Shown here one piece after another: positions 1 through 55,073 of a DNA stretch of 55,073 nucleotides; positions within the stretch are counted from its first letter, which is position 1, and the number at the start of each line of letters is the position of its first letter. The notes beneath the pieces were generated by a model that searched no databases, was not told the origin of the DNA, and saw only the letters and a program-made list of their open reading frames with translations. The DNA is from Eubacterium sp. (lineage in GTDB: Bacteria > Bacillota > Clostridia > Lachnospirales > Lachnospiraceae). Made by a program: the position numbers and the translations under genes. Where the stretch lies: positions 1 through 55,073 of the forward strand of contig JAAVZE010000074.1 of assembly GCA_022791495.1 (NCBI GenBank). Direction: 5' to 3'.

Positions 1-1
1 G

Positions 2-1318
2 CGTTTGAAACATGACAAATACGCTCAGTATGCACAGCATCTGAATAATTTTGTCACATTTATGAAAAACAATGGGGTAAACCTGTATGCTATTTCTATG
101 GCAAACGAGCCGGATTATGGACATGAGTGGACATGGTGGACACCAAGTGAGATCCTCAACTTCCTGAAGTATCATGCAGGATCGATCAACTGCCGTCTTA
201 TTGCACCGGAGTCCTTCTCTTATAACAAGACGATGTCAGATCCTATTCTGAATGATCCACAGGCTCTTGCAAATGTGGATATTATGGGAACCCATCTGTA
301 CGGAACACAGTACAAAGATTTCGTTTATCCGTTGTTCCAGCAGAAAGGTGCCGGCAAAGAACTTTGGATGACTGAGGTATATTATCCAAACAGCGATAAC
401 AATTCAGCAGACAGATGGCCGGAGGCACTGGGTGTTTCAGATCATATACATAATGCTATGATCAATAATCTTCAGACTTATGTATGGTGGTACATCCGCA
501 GAAGCTATAGTCCGATGAGAGAGAACGGAACCATCAGTAAACGTGGTTATTGTATGGCACAGTATTCAAAATTCATCCGTCCTGGCTATAGGAGAGTACA
601 GGCGACAGAGAACCCAAATAATGGTGTGTATGTATCTGCATATACAGGAGATGGAAAAGCTGTTATCGTGGCAGTAAACAAGGGATCATCTGATATTTCC
701 CAGAAATTTGCTGTGAATGGACAAAACATCTCAAATGTAGACCGTTACCGTACATCCGGAAGTGAGAACCTGGCTAAGACGTCCAACCTTGCCCTTGATG
801 GCAATGGATTCTGGGCTTATCTGCCAGCAAACAGCGTATCAACGTTTGTCTGCACATTAAAGACAAATACTACGGTTAGCGGAACTCTTCCAAACGGATG
901 GTACTGCATTAAGAATCCAGCATCTGGAAAATATCTTCAGGTAGAAGGAAATGTGGGAGCAGCAGGACAGAATGTACAGGCTGGGGCTAAGACTGGCGCC
1001 AGAGGAGAAAAATGGTATCTGACAAAGCTGGATAATGGCTATGTTACACTCACCAGTGCTCTGGGTGACTTTATGCTTGATGTAAGTGGTGCAGGTACTG
1101 CAGATAATACAAATATTAATATTTATCATGCATACAGTGGAGAAGCACAGCAGTTTAAACTTAAAACTACCGCTGTAGCTGGTCAGCTTGGAATTATGAC
1201 TAAAGTGACAAATGATAAGAGTGGTCTTCATCTGAGAGTGGCTGACAACACCAATGTAGTGCAGAATGGATATTGGGAAGGAACCAATCAGGTTTGGACA
1301 TTTGAGCCGACCAACTAA
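2..1318 (+). CDS. GH30 glucuronoxylanase-like secreted xylanase, 3' part, with ricin-type lectin domain
   Basis: The reading frame is open to the left edge, so the N-terminus and signal peptide lie outside the window; the TTG at position 5 is not a real start. The visible 437 residues resemble the C-terminal part of XynC-type GH30 subfamily 8 enzymes, which cut glucuronoxylan outside the cell. Counting from the TTG, the motif NEPD carries the expected acid/base Glu (E35) and WMTEVYYP the expected nucleophile Glu (E124). The catalytic barrel and side beta domain end near residue 285. Residues about 290-437 look like a ricin B/CBM13 beta-trefoil (repeated GxYxxI/L and Q..W patterns, ending in NQVWTFEPT), probably carbohydrate-binding. 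A terminator follows directly. Family is confident; exact substrate is inferred. Confidence 0.88.
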   Translation, partial: RLKHDKYAQYAQHLNNFVTFMKNNGVNLYAISMANEPDYGHEWTWWTPSEILNFLKYHAGSINCRLIAPESFSYNKTMSDPILNDPQALANVDIMGTHLYGTQYKDFVYPLFQQKGAGKELWMTEVYYPNSDNNSADRWPEALGVSDHIHNAMINNLQTYVWWYIRRSYSPMRENGTISKRGYCMAQYSKFIRPGYRRVQATENPNNGVYVSAYTGDGKAVIVAVNKGSSDISQKFAVNGQNISNVDRYRTSGSENLAKTSNLALDGNGFWAYLPANSVSTFVCTLKTNTTVSGTLPNGWYCIKNPASGKYLQVEGNVGAAGQNVQAGAKTGARGEKWYLTKLDNGYVTLTSALGDFMLDVSGAGTADNTNINIYHAYSGEAQQFKLKTTAVAGQLGIMTKVTNDKSGLHLRVADNTNVVQNGYWEGTNQVWTFEPTN

Positions 1319-1354
1319 TATATATGCGTCTCTCTGACGTAAGATAATAATAAC

Positions 1355-1396
1355 AAAAGCCCCTTTCATCTGTTTGAACGGATGGAGGGGGTTTTT
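1355..1396. terminator. Bidirectional intrinsic terminator between the xylanase and the AraC gene
   Basis: Convergent genes are separated by a hairpin whose arms are 1355-1370 and 1381-1396, with G-T pairs. An A-run lies on the left and a T-run on the right, so it can stop transcripts from both sides. Confidence 0.8.
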
Positions 1397-1407
1397 GTGT
1401 AAAATAT

Positions 1408-2223
1408 TTAGTTATCGTTTTTATCCAGAAACTGATGACTGTTCCGATACTCTGTTGGGGTTACTCCAACAGCGTGTTTGAAGGAATGAGAGAAGGCATG
1501 TCCGTCACAAAACCCCATACTTAATGCAATGGATAAGATGCTCCGTTCGGTATTACACAGCTCTTCTTTGGCGCATTCCATGGTCTGGTCGATGAGGTAT
1601 TGTTTTAACGAAATGCCTTCTTTTTTTCGGAAGACAGTGGAAAGATACTTGGGATGGTATCCAAAATGTTCTGCCAGATCCTTTACCTTTACCCGGTAGG
1701 CGCGGCTCCATTTAATATAAGTAATAATATTCCGATGCAGCTTGTCCTCCGCTGAAGCGGGAATGGGATTTTCCGATGAAACCTGATTAAATAATTCCAA
1801 CAGGATATTGGTGGCGAAAAAATTCGTCGCGCATTGGTTTTCATAGGTAACATAAATATCATTTAATTGTGTAAAAAGGACATGAAAACGTCCCAGATTT
1901 TTGATGGTTCCCTGGCAGGGAAGGGAGATGATCTGTTCCTTTGGAACATTCATAAAGGGGCAGTCGAAATGAACCCAGTAAAAAGAGCACTGGGAAGATT
2001 TGTAGCCATATTGAAAACCGGGCTTCATGATCAGATATTCACCGGTGGATACCACATATTTTTCTTGTTTATCGGCAATATATAAAGTTCCTTTTACCAT
2101 AAGGATAAGCTGAAATTCTTCCAGATTTCTTGACATGTGCATCCACTCTCTGGAGGGGGCTTCAAAAAGTCCATAAAATTTATAACGGATTTGTGCAGAA
2201 AGTGATATTTTTAATTCTTCCAT
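1408..2223 (-). CDS. AraC-family transcriptional regulator
   Basis: 271 residues. The N-terminal ~150 residues form an AraC-type cupin sensor (conserved GEYLIMKPGF and WVHFDCPF stretches). The C-terminal ~100 residues hold the two helix-turn-helix motifs of AraC/XylS proteins (KVKDLAEHFGYHPKYLSTVFRK, then SILSIALSMGFCDGHAFSHSFK and the signature ending GVTPTEYR). A ribosome site GAGGAG precedes the ATG on the minus strand. It lies between two secreted glycan hydrolases and is divergent from the GH127-type gene, so it is probably the local activator responding to xylan- or arabinan-derived sugar. The ligand cannot be read from sequence. Confidence 0.9.
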   Translation of the reverse strand: MEELKISLSAQIRYKFYGLFEAPSREWMHMSRNLEEFQLILMVKGTLYIADKQEKYVVSTGEYLIMKPGFQYGYKSSQCSFYWVHFDCPFMNVPKEQIISLPCQGTIKNLGRFHVLFTQLNDIYVTYENQCATNFFATNILLELFNQVSSENPIPASAEDKLHRNIITYIKWSRAYRVKVKDLAEHFGYHPKYLSTVFRKKEGISLKQYLIDQTMECAKEELCNTERSILSIALSMGFCDGHAFSHSFKHAVGVTPTEYRNSHQFLDKNDN

Positions 2224-2324
2224 GGCGTTGCTCCTCTCTGATCAATAACCTTTTTACCCTGACATTATTTTACCATAAAATAACGGAATTGAAAGGTTAA
2301 GTTAAAAGAAATTTTCATATAATC

Positions 2325-2353
2325 TTACCTTTTCGCACCTCATATTACCTTTT
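2325..2353 (+). promoter_or_regulatory. Direct repeats, candidate AraC-regulator binding site
   Basis: TTACCTTTT occurs at 2325-2333 and 2345-2353, exactly 20 bp apart, within the longer shared pattern AT-n-TTACCTTTT. Two direct half-sites about two helical turns apart, ending 4 bp before a weak -35, is the usual layout of an AraC-type activator site. Related copies occur nearby (TAACCTTTTTACC near 2247, and an inverted one near 2292-2306). Confidence 0.5.
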
Positions 2354-2357
2354 GATA

Positions 2358-2386
2358 TTTACATATTTTATCTTTTATGGCATAGT
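2358..2386 (+). promoter_or_regulatory. Putative promoter of the GH127-type gene
   Basis: TTTACA (2358-2363), 17-bp spacer, CATAGT (2381-2386) preceded by TGG as an extended -10. The weak hexamers suit activator dependence. The leader to the ATG at 2423 is short, with AGGAGG at 2412-2417. Confidence 0.45.
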
Positions 2387-2422
2387 AGATATCAACAAAT
2401 ACCAAAATACGAGGAGGTAGGT

Positions 2423-5400
2423 ATGATGCAAAATAAAAGGCGAAGCTTGATAAACCGGGGAATGGCGGTTTTACTCAGCGGTGCCCTGATCTTTGGATGC
2501 ATTACTCCGACGGGGGCATCCGTTTCCAGGGCGGAAAGTAAGGATGAGAATAAAACGGCGCTTAGTAAAGATGTAAGTGCTCTGAAATTTAGATCAGAAC
2601 AGATTACATCCAATCTTTCGCTGCCAGAACAGGGAGAGAATGGAAGCAGCATTTCCTGGACTTCTTCCCAGGAAGATGCCATTTCTACAGACGGAACAGT
2701 GACAAGACCGGCAGCGGGTCAGCCGGATGCACAGGTGACATTGGAGGCAACGGTTTCTATGGGTGATTTGCAATATAAGAAAAAATTCGATCTTAAAGTG
2801 CTGGCAGAGAGTTCCATGCAGGATCTTTCGCAGTTCAACCTGGATGATGTAGAGATCACAGACAGTTATTATCTGGCGGCACAGCAGTCAGATATCGAAT
2901 TCCTGAAAAAATTCGATAACGACCGTCTGCTGTCCCGGTTCCGTGAGACGGCAGGTGTTGACACAAAGGGTATAAAACCATATAAAGGCTGGGAAGACAG
3001 CCTTCTGGGCGGTCATAGTGTTGGTCATTATCTCTCCGCAGTTGCACAGGCAGTCCGGGCGGTGGGAGACGAAGAATTGAAAGAGAAGTCAGCGGCGCTG
3101 ATCTCCGGTCTAAAGGAGTGCCAGGATAAGCTCGATACGGGATTTATCTTTGGTGCCCAGATCAAAGATCCTCAAAATGTGGAGTTACAGTTTGACATTA
3201 TCGAGGGAAAAGCAACTGGGGATACATGGGTGCCCTGGTATAATATGCACAAGATGCTGACCGGTCTGGTGGATACATACAGATACACAGGAAATGAAGA
3301 GGCTCTGGAAGTTGCGAAAGGTCTCGGTGACTGGATCTACAACCGTTCCAGCAAGTGGAACACTTCCACAAACAATCGTGTGTTATGGACAGAGTATGGC
3401 GGCATGAACGATTGTCTGTATGATCTGTATTACTATACAGGGGATGAGAGATATCTGGAAAGCGCCCACAAGTTTGATCAGACAGATCTCTTTAAGGATG
3501 TTACATCTGGTAAAGCTGATAAACTGAACGGTAAGCATGCCAACACCACGATCCCTAAGTTTGTAGGAGCCTTAAAACGTTATTCTGTATTGAAGGCAAA
3601 AGACGAGCTGGGTGAGGGAGATGAAGAGTACCTGGAATGGGCTGAAAAATTCTTTGACATGGCAGTAGATAAATATGCTTATATCACGGGCGGTGTCAGC
3701 GTAATGGAGCACTTCCGTGAGGAGGAGAAGCTGGATGCCACACGTACCAAGACAACATGTGAGAGCTGCTGTGCCCACAACATGCTGAAATTAGCACGTG
3801 AACTGTATAAACTTACCGGGGAAAAGAAATACTCAGATTACTATGAGACCACACTCCGCAATTCTATCATGGGAGCGGTAAAGGCAGATGATGGTGCTGC
3901 AGCTGCTTACTTTATTCCGATGGCAACGGGATATTATAAGACTTTTGGAAATCCAGATCCTGCAAATAACATGTTCTGGTGCTGTACCGGAAGTGGTATG
4001 GAAAACTTTACAAAATTGGGAGACAGCATTTATTTCCATAACGATTCCACACTGGTTGTAAACCAGTATGTGGCTTCCCGGGTAAAATGGAATGAGAAAA
4101 ACCTTGAGATCACACAGAATTCCGATGTGACAAATTCTGAGGAAGCATCTTTCAAGATGCATTTGTTAAATAGTGCGGCTTCATCCAATGCGGCCATTGC
4201 CCTGCGGGTACCCGACTGGGCCTGTGGCAAGGTAACCGTAAAAGTGAACGGAGAAGAGATCAAAGATGCAGTCAGCTCCAATGGCTATATTTCCATCACA
4301 AGGGACTGGAAAGAAAACGATGAGATCTCGATCAAGTATCCGATGGAAGTAAAGGCAGTCGGTCTGCCGGATAATAATACGGTTTATGGATTCCAGTATG
4401 GTCCGACAGTTCTGGCAGCCAGACTAGGAACGGAAAAAATGACCCAGACCACATGGGCCGGCAGAGATTTGACTGCACCGTTGTATAAAGTGGTTGGTTC
4501 CCAGGAAGAGGATATTCGTATTTCGTATGGAGATTCAAAAGCTGCGACACCTCTGGGAAATGAGACACTGACCATTCAGGAAATGCTTACAATGGATGAA
4601 TTTATTGCAGATATCAATACCTATCTTGTTCGGGATACATCTGCAGATACTCTTACCTTTAAACTAAAAGGTACGGATGCAGAAGAACTCTTTGGAGAGA
4701 CACTGACTTTTGTTCCTTTTAATACGCTGAATGATGAGAGATATGGAATTTACTGGTACTTTAAGAGTCCCTTCGAGACGGCTGACGAGGGAGAGATTCT
4801 GGCAAATAAAGAAAATGGAAGGCTGAATGCCAGCAAAATTGATTCCACCCAGCCGGGTTATGGGCAGTATGAAAAAGATGATATTCATCAGATGGATGAG
4901 AGCAATTCAGAAGCTGGAACCATCGATGGTGGAGGAAGCACGCGTCTTGCCAAAGTGGGGGGATACTTCGCTTACAATATGATCGTGAATCAGGAAAAGA
5001 AGAATTCCGTTCTCTGTCAGTTTGCCAAAGAAGATAATGGCAAGACCATTAAGGTCTCTGTGGGGGATTCGGTGATTGTAGAAAAGACATTGAACTACAC
5101 AGGAGAGGAAGCTTTTTATTCAGAGTCCTTTGAGATCCCTGCTGATGTTCTGAAAAATAGCGTAAAGACCATCCAGGTAGAGGGTAAGGATTATACAGTA
5201 GTTGTCCTGAAATTTGAGAGTGGTTCTGCCACAGCAGACAGCGCCCGACTGGTAGGTGGTCTGTTTACTACGATAAATTACAACAATAACGCTTCTCTGA
5301 ATGCAGTTACATGTAACAATGGAACGGTGGCTCAGAGTGGTGAAGAATTTACGGTAACCCTGCCGGCAAATACAGAGAGTACGAAACTTAAATTTGATAT

Positions 5401-5926
5401 TGCAGACAGATATGGACTTGTCTATGTCAATGATGAGCTGATCAATGACGCCAAAGCCCAGGTATATACCTTGACAGCAGATACGACGACATTATCCTTA
5501 AAGGTATATGCAGAAGACCATGAGACGATGAAGAATTATACCGTTAAGATTCAGCGGGAAGTGGAAGCACCATCGGTGCCAACACCGGCTCCGACACCGG
5601 CGCCTCAGGGACCAGGTGCAAATCCGCCTTCGGTTAATCCGCCGGTCGTTGTGCCTCCGACTTACACTCCAACGGCGAAGAAGAAAAAGGCTTCCATCAA
5701 GATTACAGCAAAGAAGACGGTTAAAAAGGGGAAGAGCATTACATTGACGGCAAAGCTCACCAATGTCTCCGGAAAAGTGAAATGGTCAGTGAATAAGAAA
5801 AAGCTGGCTAAGATTACAAGTAAGGGTAGTAAGAAAGCCAAACTGAAAGCCTTGAAAAAAGGAAAAGTAAAGGTGACAGCAAAGGTTAAAAAAGTAAAGA
5901 AAACGATTACGATTAAGATTAAATAA
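2423..5926 (+). CDS. Secreted GH127-type beta-L-arabinofuranosidase with Ig-like and cadherin-like modules
   Basis: 1167 residues. A signal peptide covers about residues 1-38. It is followed by an atrophied bacterial Ig-like domain (~45-130) and a large alpha-barrel domain matching DUF1680/GH127-146 (~140-760). In that domain E447-S-C449 and the CC pair C520-C521 (FWCCTGSGMEN) match the Glu/Cys zinc-thiolate set of HypBA1-type enzymes, in which one Cys is the nucleophile. Residues ~950-1045 resemble a cadherin-like beta-sandwich. A Pro-rich linker and a very Lys-rich C-terminal Ig-like domain (~1085-1167) follow, possibly for wall binding. It would remove L-arabinofuranose from plant glycan outside the cell, which fits the neighbouring xylanase. 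Family confident, linkage specificity unknown. Confidence 0.87.
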   Translation: MMQNKRRSLINRGMAVLLSGALIFGCITPTGASVSRAESKDENKTALSKDVSALKFRSEQITSNLSLPEQGENGSSISWTSSQEDAISTDGTVTRPAAGQPDAQVTLEATVSMGDLQYKKKFDLKVLAESSMQDLSQFNLDDVEITDSYYLAAQQSDIEFLKKFDNDRLLSRFRETAGVDTKGIKPYKGWEDSLLGGHSVGHYLSAVAQAVRAVGDEELKEKSAALISGLKECQDKLDTGFIFGAQIKDPQNVELQFDIIEGKATGDTWVPWYNMHKMLTGLVDTYRYTGNEEALEVAKGLGDWIYNRSSKWNTSTNNRVLWTEYGGMNDCLYDLYYYTGDERYLESAHKFDQTDLFKDVTSGKADKLNGKHANTTIPKFVGALKRYSVLKAKDELGEGDEEYLEWAEKFFDMAVDKYAYITGGVSVMEHFREEEKLDATRTKTTCESCCAHNMLKLARELYKLTGEKKYSDYYETTLRNSIMGAVKADDGAAAAYFIPMATGYYKTFGNPDPANNMFWCCTGSGMENFTKLGDSIYFHNDSTLVVNQYVASRVKWNEKNLEITQNSDVTNSEEASFKMHLLNSAASSNAAIALRVPDWACGKVTVKVNGEEIKDAVSSNGYISITRDWKENDEISIKYPMEVKAVGLPDNNTVYGFQYGPTVLAARLGTEKMTQTTWAGRDLTAPLYKVVGSQEEDIRISYGDSKAATPLGNETLTIQEMLTMDEFIADINTYLVRDTSADTLTFKLKGTDAEELFGETLTFVPFNTLNDERYGIYWYFKSPFETADEGEILANKENGRLNASKIDSTQPGYGQYEKDDIHQMDESNSEAGTIDGGGSTRLAKVGGYFAYNMIVNQEKKNSVLCQFAKEDNGKTIKVSVGDSVIVEKTLNYTGEEAFYSESFEIPADVLKNSVKTIQVEGKDYTVVVLKFESGSATADSARLVGGLFTTINYNNNASLNAVTCNNGTVAQSGEEFTVTLPANTESTKLKFDIADRYGLVYVNDELINDAKAQVYTLTADTTTLSLKVYAEDHETMKNYTVKIQREVEAPSVPTPAPTPAPQGPGANPPSVNPPVVVPPTYTPTAKKKKASIKITAKKTVKKGKSITLTAKLTNVSGKVKWSVNKKKLAKITSKGSKKAKLKALKKGKVKVTAKVKKVKKTITIKIK

Positions 5927-5942
5927 GATCATATTTTTGATC

Positions 5943-5992
5943 AAAAAGGAGCATCGTTCAGTACGGATTATTACGAAGTGGTGCTCCTTTTT
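5943..5992 (+). terminator. Intrinsic terminator after the GH127-type gene
   Basis: The arm 5943-5955 (AAAAAGGAGCATC) pairs with 5980-5992 (GGTGCTCCTTTTT), followed by T-rich sequence. Confidence 0.85.
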
Positions 5993-6019
5993 AATGTATG
6001 TTTTGTGTTGTACATAAAT

Positions 6020-6056
6020 AATTTCCCCAGGTATCCTGATTTCAGGATGCCTGGGG
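6020..6056 (-). terminator. Intrinsic terminator overlapping the phospholipase-like stop codon
   Basis: Arms 6025-6039 and 6042-6056 form a 15-bp stem with one G-T pair. On the minus strand it is followed by AAATTATT. The TGA of the leftward gene lies inside the stem, so the last codons and the terminator are the same DNA. Confidence 0.65.
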
Positions 6057-6881
6057 ACTGCTTTCGCCTGAGATTTGCTCATTGTTTTTAAAGTTTGTGC
6101 CAAACCGTTCGTGGAATGGGGAATTTGTGAGAATGACGGCGTCAAACTGATGAATCATATCCAGACACATGCCAAGGGTGCTGTGATAGATTTTGTCCAG
6201 AATGCGGTTTGTCTCTTTAGAATTTCCCTTGGGAACCAGATCCATCATATGTCCTTCCAGTTTTTTATAATGACAGGATACAAACATGCCGAGACGGATA
6301 AATAACCGGCGGAAGGTTCTCCCGGTGGTAAAAAACCATTTGATAAAGGACATGGATCGCAGGGATTTTTTGATCTTTTCCCTGGAGAGTTCAAAAAATC
6401 CATAAATTCCATGGATCGCATCCAGCGTATCTTTATCCCAGGTGATATGTTTCCAGGCGGGATAGAGAAGTGGATTTCTGCCATCTTTCTTCATCAGATA
6501 CCGATCAAATTCGATTTCCATCACAAGATGATTATAGCCGGGTTCTTCCGCTTTTTTATTGACATAGGTATGGCTTTCACTGTCCAGCATAAAATGACAG
6601 ATAAAGCCGAGAAGATAAGCGTATTCGCCACAGTCTTTTCCTTTTTTACGGATCACCGGGCGTACTCTTTCCAGAAAGTCGCAAAAAGGCTGGCTGTGCT
6701 GGGATCGCCCCAGTTTATTGGGGCCGCATTTGATAAAGGGACGATAGAAAAATAAGAAATCGGGTCCCTGGAGTCCGGCATTAAAAGCTTTTGGGTATTT
6801 TCGGATAATTTGCTTGAGATCCTCTGGAAGGTTTTTGTAAATTTCTTTCCCAAAGGAGTGGTGAGCGTATAGTGATGGCAT
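6042..6881 (-). CDS. Zinc-dependent phospholipase C family protein
   Basis: 279 residues resembling the Zn_dep_PLPC family common in Clostridia. Visible marks are HHSFG near the N-terminus, QGPDFLFFYRP, the GFICHFMLDSESHTYV helix with metal-type His/Asp residues, and HLVMEIEFDRYL. No signal peptide is evident, unlike true secreted phospholipase C toxins, so it is probably an intracellular hydrolase of unknown substrate. A ribosome site GGAGGG precedes the ATG on the minus strand. It is divergent from pgeF and shares a symmetric -10 with it. Confidence 0.75.
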   Translation of the reverse strand: MPSLYAHHSFGKEIYKNLPEDLKQIIRKYPKAFNAGLQGPDFLFFYRPFIKCGPNKLGRSQHSQPFCDFLERVRPVIRKKGKDCGEYAYLLGFICHFMLDSESHTYVNKKAEEPGYNHLVMEIEFDRYLMKKDGRNPLLYPAWKHITWDKDTLDAIHGIYGFFELSREKIKKSLRSMSFIKWFFTTGRTFRRLFIRLGMFVSCHYKKLEGHMMDLVPKGNSKETNRILDKIYHSTLGMCLDMIHQFDAVILTNSPFHERFGTNFKNNEQISGESSPQAS

Positions 6882-6900
6882 AAAATCCCTCCAATTTTTC

Positions 6901-6951
6901 TGTTCAATCTTATATGAATGTAGTATACTATATTCTGTGAAAGTTATGCAA
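6901..6951. promoter_or_regulatory. Overlapping divergent promoters with a palindromic -10
   Basis: AGTATACT at 6922-6929 reads TATACT on both strands: 6924-6929 for pgeF and 6922-6927 for the leftward gene. Leftward, TTGCAT (complement of 6946-6951) lies 18 bp from its -10. Rightward, the -35 position (TGTTCA, 6901-6906, 17-bp spacer) is weak. Confidence 0.5.
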
Positions 6952-6971
6952 GTGATCAGAAAGGAGAAAAA

Positions 6972-7814
6972 ATGATATTTGAATCAAATCAAAATATAAA
7001 ATATATTGATGCAAAACTAACACCTTATCTGCAGTTTCCGCTGTTTGATGGATATCCGGCCATACATGGCTTTTCTACCAGACTGGGCGGAGTGAGCTGT
7101 GGTGACTGTGCTACGATGAATCTAAGCTTCACCAGAGGAGACCGGCCAGAGGATGTGAAGAGGAATCACTGCCTGCTGGCGGAGGCGCTGGGATATAAGA
7201 CGGAACAGCTGGTGCTGACTGACCAGGTCCATGGGACAAAGATTCTCCGGGTGGGGAAAGCGGATACCGGGGAAGTGTTTAAGGAAAACCGCCGGATCCG
7301 GGAGACTGACGGTCTGGTGACTGATGAGCCGGGAGTGATGCTCATGACTTTTTTTGCTGATTGTGTACCGCTGATTTTTTATGATCCGGTGCGGCATGCG
7401 GTGGGAAATGCTCATTCCGGATGGCGGGGGACGGTTTTGCGGATGGGTGAGAAGATGGTGGAGCGGATGCACCTGGAATTTGCTTCCCGGCCGGAAGATC
7501 TGCGGGCTGTGATCGGACCATCGATCTGCCAGAGATGTTATGAGGTCAGCGAAGATGTGATCGCGGAGTTTCAAAAGGTATTTGACAAAAGAGACTGGAA
7601 TCAGATCTACGAGAAAAAGAAAAATGGTCATTATCAGCTGGACCTCTGGCGTGCTAATGAGATTATTCTGCGGGAGGCCGGCTTGAAGCCGGAGCGTATT
7701 GCCATCAGCGGCTTGTGTACCAATGAACATCCAGAACTTTTGTTTTCACATCGGTATACAAAGGGAAAGAGAGGAAACCTGGCGGCGGTGATCGGATTGA
7801 AGGAACCAGTGTAA
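6972..7814 (+). CDS. pgeF: Peptidoglycan editing factor / purine nucleoside phosphorylase (YfiH family)
   Basis: 280 residues, the usual length. The laccase-domain (DUF152) signatures are present: GFSTRLGGVS near the start, QVHG with the metal His, FADCVPLIFYD with the metal Cys, HSGWRGT, and a C-terminal GNLAAVIGL. Members act as cytosolic adenosine/inosine phosphorylases or deaminases, and in E. coli keep wrong amino acids out of peptidoglycan precursors. GGAG lies a few bases before the ATG. It is first in an apparent operon with queH, apbE and a MATE exporter. Assignment to the family is firm; its main role in this host is not known. Confidence 0.9.
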   Translation: MIFESNQNIKYIDAKLTPYLQFPLFDGYPAIHGFSTRLGGVSCGDCATMNLSFTRGDRPEDVKRNHCLLAEALGYKTEQLVLTDQVHGTKILRVGKADTGEVFKENRRIRETDGLVTDEPGVMLMTFFADCVPLIFYDPVRHAVGNAHSGWRGTVLRMGEKMVERMHLEFASRPEDLRAVIGPSICQRCYEVSEDVIAEFQKVFDKRDWNQIYEKKKNGHYQLDLWRANEIILREAGLKPERIAISGLCTNEHPELLFSHRYTKGKRGNLAAVIGLKEPV

Positions 7815-7850
7815 GACAGCAGTCATGATACGAGAGAGATGAGGTTAGGG

Positions 7851-8486
7851 ATGAATCATAGAAATTATCAGAAAGAATTAGATCAATTACTGGAACAGAT
7901 CGTGAAGAAAAATCAAACGAAGACGTTATTTCTGCACTGCTGCTGTGCTCCCTGTAGCAGCTATGTACTGGAGTACCTCTCTTCCTATTTCGAGATCATT
8001 CTTTATTTTTATAATCCAAACATTACCGAACCAGAAGAATACAAAAAAAGGAAGGCAGAGCTGATCCGTCTTGTGGAGGAGAACCATTATCCCAATTCAG
8101 TGCAGCTGTTGGATGGGGATTACGATAATCAGCTGTTTTTTGAGATGGCGGAAGGGCTTGAGAAGGAACCGGAGTGTGGCAGACGTTGCTTCCGGTGTTA
8201 TGATATGCGGCTTCGGAAGACTGCTGAGATGGCGGTAAAAGAAGGGGCCGATTATTTCTGCACCACATTATCCATCAGTCCCCATAAAAATGCGGACAAG
8301 CTGATGGAGATCGGGGAGACATTGGCTGGAGAATACGGCATTGCCTATCTGCCATCGGATTTTAAGAAGAAAAACGGGTATAAGAGAAGCATCGAGCTCT
8401 CCAGGGAATATCATTTATACCGGCAGAATTACTGTGGCTGTGTATTTTCGAGAGAGGCAGCACAGGGACGGGAGGAATGCAGATGA
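7851..8486 (+). CDS. queH: Epoxyqueuosine reductase QueH
   Basis: 211 residues from the ATG at 7851, preferred over 7839 because GAGG at 7841-7844 is well spaced from it. QueH (DUF208) reduces epoxyqueuosine in tRNA to queuosine, the last step of Q-modification, and replaces the cobalamin enzyme QueG. The family's cysteine set is clear: CCCAPCSSY near residue 30, CGRRCFRCYDMRL near 115 and YCGCVFS near the end, for an Fe-S cluster and a metal site. The stop overlaps the next start as ATGA, so translation is probably coupled. No other queuosine genes lie in the window. Confidence 0.93.
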   Translation: MNHRNYQKELDQLLEQIVKKNQTKTLFLHCCCAPCSSYVLEYLSSYFEIILYFYNPNITEPEEYKKRKAELIRLVEENHYPNSVQLLDGDYDNQLFFEMAEGLEKEPECGRRCFRCYDMRLRKTAEMAVKEGADYFCTTLSISPHKNADKLMEIGETLAGEYGIAYLPSDFKKKNGYKRSIELSREYHLYRQNYCGCVFSREAAQGREECR

Positions 8487-9496
8487 GGAAAGAGATAAGA
8501 AAAAGTATGTTGTGTGTGATGGTATTGGTATGCCTGATTTTGATGACAGGTACAGGTTGTGGGAGTACATCCGTTATGGGGAAGGAGACGGCAGAGATTT
8601 TTGCCATGGATACCATAATGGATCTGACAGTGTACGGAGAATCGGCATCGGAACTGCTGAACGAGGCCAGACAGCTGGTTCAAAAATATGAGGGACTTTT
8701 TTCTGTCAATACCAGGACCAGTGATGTGGCGAGATTAAACCAGGCGGCGGGCAAAGCGGAACAGGTGTCCCCAGAAACTTATGAGTTGATCCAGAAAAGC
8801 ATCGAGATATCGAAGGAAACAGAAGGACTCTTTGATATTTCCATCTATCCTCTGGTGCGTGCCTGGGGATTTACTAAGGAGGAGTACCGGGTGCCGGAGC
8901 CGGAGGAGCTTGGTCGTCTGCTAAAAAAAGTGGATGCTTCTAAGATCCAGCTGGAGCCGGATAACAGGGTGATGCTGCCTAAGGGAATGGAGATCGACCT
9001 GGGCGGCATCGCTAAAGGATATCTTTCCCAAAAGCTGATGGAACTGTTTAGGAAAGGAGGCGCCCAGGCGGCGGTGGTCTCCCTGGGAGGAAATGTTCAG
9101 ACCTTTGGGAAAAAGCCGGATGGAACGCCCTTTACGGTCGGCATTACTGATCCGGCCGATGGAACCAGCGTATTAGGGACGATACGTATTGGGGATAAGG
9201 CAGTGATCACTTCTGGTTCCTATCAGAGATATTTTGAGAAGGATGGAAAGGTATATCATCATATTATAGATAAAAAGACCGGAGCGCCGGCGCAGAGTGA
9301 TCTTATGAGTGTTACGGTCATTGGAGAGGATGGTGTCACGGCGGACAGCCTTGCCACTGCCCTGTTTGTAATGGGGAAAGAGAAGGCGGTTCAATATGCT
9401 GCTTCTCATCCGGAGATTCAACTGGTGCTGGTAGATACAAAAGCCCAGGTCTGGACTTCGGAGGGAATAGAAATGGAGGAAAAAAATGAATCATAA
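8483..9496 (+). CDS. apbE: FAD:protein FMN transferase lipoprotein (ApbE)
   Basis: 337 residues. The ATG at 8483 has GGAGG at 8471-8475 with 7-bp spacing; the in-frame ATG at 8477 is too close to it. A hydrophobic leader ends in a lipobox-like TGTGC, so the protein should be a membrane lipoprotein facing outward. The ApbE marks MDTIMDLTVYG, FDISIYPLVRAWGF, DLGGIAKGYL, SLGGN and the C-terminal TADSLATALFVMG are present. It attaches FMN to Ser/Thr of electron-transfer proteins such as Rnf or flavin reductases; none is encoded nearby. It overlaps queH by 4 bp and the MATE gene by 11 bp. Confidence 0.93.
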   Translation: MRKEIRKSMLCVMVLVCLILMTGTGCGSTSVMGKETAEIFAMDTIMDLTVYGESASELLNEARQLVQKYEGLFSVNTRTSDVARLNQAAGKAEQVSPETYELIQKSIEISKETEGLFDISIYPLVRAWGFTKEEYRVPEPEELGRLLKKVDASKIQLEPDNRVMLPKGMEIDLGGIAKGYLSQKLMELFRKGGAQAAVVSLGGNVQTFGKKPDGTPFTVGITDPADGTSVLGTIRIGDKAVITSGSYQRYFEKDGKVYHHIIDKKTGAPAQSDLMSVTVIGEDGVTADSLATALFVMGKEKAVQYAASHPEIQLVLVDTKAQVWTSEGIEMEEKNES

Positions 9497-10880
9497 AGTA
9501 AGAGAAAAACTGATTGGGGACAGGACTTTTTACCGACGCCTGTTTGGCATCGCCGTCCCTATGATGATCCAAATGGGGATCACGAATTTTGCCAGTATGC
9601 TGGACAATATCATGGTGGGACAGGTGGGAACGGAACAGATGACGGGAGTTGCCATCGCCAATCAGTTAGTCTTTGTATACAATCTTCTGGTATTTGGCGC
9701 GGTGTCCGGACCGGGCATTTTTACTGCGCAGTATTTTGGTCAGAGAAATGATGAGGGAGTGCGTTACACGGTGAGGTTCAAACTGATCTGCTGTGCTGTT
9801 ATCACCATAGCTGGGTTATTGGTTATGGGAAGTTTTGGAAACTCTCTGATCCAGCTCTATCTTCACCAGGAGGGGAGTGTGGGAAGTGTTGTCAATACGC
9901 TGGGATACGGTCTGGATTATCTGCATATTGTGATGGTCTCATTTGTTCCTTTTGCGGTTGTCCAGGTATATGCAGGAACGCTGAAAGAAACGGGGCAGAC
10001 GCTGGTGCCGATGAAAGCGGGACTGGTATCTGTGCTGGTAAACCTGATTTTAAACTACATCCTGATTTATGGTAAATTCGGGGCGCCTGCCCTGGGTGCC
10101 AGCGGTGCCGCCATTGGTACAGTGGCAGCGAGACTGGTGGAGATGATGATTATTCTGGTCTGGACCCATAGAAACCATGAGCGGAATACTTTTATCCGTG
10201 GACTGTACCAGAGTCTGTATATTCCGGCAGAACTGGTAAAGAAAATTCTGGTGCGGGGAACGCCTCTGCTTCTGAATGAGGGGTTCTGGGCGGCGGGCAT
10301 GGCGATGCTTATGCAGTGCTATTCGGTGCGCGGTCTGGAGGTAGTCGCCGCCATGAATATCTCCAATACACTGAATAATCTTTTTAATGTCGTATTTCTT
10401 TCCATCGGAAATAGTGTGGCGATCATCGTCGGACAGCTTCTGGGCGCCGGAAAGATGGAGGAGGCGAAAAGGAGCGCTTATCGGATTATTTTCTGTTCCA
10501 CTGGGATCTGTGTGGGGGTGGCGATGCTTCTGGCAGGGGCGGCGTTTATTTTCCCACAAGTATACGAGACTTCTGAGAGTATAAGGCATCTCGCTACTAG
10601 ATTTATCCTTACTCTGGCAGTGTATATGCCGGTGAATGCTTTTTTGCATGCTGCCTATTTTACGATCCGGTCCGGCGGAAAGACCATTATTACCTTTTTA
10701 TTTGACAGTGGATTTATCTGGGCGGTGTCGATTCCTCTTGCCTGGTGTTTATCCAGGTATACCAGCCTGGCTGTCGTTCCGCTTTATTTTGTCTGCTGTG
10801 GGGTGGATGTCGTAAAAGCAGTGGTGGGATTTGTACTTCTGGTCCGGGGGATGTGGCTCAATAACCTGGTTTCGGAGTAA
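9486..10880 (+). CDS. MATE family efflux transporter
   Basis: 464 residues with about 12 hydrophobic segments and the MATE two-lobed pattern (FGIAVPMMIQMGITNFASMLDNIMVGQVG at the start, PLLLNEGFWAAGMAMLMQ opening the second half). It would export cationic drugs or metabolites using Na+ or H+. GGAGG lies 7 bp before the ATG inside the end of apbE, so it is the last gene of pgeF-queH-apbE-MATE. The substrate cannot be inferred. Confidence 0.92.
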   Translation: MNHKVREKLIGDRTFYRRLFGIAVPMMIQMGITNFASMLDNIMVGQVGTEQMTGVAIANQLVFVYNLLVFGAVSGPGIFTAQYFGQRNDEGVRYTVRFKLICCAVITIAGLLVMGSFGNSLIQLYLHQEGSVGSVVNTLGYGLDYLHIVMVSFVPFAVVQVYAGTLKETGQTLVPMKAGLVSVLVNLILNYILIYGKFGAPALGASGAAIGTVAARLVEMMIILVWTHRNHERNTFIRGLYQSLYIPAELVKKILVRGTPLLLNEGFWAAGMAMLMQCYSVRGLEVVAAMNISNTLNNLFNVVFLSIGNSVAIIVGQLLGAGKMEEAKRSAYRIIFCSTGICVGVAMLLAGAAFIFPQVYETSESIRHLATRFILTLAVYMPVNAFLHAAYFTIRSGGKTIITFLFDSGFIWAVSIPLAWCLSRYTSLAVVPLYFVCCGVDVVKAVVGFVLLVRGMWLNNLVSE

Positions 10881-10901
10881 CAATATAGATGATAAATGCT
10901 A

Positions 10902-10960
10902 TTTTAATCTAATTTTAATGTTTCGCCAATTATCTTTTAATTCTGATAACTTATTATATA
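10902..10960 (+). promoter_or_regulatory. 11-bp phased direct repeats and -10 before the two-component operon
   Basis: TTTTAAT occurs at 10902, 10913 and 10935, offsets of 11 and 22; the 10924 position keeps only AAT. The last box sits where the -35 would be for an AT-rich -10 (TATTAT/TATATA, 10952-10960). Eleven-bp direct repeats replacing the -35 are typical of OmpR/PhoP-type activators, and the operon encodes one. A hairpin (10986-10991 with 10999-11004) lies just before the first gene. Confidence 0.5.
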
Positions 10961-11020
10961 AGTGTCAAACGAAGTAAATAGAGGGCCACATTCTACAGAT
11001 GTGGGGAAATGGAGGATTGG

Positions 11021-11566
11021 ATGGACGAATTAGAAAAAGTCGAACGGTTAAGAAAAAAGGCAGATGTGAGCTACGAGGAGGCTAAACAGGCGCTGGAAGA
11101 GTGTGGCTGGGATCTTCTGGATGCCATCGTGTATCTGGAAAAACAGGGAAAGGTAAAGGAACCCAAAAACACCAGTTATACGACACAGTACGAGGAGCCG
11201 GAGAAGATCGAGAAGGCGGCAAGTTCCACCCAGAAGAACCGTAGCGGACTCAGTGAGACACTGAACAGTTTTTTCAGCTGGTGTGGAAGAATGATACAGA
11301 AGGGAAATGAGACGCTGTTTAAAGTGGAGCGCGACGGCAAGACCATCATCAGCGTTCCCGTGACGGTGTTTGTCATCATACTTATTATCGCATTCTGGTG
11401 TGTCTTTGTGGTTATGCTGGTGGGGCTTTTCTGTGGCTGTCACTATTCATTTGAGGGGATCGATAAGGTGGAAGTGGATGTGAACAAGGCGATGGACAGC
11501 GCATCTAATGCTGCAGAAAAGATCAAAAAGGAGTTTACAGATGGCGGAGAGGATTCTGATCGTTGA
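11021..11566 (+). CDS. DUF4342-like membrane protein with N-terminal UBA-like domain
   Basis: 181 residues from the ATG at 11021, chosen because GGAGG (11011-11015) precedes it; an in-frame ATG at 11009 would add four residues. The first ~45 residues (LEKVERLRKKADVSYEEAKQ, then ALEECGWDLLDAIVYLEKQG) form a UBA/TS-N-like three-helix motif as in DUF4342 proteins. A charged linker, a cytosolic GKTIISVPVTVFVI strand and one strong membrane segment (~110-140) follow, then a short tail. The function of the family is unknown. The gene overlaps the response regulator by 26 bp, so it is probably an accessory part of that signalling unit. Confidence 0.7.
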   Translation: MDELEKVERLRKKADVSYEEAKQALEECGWDLLDAIVYLEKQGKVKEPKNTSYTTQYEEPEKIEKAASSTQKNRSGLSETLNSFFSWCGRMIQKGNETLFKVERDGKTIISVPVTVFVIILIIAFWCVFVVMLVGLFCGCHYSFEGIDKVEVDVNKAMDSASNAAEKIKKEFTDGGEDSDR

Positions 11567-12251
11567 GGACGAGGAAAAAATTGCAAGATTTATCGAACTG
11601 GAACTGAAACATGAAGGTTACGAGGTGAGTAAATGTACCAACGGACGGGAAGGACTGGCAGAGGCAGAACAGGGAGGCTATGATCTGATGCTTCTGGATA
11701 TCATGCTTCCGGAGCTCAATGGGTTTGAGGTGCTGCGGAGACTTCGCAGGACCTCTGCCCTGCCGGTGATCCTTCTGACTGCAAGAGATGCCGTTATGGA
11801 TAAAGTGGCAGGACTGGACGGAGGCGCGGATGATTATATTACCAAACCCTTTGCCATCGAGGAACTTCTGGCGAGAATCCGTCTTGTTCTGAAAAAAGCG
11901 GCGATGACGGGGCTGGCAGGCGGGGTGGCAGAGAAGAACAGCCTGGGTTTCGGGGAACTGACGATGGATACGCAGCGGTATGAGGTGAGGGTGGCGGGCC
12001 GGCAGGTGGAACTGACCAACCGGGAGTTTGAGCTGTTAAAGATCCTGCTGGAGAATAAAAATATTGTTATGACCAGAGAAGTGCTTCTGAACCGGGTATG
12101 TGGTTATGATTATTTGGGAGAGACCAATATGATCGACGTCTATATCCGGTATCTTAGAAGCAAGATCGATGAGCGTTTTGGGATCCGGATGATACAGACG
12201 GTGCGGGGAGTGGGATATGTGATCCGGGAAGAGAGGCCAGAAGATGAGTAG
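11541..12251 (+). CDS. OmpR/PhoB-family response regulator
   Basis: 236 residues from the ATG at 11541, with GGAG seven bases upstream. The receiver domain (1-~118) has the acidic pair E9-D10, phosphoacceptor D53 (LLDIMLPELNG), T (LTA) and K (TKPF) residues of an active receiver. The C-terminal ~100 residues are an OmpR winged helix (ELTNREFELLKILLEN; MIDVYIRYLRSKID; IQTVRGVGYVI). It should be phosphorylated by the kinase encoded next (ATGA overlap) and may bind the 11-bp phased boxes upstream of the operon. Regulon unknown. Confidence 0.95.
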   Translation: MAERILIVEDEEKIARFIELELKHEGYEVSKCTNGREGLAEAEQGGYDLMLLDIMLPELNGFEVLRRLRRTSALPVILLTARDAVMDKVAGLDGGADDYITKPFAIEELLARIRLVLKKAAMTGLAGGVAEKNSLGFGELTMDTQRYEVRVAGRQVELTNREFELLKILLENKNIVMTREVLLNRVCGYDYLGETNMIDVYIRYLRSKIDERFGIRMIQTVRGVGYVIREERPEDE

Positions 12252-13518
12252 AGAGAAAAAAGAGAGAAACAGAATGTCTTCCATCGCCAGGAGGATCAAT
12301 GGCAGGATCGTCTGGAAGCAGTTTCTATCTTATTTCTGGATGGATCTGGGGATGTTTTTGCTGGCAACTGCCGCCTGGTGTGTATCCGTGGAGCTCAACC
12401 AGGTTGGTGATCTAGAGTGGAGAGGGGTCAGCCGCTGGTTTGAAAAAGGACCTCCGACAGGAGTTATTTATTATGTCGTGGACTGGGGACAGGGCAGGGT
12501 GCTGAAGGCAGATATGATGATGTTTCTTGCCTCTGTTACCGTGTGTCTGTGTATCGCCGTGACGGTACAGATCCTGTCACTGCTTTTTCAGTTTATTGGC
12601 GGTGCGAAGAAAATCCGGTATCAGCTCCACCCTCTGAATGAGCTGGCTAAAAAAGCGGAAGAACTGAGCAGCATCGCCTTTGATGAGAGTAAGTTTCATC
12701 TTCTGGAAGATGCCATTTCCAACGTAGATCCAGAAGATGGCAGGGGGCATCTTCATATCGGGGACAAGGAGCTGCAGGGGCTGGAACAGGCAGTGAATAA
12801 TCTCATCGACCGTATGAGGGATTCTTACCGACAGCAGTCCCGTTTTGTGTCGGATGCCTCTCATGAACTCCGTACACCGATCTCTGTGATTCAGGGATAT
12901 GCCAACATGCTGGACCGCTGGGGAAAAGAGGACGAAACTGTCCTGGAAGAGGGGATCGAGGCCATCAAACATGAATCGGAACACATGTCGGCTCTCGTAG
13001 AACAGTTATTGTTTTTAGCCCGGTCTGACAGCGGAAAAAATCAGATGGTGAAGGAGCAAGTGGATCTGGGAGAACTGGTGAAGGAGGTGTATGAGGAGTC
13101 CTGTATGATCGATGAAAATCATCGGTACGTCTTGAATAAGCCGGAGGGGGGCAGATTTTTCCTGACAGGGGATGCTACTATGCTCAAGCAGACCATGCGC
13201 ATACTGGCGGATAATGCCATGAAATACAGCAGGGAGGGCGATGAGATTCTGTTCTCAGTGGGAAAGGCTGATGAAGGGGAAAGTGAGATCTTCTTTTCTG
13301 TGCAGGACAGCGGCGAGGGGATGAAAGAACAGGATGTCACCCATATTTTTGAGCGGTTTTTCCGATCCGATACGGCACGAAACAGTAGTACGGGAGGAAG
13401 CGGCCTGGGACTTTCCATCGCCAAATGGATCGTGGATAAGCACCGGGGGCATTTTGAGATCCTGTCCAGGGAAGGGCTTGGGACGAGGATCACCGTGTGG
13501 CTGCCGGTAAAAGAATAA
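12244..13518 (+). CDS. Sensor histidine kinase of the two-component system
   Basis: 424 residues. Two membrane segments (~28-48 and ~92-118) enclose a short external loop of about 45 residues. A HAMP-like linker leads to a HisKA domain with H207 in FVSDASHELRTPISVIQGY. An HATPase domain has N box (ILADNAMKYS), DSGEGM, FERFFRSD and GGSGLGLSIAKWIVDKH. The small extracytoplasmic loop suggests sensing in or near the membrane. It is translationally coupled to the regulator by ATGA and is last in the operon; a terminator follows at 13628. Confidence 0.95.
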   Translation: MSREKKERNRMSSIARRINGRIVWKQFLSYFWMDLGMFLLATAAWCVSVELNQVGDLEWRGVSRWFEKGPPTGVIYYVVDWGQGRVLKADMMMFLASVTVCLCIAVTVQILSLLFQFIGGAKKIRYQLHPLNELAKKAEELSSIAFDESKFHLLEDAISNVDPEDGRGHLHIGDKELQGLEQAVNNLIDRMRDSYRQQSRFVSDASHELRTPISVIQGYANMLDRWGKEDETVLEEGIEAIKHESEHMSALVEQLLFLARSDSGKNQMVKEQVDLGELVKEVYEESCMIDENHRYVLNKPEGGRFFLTGDATMLKQTMRILADNAMKYSREGDEILFSVGKADEGESEIFFSVQDSGEGMKEQDVTHIFERFFRSDTARNSSTGGSGLGLSIAKWIVDKHRGHFEILSREGLGTRITVWLPVKE

Positions 13519-13627
13519 TATGAATTACCCAGTCAAAGTATCTGTAATCGCTGAAACCACATGAAAGGGCTCGGTTAGACAGATAAGAATTGTTTAAGAT
13601 TAGTGTTTAGTAAAAGTCAGGACTGAT

Positions 13628-13683
13628 AAAAAAAGGAACAGGTAAAGTGATTTGATTCGTCAACTTTACCTGCTCCTTTTTTT
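13628..13683. terminator. Bidirectional terminator between the kinase gene and argG
   Basis: Arms 13628-13648 and about 13663-13683 are nearly perfect complements starting in A7 and ending in T7, between convergent genes. The rest of 13519-13759 holds nothing else recognised. Confidence 0.88.
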
Positions 13684-13759
13684 AATCTCAAAAGAAAACG
13701 TGAGAGATCAACCTCATAACAGAAGGCTTCCTTATCAACGTATCTTTTAAAAATGTATC

Positions 13760-14974
13760 TTACTTCTCCAGCTCCTGCATCTTCATGGCGCGGACCTTCG
13801 TGGAGAGACCGAAGAGGTTGATAAAGCCCTCAGCGTCATGGTGATCATAGAGGTCACCGGTGGTAAAGGATGCGATGCTCTCATTGTAGAGAGAATAGGG
13901 TGAGGTGGTGCCGGCTTTGATGATATTTCCCTTGTAAAGTTTAAACTTCACTTCACCGGTAACGTATTTCTGGGTGGATTCGATAAATGCCTGCACTGCC
14001 TCACGCAGCGGGCTGAACCATTTCCCCTCATAAACGATCTGAGCCAGTTTGTTGCCCATGTCCATCTTCATGGCATAGGTGTCGCGGTCCAGGATCAGCT
14101 CCTCTAACTGCTGGTGGGCTTCATAGAGAATCGTTCCGCCAGGTGTCTCGTACACACCGCGGGATTTCATGCCGACCACGCGGTTTTCCACGATATCTAC
14201 AATGCCGACGCCGTGCTTGCCGCCCAGACGGTTCAGCTCACGGATGATATCGGAGACTTTCATTTCTTTGCCGTTTACCGATTTTGGAACCCCCTGCTCG
14301 AAGGTCATGGTTACCATTTCGCCCTCTTCCGGTGCTTTTTCCGGTGTGGTACCGAGAACCAGGAGATGGTCATAGTTCGGCTCATTGGAAGGATCTTCCA
14401 GTTCCAGACCTTCGTGGCTGATATGCCACAGGTTGCGGTCGCGGCTGTAGCTGGAATCTGCCGAAAAGGGAAGATCGATGCCGTGGGCCCTGCAGTAATC
14501 GATCTCTGACTCACGGGAATCCATGGTCCATTTGTCGCTTCTCCAAGCAGCGATGATCTTCAGGTCAGGAGCCAGCGCTTTGATACCCAGCTCAAAACGG
14601 ATCTGATCGTTTCCTTTTCCTGTAGCGCCGTGGCAGATTGCAGAAGCGCCTTCCTTGCGGGCGATCTCTACGAGACGTTTGGCGATAACCGGACGTGCCA
14701 TCGAGGTTCCCAGAAGATATTTATTTTCATATACAGCATGTCCCTGTACACAGGGTACGATGTACTCGTCACAGAATTCGTCGGTTACATCTTCTATGTA
14801 GAGCTTGGAAGCTCCACAGAATTTGGCGCGTTCTTCCAGTCCGTCCAGTTCCTCTTCCTGACCACAATCCACACAGACACAAACGACTTCATAATCAAAA
14901 TTCTCCTTAAGCCATGGAATAATCGCTGTGGTATCCAGACCGCCGGAGTAGGCAAGAATAACTTTTTCTTTCAT
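13760..14974 (-). CDS. argG: Argininosuccinate synthase
   Basis: 404 residues, the normal length. The start is the ATG at 14974 with GGAGG before it; the frame upstream is open but is promoter DNA. ArgG joins citrulline and aspartate using ATP, the seventh step of arginine synthesis. Visible are the ATP pyrophosphatase P-loop AYSGGLDTT (residues ~9-17), GATGKGNDQIRFE, SREKE-like DSRESEIDYC and SYSRDRNLWHIS. It is divergent from the lipoprotein-argCJBD unit, with which it should share ArgR control. No argH or argF is in the window. Confidence 0.97.
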   Translation of the reverse strand: MKEKVILAYSGGLDTTAIIPWLKENFDYEVVCVCVDCGQEEELDGLEERAKFCGASKLYIEDVTDEFCDEYIVPCVQGHAVYENKYLLGTSMARPVIAKRLVEIARKEGASAICHGATGKGNDQIRFELGIKALAPDLKIIAAWRSDKWTMDSRESEIDYCRAHGIDLPFSADSSYSRDRNLWHISHEGLELEDPSNEPNYDHLLVLGTTPEKAPEEGEMVTMTFEQGVPKSVNGKEMKVSDIIRELNRLGGKHGVGIVDIVENRVVGMKSRGVYETPGGTILYEAHQQLEELILDRDTYAMKMDMGNKLAQIVYEGKWFSPLREAVQAFIESTQKYVTGEVKFKLYKGNIIKAGTTSPYSLYNESIASFTTGDLYDHHDAEGFINLFGLSTKVRAMKMQELEK

Positions 14975-15038
14975 GATAAGACCTCCGTAAAATAATTTTA
15001 TGTCAGCCCAAATAATATCGGGCGTGTTTCCTTTTCTA

Positions 15039-15067
15039 AATATACAACATAAATGCATAATATGCAA
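15039..15067 (-). promoter_or_regulatory. argG promoter overlapped by a palindromic ArgR-like box
   Basis: On the minus strand TTGCAT (complement of 15062-15067), 17-bp spacer, TATATT (complement of 15039-15044). The perfect palindrome TGCATAATATGCA (15054-15066) covers the -35 and spacer. It resembles an ARG box, so binding would block polymerase. Confidence 0.6.
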
Positions 15068-15117
15068 GAGAAAAAATTATTTTGAGGCAGAAAAATATCC
15101 TTAATAATAATTTATAC

Positions 15118-15146
15118 TTGCGTAATATTTTTCAGAGGTGTATAAT
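15118..15146 (+). promoter_or_regulatory. Rightward promoter of the lipoprotein-argCJBD unit
   Basis: TTGCGT (15118-15123), 17-bp spacer, TATAAT (15141-15146). A start near 15153 leaves a leader of about 150 nt. No other promoter was seen before argC. Confidence 0.65.
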
Positions 15147-15157
15147 AAGAGTGCTTA

Positions 15158-15203
15158 TGAATATTATGCATAAAAATAAGTTTTATACATAAAAATATTC
15201 ATT
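15158..15203. promoter_or_regulatory. ArgR-like operator boxes at the rightward start site
   Basis: TGAATATTATGCA (15158-15170) is an inverted repeat with one mismatch, about 5 bp past the predicted start. ATGCATAAAAATA (15167-15179) and ACATAAAAATATTCAT (15187-15202) resemble the AT-rich ARG boxes of Firmicutes. Rest of 15204-15306: the lipoprotein ribosome site GGAGGA (15295-15300), nothing else seen. Confidence 0.5.
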
Positions 15204-15306
15204 TTAACATAGATTATGCAAAATAAGAGATGGCTTTGGCGATGTTATTGTGTCAAGAAATATCTTATGGTTTGCCTGGCGAGGTTCTAAAAATGGAGGA
15301 AATGAT

Positions 15307-16467
15307 ATGAAAAAGAGTAAAGTATTACTATGTCTTCTGGTAAGTATGCTGGTGATGGCATGTGTGACAGGATGTATTGGACAGAAAACGGAAACGGTCA
15401 TTCGCTCAGATGGTACGTGTTCATACAAATATACATATCTGTATGATAAATCCATGTTTGATAAATTGGAAAGTTCAGGCGGTATGGATGACTCAGCCAG
15501 GGAATTATCTTCTGGAGATTATTTGAAAGAAGTTGTGGATATCAAGGGAATACCCTATTATTCCTTTAGCAGAAATTTTGAATTCAGTAATTTGAACGAA
15601 CTCAAAGCATTTTTGACAGAGGATGAAACTTATTTCCGTAAAATAACGTCAGAATCCAAAGCTGCTTCCCAATACGATAAGAGTTCCCATACGGCGCCTT
15701 ATTCATCGGTGACACTGGATACCGGTACCTTTATCGGGGTTTTGAAAGATTCTATTTTGGACGAGAGTCTGCAAAAAGATTCTGGAAGCGATAAAACTAC
15801 TAAATCAAAAGAGACGACGGACGTGACAGACACGGATCTCAAAGGAAATAAGAGCATTGGAGAGATGTGTGAAAAACTGGGAATTGTTGTAGAAGTTTCT
15901 ATTACACTTCCCTCTGCTGTTACCGGGAGCAACGGAAAGATTCAGGGAAATACCGTGACATGGAGTATCAATGATCTGCCGGATGACGGAAAACTGATCG
16001 CAGTTACAGGAAATAACCCAATCTTATCTTCAGATAAAACGCCGCCGGTGATTAAAGGAGTAAAAAACAAAGGATTGTATAATAAGACGGTAAAGATAAC
16101 TGCACAGGACAATGTAAGCCTAAAGGAGCTGCGGCTCAATGGAGCGCGGTATAATACATCCGCATTTCGCGTGGGACAGAGCGGTTCTTACACGCTGACT
16201 GCCGAAGATGCCAGTCACAACAAGACTACAGTACGGTTTAAGATCGATAAGAAAAAGCCGGTGGTCAAAGGAGCAAAAAACGGCAAGCGATACCGTAAAA
16301 ATGTAACTCTCAGATTCTCAGATACAAACGGGATCCGAAGTGTTAAAATAAATGGCAAGAAAAAGAGCACCAAAAAGACCGTTCTGAAAAAGAACGGAAA
16401 ATATACCGTGAAAGCTACAGATAAAGCAGGTAATACAAGCACGGTGCGATTCTGGATCAATAAATAG
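15307..16467 (+). CDS. Putative lipoprotein with two C-terminal Ig-like repeats
   Basis: 386 residues from the ATG at 15307 (GGAGGA six bases upstream; the frame is open further upstream without a better start). The signal peptide ends in a lipobox-like ACVTGC, so it is predicted to be membrane-anchored outside the cell. Residues ~25-240 match no family I know. Residues ~255-386 hold two bacterial Ig-like repeats, each starting PVIKG/PVVKGAK-N and ending with a YTxxAxDxxxxxTxVRF strand, lysine-rich as in cell-wall proteins of Lachnospiraceae. It ends only 25 bp before argC and appears to share the arginine-controlled promoter, which is odd for a surface protein. Confidence 0.75.
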   Translation: MKKSKVLLCLLVSMLVMACVTGCIGQKTETVIRSDGTCSYKYTYLYDKSMFDKLESSGGMDDSARELSSGDYLKEVVDIKGIPYYSFSRNFEFSNLNELKAFLTEDETYFRKITSESKAASQYDKSSHTAPYSSVTLDTGTFIGVLKDSILDESLQKDSGSDKTTKSKETTDVTDTDLKGNKSIGEMCEKLGIVVEVSITLPSAVTGSNGKIQGNTVTWSINDLPDDGKLIAVTGNNPILSSDKTPPVIKGVKNKGLYNKTVKITAQDNVSLKELRLNGARYNTSAFRVGQSGSYTLTAEDASHNKTTVRFKIDKKKPVVKGAKNGKRYRKNVTLRFSDTNGIRSVKINGKKKSTKKTVLKKNGKYTVKATDKAGNTSTVRFWINK

Positions 16468-16492
16468 TAAGTAGTACAGGAGGATATAAGAA

Positions 16493-17533
16493 GTGATAAA
16501 AGCAGGTATTATCGGTTCCACCGGATATGCCGGACAGGAGCTTGTGAGATTATTGTTGCAGCACAAGGAGACAGAGATCATATGGTATGGTTCAAAAAGC
16601 TATGTGGATGAAAAATTCAGCCGTGTATTTGGCAATATGTTTCAGATCGTAGAAAATCTGTGCCAGGGGGATGATCTTCATGCCCTCTGCCAGGAGGCGG
16701 ATGTGATCTTTACAGCGACGCCCCAGGGCTATCTTGCCTCTGTGATTGATGAAGAGATCCTCAGTCATTGTAAAGTGATCGACCTGAGTGCGGATTTCCG
16801 GATCAAAGACGTGGCGGTGTATGAAAAATGGTATGGTATCCAGCATAAAAGCAGCCAGTTTATCGAGGAAGCAGTGTACGGGCTCTGTGAGCTGAACCGG
16901 GAGAAGATCAGGGGGGCGAGACTGGTAGCAAACCCAGGATGTTATCCCACTTGTTCCACCCTTGCCATAGCGCCTATGGTGAGGGAAGGATATATCGATA
17001 CGAAAACGCTGGTGATCGACGCCAAGTCCGGCACAAGTGGTGCCGGGAGGGGAGCAAAGGTGCCGAATCTTTATTGTGAAGTCAATGAAAATATCAAGGC
17101 ATACGGTGTGACCAGCCACAGACATACTCCGGAGATCGAAGAGCAGTTATCTTACGTAGCTGGAGAGCCTGTTATGCTGAATTTTACACCTCATCTGGTT
17201 CCCATGAACCGGGGTATTCTGATCACGGCTTATGCCAACCTTAAACCAGGCATTACAAAGGAAATGGTTTATGATGCTTATCAAAAAGCGTACAAAGAGG
17301 AGTATTTTGTCCGGGTTCTCGAAGAGGGAACCTGCCCGGAGACGAGATGGGTAGAAGGAAGTAATTTTGTTGATGTGTGCCCGAAAGTGGACGAGCGAAC
17401 CGGCCGGGTGATCATGATGGGAGCCATGGACAATATTACCAAGGGTGCCGCCGGACAGGCAGTCCAGAATATGAATATACTGTTCGGGCTGGAGGAGACA
17501 GAAGGGCTTCGTCTGGTTCCGGTATTTCCGTGA
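16493..17533 (+). CDS. argC: N-acetyl-gamma-glutamyl-phosphate reductase
   Basis: 346 residues, GTG start at 16493 with AGGAGG upstream. It reduces N-acetylglutamyl phosphate to the semialdehyde with NADPH, the third step of arginine synthesis. The N-terminal Rossmann motif is GSTGYAGQELVRLL and the active-site cysteine lies in ANPGCYPT (near residue 148). HRHTPEIEEQL and NFTPHLVPMNRGI are standard family blocks. Followed by argJ after a repeat-bearing 190-bp spacer. Confidence 0.97.
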   Translation: MIKAGIIGSTGYAGQELVRLLLQHKETEIIWYGSKSYVDEKFSRVFGNMFQIVENLCQGDDLHALCQEADVIFTATPQGYLASVIDEEILSHCKVIDLSADFRIKDVAVYEKWYGIQHKSSQFIEEAVYGLCELNREKIRGARLVANPGCYPTCSTLAIAPMVREGYIDTKTLVIDAKSGTSGAGRGAKVPNLYCEVNENIKAYGVTSHRHTPEIEEQLSYVAGEPVMLNFTPHLVPMNRGILITAYANLKPGITKEMVYDAYQKAYKEEYFVRVLEEGTCPETRWVEGSNFVDVCPKVDERTGRVIMMGAMDNITKGAAGQAVQNMNILFGLEETEGLRLVPVFP

Positions 17534-17539
17534 CAGTGT

Positions 17540-17700
17540 GACTAAAGTCGCGAAAGCGGTAGCGGCAAGTTTACTTGTCCGCTGACATTTGAGCGACGGA
17601 CATCATGAGTACGTAGCGAAGCGGAGTACGAATGTGCCTGTGCGAAGCACAGGGTCACACGTAGTAATTGATTGTTTGTGCCTGCGGCCTAAAGTTTGCA
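17540..17700. repeat. Intergenic repeat with GAA-loop hairpins (argC-argJ spacer)
   Basis: The spacer contains CCTGTGC-GAA-GCACAGG (17637-17653) and two direct GAGTACG words around a GCGAAGC core (17607-17631). A related block occurs before the Nudix gene (38155-38193). The frame through it is open and joins argJ, giving a false N-terminal extension. Confidence 0.55.
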
Positions 17701-17723
17701 GGTACGGGAAAGGTGTGGTTGTT

Positions 17724-18962
17724 ATGATAAAGCAGATCGATGGGGGCGTGACAGCAGCCCAGGGATTTCAGGCGGCAGGAGCAGCTGCCGGGATAAAATA
17801 TGAAAACAGGAAGGACATGGCCCTGGTGTACACCAGGGTGCCTGCGGTGGCTGCGGGGACTTTTACTACAAATGTAGTTAAGGCGGCTCCTGTGCTGTGG
17901 GACAAAGAGCTGATCGGAAAAAGCAAACCGTTTCATGCCGTCGTGCTGAACAGTGGTATTGCCAATGCCTGTACGGGAGAGGAAGGCAAAAAGAACAATG
18001 CCTGGATGGCGGCGGCGGTAGCGGAGGAATTGTCTGTCTCTACCCAGGAAGTTCTTACCTGTTCCACCGGTGTTATTGGAATGCAGCTGAATATGGGGCC
18101 GGTAAAGAAAGGTGCTAAATTGCTGAAGGAGGCTCTGTCAGATACGAGAGAGGCGGCCAGGGCAGCGGCAGAGGCGATCATGACCACAGATACCTGCCCG
18201 AAGGAGTGTGCGGCAGAATTCGAGGCAGAGGGAAAGAAAGTGATCGTCGGCGGTATGTCCAAGGGGTCCGGTATGATCCACCCCAATATGGCGACGATGT
18301 TAAGTGTGATAACCACAGACGCCTGCATTGGACAGGAGCTTCTTGCGGAGACACTCCGGAGTGTGGTGGGAGATACCTTCAATATGATCTCGGTGGACAG
18401 GGATACTTCTACCAATGACACCTGTATTGTGCTGGCAAACGGAATGTCAGGGATCCCTGAGATCAAGAAGGGGACAGAGGCATATGAAGCATTCCGGGAG
18501 GCGCTTCTGCATGTGGCGAGAGAGCTGGCAAAACAGATGGCAGGTGACGGCGAGGGCTGTACGAAGCTTCTAGAAGTAAAGGTGGAAAATGCGGTGACGG
18601 TGGAGGCGGCAAAACAGCTCAGTAAGTCTGTTATCACCTCTAATCTCGTTAAGACCGCTGTCTATGGAAGCGATGCTAACTGGGGAAGGATCCTCTGCGC
18701 TTTAGGGTATGCCGGGGTGAAATTTGATCCGGAGAAGGTGGATCTGACCATTTGTGCCGAAGGCGAAGAGGGCATGGAATCTATCGTGCTTGTAAAAGAC
18801 GGAGTGGCGACGGGTTACAGCGAAGAAGAAGCTACTAAGCTTCTCAGTCAGAGTGAGGTATCGGTGGTCTGTGATATGAAACAGGGAACTGCATCCGCTG
18901 TGGCGTGGGGATGTGATCTGACCTATGACTATGTGAAAATCAATGGGGATTACCGGTCTTAA
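17724..18962 (+). CDS. argJ: Glutamate N-acetyltransferase / acetylglutamate synthase (ArgJ)
   Basis: 412 residues from the ATG at 17724; 45 codons of upstream open frame come from the repeat spacer and are rejected. ArgJ moves the acetyl group from N-acetylornithine to glutamate, which makes the pathway cyclic; some members also use acetyl-CoA. The self-cleavage site is intact: KGSGMIHPNMAT-ML, with T191 as the new N-terminal nucleophile of the beta chain. CSTGVIG (oxyanion region), SVDRDTSTNDT and SDANWGRILCALG are typical. Order argC-J-B-D is the usual one. Whether it is mono- or bifunctional cannot be told here. Confidence 0.96.
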   Translation: MIKQIDGGVTAAQGFQAAGAAAGIKYENRKDMALVYTRVPAVAAGTFTTNVVKAAPVLWDKELIGKSKPFHAVVLNSGIANACTGEEGKKNNAWMAAAVAEELSVSTQEVLTCSTGVIGMQLNMGPVKKGAKLLKEALSDTREAARAAAEAIMTTDTCPKECAAEFEAEGKKVIVGGMSKGSGMIHPNMATMLSVITTDACIGQELLAETLRSVVGDTFNMISVDRDTSTNDTCIVLANGMSGIPEIKKGTEAYEAFREALLHVARELAKQMAGDGEGCTKLLEVKVENAVTVEAAKQLSKSVITSNLVKTAVYGSDANWGRILCALGYAGVKFDPEKVDLTICAEGEEGMESIVLVKDGVATGYSEEEATKLLSQSEVSVVCDMKQGTASAVAWGCDLTYDYVKINGDYRS

Positions 18963-18994
18963 TCTTATAAGAACAGGAAAGGTTATGAAAAAAA

Positions 18995-19948
18995 ATGGAA
19001 GAATTTATGCATGAGGTGCTGATCAAGGCGGAGACCCTGATCGAAGCGCTTCCTTATATCAGGGATTTTAATAATAAAAAAGTAGTAGTAAAATATGGTG
19101 GCAGCGCCATGCTGGATGAAAAACTCCAGCAGAGTGTGATCAAAGATGTTGCCCTGCTGAAGCTGGTGGGAATGAAGCCGATCATCGTTCATGGCGGCGG
19201 AAAGGAGATCAGCAAGTGGGTGAAGCTCATGGGCAAAGAGCCGGAGTTTGTTGAGGGACTCCGGGTGACGGATGATGACACCATGGAAGTGGCGGAGATG
19301 GTGTTAAATAAGGTAAACAAACATCTGGTGCAGATGATGGAGAAGTTAGGCGTCCGGGCTGCCGGAATCAGCGGAAAGGATGGCGGCACGATCCACTGTG
19401 ATAAAAAAATGGTGAATGGCAGGGATATCGGTTATGTGGGAGATGTAAAGGAAGTAAACTGCGAGCTCATCGATACGCTTTTGGAAAATGATTTTGTACC
19501 GATCATCGCTCCCATCGGTCTCGGCGATGATTTTAAGTCCTATAACATCAATGCCGACGATGCGGCATGTGCTATCGCCAAATCCATTAAAGCAGAAAAA
19601 CTTGCCTTTATGACAGATATAGAAGGGGTGTGCCGGGATGCCGGAGATCCCTCTACGCTGATGTCCGTGCTGACACTGGATGAGGCAAATAAGCTAATCG
19701 AGGACGGTTTTATCGGCGGCGGTATGCTTCCTAAGCTGAGAAACTGTATTGATGCGGTAGAAGGCGGCGTGAGCCGGGTTCATATCCTTGATGGGCGGAG
19801 GGACCACTGCCTTCTTCTTGAGTTCTATACGAAAAAAGGAATCGGGACGGCGATCATCAATAACGAAGAGAATCTGTATGCCCATGAAACAGAGCAATAT
19901 GACAGAATAAGTGAGGTTAGACGAGATGATGAAAAACAGCATAGATGA
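18995..19948 (+). CDS. argB: Acetylglutamate kinase
   Basis: 317 residues from 18995, or 313 from the in-frame ATG at 19007, which has GGAAG at a better distance; the start is not settled. It phosphorylates N-acetylglutamate, the second step of arginine synthesis. Amino-acid kinase motifs seen: [47 protein letters not shown] and [10 protein letters not shown]. The KVNKHLVQ region is present, but the long N-terminal helix of arginine-inhibited hexameric kinases is only partly visible. It overlaps argD by 23 bp. Confidence 0.96.
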
Positions 19949-21116
19949 GGCAGAAATTTACCTGATCCATTCCTACAACCGGTATCCGGTGGAGCTGGAT
20001 CACGGACAGGGGGTATACCTGTTTGATACGGAGGGAAAAAAATACCTTGATTTTGGCGGCGGCATCGCCGTATGTGCCCTTGGCTACAGCGATGAGGAAT
20101 TTAAAGAGGCGCTGAAAGAACAGATTGACAAGGGACTGCATTTTTCCAATTACTTTTATTCAGAGCCTTTAAAGAAGGCCGCGCAGGGACTGGCAAAGGC
20201 TACGGGCCTGGACAAGGTATTTATGGCAAACAGTGGAACAGAGGCGAATGAAGGCGCTTTGAAGCTGGCGAGAAAATATGCCTTGATGAAAGGATATACG
20301 GACCGGACGGAGATCGTCTCCATGAATAAGGCGTTCCATGGAAGAAGTATGGGAGCGTTGTCCGTGACGGGGACCAAGAAATACCGGGAACCCTTTGAAC
20401 CGCTGATCTCCGGAGTCAGCTTTGCTGATTATAATGACTTGAAGAGTGTGGAGCAGAGTATATCAGACAAAACATATGCAGTCATCCTGGAGGCAGTCCA
20501 GGGTGAGGGCGGCATCTATCCGGCGGAAGAAACATTTCTGAAAGGCATCCGCGAGCTCTGCCACAAGCATGATATCATGATGATCTGCGATGAGATCCAA
20601 TGTGGCATGGGACGTACGGGAAAGATGTTCGCCTATGAAAATTACGGCATAAAGCCGGATATCGTCACGATGGCGAAAGGAATCGGAAATGGCATCACCG
20701 TGGGCGCTATTGCGGCGACGGAAGAGGTGGCAAAGGCATTAGTACCAGGAGACCACGGTACGACCTTTGGCGGAAATCCCCTTGCCTGTACTGCCGTCGT
20801 CAAGTCTCTGGAAATTTTTGAGAAAAAGAAGATTCTGGAACATGTAAATTCCATGGGAAAATATCTTGAGGACAAACTCTCCGGGCTTGTGGAATCATAT
20901 GCTGTGGCGAAGGAGACGAGAGGACTTGGCTTGATGCAGGGGCTGGAGTGCGATGCGCCGGTGGGAGAACTCTGCAGTAAGGCGCTGGAAAAGGGATTGA
21001 TTCTGATGAGCGCCGGAACCAATGTGATTCGTTTTGTTCCTCCGCTGGTGGTAGAGAAATGTCACATCGATGAAATGACAGGAATTCTCGAACAGATCCT
21101 TTCAGAATATGAGTAG
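19926..21116 (+). CDS. argD: Acetylornithine aminotransferase
   Basis: 396 residues from the ATG at 19926 (GAGG nine bases upstream; a GTG at 19911 is possible). A class-III PLP aminotransferase that makes N-acetylornithine from the semialdehyde, fourth step of the pathway. Seen: [46 protein letters not shown], the [14 protein letters not shown]-ring block, the Schiff-base lysine in TMAKGIGNG, and [12 protein letters not shown]. Last gene of the arg unit. Confidence 0.96.
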
Positions 21117-21214
21117 TTTCTGCTGCGCCGGGTCAGCCCGACGGAGCCGTTGATCTAAAAACTGCCATCTAACGTCATAATGTTATACTATATGGCGTGG
21201 ATGGCTGTTATGCT

Positions 21215-22348
21215 TTACTGAATGATGATGCTGGCGCACTCCAGATCATCAGCCAGATTATATACGTTTCCGGTTTTTAAACCGACTACGGTTGGCCTTA
21301 GGACAGAGTGCTTGTTATTCTTAACCACCCGGGCATCCTCCCCGATGCTGAGTGTCACAGTGGAATTTACCGGGTATAGGATAACACTTTCAAGAAAACA
21401 TTTCATGGCGGAGATGTCAAGTTCCTCTGTCATGGACATAATCATCTCCACGGCGGTACGCTGTGAAAATGATTTTTTGTAAGGGCGCTCTGTCACGAGA
21501 GCATCGTATACATCTGTCACAGAAAGAATTTTAGCATAGGGAACAATCTTTTCTGAGGTGCATCCAAGAGGATACCCCTTACCATTCATTTTTTCATGGT
21601 GCTGCAGCACCGAAAGAGAAATAATATTTGAAATTTCTTTTTTTCCCTTTAAAATTTCATAGCCAAGAGTGGAGTGGGACTTCATGATAGCAAATTCTTC
21701 GTCGCTTAATCTAGCCGGTTTATTCAGTATTTCCAGCGGGATTTTAGATTTACCCATGTCATGGAGCAGTCCGGCGATCCCGATATCGTATACTTCTTTT
21801 TGTGATAGTCCTTTGTTTCGGGCAATGACCATAGATAGTGTAGCCACATCCACACTGTGTTTAAAGGTGTATTCATCACTGGTCTTTAACGCGCTGATAT
21901 CTACGGCCAGAGCATCGTTGTCATCGATGGCTTTCATTAGATCTGCTGTGATCTTATTGGCGGTATTGGTAAACTGCTCCGAGCTGGAATTGTTATAGAG
22001 ATATTGTATTCCCTCAGAGACACGTTTTTTTACACTTTCGGTAAGTTTGACCTTAGCAGGATCTTTCGTTTTGTATTTTTCTATATTTTTGCACACAAAA
22101 TCAGGCAGGGGAGGTTCCTGCCTGTCAGGCTCTGGATCATCTTCCCCTTCCTGTATGTATACACCAGTGATTCCGCGCTTTTTCATTCCATCAATAAGAA
22201 ACTCGTCCAACAGGGTGCCGCGGGCAATCAGTGTGCGGTCCATTCGGTCTTTGATCGTCTGATCTATCTTCATCCCCTCTTTCAAGGCACTAATGCGTAC
22301 AAAATAACGTCTAATCAATCCATCCACCACCATTTTTTCGTGTATCAA
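21215..22348 (-). CDS. HD-GYP domain protein, probable cyclic-di-GMP phosphodiesterase
   Basis: 377 residues if started at the TTG at 22348; neither it nor the in-frame ATG at residue 6 has a clear ribosome site, so the start is uncertain. The N-terminal ~130 residues resemble the DUF3391-like region preceding HD-GYP domains. The HD-GYP core follows: HSVDVATLSMVIA, HDMGKSKIP, HHEKMNGKGYP (GYP motif intact) and DVYDALVTERPYK. Such proteins linearise cyclic-di-GMP in the cytoplasm. Residues ~330-377 form a short beta-rich tail. It is divergent from gltB with about 375 bp between; no functional link is evident. Confidence 0.9.
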   Translation of the reverse strand: MIHEKMVVDGLIRRYFVRISALKEGMKIDQTIKDRMDRTLIARGTLLDEFLIDGMKKRGITGVYIQEGEDDPEPDRQEPPLPDFVCKNIEKYKTKDPAKVKLTESVKKRVSEGIQYLYNNSSSEQFTNTANKITADLMKAIDDNDALAVDISALKTSDEYTFKHSVDVATLSMVIARNKGLSQKEVYDIGIAGLLHDMGKSKIPLEILNKPARLSDEEFAIMKSHSTLGYEILKGKKEISNIISLSVLQHHEKMNGKGYPLGCTSEKIVPYAKILSVTDVYDALVTERPYKKSFSQRTAVEMIMSMTEELDISAMKCFLESVILYPVNSTVTLSIGEDARVVKNNKHSVLRPTVVGLKTGNVYNLADDLECASIIIQ

Positions 22349-22532
22349 TTATTCATATATCCGAAGTGTATAGTATAAATTATATATCGGCAGAAATGGA
22401 AATATTATGAATATGGCAAGAAAGTTTTATTTTATTGAAAGTTTTGTAAAAAAAGAAAAATAAAGAAAATTGGTTTATAAACTTTATTTTATAAAGTTAC
22501 AAAAAGAATTTATTAAAAAAACAAAAAAGAAC

Positions 22533-22561
22533 TTGAAATGTCATAAAAAATATTGTATAAT
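22533..22561 (+). promoter_or_regulatory. gltB operon promoter
   Basis: TTGAAA (22533-22538), 17-bp spacer, TATAAT (22556-22561), near consensus in AT-rich DNA. The predicted start (~22567) falls immediately before the leader terminator. Nothing else was recognised in 22349-22532 apart from AT-rich sequence. Confidence 0.8.
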
Positions 22562-22565
22562 GCAT

Positions 22566-22625
22566 TCAGACAAAGGTGTCAGAGAAGAAATACATACCCA
22601 AAGTGTTTCTTTCTGGCACCTTTTT
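22566..22625 (+). promoter_or_regulatory. gltB leader attenuator: terminator overlapped by an ANTAR-like hexaloop hairpin
   Basis: Terminator: 22572-22593 pairs with 22603-22623 (about 20 bp, 9-nt loop), followed by T5. Alternative hairpin: 22566-22571 with 22578-22583 (one A-A mismatch) closing a six-base loop AAAGGT with A at position 1 and G at 4, the base pattern ANTAR proteins recognise. It uses the terminator's 5' arm, so the two exclude each other. Only one hexaloop is seen; known ANTAR targets have two. Confidence 0.6.
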
Positions 22626-22723
22626 GTTTCTATGGAGACAGAAAGAGTCAAAACAAATACGCATTTTTTCCAGGGTATGGTGATGTGGATCTTGTGTAGA
22701 TGCGTGAGAATGGAGGAATCAGT

Positions 22724-25700
22724 ATGAGTGGCCAATATGTAGAGGAGACAAAAAGAAAAGCCATTGGTATGTATGATCCAAGCTTTGAACATGATAACTG
22801 CGGGATTGGAGCAATCGTTAATATTAAAGGAAAGAAAACTCATGACACAGTAAAAAATGCATTGGAGATCGTGGCTCATTTAGAGCACAGAGCTGGTAAG
22901 GACGGGGAAGGAAAGACAGGAGACGGCGTTGGGATCCTGCTTCAGATCTCCCACAAGTTCTTTCAGAAGGTGGCGGCTGGTATGGGCATTGAGATCGGTG
23001 AAGAGAGAGAGTATGGTGTTGGTATGTTTTTCTTTCCTCAGGATGAGCTCAAACGCAGCCAGGCAAAGAAAATGTTTGAGACCATCGTGGATAAAGAGGG
23101 ACTGGAATTTCTGGGCTGGCGTGAGGTTCCCATCTCGCCCCGTATCCTGGGAAAAGCAGCGTTGGAGTGTATGCCGTATATCATGCAGTGTTTTATAAAA
23201 AAACCAGCAGAGATAGAAAAGGGGCTGGAGTTCGACCGAAAACTCTATATCGCCCGCCGGGTGTTTGAGCAGTCCAATGAAAATACCTATGTGGTATCTC
23301 TTTCCAGCCGCACCATTGTATATAAAGGAATGTTTCTGGTGGCACAGCTGAGGCAGTTTTTTGATGATCTGCAGGATCCGGACTACGAATCTGCCATCGC
23401 CATGGTTCACTCCCGTTTCAGCACCAATACCCAGCCGAGCTGGCAGCGCGCTCATCCGAACCGCTTCATCGTACACAATGGTGAGATCAATACCATCCGT
23501 GGAAATGCGGATAAAATGCTTGCCAGAGAAGAGACGATGGAATCGGATCATCTGACCGGAGAGCTTCATAAGGTGCTTCCGGTGGTAAATACCGAGGGGT
23601 CTGATTCAGCTATGCTGGACAATACGCTGGAATTTCTGGTGATGAGCGGCATGGAGCTTCCTCTTGCTGTCATGATCACGATACCGGAGCCCTGGGCAAA
23701 TAATCGATATATCAGTGATAAGAAAAAGGATTTTTACCAGTATTATGCCACGATGATGGAGCCCTGGGATGGGCCCGCCTCCATTCTGTTTTCCGACGGA
23801 GATATCATGGGAGCAGTGTTGGACCGCAATGGACTTCGCCCGTCCCGTTATTATATCACTGATGACGATCAGCTGATCCTATCCTCCGAGGTAGGAGTTA
23901 TGCCAATAAGTGAAGAACATGTGGTGAAAAAGGACCGGCTGCGTCCGGGAAAAATGCTTTTAGTGGACACGGTGAAAGGTGAGTTGATCGATGACGATGA
24001 ACTGAAAGAGACCTTTGCTTCAAAACAGCCTTACGGAGAGTGGCTGGATACCAATCTCGTATCTCTGAAAGATCTTCAGATTCCGAATAAACGGATCGAG
24101 ACTTACGATCCGGAGGAGAGCCTGCGGCTTCAAAAGGCATTTGGTTATACCTATGAAGAAGTAAAATCTGCTATCCTTCCCATGGCAAAAAATGGTTCTG
24201 AGCCCATCGCAGCGATGGGACATGACACACCGCTGGCGGCGCTGAGTGGTCAGCCCCAGCCTTTGTATAATTATTTTAAACAACGTTTTGCCCAGGTGAC
24301 CAATCCGCCTATCGATGCCATCCGGGAAGAGGTTGTGACCTCTACTACAGTATACATTGGGGATGCGGGAAATCTGCTGGAAGAGAAGGCAGAAAACTGC
24401 CATTCACTCAAGATTGACGATCCAATTCTTACAAATATCGACCTTCTTAAGATCAAGTCCATGCAGGTACCAGGTTTTAAAGTGGCGGTTATTCCCATCA
24501 CCTACTATAAAAATACTTCCCTGGAAAAGGCGATCCACCGCCTTTATCTGGAAGCAGACCGGGCATATAAGGATGGTGCTAATATCCTGATCCTATCCGA
24601 CCGGGGGGTGGATGAGAACCATGTGGCGATCCCGGCACTTCTGGCGGTATCTGCCATGCAGCAGCATCTGGTCAATACGAAGAAGCGCACCTCCCTTTCC
24701 ATGATCTTAGAGAGTGCGGAACCAAGAGAGGTGCATCATTTTGCGACGCTGCTTGGATTTGGTGCCACCGCCGTCAATCCTTACCTTGCTCTGGATACGA
24801 TCCGCGGTCTGATTGATAACCATGTGCTGGATAAGGATTATTATGTAGCAGTGAACGATTATAATTCTGCGGTTCTTCACGGAATTGTAAAGATTGCTTC
24901 CAAAATGGGTATTTCTACGATTCAGTCTTATCAGGGAGCCAAAATTTTTGAAGCGGTGGGATTGTCGAAAAAGCTGATCGATCCCTACTTTACCGGAACC
25001 GTTTCCAGAATCGGCGGACTGGATATCGAGGACATTCAGAACCAGGTCGAGATGCTTCATGATAAAGCATTTGATCCGCTGGAACTGGGTACAGATATCA
25101 CTCTTGACAGTATTGGAAACCACAAGAGCCGCAGCGGAAAAGAAGAGCACCTCTATAATCCAAAGACCATTCATCTTCTGCAGGAGGCGACAAGAACCGG
25201 TGACTATAAGAAATTCAAGGAGTACTCCCATGAGATCGACCGTGAAGACCTTTACGTGAACTTAAGAAGTCTCCTTGACTTTAACTTCCCGAAGAAGGGG
25301 ATCGCCCTTTCTAAAGTGGAGAGTGTGGAGGAGATCGTGAAACGCTTTAAGACCGGAGCGATGTCTTACGGCTCTATTTCCCAGGAGGCCCATGAGACCC
25401 TTGCTATCGCCATGAACCGGCTTCACGGAAAATCCAACAGCGGTGAGGGAGGAGAGAGCCTGGAACGCCTCACCGTGGGAAAAGACGGATTAAACCGCTG
25501 TTCTGCCATCAAGCAGGTGGCTTCAGGACGCTTTGGTGTGACCTCCAGATATCTGGTCAGCGCAAAGGAGATCCAGATCAAGATGGCGCAGGGGGCCAAG
25601 CCAGGAGAGGGTGGACATCTGCCGGGGAAAAAAGTGTATCCCTGGGTGGCAAAGACGAGACATTCCACACCGGGAGTATCTCTGATTTCTCCTCCGCCAC

Positions 25701-27286
25701 ATCATGATATTTATTCCATTGAAGATCTGGCACAGCTGATCTACGACCTGAAAAACTCCAACCGGGATGCGAGGATATCGGTGAAACTGGTCTCTGAAGC
25801 GGGGGTCGGAACCGTGGCAGCCGGTGTGGCGAAGGCAGGTGCAGGGGTGATACTGATCTCTGGCTATGACGGTGGTACCGGCGCGGCGCCGGGAAGCTCC
25901 ATTCACAATGCCGGGCTTCCCTGGGAGCTGGGACTGGCGGAGACCCATCAGACGCTTTTGATGAACGGTCTGCGGTCCAAAGTGGTGATTGAGACCGACG
26001 GGAAGCTGATGACCGGGCGTGATGTTATGATCGCCGCTCTTCTTGGGGCGGAGGAATTTGGATTTGCCACAGCACCTCTTGTGACCATGGGATGCGTTAT
26101 GATGAGGGTTTGCAACCTGGATACCTGTCCGGTAGGAGTGGCGACACAGAATCCGGAACTTCGCAAGAGGTTCAAGGGAAAACCGGAATACGTGGAGAAT
26201 TTTATGAGATTTATCGCGGAAGAAGTCCGGGAACTGATGGCGAAATTTGGCGTGACTACGCTGGATGAACTGGTGGGACGTTCCGATCTTCTGAGAGTGC
26301 GGGAAGATATTGATAATGAGAGAGCCGGCAAACTGGATCTCTCTGCGATCATAGAGAATCCCTTCGTGAAGGAGAAGAAGAGCAAGTTCAACAGCAGAGA
26401 TATCTATGACTTTAAGTTAAATAAAACAATAGATGAAAAGGTCTTTTTGAAAAAATTTGCGGAGAATCTTGAGACCGGAGAAAAGAAGACCATTACGGCG
26501 AAAGTGACCAATACCGACCGCTCCCTGGGAACGATCTTTGGATCCCAGATCACAAAGAAACTGGGAGATGATCTGGAAGAGGATACTTTTACGATAAAAT
26601 GTACTGGAAGCGGCGGGCAGAGCTTTGGTGCCTTTATCCCAAGGGGGCTGACCTTAGAGCTTAAAGGTGACAGCAATGACTACTTTGGCAAGGGACTTTC
26701 CGGAGGAAAACTCATCGTATACCCGCCGGAGAATATCCAGTATAAACCGGAGGATAACATCGTGATCGGTAATGTGGCGCTGTACGGCGCTACCAGCGGT
26801 ACCGCTTATATCAATGGTGTGGCAGGAGAGCGGTTCTGTGTAAGGAATTCTGGTGTTCACGCTGTTGTAGAAGGTGTGGGTGAGCACGGCTGCGAATACA
26901 TGACCGGTGGCTGTGTGGTGATCCTCGGTTCCACTGGAAAGAACTTTGCCGCCGGAATGAGCGGTGGTATCGCCTATGTTCTGGATGAGAACAGCGACTT
27001 GTATCTGAAACTGAATAAGGAACTGGTTTCCTCAGAAGCAGTGTCCAATAAATATGATGTCATGCAGCTTAAGGATATGATCACGGCGCATGTAGAGGCG
27101 ACGGGTTCAGAAAAGGGTAAGGAGATTCTTGAGAACTTCAAGGAGATTCTACCGAAGTTCAAGAAGATCATACCTCATGATTACAAGAACATGCTGCAGA
27201 AGATTGCCATTATGGAAGAGAAAGGGCTGAGCAATGAGCAGGCCCAGATCGAGGCATTCTATGAGACCCAGAAGGAAATTTCCTGA
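22724..27286 (+). CDS. gltB: Glutamate synthase, large subunit
   Basis: 1520 residues from the ATG at 22724, with GGAGG eight bases upstream; an ATG at 22700 lacks one. It converts 2-oxoglutarate plus glutamine into two glutamates. The class-II glutamine amidotransferase starts at C26 (DNCGIGAIVN), which becomes the N-terminal nucleophile after removal of a 25-residue propeptide. The central and FMN-binding synthase domains follow (KPGEGGHLPGKKV, SGYDGGTGAAPGSS). The 3Fe-4S cysteines lie in GCVMMRVCNLDTCPVGVATQ. The C-terminal beta-helix GXGXG domain begins near residue 1265. All key residues appear intact. Transcription is probably limited by the leader attenuator. Confidence 0.97.
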   Translation: MSGQYVEETKRKAIGMYDPSFEHDNCGIGAIVNIKGKKTHDTVKNALEIVAHLEHRAGKDGEGKTGDGVGILLQISHKFFQKVAAGMGIEIGEEREYGVGMFFFPQDELKRSQAKKMFETIVDKEGLEFLGWREVPISPRILGKAALECMPYIMQCFIKKPAEIEKGLEFDRKLYIARRVFEQSNENTYVVSLSSRTIVYKGMFLVAQLRQFFDDLQDPDYESAIAMVHSRFSTNTQPSWQRAHPNRFIVHNGEINTIRGNADKMLAREETMESDHLTGELHKVLPVVNTEGSDSAMLDNTLEFLVMSGMELPLAVMITIPEPWANNRYISDKKKDFYQYYATMMEPWDGPASILFSDGDIMGAVLDRNGLRPSRYYITDDDQLILSSEVGVMPISEEHVVKKDRLRPGKMLLVDTVKGELIDDDELKETFASKQPYGEWLDTNLVSLKDLQIPNKRIETYDPEESLRLQKAFGYTYEEVKSAILPMAKNGSEPIAAMGHDTPLAALSGQPQPLYNYFKQRFAQVTNPPIDAIREEVVTSTTVYIGDAGNLLEEKAENCHSLKIDDPILTNIDLLKIKSMQVPGFKVAVIPITYYKNTSLEKAIHRLYLEADRAYKDGANILILSDRGVDENHVAIPALLAVSAMQQHLVNTKKRTSLSMILESAEPREVHHFATLLGFGATAVNPYLALDTIRGLIDNHVLDKDYYVAVNDYNSAVLHGIVKIASKMGISTIQSYQGAKIFEAVGLSKKLIDPYFTGTVSRIGGLDIEDIQNQVEMLHDKAFDPLELGTDITLDSIGNHKSRSGKEEHLYNPKTIHLLQEATRTGDYKKFKEYSHEIDREDLYVNLRSLLDFNFPKKGIALSKVESVEEIVKRFKTGAMSYGSISQEAHETLAIAMNRLHGKSNSGEGGESLERLTVGKDGLNRCSAIKQVASGRFGVTSRYLVSAKEIQIKMAQGAKPGEGGHLPGKKVYPWVAKTRHSTPGVSLISPPPHHDIYSIEDLAQLIYDLKNSNRDARISVKLVSEAGVGTVAAGVAKAGAGVILISGYDGGTGAAPGSSIHNAGLPWELGLAETHQTLLMNGLRSKVVIETDGKLMTGRDVMIAALLGAEEFGFATAPLVTMGCVMMRVCNLDTCPVGVATQNPELRKRFKGKPEYVENFMRFIAEEVRELMAKFGVTTLDELVGRSDLLRVREDIDNERAGKLDLSAIIENPFVKEKKSKFNSRDIYDFKLNKTIDEKVFLKKFAENLETGEKKTITAKVTNTDRSLGTIFGSQITKKLGDDLEEDTFTIKCTGSGGQSFGAFIPRGLTLELKGDSNDYFGKGLSGGKLIVYPPENIQYKPEDNIVIGNVALYGATSGTAYINGVAGERFCVRNSGVHAVVEGVGEHGCEYMTGGCVVILGSTGKNFAAGMSGGIAYVLDENSDLYLKLNKELVSSEAVSNKYDVMQLKDMITAHVEATGSEKGKEILENFKEILPKFKKIIPHDYKNMLQKIAIMEEKGLSNEQAQIEAFYETQKEIS

Positions 27287-27367
27287 CAGTGTCCCTGACA
27301 GAGGCTGGAGGAAAAGGCATTGCATTGCAGATATAAATAATTTATAATGAGGAAAGGGTTGAAAGCT

Positions 27368-28849
27368 ATGGGAAAACCAACCGGATTTTTAGAGTATGAC
27401 CGCAGGGGAAACACCGAGACCGGGCCCCTTGAACGGATTCAGAACTTCAATGAATTTCATGTAGCAATGGGAGAAGAGGAGCGGCGGTGTCAGGCAGCCA
27501 GATGCATGGACTGCGGCGTGCCTTTCTGCCAGTCAGGAATGATGATCGGCGGGATGGCTTCCGGGTGCCCGTTAAACAATATGTGCCCCGAATGGAATGA
27601 TCTGATTTATCTGGGGAATTACACAGAGGCACTAGGAAGGCTGCTAAAGACTAATAATTTTCCTGAGTTTACCTCCCGGGTCTGCCCGGCGCCCTGTGAG
27701 GCAGCATGTACCTGCGGACTGAACGATACTCCCGTCACCATTAAGGAAAATGAAAATGCCATCATTAAATACGGTTATGCCAATGACCTGATGAGGGCGA
27801 AGCCGCCTAAGGTGAGGACCGGAAAAAAAGTGGCAGTGGTGGGCTCCGGCCCCTCTGGCCTGGCAGCGGCAGACCAGTTAAATAAGCGGGGACACAATGT
27901 GACCGTGTTCGAGCGTTCTGACCGCCCCGGCGGGCTTCTGATGTACGGGATCCCCAATATGAAGCTGGAAAAGACCGTGATCGAAGGCCGGGTTAAGATC
28001 ATGGAAGAAGAGGGAGTAGAATTTCGCACGGGAGTTAATGTAGGAGTTGACGTGAAGGCAGGAGAGCTTCTGAAGGATTATGACAGGGTGATCCTCACCT
28101 GCGGTTCATCGAAGCCCAGAGACATCAAAGCACCGGGTAGAGAAGCAGCGGGAATATTTTTCGCGGTGGATTATCTCACAAGGGTGACAAAACATGTGAT
28201 GGATCCAGAGTATAAAGATGTGATCGATGCCAAAGGAAAAAATGTTCTGGTGATCGGCGGCGGAGATACGGGAAATGACTGTGTGGGATCTTCCATCCGA
28301 CAGGGAGCAAAAAGTGTGGTTCAGCTGGAGATGATGCCAAAACCTCCGGAAGAGCGTGCCGACAATAACCCCTGGCCGGAGTGGCCCAAGGTATTGAAGA
28401 CCGACTATGGCCAGCAGGAAGCCATCGCTTTATTCGGCAGCGATCCGCGGATCTATGAGACCACGGTAAAAGAATTTATCAAAGATGAAAAGGGCTGTCT
28501 GACTAAGGTGAAGGCGGTGAAGCTGGCGTGGATCAGAGATGAAGAGACAGGACGCATGAATATGAGTGAGATACCAGGCAGTGAATTTATTCTGGATGTG
28601 GATCTCGTGTTTATCGCCGCCGGATTTCTGGGAACCCAGGAATATATCGCCGAGGATTTTGGCCTGAAACTGACAGAGCGGGCCAATGTGTTTACCAAAC
28701 CAGGTAAGTACAAGACAAATGTAGAACGCGTATTTGCCGCTGGCGATATGCACCGGGGACAGTCTCTGGTGGTCTGGGCCATCCGGGAAGGGCGCGAGGT
28801 GGCGAGAGAAGTAGATGAGGATCTGATGGGATACTCGAACTTAAATTAA
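27368..28849 (+). CDS. gltD: Glutamate synthase, small subunit
   Basis: 493 residues from the ATG at 27368. It transfers electrons from NAD(P)H through FAD and two 4Fe-4S clusters to GltB. Seen: cysteine clusters CMDCGVPFC, GCPLNNMCPEW and CPAPCEAACTCG; FAD motif VVGSGPSGLAAADQL with PGGLLMYGIPNMKLEK; NAD(P) motif VIGGGDTGNDCVG; C-terminal VFAAGDMHRGQSLVVWAIREGR. It lies 81 bp downstream of gltB in the same unit and 73 bp before the GS-like gene. Confidence 0.97.
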   Translation: MGKPTGFLEYDRRGNTETGPLERIQNFNEFHVAMGEEERRCQAARCMDCGVPFCQSGMMIGGMASGCPLNNMCPEWNDLIYLGNYTEALGRLLKTNNFPEFTSRVCPAPCEAACTCGLNDTPVTIKENENAIIKYGYANDLMRAKPPKVRTGKKVAVVGSGPSGLAAADQLNKRGHNVTVFERSDRPGGLLMYGIPNMKLEKTVIEGRVKIMEEEGVEFRTGVNVGVDVKAGELLKDYDRVILTCGSSKPRDIKAPGREAAGIFFAVDYLTRVTKHVMDPEYKDVIDAKGKNVLVIGGGDTGNDCVGSSIRQGAKSVVQLEMMPKPPEERADNNPWPEWPKVLKTDYGQQEAIALFGSDPRIYETTVKEFIKDEKGCLTKVKAVKLAWIRDEETGRMNMSEIPGSEFILDVDLVFIAAGFLGTQEYIAEDFGLKLTERANVFTKPGKYKTNVERVFAAGDMHRGQSLVVWAIREGREVAREVDEDLMGYSNLN

Positions 28850-28922
28850 ATGTAAATCAAATGTAACTTATGCGAAATGGATTGGGGAAGAAAATCTTGT
28901 ATTGTTTGTTAGGAGGAGAAAA

Positions 28923-30236
28923 ATGGGAAATTATACCAAACAGGACATTATACGGTTAGTTGAAGAGGAAGATGTGGGATTTATCCGTCTGCAGTTTGTG
29001 GACAGTTTTGGCGGGTTAAAAAATGTGGCGATGACCAGCGATCATCTCGACCAGATCCTGAATAACCGCTGTATGTTTGACGGCGCCGCCATCCAGGGGT
29101 ATGATACGAAAGAATTGTCAGAATTTATCCTGGCTCCGGATCTGGATACATTTACCATTTTTCCCTGGCGGCCCCAGAGAGGAAGGGTGGCAAGATTTAT
29201 CTGTGATGTGCTCAATCCTGACGGTACACCCTATGAGGCAGATCCGAGATATATTTTAAAAAAAGTAGCAGCAGAGGCAGAGCGAGAGGGATTTTCTTTC
29301 CATGTGGGGCCGGAAAGCCAGTTTTTCCTCTTTGATACCGATGAGAACGGACAGCCTACGACGAATTCCAGGGAAAAAGGCGGATTTTTTGATATTGGAC
29401 CACTGGATTCCGGGGAAAATGCAAGACGGGACATGATACTTTCCCTGGAAGAGATGGGCTTTGTCATGGAGTCTTCCTATCATTCCAACGAGGTGGCGCA
29501 GCACTGCATCGATTTTATGTGTGACGAAGGACTGCGCACTGCGGACAATATCATGACCTTTAAGCTGACGGTCCGCACGGTGGCGAAGCGGCATGGTCTG
29601 CATGCTACTTTTATGCCAAAACCGCGGTATGGATTAAAGGGATCTGCGATGATGCTTAACATGTTTTTGAGCAAAGATGGAGATAATATATTTGCCGACG
29701 AGAGTGCGGCGGACGGCATGAGCAAAAGAGCATACCATTTTATGGCGGGGATCATTCGCCATATCAAGGGGCTGACCTTGATCAATAATCCTATCATAAA
29801 TTCCTATAAACGGCTGGTACCGGGCTACAACGCACCAGTGGAGATCACCTGGTCACGTACCAGCAGAACCCCTCTGATCCGCATCACCAATGTGGGAGTG
29901 ATCGGGCCAAGAGTGGTGCTGCGGAGCCCGGATGGCGCCAGCAATCCTTACCTGGTTCTGGCGGGCTGTCTGGCTGCCGGTCTGGAGGGAATCCGGGAGA
30001 AGCTGGAGCCGCCGGTGAGCATGGATGATGTCATTGGGGAACAGGATCCCCGGTTTGATATTCTGCCGAGATCGCTGCGGGAGGCGATCCATGCTTTTGA
30101 AGAAGATACATTTTTGCAGAATGTGTTCGGAAAAACCCTCTCCGAGATCATTATCAATGAAAAGAAAGAAGAATGGGAGGAGTTTTCCCGACAAGTGACA
30201 GCCTGGGAGGTGGAAAAGTATCTCGACCGCGTCTAG
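28923..30236 (+). CDS. Glutamine synthetase-like protein lacking the catalytic residues (probable pseudo-enzyme)
   Basis: 437 residues from the ATG at 28923 (AGGAGGAG upstream). It aligns without gaps to bacterial GSI-alpha over its length (YIRLQF-type start; ATFMPKP; NSYKRLVPGY; NPYLVLA). Against B. subtilis GlnA, recalled from memory, most metal and catalytic residues are changed. GPEPEFF is GPESQFF (E to Q133; E131 kept). HHEVAPGQHEIDF is YHSNEVAQHCIDF (E to S188, E to C195). GSGMH is GSAMM (H to M244). The flap Glu in GYEAP is N303. The Glu in RVEVRS is V332. FDGSSI is FDGAAI. Such a protein should not make glutamine but could still bind ligands. It sits between gltD and an ANTAR regulator, so a sensor role is my inference. 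Automatic tools would call it glnA. Confidence 0.85.
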   Translation: MGNYTKQDIIRLVEEEDVGFIRLQFVDSFGGLKNVAMTSDHLDQILNNRCMFDGAAIQGYDTKELSEFILAPDLDTFTIFPWRPQRGRVARFICDVLNPDGTPYEADPRYILKKVAAEAEREGFSFHVGPESQFFLFDTDENGQPTTNSREKGGFFDIGPLDSGENARRDMILSLEEMGFVMESSYHSNEVAQHCIDFMCDEGLRTADNIMTFKLTVRTVAKRHGLHATFMPKPRYGLKGSAMMLNMFLSKDGDNIFADESAADGMSKRAYHFMAGIIRHIKGLTLINNPIINSYKRLVPGYNAPVEITWSRTSRTPLIRITNVGVIGPRVVLRSPDGASNPYLVLAGCLAAGLEGIREKLEPPVSMDDVIGEQDPRFDILPRSLREAIHAFEEDTFLQNVFGKTLSEIIINEKKEEWEEFSRQVTAWEVEKYLDRV

Positions 30237-30420
30237 TACAATGAATATTAAGTAACTGACATATTCACTTGTCTAATTATTCAGCTACTGCGTCAGAAAA
30301 TCTAGCTAGACCATTGTTTTGTATGGTCTTTGCCACACGCTACACCGTCGATTTTCTTCCTTGTATCTGAATTAATTATCCTACGTGAATATATCAAAGA
30401 CTTAATTTTCATTGTACTAG
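30233..30420. mobile_element. MITE-like 188-bp inverted-repeat element
   Basis: The ends are inverted copies starting CTAGTACAATGAA. The first 36 bases of each arm match at 31 positions, similarity continues for about 70 bases, and the centre folds as AGACCAT-n8-ATGGTCT (near 30307-30328). The left end contains the TAG stop of the GS-like gene. CTAG/TA at both ends may be the target duplication. No coding capacity. CTAGTACAA recurs just outside the right end (30417-30425), perhaps a second truncated copy. As RNA it would form one long hairpin ahead of the ANTAR gene; no T-run follows. Confidence 0.7.
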
Positions 30421-30454
30421 TACAACTTAGTGTAATAGGAGGTGAACGTCTGCC

Positions 30455-30997
30455 ATGCGGATCCTTGTTGCGTTTCCTAATCTGGAAGATGCAAAAAAAT
30501 TGAAAAATGTTTTGAACCGCGGCGGTTTTGATGATATACTAGCCAGCAATAATGCGTCTCAGGTGATCAGTGTGGCAAATGATTCCGATGGAGGTATTGT
30601 GATCAGTGGTTATAAACTCCCGGATATGCACTACAGTGAACTATTTGGCTATCTGCCCAGAGAATTTTCCATGCTTCTGGTGGCAAGCCCTGCCAGGCTG
30701 GAGGACTGCTACAGCCAGGAGATCGTATGCCTGTCTATGCCGGTTCATTCCCGGGAACTGATTAATACCGTACATATGATGACCATGGATCTTGCCAGAG
30801 AATTGAAGCGGCGTAAGAAAAAACTTCCGAAAAGGCGGACGGCAGAGGAACAAAAGACCATTGATGCGGCGAAGGCTCTTCTGATGGAACGCAATCAGAT
30901 GACAGAAGTGGATGCGCATAAATATATGCAGAAACTCAGCATGGACAGCGGGAACAATCTGGTGGAAACGGCGGAAATGATCCTGGCATTTGAATAA
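30455..30997 (+). CDS. ANTAR-domain antitermination regulator with degenerate receiver (NitR-like)
   Basis: 180 residues; ATG at 30455 behind AGGAGGTGA. The C-terminal ~55 residues match ANTAR RNA-binding domains (IDAAKALLMERNQMTEVDAH, then YMQKLSMDSGNNLVETAEMIL). The N-terminal ~115 residues look like a response-regulator receiver without its chemistry: the acidic pair is replaced (LVAFPNLEDA) and the phosphoacceptor position is Gly in VISGYKLPD. A helical linker joins them. ANTAR proteins bind paired hexaloop hairpins in leaders and prevent termination. Clostridial NitR, encoded beside glnA, acts on nitrogen genes this way. Here its natural target is the gltB leader; control by the adjacent GS-like protein is an inference. 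Confidence 0.88.
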   Translation: MRILVAFPNLEDAKKLKNVLNRGGFDDILASNNASQVISVANDSDGGIVISGYKLPDMHYSELFGYLPREFSMLLVASPARLEDCYSQEIVCLSMPVHSRELINTVHMMTMDLARELKRRKKKLPKRRTAEEQKTIDAAKALLMERNQMTEVDAHKYMQKLSMDSGNNLVETAEMILAFE

Positions 30998-31014
30998 TGG
31001 AATGGAGGCAATAT

Positions 31015-32118
31015 ATGAAAGCTTATTTGATTCTGGAAGATGGAACCGTATTTACCGGAAAAAGTATCGGGAGTACAAGGGAAGTGATCAGTGAGATCGT
31101 ATTTAACACTTCCATGACCGGTTATCTGGAGGTGCTGACGGATCCCAGTTATGCGGGACAGGCGGTGGCAATGACCTATCCTCTTATAGGAAATTACGGT
31201 ATATGCCGGAGAGATATGGAGTCAAAGAGATCTAGTGTGGATGGCTTTATTGTCCGTGAATTGTCCAGGCTCAGCAGCAATTTCCGGGACGAGCAGAGCA
31301 TCCAGGAGTTTCTTGTGGAGCAGGATATTCCAGGAATTGAAGGCATCGATACCCGTGCCCTCACCAAGATCCTGAGGGAAAAGGGAACGATGAACGGCAT
31401 GATCACCACCAACGCCGCCTATGATCTGGATGCCGTCACCAGCCAGTTAAAACAATATAGTGTCCTTGGCGTCGTTGACAGGGTGACAACAAAAAAAATT
31501 GTATCCTATCAACCGGGGGATTTCGATACAGATAGCAGCATTCCGATCACAAAGAAGGTTGCTATTCTTGACGTGGGGACAAAATTTAATATTGCCAGAT
31601 GTCTGCTGAAACGTGGATGTGAGGTGACGGTCTATCCTGCGCGGACGAAGGCGGAGGATATTCTGGCGGGGAATCCTGATGGGATTATGATCACCAATGG
31701 CCCGGGGGATCCAAAGGACTGCGGGGAAGTGATCGAGAATCTGAAAAACCTGTATGCCTCAGATATACCGATCTTTGCTATTTGTCTTGGCCATCAGCTG
31801 ATGGCCCTTGCTAAGGGGGCGGATACAGAGAAGATGAAATATGGACACAGGGGTGCCAATCACCCGGTGAAGGATCTGGAGACAGGGAGAGTTTATATCT
31901 CATCCCAGAACCACGGGTATGTTGTAAAAGAAGATACCATCCCAGAGGGCGTGGCGGAGACAGCTTTTATCAATGTAAACGACGGTACCGTGGAGGGACT
32001 GAGGTATTTAGGAAAAAATATTTTTACGGTGCAGTTTCACCCGGAGGCGTGTGCCGGACCAAAAGATTCCGAAATATTGTTTGAGCGGTTTATGAACATG
32101 ATGAAGGAGGAAGCGTGA
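31015..32118 (+). CDS. carA: Carbamoyl-phosphate synthase, small (glutaminase) subunit
   Basis: 367 residues from the ATG at 31015, with GGAGG seven bases upstream; the ATG at 30997 is too early. It hydrolyses glutamine and channels ammonia to CarB for carbamoyl phosphate, used in arginine and pyrimidine synthesis. The class-I amidotransferase triad is visible: Cys in FAICLGHQLMALA, His and Glu in VQFHPEACAGP. It begins 17 bp after the ANTAR gene, so carAB is probably co-transcribed with the nitrogen unit. No pyr or ArgR site was seen directly ahead. Confidence 0.97.
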   Translation: MKAYLILEDGTVFTGKSIGSTREVISEIVFNTSMTGYLEVLTDPSYAGQAVAMTYPLIGNYGICRRDMESKRSSVDGFIVRELSRLSSNFRDEQSIQEFLVEQDIPGIEGIDTRALTKILREKGTMNGMITTNAAYDLDAVTSQLKQYSVLGVVDRVTTKKIVSYQPGDFDTDSSIPITKKVAILDVGTKFNIARCLLKRGCEVTVYPARTKAEDILAGNPDGIMITNGPGDPKDCGEVIENLKNLYASDIPIFAICLGHQLMALAKGADTEKMKYGHRGANHPVKDLETGRVYISSQNHGYVVKEDTIPEGVAETAFINVNDGTVEGLRYLGKNIFTVQFHPEACAGPKDSEILFERFMNMMKEEA

Positions 32119-32119
32119 T

Positions 32120-35100
32120 ATGCCTAAGATAGAAGGAATACAAAAGGTTTTGGTGATCGGCTCCGGACCGATCGTCATCGGTCAGGCAGCAGAGTTTGAT
32201 TATGCGGGAACCCAGGCATGCCGTTCCCTGAAAGAAGAAGGGATGGAGGTTGTTCTGATTAACTCAAATCCCGCTACCATCATGACGGATAAGGATATCG
32301 CGGACAAGGTTTATATCGAGCCGCTGACGGTGGATGTAGTAAAGAATCTGATCCAGAAGGAAAAGCCGGACAGCGTCCTGCCTACACTGGGGGGGCAGGC
32401 AGCATTGAATATCGCCATGGAGCTGGAGGAATGTGGATTTCTGGAAGAGCAGAAGGTGCGATTGATCGGAACTACTTCCCTAACGATAAAAAAAGCCGAG
32501 GACCGTCTGGAATTTAAACAGACGATGGAAAAGATCGGCGAGCCCATCGCTGCCAGTGAAGTGGTGGAGACCGTGGAAGACGCGGTGGCATTTACAAATA
32601 CCATCGGCTATCCGGTGGTGATCCGTCCCGCATATACCCTGGGTGGCAGCGGAGGAGGTATCGCTGGCACTGAGGAAGAGCTGAGGGAGATCTGCGCTAA
32701 TGGCCTTCGTCTTTCCCGGGTGGGACAGTGCCTTATCGAGCGCTGTATCGCTGGCTGGAAAGAGATCGAGTATGAGGTGATGCGGGATGCCGGCGGCAAC
32801 TGCATCACGGTCTGTAATATGGAAAATCTCGATCCTGTGGGCGTCCATACCGGAGATAGTATCGTGGTGGCGCCATCCCAGACTCTGTCAGATAAAGAAT
32901 ATCAGATGCTCCGCTCATCGGCGCTAAATATCATCACCGAGCTGAATATTACCGGAGGATGCAACGTGCAGTTTGCCCTCCATCCGGAATCCTTCGAGTA
33001 CTGTGTCATCGAGGTAAATCCGAGAGTCAGCCGTTCCTCCGCCCTCGCCTCAAAAGCTACAGGATATCCCATCGCCAAGGTGGCAGCGAAGATTGCCCTG
33101 GGCTATACTTTGGATGAGATCCCCAATGCCATCACCGGCAGGACCTTTGCCAGCTTTGAGCCGGCACTGGATTATTGTGTAGTGAAGATTCCAAGATTAC
33201 CTTTTGATAAATTTATCAAGGCGAAGAGAACTTTGACTACCCAGATGAAGGCCACGGGAGAGGTCATGAGCATCTGTACTAATTTTGAAGGGGCTTTGAT
33301 GAAGGCGCTGCGTTCCCTGGAACAGCATATTGACAGCCTGGATATCGGAAGATATACAGACCGCTCCAAAGAGGAGCTGCTAGAGCGTGTCCGTATCGTG
33401 GATGACCGGAGGATCTATATTATAGCGGAACTGATCCGAAAGGGAGCGACATACGATGAGATTCATGAGATTACAAAGATCGATCGTTGGTTTATCGACA
33501 AGATAGCGATCCTGGTAGAGATGGAGCAGCGTCTTAAGACGGAGTCGCTGACGCCGGAACTTCTTGCAGAGGCAAAACGGATCGAGTTCCCTGATAAGGT
33601 CATCGCCGGTTATGCCGGAATGACGGAGAGGGAAGTCCATGACCTGCGTATTGCCAACGGTATTACCGCCTCCTTTAAGATGGTAGATACCTGTGCGGCG
33701 GAATTTGAGGCGGCGACACCCTATTATTACAGCTGCTTTGGCAGTGAGTGTGAGGCGGATGCGGTTAAGACAAAGAAAAAAGTGATAGTGCTTGGATCCG
33801 GCCCCATCCGTATCGGTCAGGGTATCGAATTTGATTTTTGTTCGGTGCACAGTGCCTGGTCGTTAGAACAGAGCGGTTATGAGACCATAATCGTAAATAA
33901 CAATCCAGAGACCGTAAGTACGGATTTTGATGTAGCAAATAAGCTGTACTTTGAGCCGCTCACGCCGGAAGATGTGGAAAATATTGTGGATCTGGAAAAA
34001 CCCGACGGAGCTGTCGTACAGTTTGGCGGACAGACCGCCATCAAACTCACCCAGGCATTGATGGAGATGGGGGTTCCGATCTTTGGAACCAGTGCAGAAA
34101 ATGTGGATGCCGCAGAGGACAGAGAGCTGTTTGATAAAATTCTGGAAGAGTGTGGGATTCCGAGGCCAAAGGGGCATACCGTGTTTACCACCGAAGAGGC
34201 TTTGGAGGCGGCAAATGAGCTGGGATATCCGGTACTGGTGCGCCCCTCTTATGTGCTGGGCGGCCAGGGGATGCAGATCGCCATCAATGACGATGACATC
34301 ATAGAATTTATGTCCATCATCAACCGCCATGTACAGGAACACCCGATCCTTGTGGATAAGTACCTGATGGGAAAAGAAGTAGAAGTGGATGCTGTGTGTG
34401 ACGGTGACGATATTCTCATACCTGGTATTATGGAACACATCGAACGCGCCGGAATTCATTCTGGAGACAGCATTTCCGTCTATCCTGCACAGAGCATCAA
34501 ACCGGAGGTGCAGGAGGTGCTGGTGGATTATACGAGAAAGCTCGCCAGATCTCTCCATGTCATCGGACTGATCAACATACAGTTTATCGTGTACCATGAG
34601 GACGTCTATGTAATCGAGGTCAATCCCCGTTCCTCCCGGACAGTGCCGTATATCAGTAAGGTGACAGGGATCCCTATTGTGAAACTGGCTTCCCAGGTGA
34701 TTCTGGGAGCGAAGATCAGAGAACTTGGATATGAGACAGGACTGGCGAGAAAGGCAGATTATACCGCCATCAAGATGCCGGTATTTTCCTTTGAAAAACT
34801 CCGTGGCGCCGAGATCAGCCTTGGACCGGAGATGAAATCCACCGGAGAGTGCCTCGGTATCGCCAGGACCTTCAATGAGGCATTGTCAAAAGCGTTTCTT
34901 GGCGCTGGTATCAATCTGCCTCAGCACAAAAAAATGATCCTTACAGTGCGTACCCAGGAACAGGACGACGCAGTTCCCATCGCCAGACGTTTTCTTGCCC
35001 TGGGATATGAGATCTACGCCACCCTGGGAACGAAAAAAGCCCTTGCCAGAGCGGGCGTCGAGGTGATCGGAATCAATAAGATCGAGCAGGAAGCGCCGAC

Positions 35101-35338
35101 GCTGATGGATCTGTTACTGGAACACGAGATTGATCTGGTGATTGATATTCCCAAGCAGGGAGAACATTCCCACGATGGTTTTCTGATCCGGCGGACTTCC
35201 ATCGAGACAGGTGTCACCTGCCTCACCTCCCTGGATACGGCGAATGCCCTGTTGACCTCTCTGGAAAATGTGGATAAGACCCAGATGTCGCTGATCGATA
35301 TTGCGGCCATTGAGGGGCGTCAGGGTACAGCACACTAG
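32120..35338 (+). CDS. carB: Carbamoyl-phosphate synthase, large subunit
   Basis: 1072 residues, normal length, one base after the carA stop. Two homologous ATP-grasp halves are clear: [20 protein letters not shown] with [19 protein letters not shown], and [20 protein letters not shown] with [16 protein letters not shown]. The first makes carboxyphosphate and the second phosphorylates carbamate. The C-terminal ~140 residues form the MGS-like allosteric domain (usual effectors UMP and ornithine). The stop codon overlaps that of the convergent trkA/ktrA gene in CTAG (35335-35338), and no terminator separates them. Confidence 0.97.
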   Translation: [1072 protein letters not shown]

Positions 35339-35988
35339 TTAGTTTTTGCCGACAGCTTAAAAACATCGGAGGATTTTCCGATCACAACGATATGGTCATC
35401 CTTCTGGAAGGTATAATCCCCTTTGGGCATGGGATCGATGGACTGTCCGTTCTTGATGGCAATGATATTGACATTGTATTCCTGGCGGACGTTGATATCA
35501 ATGATGGTTTTGCCGATCCAGTCCGGGATGATCGGAATTTCAAAAATCGAACAATCTGAGGTCAGTTCGATGTAATCGAATATATTTGTGGCATTGTAGC
35601 GGACCGCAAGTTTTTCAGCAATTTCTTTTTCCGGATAAAACACTTCGTCAGCCCCTATTTTTTTCAAAAATTCGGCCTGGCGGAGCCGTTTTGCCTTTGA
35701 AACCACAAAGGTGGCTCCCAGTTCTTTCAAAATAGAGGTGATCTCCAGGGAGGCATAAAAATCTTCTCCGATGGCTACAAAACAGTAGTCAAAATTGTTC
35801 ACCCCGATGCTTTTCAGAACAGCGGGATTGGTGCAGTCCCCGGCGATAGCATCGCCAAATATGGTGGAGAGTTCCTGGATCTTTTCCTCGTCTTTGTCTA
35901 TGATCATGACATCATTTCCTAACTCCTGCATTTTTGCAGCGAGGCAGCGGCCCAGCATCCCCATTCCAATGACTAGTATTGATTTCAT
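35335..35988 (-). CDS. Potassium-uptake RCK subunit (KtrA/TrkA type)
   Basis: 217 residues from the ATG at 35988 (AAGGAAA upstream on the minus strand); a longer open frame is spurious. The RCK_N Rossmann domain starts ILVIGMGMLGRCLA with acidic D at the end of strand 2 (VMIIDKDEEK), and GDCTNP and AIGEDFYASLE follow. An RCK_C domain occupies ~135-217. It gates the membrane subunit encoded upstream in response to nucleotides (ATP/ADP, NADH or cyclic-di-AMP in relatives). The glycine motif is GMGMLG where GLGRFG is commoner. Confidence 0.92.
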   Translation of the reverse strand: MKSILVIGMGMLGRCLAAKMQELGNDVMIIDKDEEKIQELSTIFGDAIAGDCTNPAVLKSIGVNNFDYCFVAIGEDFYASLEITSILKELGATFVVSKAKRLRQAEFLKKIGADEVFYPEKEIAEKLAVRYNATNIFDYIELTSDCSIFEIPIIPDWIGKTIIDINVRQEYNVNIIAIKNGQSIDPMPKGDYTFQKDDHIVVIGKSSDVFKLSAKTN

Positions 35989-36055
35989 TTTGATTTCCTT
36001 TCTTTTTGGATATATTATATATTCTGTTTGATTCATTTTGAAGTCATCCATTGAA

Positions 36056-37402
36056 TCAGCCGATGAGAATTTTTTCTTTCGGTCGTTTGAGTGGAGGCTT
36101 TTTATCACATTCTCCAAACACCAGCATCAATGTAAAACCGCCGATGCGCCCGCTGTACATAAGAAGGATCAGTATGATGTGGGACAGGGCGCTCAGGGTA
36201 GGTGTGATTCCCATGGTGACACCGACAGTACAGGTGGCGGAGATCACTTCAAACTGGACGACAGAAAGATCCATGCCCTCTATATGGCAGATCAGCATAG
36301 CTCCCAGGATCACATAGGCGAGATATACGATTACGATTACAGCAGCCTGCTTGACCAGATCCTTCCCCAGTCGTTTCTTGAATATTGTACTGTCGGAATA
36401 TCCACGGGACATGGTGACCATGGAGATAAATATGACTGCCAGGGTAGTGGTTTTGATACCCCCGGCTGTGGAACCAGGACTTCCTCCGATCATCATAAGG
36501 GCATTGGAGAGAAGAACGGAAGAAGGGGACATCTGGCTGTAATCAATGGTATTGAATCCTGCCGTGCGCATGGTGGTGGAGGCAAAAAAAGATTTGATGA
36601 TCCGTTCCGGAATGCCGTCGCCTTTCATGGTATAGCCGGACTCGAAGAAAAAATAGCCAGCCGTTCCCAGTATCAGTAGAATTCCTGTGGTGATCAGGAT
36701 CAATTTGGCATGGAGGGAGTATCTGGTAAAATGAAGCCTGTTTTTTAACACATCCTCCCATACTAAAAATCCGATGCCTCCGATAATGATCAGCAGGGCA
36801 AGTGTCATACCCACCAGCCAGTCGTCCTGATAGGCGGTAAAAGAAGAATAGGGTTCGTATTTTCCCATCAGGTCAAAGCCGGCGTTACAGAAGGCGGACA
36901 CCGAGTGGAACACGGCATAATACAGTCCCTGTCCCCAGCCCATCCGCGGGACGAACCGGATGGCGAGAAAAAGAGCTCCGATTCCTTCTAAGATGGCAGT
37001 ACCGGCGAGGATCCGCTTGACGAGACGGACCATGCCGCCCACCTGGACATTTCCTGCCGCCTGCATCAGAAGCATGCGTTCCTGCATATTTAACTTTTTC
37101 TTCATCATAATGAAGATCATGGAAATAATGGTCATAAGTCCGATGCCGCCGATCTGGATCATAGTCAGTATGACCAGCTGGCCAAAGATGGACCAGTTCG
37201 TATAAGTGTCAGCGATGATCAGTCCCGTCACACAGGTTGCACTTGTGGAAGTAAACAGTGCATCCAGAGGAGTGGGCCACTGCCCGCTCCGGGAAGATAC
37301 CGGAAGACATAATAAGAGAGTTCCCGTCAAAATAACAAGAATAAAGCTTATGGCGATAATCCGGGTAGGGCTGATCTTATGCATCCACTGATTTAGTAAC
37401 AT
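36056..37402 (-). CDS. Potassium-uptake membrane subunit (KtrB/TrkH type)
   Basis: 448 residues from the ATG at 37402, with AGGAGG upstream; the frame is open further but without support. Eight or more membrane segments in four M-P-M repeats. The four selectivity-filter loops with their glycines are TSATCVTGL, SAFCNAGFD, TMRTAGFN and SATCTVGVT. The size and C-terminus are typical of KtrB. It works with the RCK protein 67 bp downstream to import K+ with Na+ or H+ coupling. Confidence 0.93.
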   Translation of the reverse strand: MLLNQWMHKISPTRIIAISFILVILTGTLLLCLPVSSRSGQWPTPLDALFTSTSATCVTGLIIADTYTNWSIFGQLVILTMIQIGGIGLMTIISMIFIMMKKKLNMQERMLLMQAAGNVQVGGMVRLVKRILAGTAILEGIGALFLAIRFVPRMGWGQGLYYAVFHSVSAFCNAGFDLMGKYEPYSSFTAYQDDWLVGMTLALLIIIGGIGFLVWEDVLKNRLHFTRYSLHAKLILITTGILLILGTAGYFFFESGYTMKGDGIPERIIKSFFASTTMRTAGFNTIDYSQMSPSSVLLSNALMMIGGSPGSTAGGIKTTTLAVIFISMVTMSRGYSDSTIFKKRLGKDLVKQAAVIVIVYLAYVILGAMLICHIEGMDLSVVQFEVISATCTVGVTMGITPTLSALSHIILILLMYSGRIGGFTLMLVFGECDKKPPLKRPKEKILIG

Positions 37403-37462
37403 GATGTGACCTCCTATATGTTTTTGGCTTTTTGCCCCTGGCTGCAGCCGATATGATGATAC

Positions 37463-37501
37463 CACGAATTTCTCCGCACTAATGTGCTCCCGATTATTAT
37501 A
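37463..37501 (-). promoter_or_regulatory. Potassium-uptake promoter -10 and leader repeat
   Basis: On the minus strand TATAAT (complement of 37496-37501) has only a weak -35 17 bp before it. The transcript would begin inside a short repeat (37463-37493, ending AATTCGTGG on the minus strand) with a close relative in the pyrB leader (54052-54084). GGCTGCAGCC follows at 37440-37449. No cyclic-di-AMP riboswitch was recognised. 37502-37605 between this and the rpsO promoter shows nothing. Confidence 0.45.
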
Positions 37502-37605
37502 CACCTTTTGCAGAATTATTGCACCCAAAATGAGAAAGGAAGCAAATGTAATTTGCAATGACGTGTCAGAGATCCGGGTAATTTGGAAAATTAAGAGAAA
37601 AAAAC

Positions 37606-37634
37606 TTTACAGATCTGAGGATATGTGGTAAGAT
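37606..37634 (+). promoter_or_regulatory. rpsO promoter
   Basis: TTTACA (37606-37611), 17-bp spacer, TAAGAT (37629-37634), in the divergent region with the potassium-uptake genes. Confidence 0.55.
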
Positions 37635-37650
37635 AATCGAGTTGAATCAA

Positions 37651-37696
37651 CCAATACTCAGAATCAGGACAACTCCGACCGGTTCTTGGTAATTGG
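37651..37696 (+). promoter_or_regulatory. Candidate S15 autoregulatory leader structure
   Basis: The stem 37660-37668 with 37679-37686 (one bulge, 10-nt loop) is enclosed by CCAAT (37651-37655) with ATTGG (37692-37696), just before the rpsO ribosome site. S15 represses its own mRNA in many bacteria with differing RNA folds. This is only a structural suggestion. Confidence 0.35.
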
Positions 37697-37724
37697 CATT
37701 TCAGAAATATGGAGGTATGTTAAC

Positions 37725-37991
37725 ATGATGACAACAGAGAAAAAAGCAGAGATCATTAAAGAGTTTGGAAGAACACCAAACGACACAGGTTCACCAGAGG
37801 TTCAGGTGGCTCTTCTGACAGAGCGGATCAATACGCTGACAGAACATTTGAAGGAGAACAAGAAAGACCATCACTCAAGAAGAGGTCTTTTGAAAATGGT
37901 AGGTAAGAGACGCGGTCTTCTGGATTATCTCAAAAAAACAGATCTGGAGGGGTATCGTGCCCTGATCGCAAGACTTGGTCTGAGAAAGTAA
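37725..37991 (+). CDS. rpsO: 30S ribosomal protein S15
   Basis: 88 residues from the ATG at 37725 (GGAGG at 37711-37715; an adjacent ATG at 37728 is equally possible). The family blocks [42 protein letters not shown] and KRRGLLDYL are complete. S15 binds 16S rRNA early in 30S assembly. It precedes pnp with a Nudix gene between, a variation of the widespread rpsO-pnp order. Confidence 0.98.
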
Positions 37992-38017
37992 GAATTGTTT
38001 GCTCGGCAGAGCAGTAG

Positions 38018-38067
38018 AAAATGATAGGTGTGGCCAATGGATTCTATAGCTGCAACTATCATTTTTG
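38018..38067 (+). terminator. Terminator after rpsO
   Basis: AAATGATAG (38018-38026) pairs with CTATCATTT (near 38056-38064), followed by T-rich sequence; inner pairs extend the stem. Confidence 0.75.
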
Positions 38068-38084
38068 TCTATTTACTGTGAAAG

Positions 38085-38285
38085 TTCCGGACAGCGACCA
38101 TGTGGATGAGCGTGTTTACACGCACAGCCATATGGTCATTGGACGGGCAGGACGGTATGAGTACGCAGGGCGACAGCACGAAAGTACGAATGCCGGCAGC
38201 GATTGCGGGAGTGCAGTATGCACGAAGCAATCGACTTTTATAACGATGGTGCCGCCGAAGGCGGTATGTCGGGTTTATTGTAAAA
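38085..38285. repeat. Intergenic repeat cluster with GAA-loop hairpins
   Basis: Contains GCGTGT-TT-ACACGC near 38109, two AGTACG words (38160 and 38186 region) matching the argC-argJ spacer, and CCGCC-GAA-GGCGG near 38254-38266. A relative of the last hairpin lies between the two ATP-grasp genes (46064-46090). No coding content is credible. Confidence 0.5.
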
Positions 38286-38301
38286 GTGACGGAGGTGGCC
38301 T

Positions 38302-38766
38302 ATGAAAAGAGATAGAAGTCAGTCCATGGTGATTCGGGGAGACCGGATTCTTCTCGTAGAGCATGAATTGTTTGGACGGGATTTTTATAATCTTCCCGGT
38401 GGAGGAATTGAAGAAGGAGAGACGCCGGAACAGGCGGCGCTGCGGGAACTTGCAGAGGAGTGCAATGTACAGGGAAGGATCCTGAGACCGCTGACCATCG
38501 AGTATAAACCGGATCTCGAAAGCCGGGTCTATACGTTTCTGGTAGAGATTCCGGAAGAGGCAGCAGCAGTGAAGGGACTGGATCCGGAACTTTCCCCGGA
38601 GGAACAGTCCATCGTAGCAGTCAAATGGATGCGTCTGGATGAGATTGCAGAGAGAGACCGGGCATATCTGTTTGGCGCAGGATTGATGCGGGTGCCGTTC
38701 TTCCATGATGAAGTTCTGCTGTGGGACGGGGAGGATATCAGTTATCCGGCGAAAAAGATGGTGTGA
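38302..38766 (+). CDS. Nudix hydrolase
   Basis: 154 residues; GGAGG precedes the ATG. The Nudix box GGGIEEGETPEQAALRELAEEC (residues ~33-54) is intact, with the metal-binding RELAEE glutamates. Nudix enzymes hydrolyse nucleoside diphosphates linked to another group, such as oxidised nucleotides, ADP-ribose or mRNA caps; the substrate cannot be read from sequence. It lies between rpsO and pnp, but each neighbour has its own signals, so co-regulation is uncertain. Confidence 0.92.
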   Translation: MKRDRSQSMVIRGDRILLVEHELFGRDFYNLPGGGIEEGETPEQAALRELAEECNVQGRILRPLTIEYKPDLESRVYTFLVEIPEEAAAVKGLDPELSPEEQSIVAVKWMRLDEIAERDRAYLFGAGLMRVPFFHDEVLLWDGEDISYPAKKMV

Positions 38767-38809
38767 TGGCAAAGTTTCAGGGCCTCATAAGCGTAATATT
38801 AAAAAAATG

Positions 38810-38838
38810 TTTCCTTTACGAAGATATTATGTTATACT
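38810..38838 (+). promoter_or_regulatory. pnp promoter
   Basis: TTTCCT (38810-38815), 17-bp spacer, TATACT (38833-38838). Predicted transcripts begin about 20 nt before the long leader hairpin. Confidence 0.5.
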
Positions 38839-38863
38839 TAATATGTATGTGTAAAAAAATATA

Positions 38864-38940
38864 GAGATTTGTCCGAGACTTCTGAAAAGTGCATTATCTG
38901 AGAGGACGGATAATGTGTTTTTCAGTTGTTTCGGAATCTC
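38864..38940 (+). promoter_or_regulatory. Long leader stem-loop of pnp
   Basis: 38864-38898 folds back on 38909-38940 with few mismatches (outer GAGATT/AATCTC, inner CTGAAAAGTGCATTATC with GATAATGTGTTTTTCAG). No T-run follows, and the ribosome site lies 18 nt later. It resembles the double-stranded leader through which E. coli pnp is autoregulated by RNase III and PNPase. Confidence 0.6.
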
Positions 38941-38972
38941 TAGTTTAAATAAGAATGTAAGGAGAAAAAAAT

Positions 38973-41069
38973 ATGTACAAGACATTTTCAATGGAGCTTG
39001 GGGGAAGAACTCTTTCTGTGGATATTGGAAGAGTAGCTGCCCAGGCGAATGGTGCGGCATTTATGCATTATGGAAATACCGTTGTTTTATCAACGGCGAC
39101 AGCATCGGAAAAACCGAGAGAGGGGATTGATTTTTTCCCGCTCAGCGTGGAATATAATGAGAAGATGTATTCTGTGGGAAAGATTCCCGGCGGATTTACA
39201 AGACGGGAGGGAAAACCTTCCGACAACGCGATTTTGACCTGCCGTGTGATCGACCGTCCGATGCGGCCGCTGTTTCCGAAGGATTACCGGAATGATGTAA
39301 CCCTTGAAAATCTGGTGATGTGTGTGGATCAGGACTGCAGTCCGGAGCTCACAGCGATGCTTGGTTCCGCTCTTGCCACATGTATTTCCGATATTCCTTT
39401 TGACGGGCCGACAGCAGCGACACAGATTGGTTTGGTGGACGGCGAGCTGGTGATAAATCCGACTTCGGAGCAGAGACAGGTTTCTGATCTTGCCCTTACT
39501 GTGGCATCCACGAGAGAAAAGGTGATCATGATCGAGGCAGGTGCCAATGAAGTGCCAGAGGACCTTATGATCGAAGCAATCTATAAGGCTCACGAAGTAA
39601 ATGGGCAGATTATCGAATTCTTTGATAAGATTGTTGCTGAGTGCGGAAAAGAAAAACACGAGTATGAGCATTTTGACATACCAGAGGATATGTATGAGGA
39701 TATGGTTTCCTTTGTTACTCCAGAGGCGATGGAAGAGGCTGTGTTTACGGATGTAAAACAGGTTCGTGAGGAAAATATACGCAAGATCAAGGATCAGCTG
39801 GAGGAGCGTTATGAAGAAGCGCATCCGGAGTGGATGGAACTGATTGATGAGGCTGTATATAAATTCCAGAAGAAGACCGTCCGCAAGATGATCCTTAAGG
39901 ACCACAAACGTCCGGATGGCCGCGAGGTGACGCAGATCCGTCCTCTGGCGGCAGAGATCGATGTACTTCCTACTGTTCATGGTTCTGGATTGTTCTCCAG
40001 AGGACAGACACAGGTACTCAATGTGACGACGCTGGCGCCGTTGGTTGAAAGACAAAAGCTGGATGGACTGGACGAGCATATTACATCTAAGAGATACATT
40101 CATCATTATAATTTCCCATCCTATTCAGTAGGTGAGACAAGACCGAGCAGAGGTCCAGGACGCCGTGAGATTGGACATGGAGCGCTGGCAGAGAGAGCCC
40201 TTGTGCCGGTAATTCCTTCCGAGGAAGAATTCCCTTATACCATCCGTACGGTATCGGAGATTATGGAGTCCAATGGTTCTACTTCCCAGGGAAGTATTTG
40301 TGCCTCCACGCTGTCACTGATGGCGGCAGGTGTGCCGATCAAAGCGCCGGTAGCGGGTATTTCTGTAGGTCTGGTGACCGGAGATTCCGATGATGACTAT
40401 CTGATCCTTACGGATATCCAGGGACTGGAGGATTTCTTTGGCGATATGGACTTTAAGGTTGCTGGTACTCATAAGGGAATCACAGCCATCCAGATGGATA
40501 TTAAGATCCACGGCCTTACCCGTGAGATCGTGGAAGGTGCGATCCGTCGTACCAAAGAGGCGAGAACTTATATTCTTGATGAAGTTATGAAAAAAGCCAT
40601 TGCAGAGCCGCGCAAGGAAGTGAATGAATTTGCTCCAAAGATCAAGCAGATCATGATTGACCCGGCGAAGATCGGTGACGTGGTCGGACAGAGAGGAAAG
40701 ACCATCAATACGCTGATTGAGCGCACTGGCGTGAAGATTGATATTACCGATGACGGTGCCGTATCGGTATGTGGTACCGACAAAGCAATGATGGATGAAG
40801 CTCTCCGCCTGATTCAGATCATCGTGACAGATTTTGAGAAGGGACAAGTTTTGGAGGGAACCGTAGTAAGTATCAAAGACTTTGGTGCTTTCATCGAATT
40901 TGCTCCTGGCAAAGAAGGTATGGTTCATATTTCTAATATCTGCAGGAGAAGGATCAATCATGTAGAAGATGAACTGACACTGGGCGACAAAGTAAAAGTT
41001 GTCTGCCTTGGAAAAGATAAGATGGGCAGAATCTCTTTCAGCATGAAAGATCTCAAAGAAAATGCCTGA
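38973..41069 (+). CDS. pnp: Polyribonucleotide nucleotidyltransferase (PNPase)
   Basis: 698 residues, normal length; AAGGAG precedes the ATG. It degrades RNA 3' to 5' with phosphate. Two RNase PH domains (1-~210 and ~310-545; FSRGQTQVL, SRGPGRREIGHGALAERAL, and the acidic TDIQGLEDFFGDMDFKVAGT active-site block) flank an all-alpha domain. A KH domain (IGDVVGQRGKTINTLIERTG) and an S1 domain (GTVVSIKDFGAFIEFAPGKEGMVHIS) end the protein. It probably controls its own mRNA through the leader hairpin. Confidence 0.98.
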   Translation: MYKTFSMELGGRTLSVDIGRVAAQANGAAFMHYGNTVVLSTATASEKPREGIDFFPLSVEYNEKMYSVGKIPGGFTRREGKPSDNAILTCRVIDRPMRPLFPKDYRNDVTLENLVMCVDQDCSPELTAMLGSALATCISDIPFDGPTAATQIGLVDGELVINPTSEQRQVSDLALTVASTREKVIMIEAGANEVPEDLMIEAIYKAHEVNGQIIEFFDKIVAECGKEKHEYEHFDIPEDMYEDMVSFVTPEAMEEAVFTDVKQVREENIRKIKDQLEERYEEAHPEWMELIDEAVYKFQKKTVRKMILKDHKRPDGREVTQIRPLAAEIDVLPTVHGSGLFSRGQTQVLNVTTLAPLVERQKLDGLDEHITSKRYIHHYNFPSYSVGETRPSRGPGRREIGHGALAERALVPVIPSEEEFPYTIRTVSEIMESNGSTSQGSICASTLSLMAAGVPIKAPVAGISVGLVTGDSDDDYLILTDIQGLEDFFGDMDFKVAGTHKGITAIQMDIKIHGLTREIVEGAIRRTKEARTYILDEVMKKAIAEPRKEVNEFAPKIKQIMIDPAKIGDVVGQRGKTINTLIERTGVKIDITDDGAVSVCGTDKAMMDEALRLIQIIVTDFEKGQVLEGTVVSIKDFGAFIEFAPGKEGMVHISNICRRRINHVEDELTLGDKVKVVCLGKDKMGRISFSMKDLKENA

Positions 41070-41076
41070 TCCATTT

Positions 41077-41892
41077 ATGAAAATAGCACTTACCAGCATG
41101 GACACAGCGTGGGAGAATAAGTCTGTGAACCGGGAAAAGTGTACAGAACTGATAAAGCGGGCCTCGGAATCTGGGGCTCGCCTTATCCTTTTTCCAGAGA
41201 TGACCCTGACTGGTTTTACCATGGATGTTCAGGGGTGTGGAGAGACCGAAGGCCGGTGTCAGCACTGTCCTACGGTGGCTTTTTTTCTGGAGCAGTCAAA
41301 ACAGTATGGGATGGCAGTGGGATTTGGCTATATCCACCAGGAAAAAGAGATGGGTACGAACCATTTTGTGGTGGCTGATAAAGGAAAGATCATTGCGGAT
41401 TACACCAAAATACATCCTTTTTCCTATGGTGGAGAGGATCGTTTTTATATTTCTGGAAGCCAGCTGGTCTCGGCAGAACTGGAGGGCATCCGCATAGGGC
41501 TTTTTATCTGTTACGATCTGCGGTTTCCAGAGATCTTTCAGGCAGCCAGTGAGGATTGTGAGGTGCTGGCGGTGATCGCCAACTGGCCCAGAGAACGGAT
41601 TCATCACTGGCACTGTCTGCTTCCGGCAAGGGCTATAGAAAACCAGTCCGTAGTTTTGGGAGTGAACCGCAAAGGCTGGGGCGGTGGAATCGAGTATGTG
41701 GATTCCAGTGAGGCATATGACTGTGAAGGAAATCAGATTCCATGTCAACGGATCACCACCGGGCCAGGAGACGATTGTCTTTTGTGTGAGGTGGATGTCC
41801 GGAGACAGCGGCAGCTGCGCAGGGAATTTCCGGTAAAACAGGACCGGAGAAAAAAATGGTATCAGAGTCTGCAGCCAGGCAGCATCATCTGA
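41077..41892 (+). CDS. Carbon-nitrogen hydrolase, nitrilase superfamily (omega-amidase-like)
   Basis: 271 residues from the ATG at 41077; an ATG at 41062 lies inside the pnp stop region, and neither has a strong ribosome site. The catalytic triad is complete: E41 (LILFPEMTLTGF), K111 (DYTKIHPFSYGGED) and C145 (GLFICYDLRFPEIFQ). The pattern resembles Nit2/YafV-type omega-amidases, which hydrolyse 2-oxoglutaramate or similar amides and repair by-products of glutamine metabolism. It starts 8 bp after pnp and may be read through from it. Substrate inferred only from resemblance. Confidence 0.85.
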   Translation: MKIALTSMDTAWENKSVNREKCTELIKRASESGARLILFPEMTLTGFTMDVQGCGETEGRCQHCPTVAFFLEQSKQYGMAVGFGYIHQEKEMGTNHFVVADKGKIIADYTKIHPFSYGGEDRFYISGSQLVSAELEGIRIGLFICYDLRFPEIFQAASEDCEVLAVIANWPRERIHHWHCLLPARAIENQSVVLGVNRKGWGGGIEYVDSSEAYDCEGNQIPCQRITTGPGDDCLLCEVDVRRQRQLRREFPVKQDRRKKWYQSLQPGSII

Positions 41893-42037
41893 CTGGCCAG
41901 ACAGAGCCAGCTGGTTATGATCCCGAAAAGGACGTATAAAGATTAGAATAAATGTCACACTATGAGTAGGCCGAGGGCCATCGGCTCCGGCAGGCAAGTC
42001 TGATCTGCCTGTAATAATCAGAAAAGGTGTGTGTGAC

Positions 42038-42667
42038 ATGGGAACAGAAAATATCAAAGAATACGGACAATGCCAGCTGGGCGGGATCCAGCTGTTATCT
42101 ATCATCGGAGAAATCGAGGGACATGAGTGCGTCTCAGAAAATACAAAATCTACAAAATACGAACATCTGCTTCCTCTATTGGCGACTGCAGAGCACGACG
42201 AGGAAGTCAAGGGAATTCTATTTTTGGTCAATACCGTAGGCGGGGATGTGTCCTGCGGCCTTGCGCTGGCGGAGATGATCGCCGGTCTGAGCAAGCCGAC
42301 GGTGTCGCTGATTATTGGTGACAGCCATTCCATCGGTGTACCTCTGGCAACGGCTACCGATCATTCTTTTATTGTGCCCAGCGCGACGATGATCATACAT
42401 CCGGTACGCATGAGTGGCATGGTGATCGGGGCTCCTCAGACCTATGGACAGTTTCAGCAGATCCAGGACCGAATCATTGATTTTATTGTGCGGAACTGTG
42501 AGGCGAAAAAAGAACGGATCGAAGAGCTTATGATGAATACCTGCATGCTTTCCAAAGATCTTGGAACGGTTCTTGTGGGAAAAGAGGCGGTGGAAGAGAA
42601 GCTGGTAAACGAAGTTGGCAACCTCTCTTCTGCACTGGCTTATCTGAAAAAAGTGATTCACGCCTGA
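42038..42667 (+). CDS. ClpP-class serine protease, TepA/YmfB-like
   Basis: 209 residues from the ATG at 42038 (AAGGTG upstream). A ClpP/crotonase-fold protease: LVNTVGGDVSCGLALAEMI, nucleophile S98 in GDSHSIGVPLA and H121 in MIIHPVRMSG. It resembles B. subtilis TepA (YmfB), also encoded just before spoIIIE; the shared order supports the assignment. TepA has been proposed to degrade signal peptides or spore proteins. The 145-bp spacer before it holds small hairpins (such as CAGGCA with TGCCTG, about 41991-42011) and nothing else recognised. Confidence 0.82.
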   Translation: MGTENIKEYGQCQLGGIQLLSIIGEIEGHECVSENTKSTKYEHLLPLLATAEHDEEVKGILFLVNTVGGDVSCGLALAEMIAGLSKPTVSLIIGDSHSIGVPLATATDHSFIVPSATMIIHPVRMSGMVIGAPQTYGQFQQIQDRIIDFIVRNCEAKKERIEELMMNTCMLSKDLGTVLVGKEAVEEKLVNEVGNLSSALAYLKKVIHA

Positions 42668-42705
42668 GAAGCGGCGTTGAAAGAGAGGGAAAGGTTTGAA
42701 GAAAA

Positions 42706-45171
42706 ATGGCAAATAAGAAGAGAAAACCTGTGAAAAAAGTTCAGGATGCGTCTCCTCTGGCAAGAGAGATTATACTTTTGGTGATCATCGTATTTTCCAT
42801 CTTGTCACTGCTAAGTCTGTTTGATTTGTGTGGTGCCGGGGGAAGGCTCCTAAGCGGACTGCTGTTTGGGCTTTTTGGTGCTGTTTCTTATATTTTTCCG
42901 ATCTGCCTTCTGGTGGCAAGTGGTTTTTTTATATCCAACCCGGACAATTCCGAGCTGAAACGTAAGATTATATACAGTGCGGGATTGTACATATGTCTTT
43001 GTGGTATTTTCCAGTGGGTGATCGACAGCAAGGCAGAGGGATTGATCGAAGTATTCAGGTTCTGCAGCAGTGAGCGGACCGGTGGCGGGTTATTGGGAGG
43101 GATACTTTCGTACCTTTTGACACTTCTGGCAGGAAGAGCTGGTTCGCTGGTGATCATACTTGGACTGACTCTGCTTTTTGTGATGCTCATCACGAGGAAA
43201 CTGATCTTTGCGGCGATCCGTGATCTCTATGAAGAAAAGTCAACGAAAAAAGACTACATAGATTACGAGGATTACGAAGAGCATGAGGAAGCGCCGGCGC
43301 AGCGGCAGATGAAGGTGCACACCTTTGAAAAGAAGAAAGAAAAAGAGACAAAACGAAAGCGGAAGAAGGCGCAGATGCTGCCGGTGGAGCCGGAGCTGGA
43401 AGTACAGGAAGAGAAAGAACCGGCAAAGGAAGAACCGAAGGCAGATGCGGTTCCGGAGGAGAAGGAACGCCCTAATATATCTATTATTCGTGGAAGCACA
43501 CCAGCATCTACTGAAAGCCCGGTGTATCAGGAAGAACTTGATACAAAGTTTGGAAATCAAAAGGCGGATCAGAACTTGGAAAACAGGGAATCAAATATCA
43601 GGGAGTCCAAGACGAATGAGTCTAAAACGGAGGATCCCAAAGCGCAGATTCAGCAGATCGAGGAAGAGATCAAGAAACCAGAATCCAAAAAGGAAAGTGC
43701 GTATGTATTTCCTTCCCTGGATCTGCTCTCCCAGCCCAAGGCGGGGAACAAAGGTCTCAGTGATAAGGATCTGATCGACACAGCAGCCAAACTTCAGGGA
43801 ACATTAGAGAGTTTTGGCGTCAAGGTGAAGATGGGAGATGTGAGCTGCGGACCGAGTGTGACCCGGTATGAGCTGGTGCCAGAGCAGGGAGTAAAGGTGA
43901 GCAGCATCACCAGACTTGCGGATGATATCAAGCTGAGCCTGGCGGCTTCGGACATAAGGATCGAGGCACCGATCCCCGGCAAAGCAGCGGTGGGCATCGA
44001 AGTGCCGAATGCTAAACGGAATATGGTGACTCTTCGCGAACTGCTGGAGAGCAGGGAATTTCAAAGCGCTAAGTCCAATGTGTCCTTTGCTGTGGGAAAA
44101 GATATCAGTGGAAAAACCATTGTCACAGATATTGCCAAAATGCCCCATATGCTTGTGGCAGGGGCGACGGGCTCTGGTAAATCGGTGTGTATCAATACGC
44201 TGATCATGAGTATTATTTATAAGGCGGATCCCAATGACGTCAAATTTATCATGGTGGATCCGAAGATGGTGGAACTGACAGCCTATGCGGATATCCCTCA
44301 TCTGATGATCCCGGTGGTGACGGATCCGAAGAAAGCTTCTGCGGCGCTAAACTGGGCGGTGCAGGAGATGACAGTGCGCTACAACAAATTTGCAGAACTG
44401 GGGGTCCGGGATATCAAGAGTTATAACAAAAAGATAGCCGGTCTCAAATACAACGAAGAGAATACCTATGAAAAGATGTGTCAGATCGTTATTATCGTGG
44501 ACGAGTTTGCCGATCTGATGATGGTAGCGCCGGGAGAGGTCGAAGATGCGGTCTGCCGTCTTGCGCAGCTGGCGAGAGCGGCAGGGATCCATCTGGTACT
44601 GGCGACCCAGAGGCCTTCTGTCAATGTCATTACCGGTCTGATTAAGGCAAATATTCCCTCCCGTATCGCTCTATCGGTGTCATCTGCCATTGATTCCCGG
44701 ACCATCATTGACAGTGCCGGGGCAGAGAAGCTTCTGGGAAATGGAGATATGCTTTTTGCGCCCCAGGATTATCCCAAACCTGTGCGTATCCAGGGTGCCT
44801 TTGTATCCGATGAGGAGCGGGATGATGTGGTGGCATTCCTGAAACAACAGCAGTCAGCATCCTATAATGAAGAGATCACGAAACATATCGAGGCAAATCC
44901 GGTGGGTGGCAAGACAGGAGCCGCCGGGGGGGCACCAGGGGGAAATGAAAGAGACGAGCTTTTTGTGGAAGTGGGCCGCTTTATCATTGAAAAGGATAAG
45001 GCATCCATTGGGATGCTCCAGAGGGTATTCCGCATCGGCTTTAACCGCGCCGCCCGGATTATGGATCAGCTCTGTGATGCCGGTGTGGTAGGACCGGAGG
45101 AAGGAACGAAGCCGAGGACGATCCTTATGTCCATGGAACAGTTTGAGAATTATCTGGAAACAGAGGGATGA
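42706..45171 (+). CDS. DNA translocase FtsK/SpoIIIE
   Basis: 821 residues. About four membrane segments (~22-165) anchor it at the septum. A long Lys/Glu-rich linker (~180-340) leads to the motor: Walker A GATGSGKS at 486-493, Walker [34 protein letters not shown]. The C-terminal gamma winged helix ([20 protein letters not shown]) reads KOPS/SRS polarity sites. It pumps chromosome DNA through the closing septum in division or sporulation. Its position after a tepA-like gene matches SpoIIIE of bacilli. The last codons overlap the next frame. Confidence 0.95.
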
Positions 45172-45185
45172 GAGGGAGGATACCT

Positions 45186-46061
45186 TTGAGTGGATGGCTT
45201 GTGGTAAATGGGTTTCTCTGCACCGGTAAATTCACGGAACTGACCAGAATGTTTGTGGCGGCGGCAGAAAGAAAAGGGATCTGCCTGGAAGTGAGATCCA
45301 ATACAGAGATTTATACCGGAATCTTTGAACTGGATCCTGCTGTTTCCAGACCGGATTTCGTGCTGTTCTGGGATAAGGATGTGATCCTTGCCAGATATCT
45401 GGAGTTATCAGGAATTCCAGTGTATAACAGCAGCCGTGCCATTGAAGTTTGTGACGATAAAAGGAAAACCTATCTCGCTCTGCTGGAAGCAGGGATTCCG
45501 ATTCCCAGAACCATCTCTGGTCCTATGACTTATGAGAATGTAGGATTTCCGTCATTAGATTTTTTGGACAGCCTGGAAGGAGGGGTGGGATATCCCCTGA
45601 TCGCCAAGGAAGCTTTTGGTTCCTTTGGGGAACAGGTCTATATGGCAGAAAACCGTGAGGATCTGGAACATATTTTGAAAGTTATCGAAAGCAAACCGTT
45701 CCTTCTTCAGCAGTATATCTCTGCCAGCCGCGGTCAGGATGTGCGGCTGCAGGTGGTAGGAGATCAGGTGGTGGCGGCAATACGGCGTTATTCAGACAAT
45801 GATTTCCGTGCCAATATCACCAGTGGAGGCCATATGGAGAGGTACGAGCCAGAGGAGGCTGCATGCCATTTAGCAGTCCGGGCAGCTCAGGCGGCAGGCT
45901 GTGACTTTGCCGGGGTGGATCTTTTGTTTACAGAAGATGGCTTTTTGGTGTGTGAGGTAAACTCCAATGCCCATTTTAAAAATCTCTATGACTGCACCGG
46001 GGTAAATACAGCAGATTATATTATGGAGTATATCTCTTCCGGAGTAACCGGTTTATGTTAA
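45186..46061 (+). CDS. RimK-like ATP-grasp ligase (first of a pair)
   Basis: 291 residues from a TTG at 45186, chosen for GGAGG at 45175-45179 and because relatives begin near GWLVVNGFL; an ATG at 45168 overlaps the ftsK stop. ATP-grasp features: YPLIAKEAFGSFGEQVYM (phosphate loop), LLQQYISASRGQDVRLQVVGDQVVAAIRR, DFRANITSGG, and the metal site DLLFTEDGFLVCEVNSNAHFKN. RimK-type enzymes join an amino acid, often glutamate, to a carboxylate. Its acceptor is unknown; it is followed by a divergent second ligase and no obvious substrate peptide. Confidence 0.8.
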   Translation: MSGWLVVNGFLCTGKFTELTRMFVAAAERKGICLEVRSNTEIYTGIFELDPAVSRPDFVLFWDKDVILARYLELSGIPVYNSSRAIEVCDDKRKTYLALLEAGIPIPRTISGPMTYENVGFPSLDFLDSLEGGVGYPLIAKEAFGSFGEQVYMAENREDLEHILKVIESKPFLLQQYISASRGQDVRLQVVGDQVVAAIRRYSDNDFRANITSGGHMERYEPEEAACHLAVRAAQAAGCDFAGVDLLFTEDGFLVCEVNSNAHFKNLYDCTGVNTADYIMEYISSGVTGLC

Positions 46062-46106
46062 TGGTGCTGCCGCTGAAAGCGGTCTGGAGGTTTAGGAAGA
46101 AGCGAT

Positions 46107-47036
46107 ATGGAATTATGGATGATCTATGACAGAGAAGGAATGGAGCGAAATGCTTCTTATATTCAGATGTACCGGGAGCGGTGCCGCACCTATGAGACCC
46201 GGGTGGAGCCGGTGCTGGCTGAAACCCTGCCCCGACGCCTCCAGGACGGTAAAATGCCGGTATGTGCTCTTGTGCGTACCATTTGCCCGGAGATCAACCA
46301 GATGCTGGAGCAGGCAGGAATCCCGGTCTTCAATTCGTATCAGGTCAGTTATGTCTGCAATCACAAGGGGCGGACTCTGGAGTATTTTAAGGACCGGGTG
46401 CTGTCGGTACCTTCTCTGACCTTTTCCGGAAAAGAGCTTCCGGTCATCCTCTCACAAAAGTCTCAGGAGCTTATCTGCCTGTTTAAAAACCAGTTTTTTT
46501 ACAGTAGTTCCTTTGAACGGGAGGAACAGGAACTGATCTGCTCCGCCACTGATTTTGTCGTAAAATCGGTGGATGGCCACGGGGGAACGCAGGTGTTTTC
46601 CATCGGGGAGGACAAAAGAAAAGTCCTGGCTGGGATCGGAGGGCATGATTTTGTGCTGCAGCCGATGATCAGCAGCGGATCTTTGGCAGAGAACAGACTG
46701 AGCCGGGATGTGAGAGTTTATGTGGTGGGAAAGAAGATCTTTGCAGCGGTGCTGCGGAGTTCTTCCGGGGATTTTCGCGCGAACTTTTCTCTGGGGGGAG
46801 AGGTGTGCCGGTATGAGCTTTCCAGCCAGGAGGTCCGCATTGTGAAATCTGTCCTGGATGGGATGGAGTTTGGCATGGCGGGTATCGATTTTATCGTAGA
46901 TGGCAGGAGACGGCTGATCCTTAATGAGATCGAGGATGTGGCGGGAGCCAGGATGTTGTACCAGTGTGCCCCGGAGCTGGATATCGTCAAGGAATATCTC
47001 CGGTATATTCTGGAAGGAAAATTACCAAGGACTTAA
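46107..47036 (+). CDS. RimK-like ATP-grasp ligase (second of a pair)
   Basis: 309 residues, 45 bp after the first ligase. The same fold with low identity: DFVVKSVDGHGGTQVFSI, FVLQPMISSGSL, RLSRDVRVYVVGKKIFAAVLRSSSGDFRANFSLGG, and GIDFIVDGRRRLILNEIEDVAGARML as the metal site. The final Asn-x-Asn pattern of the first copy is here NEIED, so metal binding may differ. The N-terminal ~120 residues (YETRVEPVLAETLPRRLQDG) match no family I know. The pair probably makes successive or alternative amide bonds on one small molecule. Product unknown. Confidence 0.75.
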   Translation: MELWMIYDREGMERNASYIQMYRERCRTYETRVEPVLAETLPRRLQDGKMPVCALVRTICPEINQMLEQAGIPVFNSYQVSYVCNHKGRTLEYFKDRVLSVPSLTFSGKELPVILSQKSQELICLFKNQFFYSSSFEREEQELICSATDFVVKSVDGHGGTQVFSIGEDKRKVLAGIGGHDFVLQPMISSGSLAENRLSRDVRVYVVGKKIFAAVLRSSSGDFRANFSLGGEVCRYELSSQEVRIVKSVLDGMEFGMAGIDFIVDGRRRLILNEIEDVAGARMLYQCAPELDIVKEYLRYILEGKLPRT

Positions 47037-47069
47037 TTTATGTTTACTAATCTACCTGCATTTTGACGG

Positions 47070-47097
47070 TTGAGTTATTATGATAATGTGGTATACT
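47070..47097 (+). promoter_or_regulatory. fhs promoter
   Basis: TTGAGT (47070-47075), 16-bp spacer, TATACT (47092-47097). The ~70-nt leader has a small hairpin GGAGC-n9-GCTCC (47125-47143). No THF riboswitch was recognised. Confidence 0.55.
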
Positions 47098-47174
47098 TAT
47101 GTTGTAACTTTGTTGGTAGAAAATGGAGCTGCCTTATGGCTCCGTTCAACGATATCACCAGAAGGAGAGGTAAG

Positions 47175-48845
47175 ATGAAATCAGATATTGAGATTGCTTT
47201 GGAAGCAGAACTTCAGCCGATTCAGGAAGTTGCGAAAAAACTAGATATCCAGGAAGAGGATCTGGACCTTTATGGAAAATATAAGGCGAAACTGACAGAC
47301 GATCTTTGGGATAAGATCAAGGACAGAAAGGACGGCAGGCTGATCCTGGTGACGGCCATCAATCCTACCCCGGCAGGAGAGGGAAAGACGACCACCACCG
47401 TCGGTCTTGGCCAGGCGATGGATAAGCTGGGGAAGAAAGCAGTTATCGCATTGAGGGAACCATCCCTTGGTCCGTGTTTTGGTATTAAGGGGGGAGCAGC
47501 TGGAGGCGGTTATGCCCAGGTGGTTCCGATGGATGAGCTGAATCTTCATTTTACCGGAGATTTTCACGCCATTACCTCCGCCAATAACCTGCTGGCAGCT
47601 ATGCTGGATAACCACATTCATCAGGGGAACGTCCTGGGGATCGACACGAAGCAGATTGTCTGGAAGCGCTGTGAGGATATGAATGACCGGGTGCTCCGGA
47701 ATATTACCGTTGGTCTCGGAAGAAAAGTGGACGGCGTCACCAGAGAAGATCATTTCATTATCACGGTGGCCTCGGAGATCATGGCGATTCTCTGTCTGGC
47801 GGAAAATATGAGGGATCTGAAAGAGCGGCTTGGACGTATTATCGTTGCTTACAATTATGAGGGGGAACCGGTGACGGCAAAGGAGCTGAATGCAGTAGGC
47901 GCTATGGCGGCACTTCTTAAAGAGGCATTGAAGCCCAACCTGATCCAGACGCTGGAGCACACACCGGCCATCGTCCATGGCGGACCTTTTGCCAATATCG
48001 CCCATGGCTGCAATAGTATGCGGGGAACGAAGACGGCATTAAAACTGGCGGATTATACGATTACCGAGGCTGGGTTTGGCGCAGATCTCGGCGCTGAGAA
48101 GTTTTTTGATATCAAGTGCCGGATGGGAGGTTTCCATCCGGATGCGGTGGTTCTGGTTGCCACTGTACGTGCTCTCAAGTATAATGGCGGCGTTGTGAAG
48201 ACAGATCTTGGACAGGAAAATCTGGAAGCTCTGAAAAAGGGAATTGTCAATCTGGAAAAACACATTGAAAATGTGGCAAAATATAAAGTCCCCTGCGTGG
48301 TCACTCTGAATCAATTTGTGACTGACACCGAGGCAGAGCTGGAATATGTGAAAAAATTCTGCGAAGAAAGAGGCTGCCGCTTTGCGCTGTCCCAGGTCTG
48401 GGAAAAGGGCGGCGAGGGTGGAATTGAGCTGGCGAAGACGGTTGTAGAGACCGTCGAGACAGAGGAAAGTCATTTCCAGTGCCTGTATGATGATTCCCTT
48501 TCCCTGCGGGAGAAGATGGAGAAGGTGGCGAAAGAGATCTATGGGGCGAAAGAGGTCGTGTACGACAAGGCGGTACAGACTCAGATCGATCGTCTGGAGG
48601 CTCTGGGATTTGGAAAGATGCCGGTTTGTATGGCGAAAAACCAGTATTCTCTGTCAGACGATCCCACACTGCTTGGACGCCCCAGAGATTTTTCCATCCA
48701 CATCCGCGATGTGTATGTATCGGCGGGAGCCGGTTTTGTAGTAGCGATCACTGGAACGGTTATGACGATGCCAGGGCTTCCGAAAGTTCCAGCGGCTGAG
48801 CGCATCGATGTGGACGAAGAGGGAAAGATCACAGGTTTGTTTTAA
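47175..48845 (+). CDS. fhs: Formate-tetrahydrofolate ligase
   Basis: 556 residues from the ATG at 47175 (AAGGAGAGG upstream); the open frame before it is leader DNA. It makes 10-formyl-tetrahydrofolate from formate and ATP, supplying purine synthesis or the methyl branch of acetogenesis. The P-loop [12 protein letters not shown] (from residue 64), [23 protein letters not shown], and the C-terminal [19 protein letters not shown] are diagnostic. It is transcribed alone; its terminator doubles as the first bioY operator. Confidence 0.98.
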
Positions 48846-48865
48846 ATGAATAGATTAAAAAATGA

Positions 48866-48905
48866 AAATGTCAACTTATTTAGTGTGATAGGTTGACATT
48901 TTTTC
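48866..48905 (+). terminator. fhs terminator that is also BirA operator O1
   Basis: ATGTCAACT (48868-48876), 14-bp gap, GGTTGACAT (48891-48899), the spacing of Firmicute BirA boxes. Flanking A-run and T6 make the same inverted repeat an intrinsic terminator. Confidence 0.75.
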
Positions 48906-48953
48906 GATGCCATGGTATTATAATGTCAACTTGTAAAAAAAAGAGGTTTACAT
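48893..48953 (+). promoter_or_regulatory. bioY promoter flanked by BirA operators O1 and O2
   Basis: TTGACA (48893-48898, inside O1), 17-bp spacer, TATTAT (48916-48921). O2 is ATGTCAACT (48923-48931), 13-bp gap, GGTTTACAT (48945-48953), ending one base before the ATG and covering the start site and AGAGG ribosome site. Biotinyl-AMP-bound BirA should repress from both. Confidence 0.75.
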
Positions 48954-48954
48954 T

Positions 48955-49545
48955 ATGAATATTTCTAAAAGAACGTTAATGATCACAAAGATTACCTTGA
49001 TGACGGCATTTCTTATCGTGGCATCCTACATTGTCATTCCCATGCCTTTTGCCGTGGCTTCCATCAGTCTTCAGACACTGGCGGTAAATCTTATCGCCCT
49101 GCTGCTTTCTCCGCTGGAAGCGGGCATATCTATCCTGGTGTACATACTGCTCTGTGCGGCAGGGGTACCGGTGGCAAATGGGGGAAAGGGCGGAGTGGCC
49201 TATCTCATGGGACCAACCGGCGGATTTTTTATAGGTTTTCTGGCAGCTGTGGTTCTGATTTCTCTGTTAAGAGGTAAAATGTACAGCATACCAAGATACC
49301 TGTTGACTACGATCGGCATCGGTATACCAGTGATGTATCTTTTTGCCATGATCTGGATGGTGGCAGTGACAGGTCTGCCTCTGAAGGCAGCGTTTTTGAC
49401 CGGCTGTGCGCCATTTCTTCCGTTGGATGCGGTGAAATGTGTGGTGGCGAGTCTTATGGCGGGACCGTTAGTAAAGGTGATGAATCAATATGAGCAGAAT
49501 AAGGGAATTACAAAAGAAACTATATCAGGGCGGCGCATGCTCTAA
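48955..49545 (+). CDS. bioY: Biotin transporter BioY
   Basis: 196 residues with six hydrophobic segments. It is the substrate-binding S component of ECF biotin uptake, marked by ISLQTLAVNLIALLLSPLEAG and GPTGGFFIGFLAA. No energising EcfA/EcfT is in the window, so it would share a general ECF module or act alone. ATG at 48955 with AGAGG inside operator O2. The end overlaps bioB by 56 bp in another frame. Confidence 0.95.
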   Translation: MNISKRTLMITKITLMTAFLIVASYIVIPMPFAVASISLQTLAVNLIALLLSPLEAGISILVYILLCAAGVPVANGGKGGVAYLMGPTGGFFIGFLAAVVLISLLRGKMYSIPRYLLTTIGIGIPVMYLFAMIWMVAVTGLPLKAAFLTGCAPFLPLDAVKCVVASLMAGPLVKVMNQYEQNKGITKETISGRRML

Positions 49546-50452
49546 AATGGAGATTATGAGTCTGGCAGAGGAACCTCTGGATGAGCTCTGCCAGGCTGCC
49601 GATGAGATCCGGAGGCATTTTTGCGGAAATGCCTTCGATCTTTGTGCTGTGATCAGTGCCAGAGGAGGTCCCTGTTCGGAAGACTGCAGATTCTGTGCCC
49701 AGTCGGGAGCCAATCCCTCCTGTCGGGAAGTTCCGCGCTTTTCTCTTCTGGGAACAGAAAAACTGCTGGAAGATGCCATGAAAAAGGACAGCCGGGGAAT
49801 GATGGCATATGGGATCGTTTCTTCGGGAAGGGTTCTGCCCAGTGAAGATGTGGAAAAGCTCTGCCATTCCCTGCGCCTCATTCGACAGAAAACCAGTTTG
49901 CGTCTCTGTGGTTCCCTGGGACTGCTGGGGAAGGAAGATCTGGAAAAATTGAAGGCTGCAGGAATGCAGATGATACATAATAACCTGGAAAGTTCAGAAA
50001 CTTATTTTGAAAGAATTTGTACTACCCACACATATGAGGAGAAAAAAGCTACGATCCGGGCGGCGAAAGAGGTGGGCCTTGCCGTATGCAGCGGCGGGCT
50101 CTTCGGTATCGGTGAGACGTTGGAGGATCGTATTGAACTGGCAGTAAATGAACGGGAGCTGGGGGTGGATTCGGTACCAGTAAATCTGCTGGATCCAGCT
50201 ACGGGAACCCCTTTTGAAGGTGCAGAACCTCTCCGGGAAGATGAGATACGGAGAACGATTGCCCTGCTGCGGTTTGCCCTTCCGGATGTATTTATCCGCC
50301 TTGCAGCCGGGAGGGAATACCTGCCGGATAAGGGAAGATCCTGCTTCATGTCCGGGGCAAATGCTGTCATCAGCGGAGATTTTCTGACCACGATGGGAAT
50401 ATCCATAGATAAGGATTTGAAAATGCTGAGGGCACTGGGGTATGAGATTTGA
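49490..50452 (+). CDS. bioB: Biotin synthase
   Basis: 320 residues; ATG at 49490 behind AAGGTGATG within bioY, so translation is coupled. A radical-SAM enzyme inserting sulfur into dethiobiotin. The 4Fe-4S/SAM motif is C62-x3-C66-x2-C69 (CSEDCRFC); further cysteines and the Arg of FIRLAAGREY serve the auxiliary cluster. HNNLESS and SGGLFGIGET are family blocks. Other biotin genes (bioA, D, F, W) are absent here, which suggests dethiobiotin salvage unless they lie elsewhere. Confidence 0.95.
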   Translation: MSRIRELQKKLYQGGACSKMEIMSLAEEPLDELCQAADEIRRHFCGNAFDLCAVISARGGPCSEDCRFCAQSGANPSCREVPRFSLLGTEKLLEDAMKKDSRGMMAYGIVSSGRVLPSEDVEKLCHSLRLIRQKTSLRLCGSLGLLGKEDLEKLKAAGMQMIHNNLESSETYFERICTTHTYEEKKATIRAAKEVGLAVCSGGLFGIGETLEDRIELAVNERELGVDSVPVNLLDPATGTPFEGAEPLREDEIRRTIALLRFALPDVFIRLAAGREYLPDKGRSCFMSGANAVISGDFLTTMGISIDKDLKMLRALGYEI

Positions 50453-50461
50453 GGAACGACA

Positions 50462-50546
50462 TTGAATTATCCCTAAAAATATGTTATAATCTGCTCATAA
50501 CGAAGGAGTCCGGTGAAGTATCAGGCGTGGTGTGGACGCCGGATTC
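50462..50546 (+). promoter_or_regulatory. Carbonic anhydrase promoter and structured leader
   Basis: TTGAAT (50462-50467), 17-bp spacer, TATAAT (50485-50490). The leader then forms a strong 10-bp stem, 50506-50515 with 50537-50546, ahead of GGAGG. I recognise no known riboswitch. Confidence 0.6.
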
Positions 50547-50573
50547 GCGGGACGGAAATGGAGGATAGTATTT

Positions 50574-51143
50574 ATGCAGGAACAAAAGGTGACAGCAGCG
50601 GAGGCAATGGAAAAACTGATCGAGGGAAATAAGCGTTATCTGACAGCGATGACAAATCCTGGAGATGTATCTCCACAGATCAGGCAGGTTACTTGTGATG
50701 AGGGACAGAGCCCTTACGCTATTGTGATAACATGTTCAGATTCCAGGGTTATTCCTGAAAGTATTTTCTGCGCAGGAATCGGTGAGTTATTTGTCATTCG
50801 TGTGGCTGGAAATGTTATGGATAACCACCAGCTGGGCAGTGTGGAGTATGCGGCAGGCCACCTTGGAACCAAACTGGTAGTCGTGCTGGGACACAGCCAT
50901 TGTGGCGCTGTCGGTGCAGCGCTTCACCAGGAGCCAGACGGCTATACCAAGTTTATCACAGATGAGATCCGCAAGGCGATCGGTGGGGAAAAAGATGAAT
51001 ACCGCGCATGCTGCTTAAATGTTGAAAGAAGCGTGTCCATTATAAAAGAAAGCCTTGGTATTCAGGATGAGGATAAGGATGGATTAAAAGTATGTGGTGC
51101 GGTATACCACATTGACAATGGTTCCGTAGAATTTTTAGATTAA
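50574..51143 (+). CDS. Beta-class carbonic anhydrase
   Basis: 189 residues from the ATG at 50574 (GGAGG ten bases upstream); upstream in-frame codons belong to the leader hairpin. Zinc ligands C54, H107 and C110 and the D56-x-R58 dyad (ITCSDSRV; LGHSHCGAVG) are intact. It interconverts CO2 and bicarbonate in the cytoplasm; bicarbonate would feed carbamoyl phosphate and biotin-dependent carboxylases. Relative to plant-type enzymes it is short, like bacterial housekeeping forms. It is monocistronic, with a terminator after it. Confidence 0.95.
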   Translation: MQEQKVTAAEAMEKLIEGNKRYLTAMTNPGDVSPQIRQVTCDEGQSPYAIVITCSDSRVIPESIFCAGIGELFVIRVAGNVMDNHQLGSVEYAAGHLGTKLVVVLGHSHCGAVGAALHQEPDGYTKFITDEIRKAIGGEKDEYRACCLNVERSVSIIKESLGIQDEDKDGLKVCGAVYHIDNGSVEFLD

Positions 51144-51184
51144 AGAAATAATGCGTACATAGGAAACTATTCTAAAGTATGAGT

Positions 51185-51233
51185 AAATCTCCAAACTGAT
51201 GCAAGATAAGTTTACACAGTTTGGAGATTTTAT
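51185..51233 (+). terminator. Terminator after the carbonic anhydrase gene
   Basis: AAATCTCCAAACTG (51185-51198) pairs with CAGTTTGGAGATTT (51217-51230), then TTATTT. Confidence 0.88.
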
Positions 51234-51344
51234 TTACGCGAAAATAAAGTGAGAAAGGTGCGAAGTTCTTCTAAGGCATGAAATGTTTCTTATCATTTTG
51301 GAAAAAAAGAGTGAAAGTTTACAAAAGGGGAGGAATGATTTATA

Positions 51345-52064
51345 ATGAGTGAAGGATTGTCTTTTGCTGAAAAAATATTACTTTTTAATGAAGACCTTTC
51401 ATCAAAATCACTTGATCTGCCCGACGGTTTTAAGATCATCAATCCATTTCGGGAGGAAAATAAGGAAGAGATCATGGAAATTTCCAAGGTGTTTTATGGA
51501 AAATATTATGATGATAGTCATACACGCCGTCTTATACTTGGGAGTTCACCGGCACGCCGGGGTTCGGCTATAACGGGAATTCCTTTTGAAGATGCCTTTT
51601 ACCTGCAGCGGGAGGCGGGAATTCGTATTGAAAAATATTATGTTAATAAGTCTTCCACTGGATTTTTATCTGATGTTATTGCTGAGTACGGTGGGCGAGG
51701 GAAATTTTATCAAGATTTTTATATGAATTTTGTCTGCCCCCTGGGAATAGTAAAAACAAATTTGAAGGGCCGTGAGATTAATTGCAATTACTATGAAAAT
51801 GAAAAACTACGGGATTTTTTGTATTCTTTTATCGTGGAGGCATTACGAAGTCAAATTGCTTTTGGCATTGATGTCTCAGTATGCTATTGTATTGGGAGTG
51901 GAGAAAATTATAAGTTTCTGTCCAGGATTAATGAAAAACATAGATTTTTTGGCAAAATTCTTCCTTTAGAACATCCGCGCTTTATTATGCAGTATAACTC
52001 AAAACGTAAGGACGAATTTATTAAGAAATATCTTAATGCTTTATGTGATCAAGTAGAGAGATGA
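51345..52064 (+). CDS. Uracil-DNA glycosylase superfamily protein (SMUG2/DUF4918-like)
   Basis: 239 residues; GGGGAGG precedes the ATG. Residues 65-83 (LGSSPARRGSAITGIPFED) match the first glycosylase motif of SMUG-type enzymes, and LEHPRFIMQY near residue 215 the second, His-containing one; VCPLGIVK lies between. In SMUG1 the first motif is G-M-N-P-G with a catalytic Asn; here the position is Ser, so specificity or activity may differ. It would remove damaged or deaminated bases from DNA. The gene is clearly more AT-rich than its neighbours, suggesting transfer, and overlaps the MazG-like frame region that follows. Confidence 0.72.
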   Translation: MSEGLSFAEKILLFNEDLSSKSLDLPDGFKIINPFREENKEEIMEISKVFYGKYYDDSHTRRLILGSSPARRGSAITGIPFEDAFYLQREAGIRIEKYYVNKSSTGFLSDVIAEYGGRGKFYQDFYMNFVCPLGIVKTNLKGREINCNYYENEKLRDFLYSFIVEALRSQIAFGIDVSVCYCIGSGENYKFLSRINEKHRFFGKILPLEHPRFIMQYNSKRKDEFIKKYLNALCDQVER

Positions 52065-52087
52065 TTGAATCGATATGGAGGTATGAG

Positions 52088-52441
52088 ATGACACAACAGG
52101 AATTATTTGATGATTTAAATGAAAACGCACGTCTTTCTGATATTCAGTTATATATCAAGAAAGTGATTGAATTACGGGGATTTGCAGATGAATCTGTGCA
52201 GTCGTGTATGCTGCTGCTTCTGGAGGAAGCAGGTGAACTGGCAAAGGCTGTAAGAAAACATGCTAAAGGCATGTCTGTCGATGAAGAAAGACTTTCTAAT
52301 TATGATACAGTAGAAAATGAGGCTGCGGATTTATTTATTGTCCTGCTTTCACTTTGTAATCGACTAAATATTGATTTATTTCAAGTATTTATGGAAAAGG
52401 AAAAGATAAACGTCGGGAGAAAATGGACAGTGAATTCATAA
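52088..52441 (+). CDS. MazG-like nucleotide pyrophosphohydrolase
   Basis: 117 residues from the ATG at 52088, GGAGG at 52075-52079. The MazG metal-binding helices are visible: LLLLEEAGELAKAV (ExxE) and ENEAADLFIVLL (ExxD). Such enzymes hydrolyse non-canonical or excess (d)NTPs to monophosphates. It starts 23 bp after the glycosylase gene, is equally AT-rich, and probably forms a two-gene unit for keeping abnormal nucleotides out of DNA. A role in phage defence or alarmone control is possible but not shown. Confidence 0.82.
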   Translation: MTQQELFDDLNENARLSDIQLYIKKVIELRGFADESVQSCMLLLLEEAGELAKAVRKHAKGMSVDEERLSNYDTVENEAADLFIVLLSLCNRLNIDLFQVFMEKEKINVGRKWTVNS

Positions 52442-52520
52442 TATGCGGGAGGAAATTTTCCGTACGATCAGATTTATGAAGTGGTATCATTAAAATCGAA
52501 TGAATATGTCTGTTATCAGA

Positions 52521-52592
52521 GAGACGGACACAAAGACGCAGAGCCGGTGAACTTGTGGGATAAACTCACAGTTTGCCGTCTCTGCGTCTTTG
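52521..52592. terminator. Large hairpin between convergent mazG-like and pyrI genes
   Basis: CAAAGACGCAGA (52531-52542) pairs perfectly with 52581-52592, and an inner AACTTGTG/CACAGTT stem adds to it. An alternative GAGACGG (52521-52527) with CCGTCTC (52577-52583) is incompatible with the first stem. T-runs are weak on both sides, so terminator function is likely but not certain. Confidence 0.5.
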
Positions 52593-52611
52593 ATATGATA
52601 TTTCTTGTAAG

Positions 52612-53043
52612 TTATTTAAACTGCCCTTTGAATTTTTGCTCACAGTAAAGACAGCGGTAGATCCGGTTCTTTTTGTCTGTGAGTTTAAAACGGTGGGGCA
52701 GCTCCTGTTCGATGGATGTGATGCACCGGGGGTTTTTACATTTTATAATGTTCGTGACGATATCCGGCAGTGTCAGCGTCCGTTTTTCCACGATTTTATC
52801 ATTCTCTATGATATTGATCGTTATGTGTTCGTCCAGAACCCCGAGAATATCCAGGTCTACCCGGAGGGGACCTTCTATTTTTATAATGTCCTTTTTCCCC
52901 ATTTTATTGCTTTTGGCATTTTTTATGATTGCCACGCTGCAGTCCAGTTTTTCCAGATTCAGGTATTGATAGATCTCCATGGCATGTCCCGCTTTGATAT
53001 GGTCAATCACGACACCCTGGTTCAGTCCGCCGATATTTAACAT
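52612..53043 (-). CDS. pyrI: Aspartate carbamoyltransferase regulatory subunit
   Basis: 143 residues. PyrI binds CTP/ATP and tunes the catalytic trimer. The N-terminal allosteric domain (NQGVVIDHIKAGHAMEIYQYL; nucleotide-binding region KKDIIKIEG) is followed by a zinc domain with four cysteines, CKNPRC and CLYC. It lies 41 bp after pyrB in the same leftward unit. Many Firmicutes lack PyrI, so feedback inhibition of this step is expected here. Confidence 0.95.
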   Translation of the reverse strand: MLNIGGLNQGVVIDHIKAGHAMEIYQYLNLEKLDCSVAIIKNAKSNKMGKKDIIKIEGPLRVDLDILGVLDEHITINIIENDKIVEKRTLTLPDIVTNIIKCKNPRCITSIEQELPHRFKLTDKKNRIYRCLYCEQKFKGQFK

Positions 53044-53084
53044 ATAGTTTTACCTCCAGTCGATGATATGTGAAAATTTCTGTG

Positions 53085-54002
53085 TCAGATCTTGATCTCA
53101 AGCAGAGTCAGGATCAGTGCCATTCGTATATATACACCATATTGGGCCTGTTTAAAATATACTGCCCGGGGATCGTTGTCTACTTCAGTAGAAATCTCAT
53201 TTACCCTGGGAAGCGGATGGAGTACCAGCATGTCTTCCTGTGCCAGCTTCATTTTGGAGGTGTCCAGAATAAAGCTATCTTTCAGACGGATATAATCTTC
53301 TTCATTAAAGAAACGTTCCCTTTGTACTCTGGTCATGTACAGGATATCCAGATCTCCGATAACGGCGTCCAGATCGCTGACTTCCTGGTATGGAATATGA
53401 TTTTCATCCAGGGTTTCTTTCCGCAGATAATCCGGGATCTTTAATTCAGGAGGGGAGATCAGCACAAATTCTACTCCTGGATAACGTACCATGGCGTCGA
53501 TCAGGGAGTGCACGGTGCGGCCAAATTTTAAGTCGCCGCAAAAACCAATTTTCAGGTGGTCAAAATGTCCCTTGAGATTTTTGATGGTAAGCAGATCGGT
53601 AAGTGTCTGGGTCGGATGATTGTGCCCACCGTCCCCGGCATTGATGACAGGGATGGAAGAGTACATGGATGCCACGAGGGGAGCTCCTTCTTTGGGGTGT
53701 CTCATAGCACAGATATCTGCATAGGAAGAGATGACACGGATGGTATCTGCCACGCTTTCTCCTTTGGAAGCAGAGCTCGAATCGGCAGAAGAAAAACCAA
53801 GGACACTGCCGCCAAGATTCAGCATAGCGGCTTCAAAACTAAGTCTTGTTCGTGTGCTTGGTTCGTAAAAGCAGGTTGCAAGCTTTTTTCCTTTACAACA
53901 TTCGGTATATTTTTCCGGTGTTTCCATAATCTGTTCAGCAAGGTGGATCAGTTCGTCCAGTTCCTCTACCGACAGATCCAGAGCATTCATAATATGTCGC
54001 AT
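53085..54002 (-). CDS. pyrB: Aspartate carbamoyltransferase catalytic subunit
   Basis: 305 residues from the ATG at 54002 (GAGG six bases upstream on the minus strand). It condenses carbamoyl phosphate and aspartate, the first committed pyrimidine step. The carbamoyl-phosphate motif [13 protein letters not shown], the 80s loop [13 protein letters not shown], the [12 protein letters not shown] block and HPLPRVNEI are intact. Its substrate is made by CarAB at 31-35 kb. pyrB-pyrI is divergent from the hydratase gene. Confidence 0.97.
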
Positions 54003-54189
54003 AAAATACCTCACTCCGTTAGCTAAAACGGTTCTGTAACATTGATTTTTACCACGAATTGCTTCGCTTCAATGGTGCTCTACGCAATTCTAAAACATGA
54101 AGAATCTGCTCTGTCAGGGCTTCTTTCTCATGTTTGTCCAGTATCTCCAGTATCTTAAATATTGTACAACATATTATAATAAATTACAA
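54003..54189 (-). promoter_or_regulatory. pyrBI promoter and leader with repeat and hairpin
   Basis: On the minus strand TTGTAA (complement of 54184-54189), 17-bp spacer, TACAAT (complement of 54161-54166). The ~150-nt leader holds a hairpin (54092-54104 with 54121-54135) ending in a short T-run, possibly an attenuator, and a repeat (54052-54084). No PyrR-binding sequence was recognised. The rest to 54226 is AT-rich without features. Confidence 0.45.
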
Positions 54190-54226
54190 TATTGTTTTTC
54201 TGAGTTGTCGTATTTTTAAATTTTAT

Positions 54227-54255
54227 TTGCAAAATAAAAGGATAAGAAGTATAAT
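54227..54255 (+). promoter_or_regulatory. Promoter of the aconitase-family gene
   Basis: TTGCAA (54227-54232), 17-bp spacer, TATAAT (54250-54255). Confidence 0.6.
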
Positions 54256-54306
54256 ATTGAATCGAGATGGATGAATATAGGAACGCATTTTGAAAGGAGA
54301 GATAAG

Positions 54307-55073
54307 ATGATAAAGTTATATGACGGCGGAGCATATCTTGTCAACGGAAATGAACTGATTCCCGATGGCAGTGAAGCAGCCGCTGCTGTGGAAAGCAGGA
54401 CAGGCGTAAAAACAGACAAGCAGGGGGCTGCAAAAGGGACGATGGCATACCGCATTTTAAATGCACATAATACATCGGACAATATGCAGCAGCTTAAAAT
54501 AAAATTTGACAAATTAACTTCTCATGATATTACTTTTGTTGGAATTCTACAGACAGCAAGAGCTTCGGGGCTGGAGAAATTTCCGGTGCCCTATGTGCTG
54601 ACGAACTGCCACAACAGTCTCTGTGCAGTGGGAGGAACGATCAATGAGGATGATCACGTGTTCGGTCTTTCCTGTGCTAAGAAATACGGCGGAATCTATG
54701 TGCCTCCTCATCAGGCCGTGATTCATCAGTTTGCCAGGGAAATGCTCGCTGGAGGCGGAAAAATGATTCTTGGTTCCGACAGCCATACAAGATATGGTGC
54801 ATTGGGAACCATGGCTATGGGCGAAGGCGGTCCGGAGATTGTAAAACAGCTTCTGGAGCAGACCTATGACATCCCGATGCCGGGAGTGGTAGCCATCCAC
54901 CTGACAGGAAAGCCGCAAAAAGGAGTGGGTCCTCAGGATATCGCCCTTGCCATTATTGGCGCGGTATTTGAAAATGGTTATGTAAATAATAAAGTAATGG
55001 AATTTATCGGTGACGGCATTGACAATCTGAGTGTGGATTACCGTATCGGTGTGGATGTTATGACTACAGAGAC
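54307..55073 (+). CDS. Aconitase-family hydratase, 5' part
   Basis: At least 255 residues, open to the right edge. ATG at 54307 with GGAGAG upstream. The sequence resembles the YbhJ-like hydratase group of the aconitase superfamily, in which the first domain contains [20 protein letters not shown] and [17 protein letters not shown]. True aconitases isomerise citrate through a 4Fe-4S cluster; whether this protein keeps the three cluster cysteines cannot be judged from the fragment. It is divergent from pyrB. Confidence 0.8.

Follow-up and report, generated by a model that had tools for sequence, protein, structure and literature searches.

The window analysed here, a 55,073-nt stretch from a Lachnospiraceae genome that is 83% complete, carries on its plus strand the gene order gltB-gltD-GS-ANTAR-carA-carB, in which a type I glutamine synthetase (GSI) gene stands between glutamate synthase genes and a gene for an ANTAR-domain protein. 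The operon and its leader comprise the following features:

22533..22561, plus strand: sigma-70 type promoter, TTGAAA-17-TATAAT (11/12 match, the best of 17 in 22400-35400, a region in which the scan overall gave no more matches than in shuffles)
22569..22580, plus strand: P1 hairpin GAC[AAAGGT]GTC with an A1/G4 hexaloop, at the predicted 5′ end of the transcript
22572..22623, plus strand: intrinsic terminator hairpin and U tract (fold −26.3 kcal/mol, z −5.6; not listed by a stricter consensus terminator scan)
22724..27286, plus strand: gltB, glutamate synthase large subunit (Pfam GATase_2, Glu_syn_central, Glu_synthase, GXGXG; probable start at 22724, longest open reading frame from 22700)
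27347..28849, plus strand: gltD, glutamate synthase small subunit (Pfam Fer4_20, Pyr_redox_2; named from its place and domains)
28923..30236, plus strand: dead glutamine synthetase (pseudo-GSI), 437 aa, from ATG at 28923 to TAG at 30236
30455..30997, plus strand: ANTAR protein with a pseudo-receiver (Pfam ANTAR, 58.7 bits)
30997..32118, plus strand: carA, carbamoyl-phosphate synthase small subunit (Pfam CPSase_sm_chain, GATase)
32120..35338, plus strand: carB, carbamoyl-phosphate synthase large subunit (Pfam CPSase_L domains, MGS)

The GS gene is flanked by gltD and the ANTAR gene, with no adjacent gene for a DNA-binding regulator of the kind that characterizes the circuits of feedback-inhibited GS with GlnR or TnrA. 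Inside the operon, between the GS stop codon and the ANTAR gene, lies a 184-bp MITE-like insert (window 30237-30420) that has inverted end repeats (16/17 bases), CTAG at each end and partial matches elsewhere in the genome, and that is absent from the close relatives L004-L008. Downstream of the operon, a Clostridiales-1 RNA (RF01699) matches window 38079-38240 at 102.7 bits. At L066 / L019, the carA gene of the dead-GS operon is divided into two neighbouring open frames.

The GS frame contains no internal stop across its 437 aa and aligns end to end with Bacillus subtilis GSI; its best solved relatives are GSI chains such as 4s0r, 7tfc and 4lnf (E about 1e-138). Pfam recognizes the GS N- and C-domains at full length (PF03951, 75.9 bits; PF00120, 344.2 bits), and the NCBIfam GlnA equivalog TIGR00653 scores 411.9 bits, below its cut-off of 429.15. 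Comparison with solved GSI bears out the original prediction that this gene, in the glnA position, has lost its metal and catalytic residues: in B. subtilis numbering, E134, E189, E196, H245 and E333 are replaced by Q133, S188, C195, M244 and V332, and the flap Glu304 by N303, leaving E132 (window E131) as the sole survivor of the seven metal and flap residues. The FDGSSI motif reads FDGAAI, as had also been claimed along with the intact frame. The loss was, on the other hand, described as near-total, which is right for six of these seven residues and too strong for the active site as a whole, in which the catalytic-loop Asp D53 and G240, R297, R315, R330 and R334 are retained. Nor is the alignment free of gaps, as had been stated: one residue is absent near position 125, and the Y-loop stretch q355-382 is six residues short, at 28 aa against 34 aa in 57 of 58 comparison GSs (the remaining comparison sequence also has 28 aa, and the 35 dead sequences assembled below have 20-31 aa). 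The proviso that one loop, YHSNEVA, could be shifted with the other losses left standing proved sound, because the YHSNE loop is a clade-wide replacement, [YF]H[SA]xExAQH standing for HHEVAPAQH in most dead sequences, so that realigning it would not restore the ligands elsewhere. Judged by these residues, the window protein would be dead as a synthetase, a conclusion that the alignment supports.

Several GS-fold enzymes act on other substrates, and the retention of some catalytic Arg and Asp residues would suit an enzyme with another reaction or substrate rather than a pseudoenzyme. We consider this very improbable: the window protein has jointly lost ligands at each of the two metal sites, the Ser that contacts adenine and part of the Y-loop, and the place of H245 is taken by Phe, Met, Ile or Ser across the genus. 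The objection is weaker for two relatives, L075 (Anaeromicropila populeti) and L076, in which only E189 and E304 are lost and five of the seven residues are present.

The dead form is widespread in the genus. Among 99 genomes searched, 39 of them in the genus of the window (its own genome counted), it occurs in 24 of the 39, one copy being cut by a contig end, and a 25th genome holds an edge fragment alone. Named genomes were also scanned, using 17 aligned dead proteins as the query; the best 80 of 430 loci, which were retained, include 22 loci of the genus type (L053-L074), largely from the same genomes as the genus survey, as well as GSs eroded in other ways (L075, L076, L079-L081, L093, L128, L100 and L107); the 58 comparison GSs have all seven residues in 51 cases and one change in 7. 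In a tree of 106 sequences, built by a quick method with the catalytic columns masked, the 33 dead sequences (31 loci, the window and L047) form one clade with an SH-aLRT of 100, nested among the comparison GSs, under a long-branch warning for L047 with L100 and L107. All 33 lack E189 and E304, and the fate of E132, E134, E196, H245 and E333 varies by sub-lineage. A strict motif survey found matches in 10 of 397 genomes of the family, a lower bound given how strict the pattern is; eight were real GSs and two were not, they fell into seven genus codes, and two further members of the dead set that this survey yielded, L153 and L157, bring it to 35 sequences overall.

These sequences are under purifying selection. 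NG86 dN/dS lies between 0.02 and 0.06 in 14 of 15 close pairs; the fifteenth value, 0.123, is probably inflated because the open frame used for it includes bases that precede the start. Across the genus, the median is 0.062 (60 of 253 pairs), compared with 0.112 for 156 pairs of comparison GSs, pairs outside dS 0.1-2.5 being left out. Of the 156 columns fixed in comparison GSs, 121 are retained in at least 90% of dead GSs, and none of the 23 full-length dead sequences of the genus contains a stop. The orthologues might instead have varied at random with frequent frameshifts; the shared absence of E189 and E304 from the whole clade, together with the low dN/dS, argues that the residues were lost beyond chance, and the selection on a non-catalytic protein that had been proposed is supported by the median dN/dS and the intact frames. 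Catalytic-residue loss by itself would fit a pseudogene in early decay, but this reading, hardly credible given the dN/dS and frames, was rejected; the shared replacement motif and the operon also speak against it.

Erosion of ANTAR-linked GSs is seen elsewhere in the sample. A second eroded clade adjoining ANTAR genes (L033-L042, L046, L048, L050) has the gene order gltB-gltD-carA-carB-GS-ANTAR in most members; D53 is replaced by Asn in 11 of 12, E304 by Thr, Ser or Lys, and E132 often by Lys or Met. L045 (genome G048) is separately eroded (E132N, E196A, H245R, E304F) and keeps its 2-oxoglutarate-site residues (described below), and four eroded GSs from two other families of the class (L246, L245, L263 and L265) are followed by an ANTAR gene and have the site complete. 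In three further ANTAR-linked GSs (L098, L109, L115), E196 is replaced by Arg and the other six residues are intact, which may represent an early stage on the way to catalytic loss.

If the protein makes no glutamine, another synthetase presumably does. Each of the 24 dead-GS genomes of the genus matches PF00120 a second time, in a frame of 489-792 aa that we take as GSIII-like, and in 23 of the 24 this is the only match besides the dead GS; a mixed ring with an active GSI is thus unlikely. The exception, G033, has a further GSI-like copy that is itself eroded (L047), and the A. populeti genome has a third PF00120 match. A check of the window's genome for a second, intact GS, which had been suggested, finds a copy cut by a contig edge that is type III by its N- and C-terminal Pfam domains and in which the motifs AEQE, NEVAPAQHE, GSGKHN, NDHRLGANEAPP and FEFR, whose catalytic roles we presume, look intact. 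Since a GSIII-like match is common to both groups, occurring in 10 of 10 dead-GS genomes (L074 is probably G005 again) and 31 of 31 others, GSIII permits the catalytic loss and does not explain it. P-II proteins were matched in 14 of the 16 genus genomes searched (of 24), each time in a frame of 585-649 aa whose length points to a probable fusion to an ammonium transporter, with a further weak match in two; free P-II may be absent from the dead-GS genus. This gap is not general, as the genomes of A. populeti and L093 have several P-II matches in short frames. In the window's own genome, the sole P-II match (G000:C85:7534-7848) falls within a 649-aa frame, a probable transporter fusion.

The constant companion of the dead GS is the ANTAR protein. 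Its ANTAR domain scores 58.7 bits against a cut-off of 27.3, and an ANTAR gene lies downstream of the GS in all 80 of the named loci retained (the best 80 of 430). The receiver domain of the window protein has G52 in the place of the phospho-acceptor Asp and M95 in the place of the conserved Lys; Tyr157, the presumed equivalent of EutV Tyr164, is retained. The phospho-acceptor place is Gly in 33 of 33 partners of dead GSs, and all 57 ANTAR proteins paired with comparison GSs have Gly, Ala, Ser or Thr there; 13 of 68 ANTAR partners in the wider sample described below retain the Asp. Because the receiver lacks its phospho-acceptor and the GS is a constant neighbour, the GS is the likely input to the ANTAR protein.

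A probable target of the ANTAR protein lies in the operon leader. The A1/G4 pair is described as the signature of ANTAR hexaloops, a single hexaloop being the minimal target (PMC8934654), and no second A1/G4 hexaloop, as in the classical dual type, is visible by eye in the leaders inspected. The P1 loop and 3′ arm lie within the terminator hairpin, so that P1 and terminator, sharing these bases, are mutually exclusive. P1-type hairpins precede 19 of 20 gltB genes scanned, loci with less than 150 bases upstream being left out, L100 and L107 being counted despite a weak T run, and the one miss (L058) being a contig that starts inside gltB. Four loci (L062, L068, L072 and L073) have two candidate hairpins each, of which the one beside the promoter and terminator was chosen; by eye, relatives have a similar promoter box before the hairpin. 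With the T-run rule, hairpins were found before 19 of 58 other GS genes (L069 and L070 being genus contigs without a gltB start). Outside the genus, a hexaloop with the 4-pair rule lies upstream of 21 of 57 GS genes compared with 0 of 57 for a reversed loop, although L108 and L110, which are counted in the 21, look like chance finds. Of the dead GSs from other genera, only L075, L100 and L107 showed the hexaloop in the scan, and it was not found upstream of L076, L079-L081, L093 or L128.

The stem itself pairs in 91% of cells, with none of 500 shuffles as high; as the sequences were preselected for at least three stem pairs (31 of 38 matches used, near-identical ones left out), this covariation is not independent evidence, and real support for the hairpin comes from the reversed-loop control and the fixed position. 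A search of the window's own genome with the P1 pattern as a regulon probe showed no enrichment (19 matches, 36 for the reversed control), and by eye promoter, hairpin and terminator occur together only at the gltB leader (L148). An Rfam search of the operon leader gave no match. On contig C10 of the same genome (L135, 3339-3350, minus strand), a GAC[AAAGGA]GTC hairpin stands behind a promoter-like box with a weak U tract, before a carbon-nitrogen hydrolase gene (Pfam CN_hydrolase) whose product has an N-terminus resembling a signal peptide; it is a possible second ANTAR target.

What signal would the dead GS read? In the GSI-alpha enzymes of Bacilli, E304 holds glutamine, R62 braces E304 and GlnR is described as reading the glutamine-bound state (PMC9249791). 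The original prediction argued from bacilli, in which active GS doubles as a nitrogen sensor that binds regulators, that a dead GS could be kept as a dedicated sensor. The sensor idea itself gains from the purifying selection and the constant regulator gene, but the bacillus analogy is not supported in the form given, and the neighbour is an RNA-binding ANTAR protein rather than a partner of the GlnR or TnrA type. In the window, the R62-E304 lock is T62 and N303, and both residues are replaced in 35 of 35 dead sequences, by Asn, Asp, Arg or Leu at E304 and by Thr, Asp, Gly or Ser at R62, on which grounds we rejected glutamine-lock sensing as in Bacilli as the main model. The old active site could nevertheless sense glutamine (or glutamate) without metal or ATP and pass its state to the ANTAR protein. 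The carboxylate-binding R297 and G240 are present in all 33 dead sequences of the clade, R315 and R334 in 32 of 33 each, and E134, which is Gln in the window protein, in 23 of 33, and the Asn that occupies the flap position in 29 of 33 could touch the amide; because G240, R297, R315 and R334 are retained, a ligand in the amino-acid pocket is possible, and there is the precedent that GlnR reads the glutamine-bound enzyme. With both known lock residues gone from every dead sequence, we nonetheless regard this as rather unlikely.

A different site is intact. In the GS of Methanothermococcus thermolithotrophicus, 2-oxoglutarate is bound between subunits via Phe18, Arg20, Arg88, Arg174, Arg175 and Ser191, and would be shut out by a bulky side chain at position 34; bacterial GS structures have Tyr and Glu at this site and no Arg88 (PMC10799026). 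The same residue set is described for Methanosarcina mazei GlnA1 (PMC11957540). The site maps to F20, R22, R83, R168, R169, S185 and A36 of the window GS, with seven of seven present. This mapping has two supports: nine M. mazei landmarks, each displaced by the same offset of 4, and an alignment that places a relative, L175, on chains 8ufj and 8s59 (species not named in the alignment output), which scored like the M. mazei entry 8tfb. All seven residues are complete in 35 of 35 dead sequences and in 57-58 of 58 comparison sequences; the second eroded clade has the six ligands in all 12 sequences and carries Ser in the place of Ala36, and positions 20, 36 and 83 of B. subtilis GS are Tyr, Glu and Thr. 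M. mazei S38, a water contact, and D170, the partner of R87, correspond to Asn34 and Asn166 in all sequences here. Across all 47 eroded sequences, 6 of the 7 site columns are unchanged, compared with 54 of 135 columns fixed in comparison GSs (P 0.016); only 2 of 10 catalytic columns are unchanged.

The wider sample comprised 138 GSI sequences from genomes at the order, class and phylum levels, taken as best loci and hand-picked stretches rather than as every match, of which four were dropped for short flanks or gaps, leaving 134. ANTAR-linked GSs have lost metal residues in 5 of 67 cases (0 of 67 other GSs; P 0.058), E304 in 21 of 67 (0 of 67) and R62 in 42 of 67 (2 of 67), and retain a complete 2-oxoglutarate site in 57 of 67 (33 of 67). 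The site is complete in 5 of 5 sequences with metal-residue loss and in 20 of 21 with E304 loss; L179, which is ANTAR-linked and has a broken site, is a clear exception. The sequences are related to each other, and in an independent-pairs test that controls for kinship, with few informative pairs, no trait was significant, the R62 loss that bears on glutamine sensing included. On a tree of 149 sequences, the metal-residue state changes at least seven times. Several findings count against the 2-oxoglutarate reading: M. mazei S38 and D170 are both Asn here, 10 of 67 ANTAR-linked GSs lack part of the site, and B. subtilis GS signals without an archaeal-type site. Retention could also reflect ancestry or ring structure, since comparison GSs have the site too, as do 33 of the 67 GSs that are not ANTAR-linked.

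The active-site cavity could, alternatively, be a docking socket for the ANTAR protein, the GS acting as a ligand-free scaffold that sequesters it, with level or assembly rather than a metabolite setting the output. GlnR C-tails are described as docking in the GS active-site cavity (PMC9249791), and 20 columns distinguish the dead from the comparison GSs, of which at least 11 (q55, 64, 67, 153, 186, 188, 191, 242, 244, 303 and 332, by hand tally) lie in active-site loops or at most three residues from a metal ligand or the flap Glu. Such a scaffold would leave the seven fixed 2-oxoglutarate-site residues, which catalysis no longer needs, without a reason to persist, and we think it improbable.

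We favour a model, to which we give a probability of about 50%, in which the pseudo-GS reads 2-oxoglutarate and controls an ANTAR antiterminator of its own operon. The catalytic loss, purifying selection, constant partner, dead receiver, leader anatomy and 2-oxoglutarate-site residues on which it builds are apparent in the sequences themselves. A type I GS would no longer make glutamine and would persist as the sensor in a sensor/ANTAR pair, presumably forming a GS-type ring and binding 2-oxoglutarate at the inter-subunit site. The ligand state would decide whether the ANTAR protein is held or freed through a putative contact with the pseudo-GS. Once freed, the ANTAR protein would bind the A1/G4 hexaloop at the transcript's 5′ end and stabilize P1, which would prevent the overlapping terminator and let polymerase read into gltBD-GS-ANTAR-carAB. 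The probable sign is antitermination at high 2-oxoglutarate, that is, under nitrogen shortage. Glutamine is a substrate of both glutamate synthase and carbamoyl-phosphate synthase, and 2-oxoglutarate is a substrate of glutamate synthase, so the operon fits the proposed signal.

Several known systems resemble parts of this model. The vertebrate lens protein lengsin is likewise a GS fold without GS activity; unlike the pseudo-GS here, it is eukaryotic and has no tie to nitrogen regulation. AmiC-AmiR and NasS-NasT are comparable sensor/ANTAR pairs; the fold of NasS differs from that of GS, the sensor here being a GS-fold pseudoenzyme. The GS of the NitR system of Clostridium saccharobutylicum is taken as catalytic, and we found no report of a dead GS in that system. 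NitR is likewise an ANTAR antiterminator for GS/GOGAT genes, described as inducing them on nitrogen limitation (PMC6316151), which sets the sign expected of the pseudo-GS/ANTAR switch. NasS-NasT is described as a complex of a nitrate sensor and an ANTAR antiterminator that acts on leader RNA (PMC3795266); we favour NasS-NasT-like logic, in which the sensor holds the ANTAR protein and the ligand frees it. Feedback-inhibited GSI-alpha with GlnR or TnrA shares the GS fold and the principle of a GS informing a gene regulator, but is a working enzyme in which glutamine is read via E304 and R62 (PMC9249791), whereas here catalytic and lock residues are replaced; GlnR and TnrA are DNA-binding, whereas the neighbour here is an RNA-binding ANTAR protein with the leader attenuator as its likely target. 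The archaeal GSI-alpha enzymes of M. thermolithotrophicus and M. mazei (GlnA1) have the six 2-oxoglutarate contacts and a small residue at 36, as here; they are active enzymes switched on by 2-oxoglutarate, whereas here the switch residues alone are left, with Asn for M. mazei S38 and D170. Among the literature matches listed, from open-licence sources, none described a dead GS with an ANTAR partner in a bacterium.

More broadly, and more tentatively, a class of bacterial pseudo-GSs may have arisen on several occasions within the Clostridia, giving up catalysis and retaining an ancient enzyme's 2-oxoglutarate switch as a dedicated nitrogen receptor that drives antitermination of glutamate synthase and carbamoyl-phosphate synthase genes. 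To our knowledge, nitrogen sensing in the Lachnospiraceae, an abundant gut family, is poorly mapped. If the model is right, receptor, signal, RNA switch and regulon would be named within one operon, and the conversion of an enzyme into a receptor could be seen cleanly, with living intermediates (A. populeti). The model also predicts that catalytic ANTAR-paired GSs of the same family use the same switch, and this would account for the input to an ANTAR protein with a non-phosphorylatable receiver.
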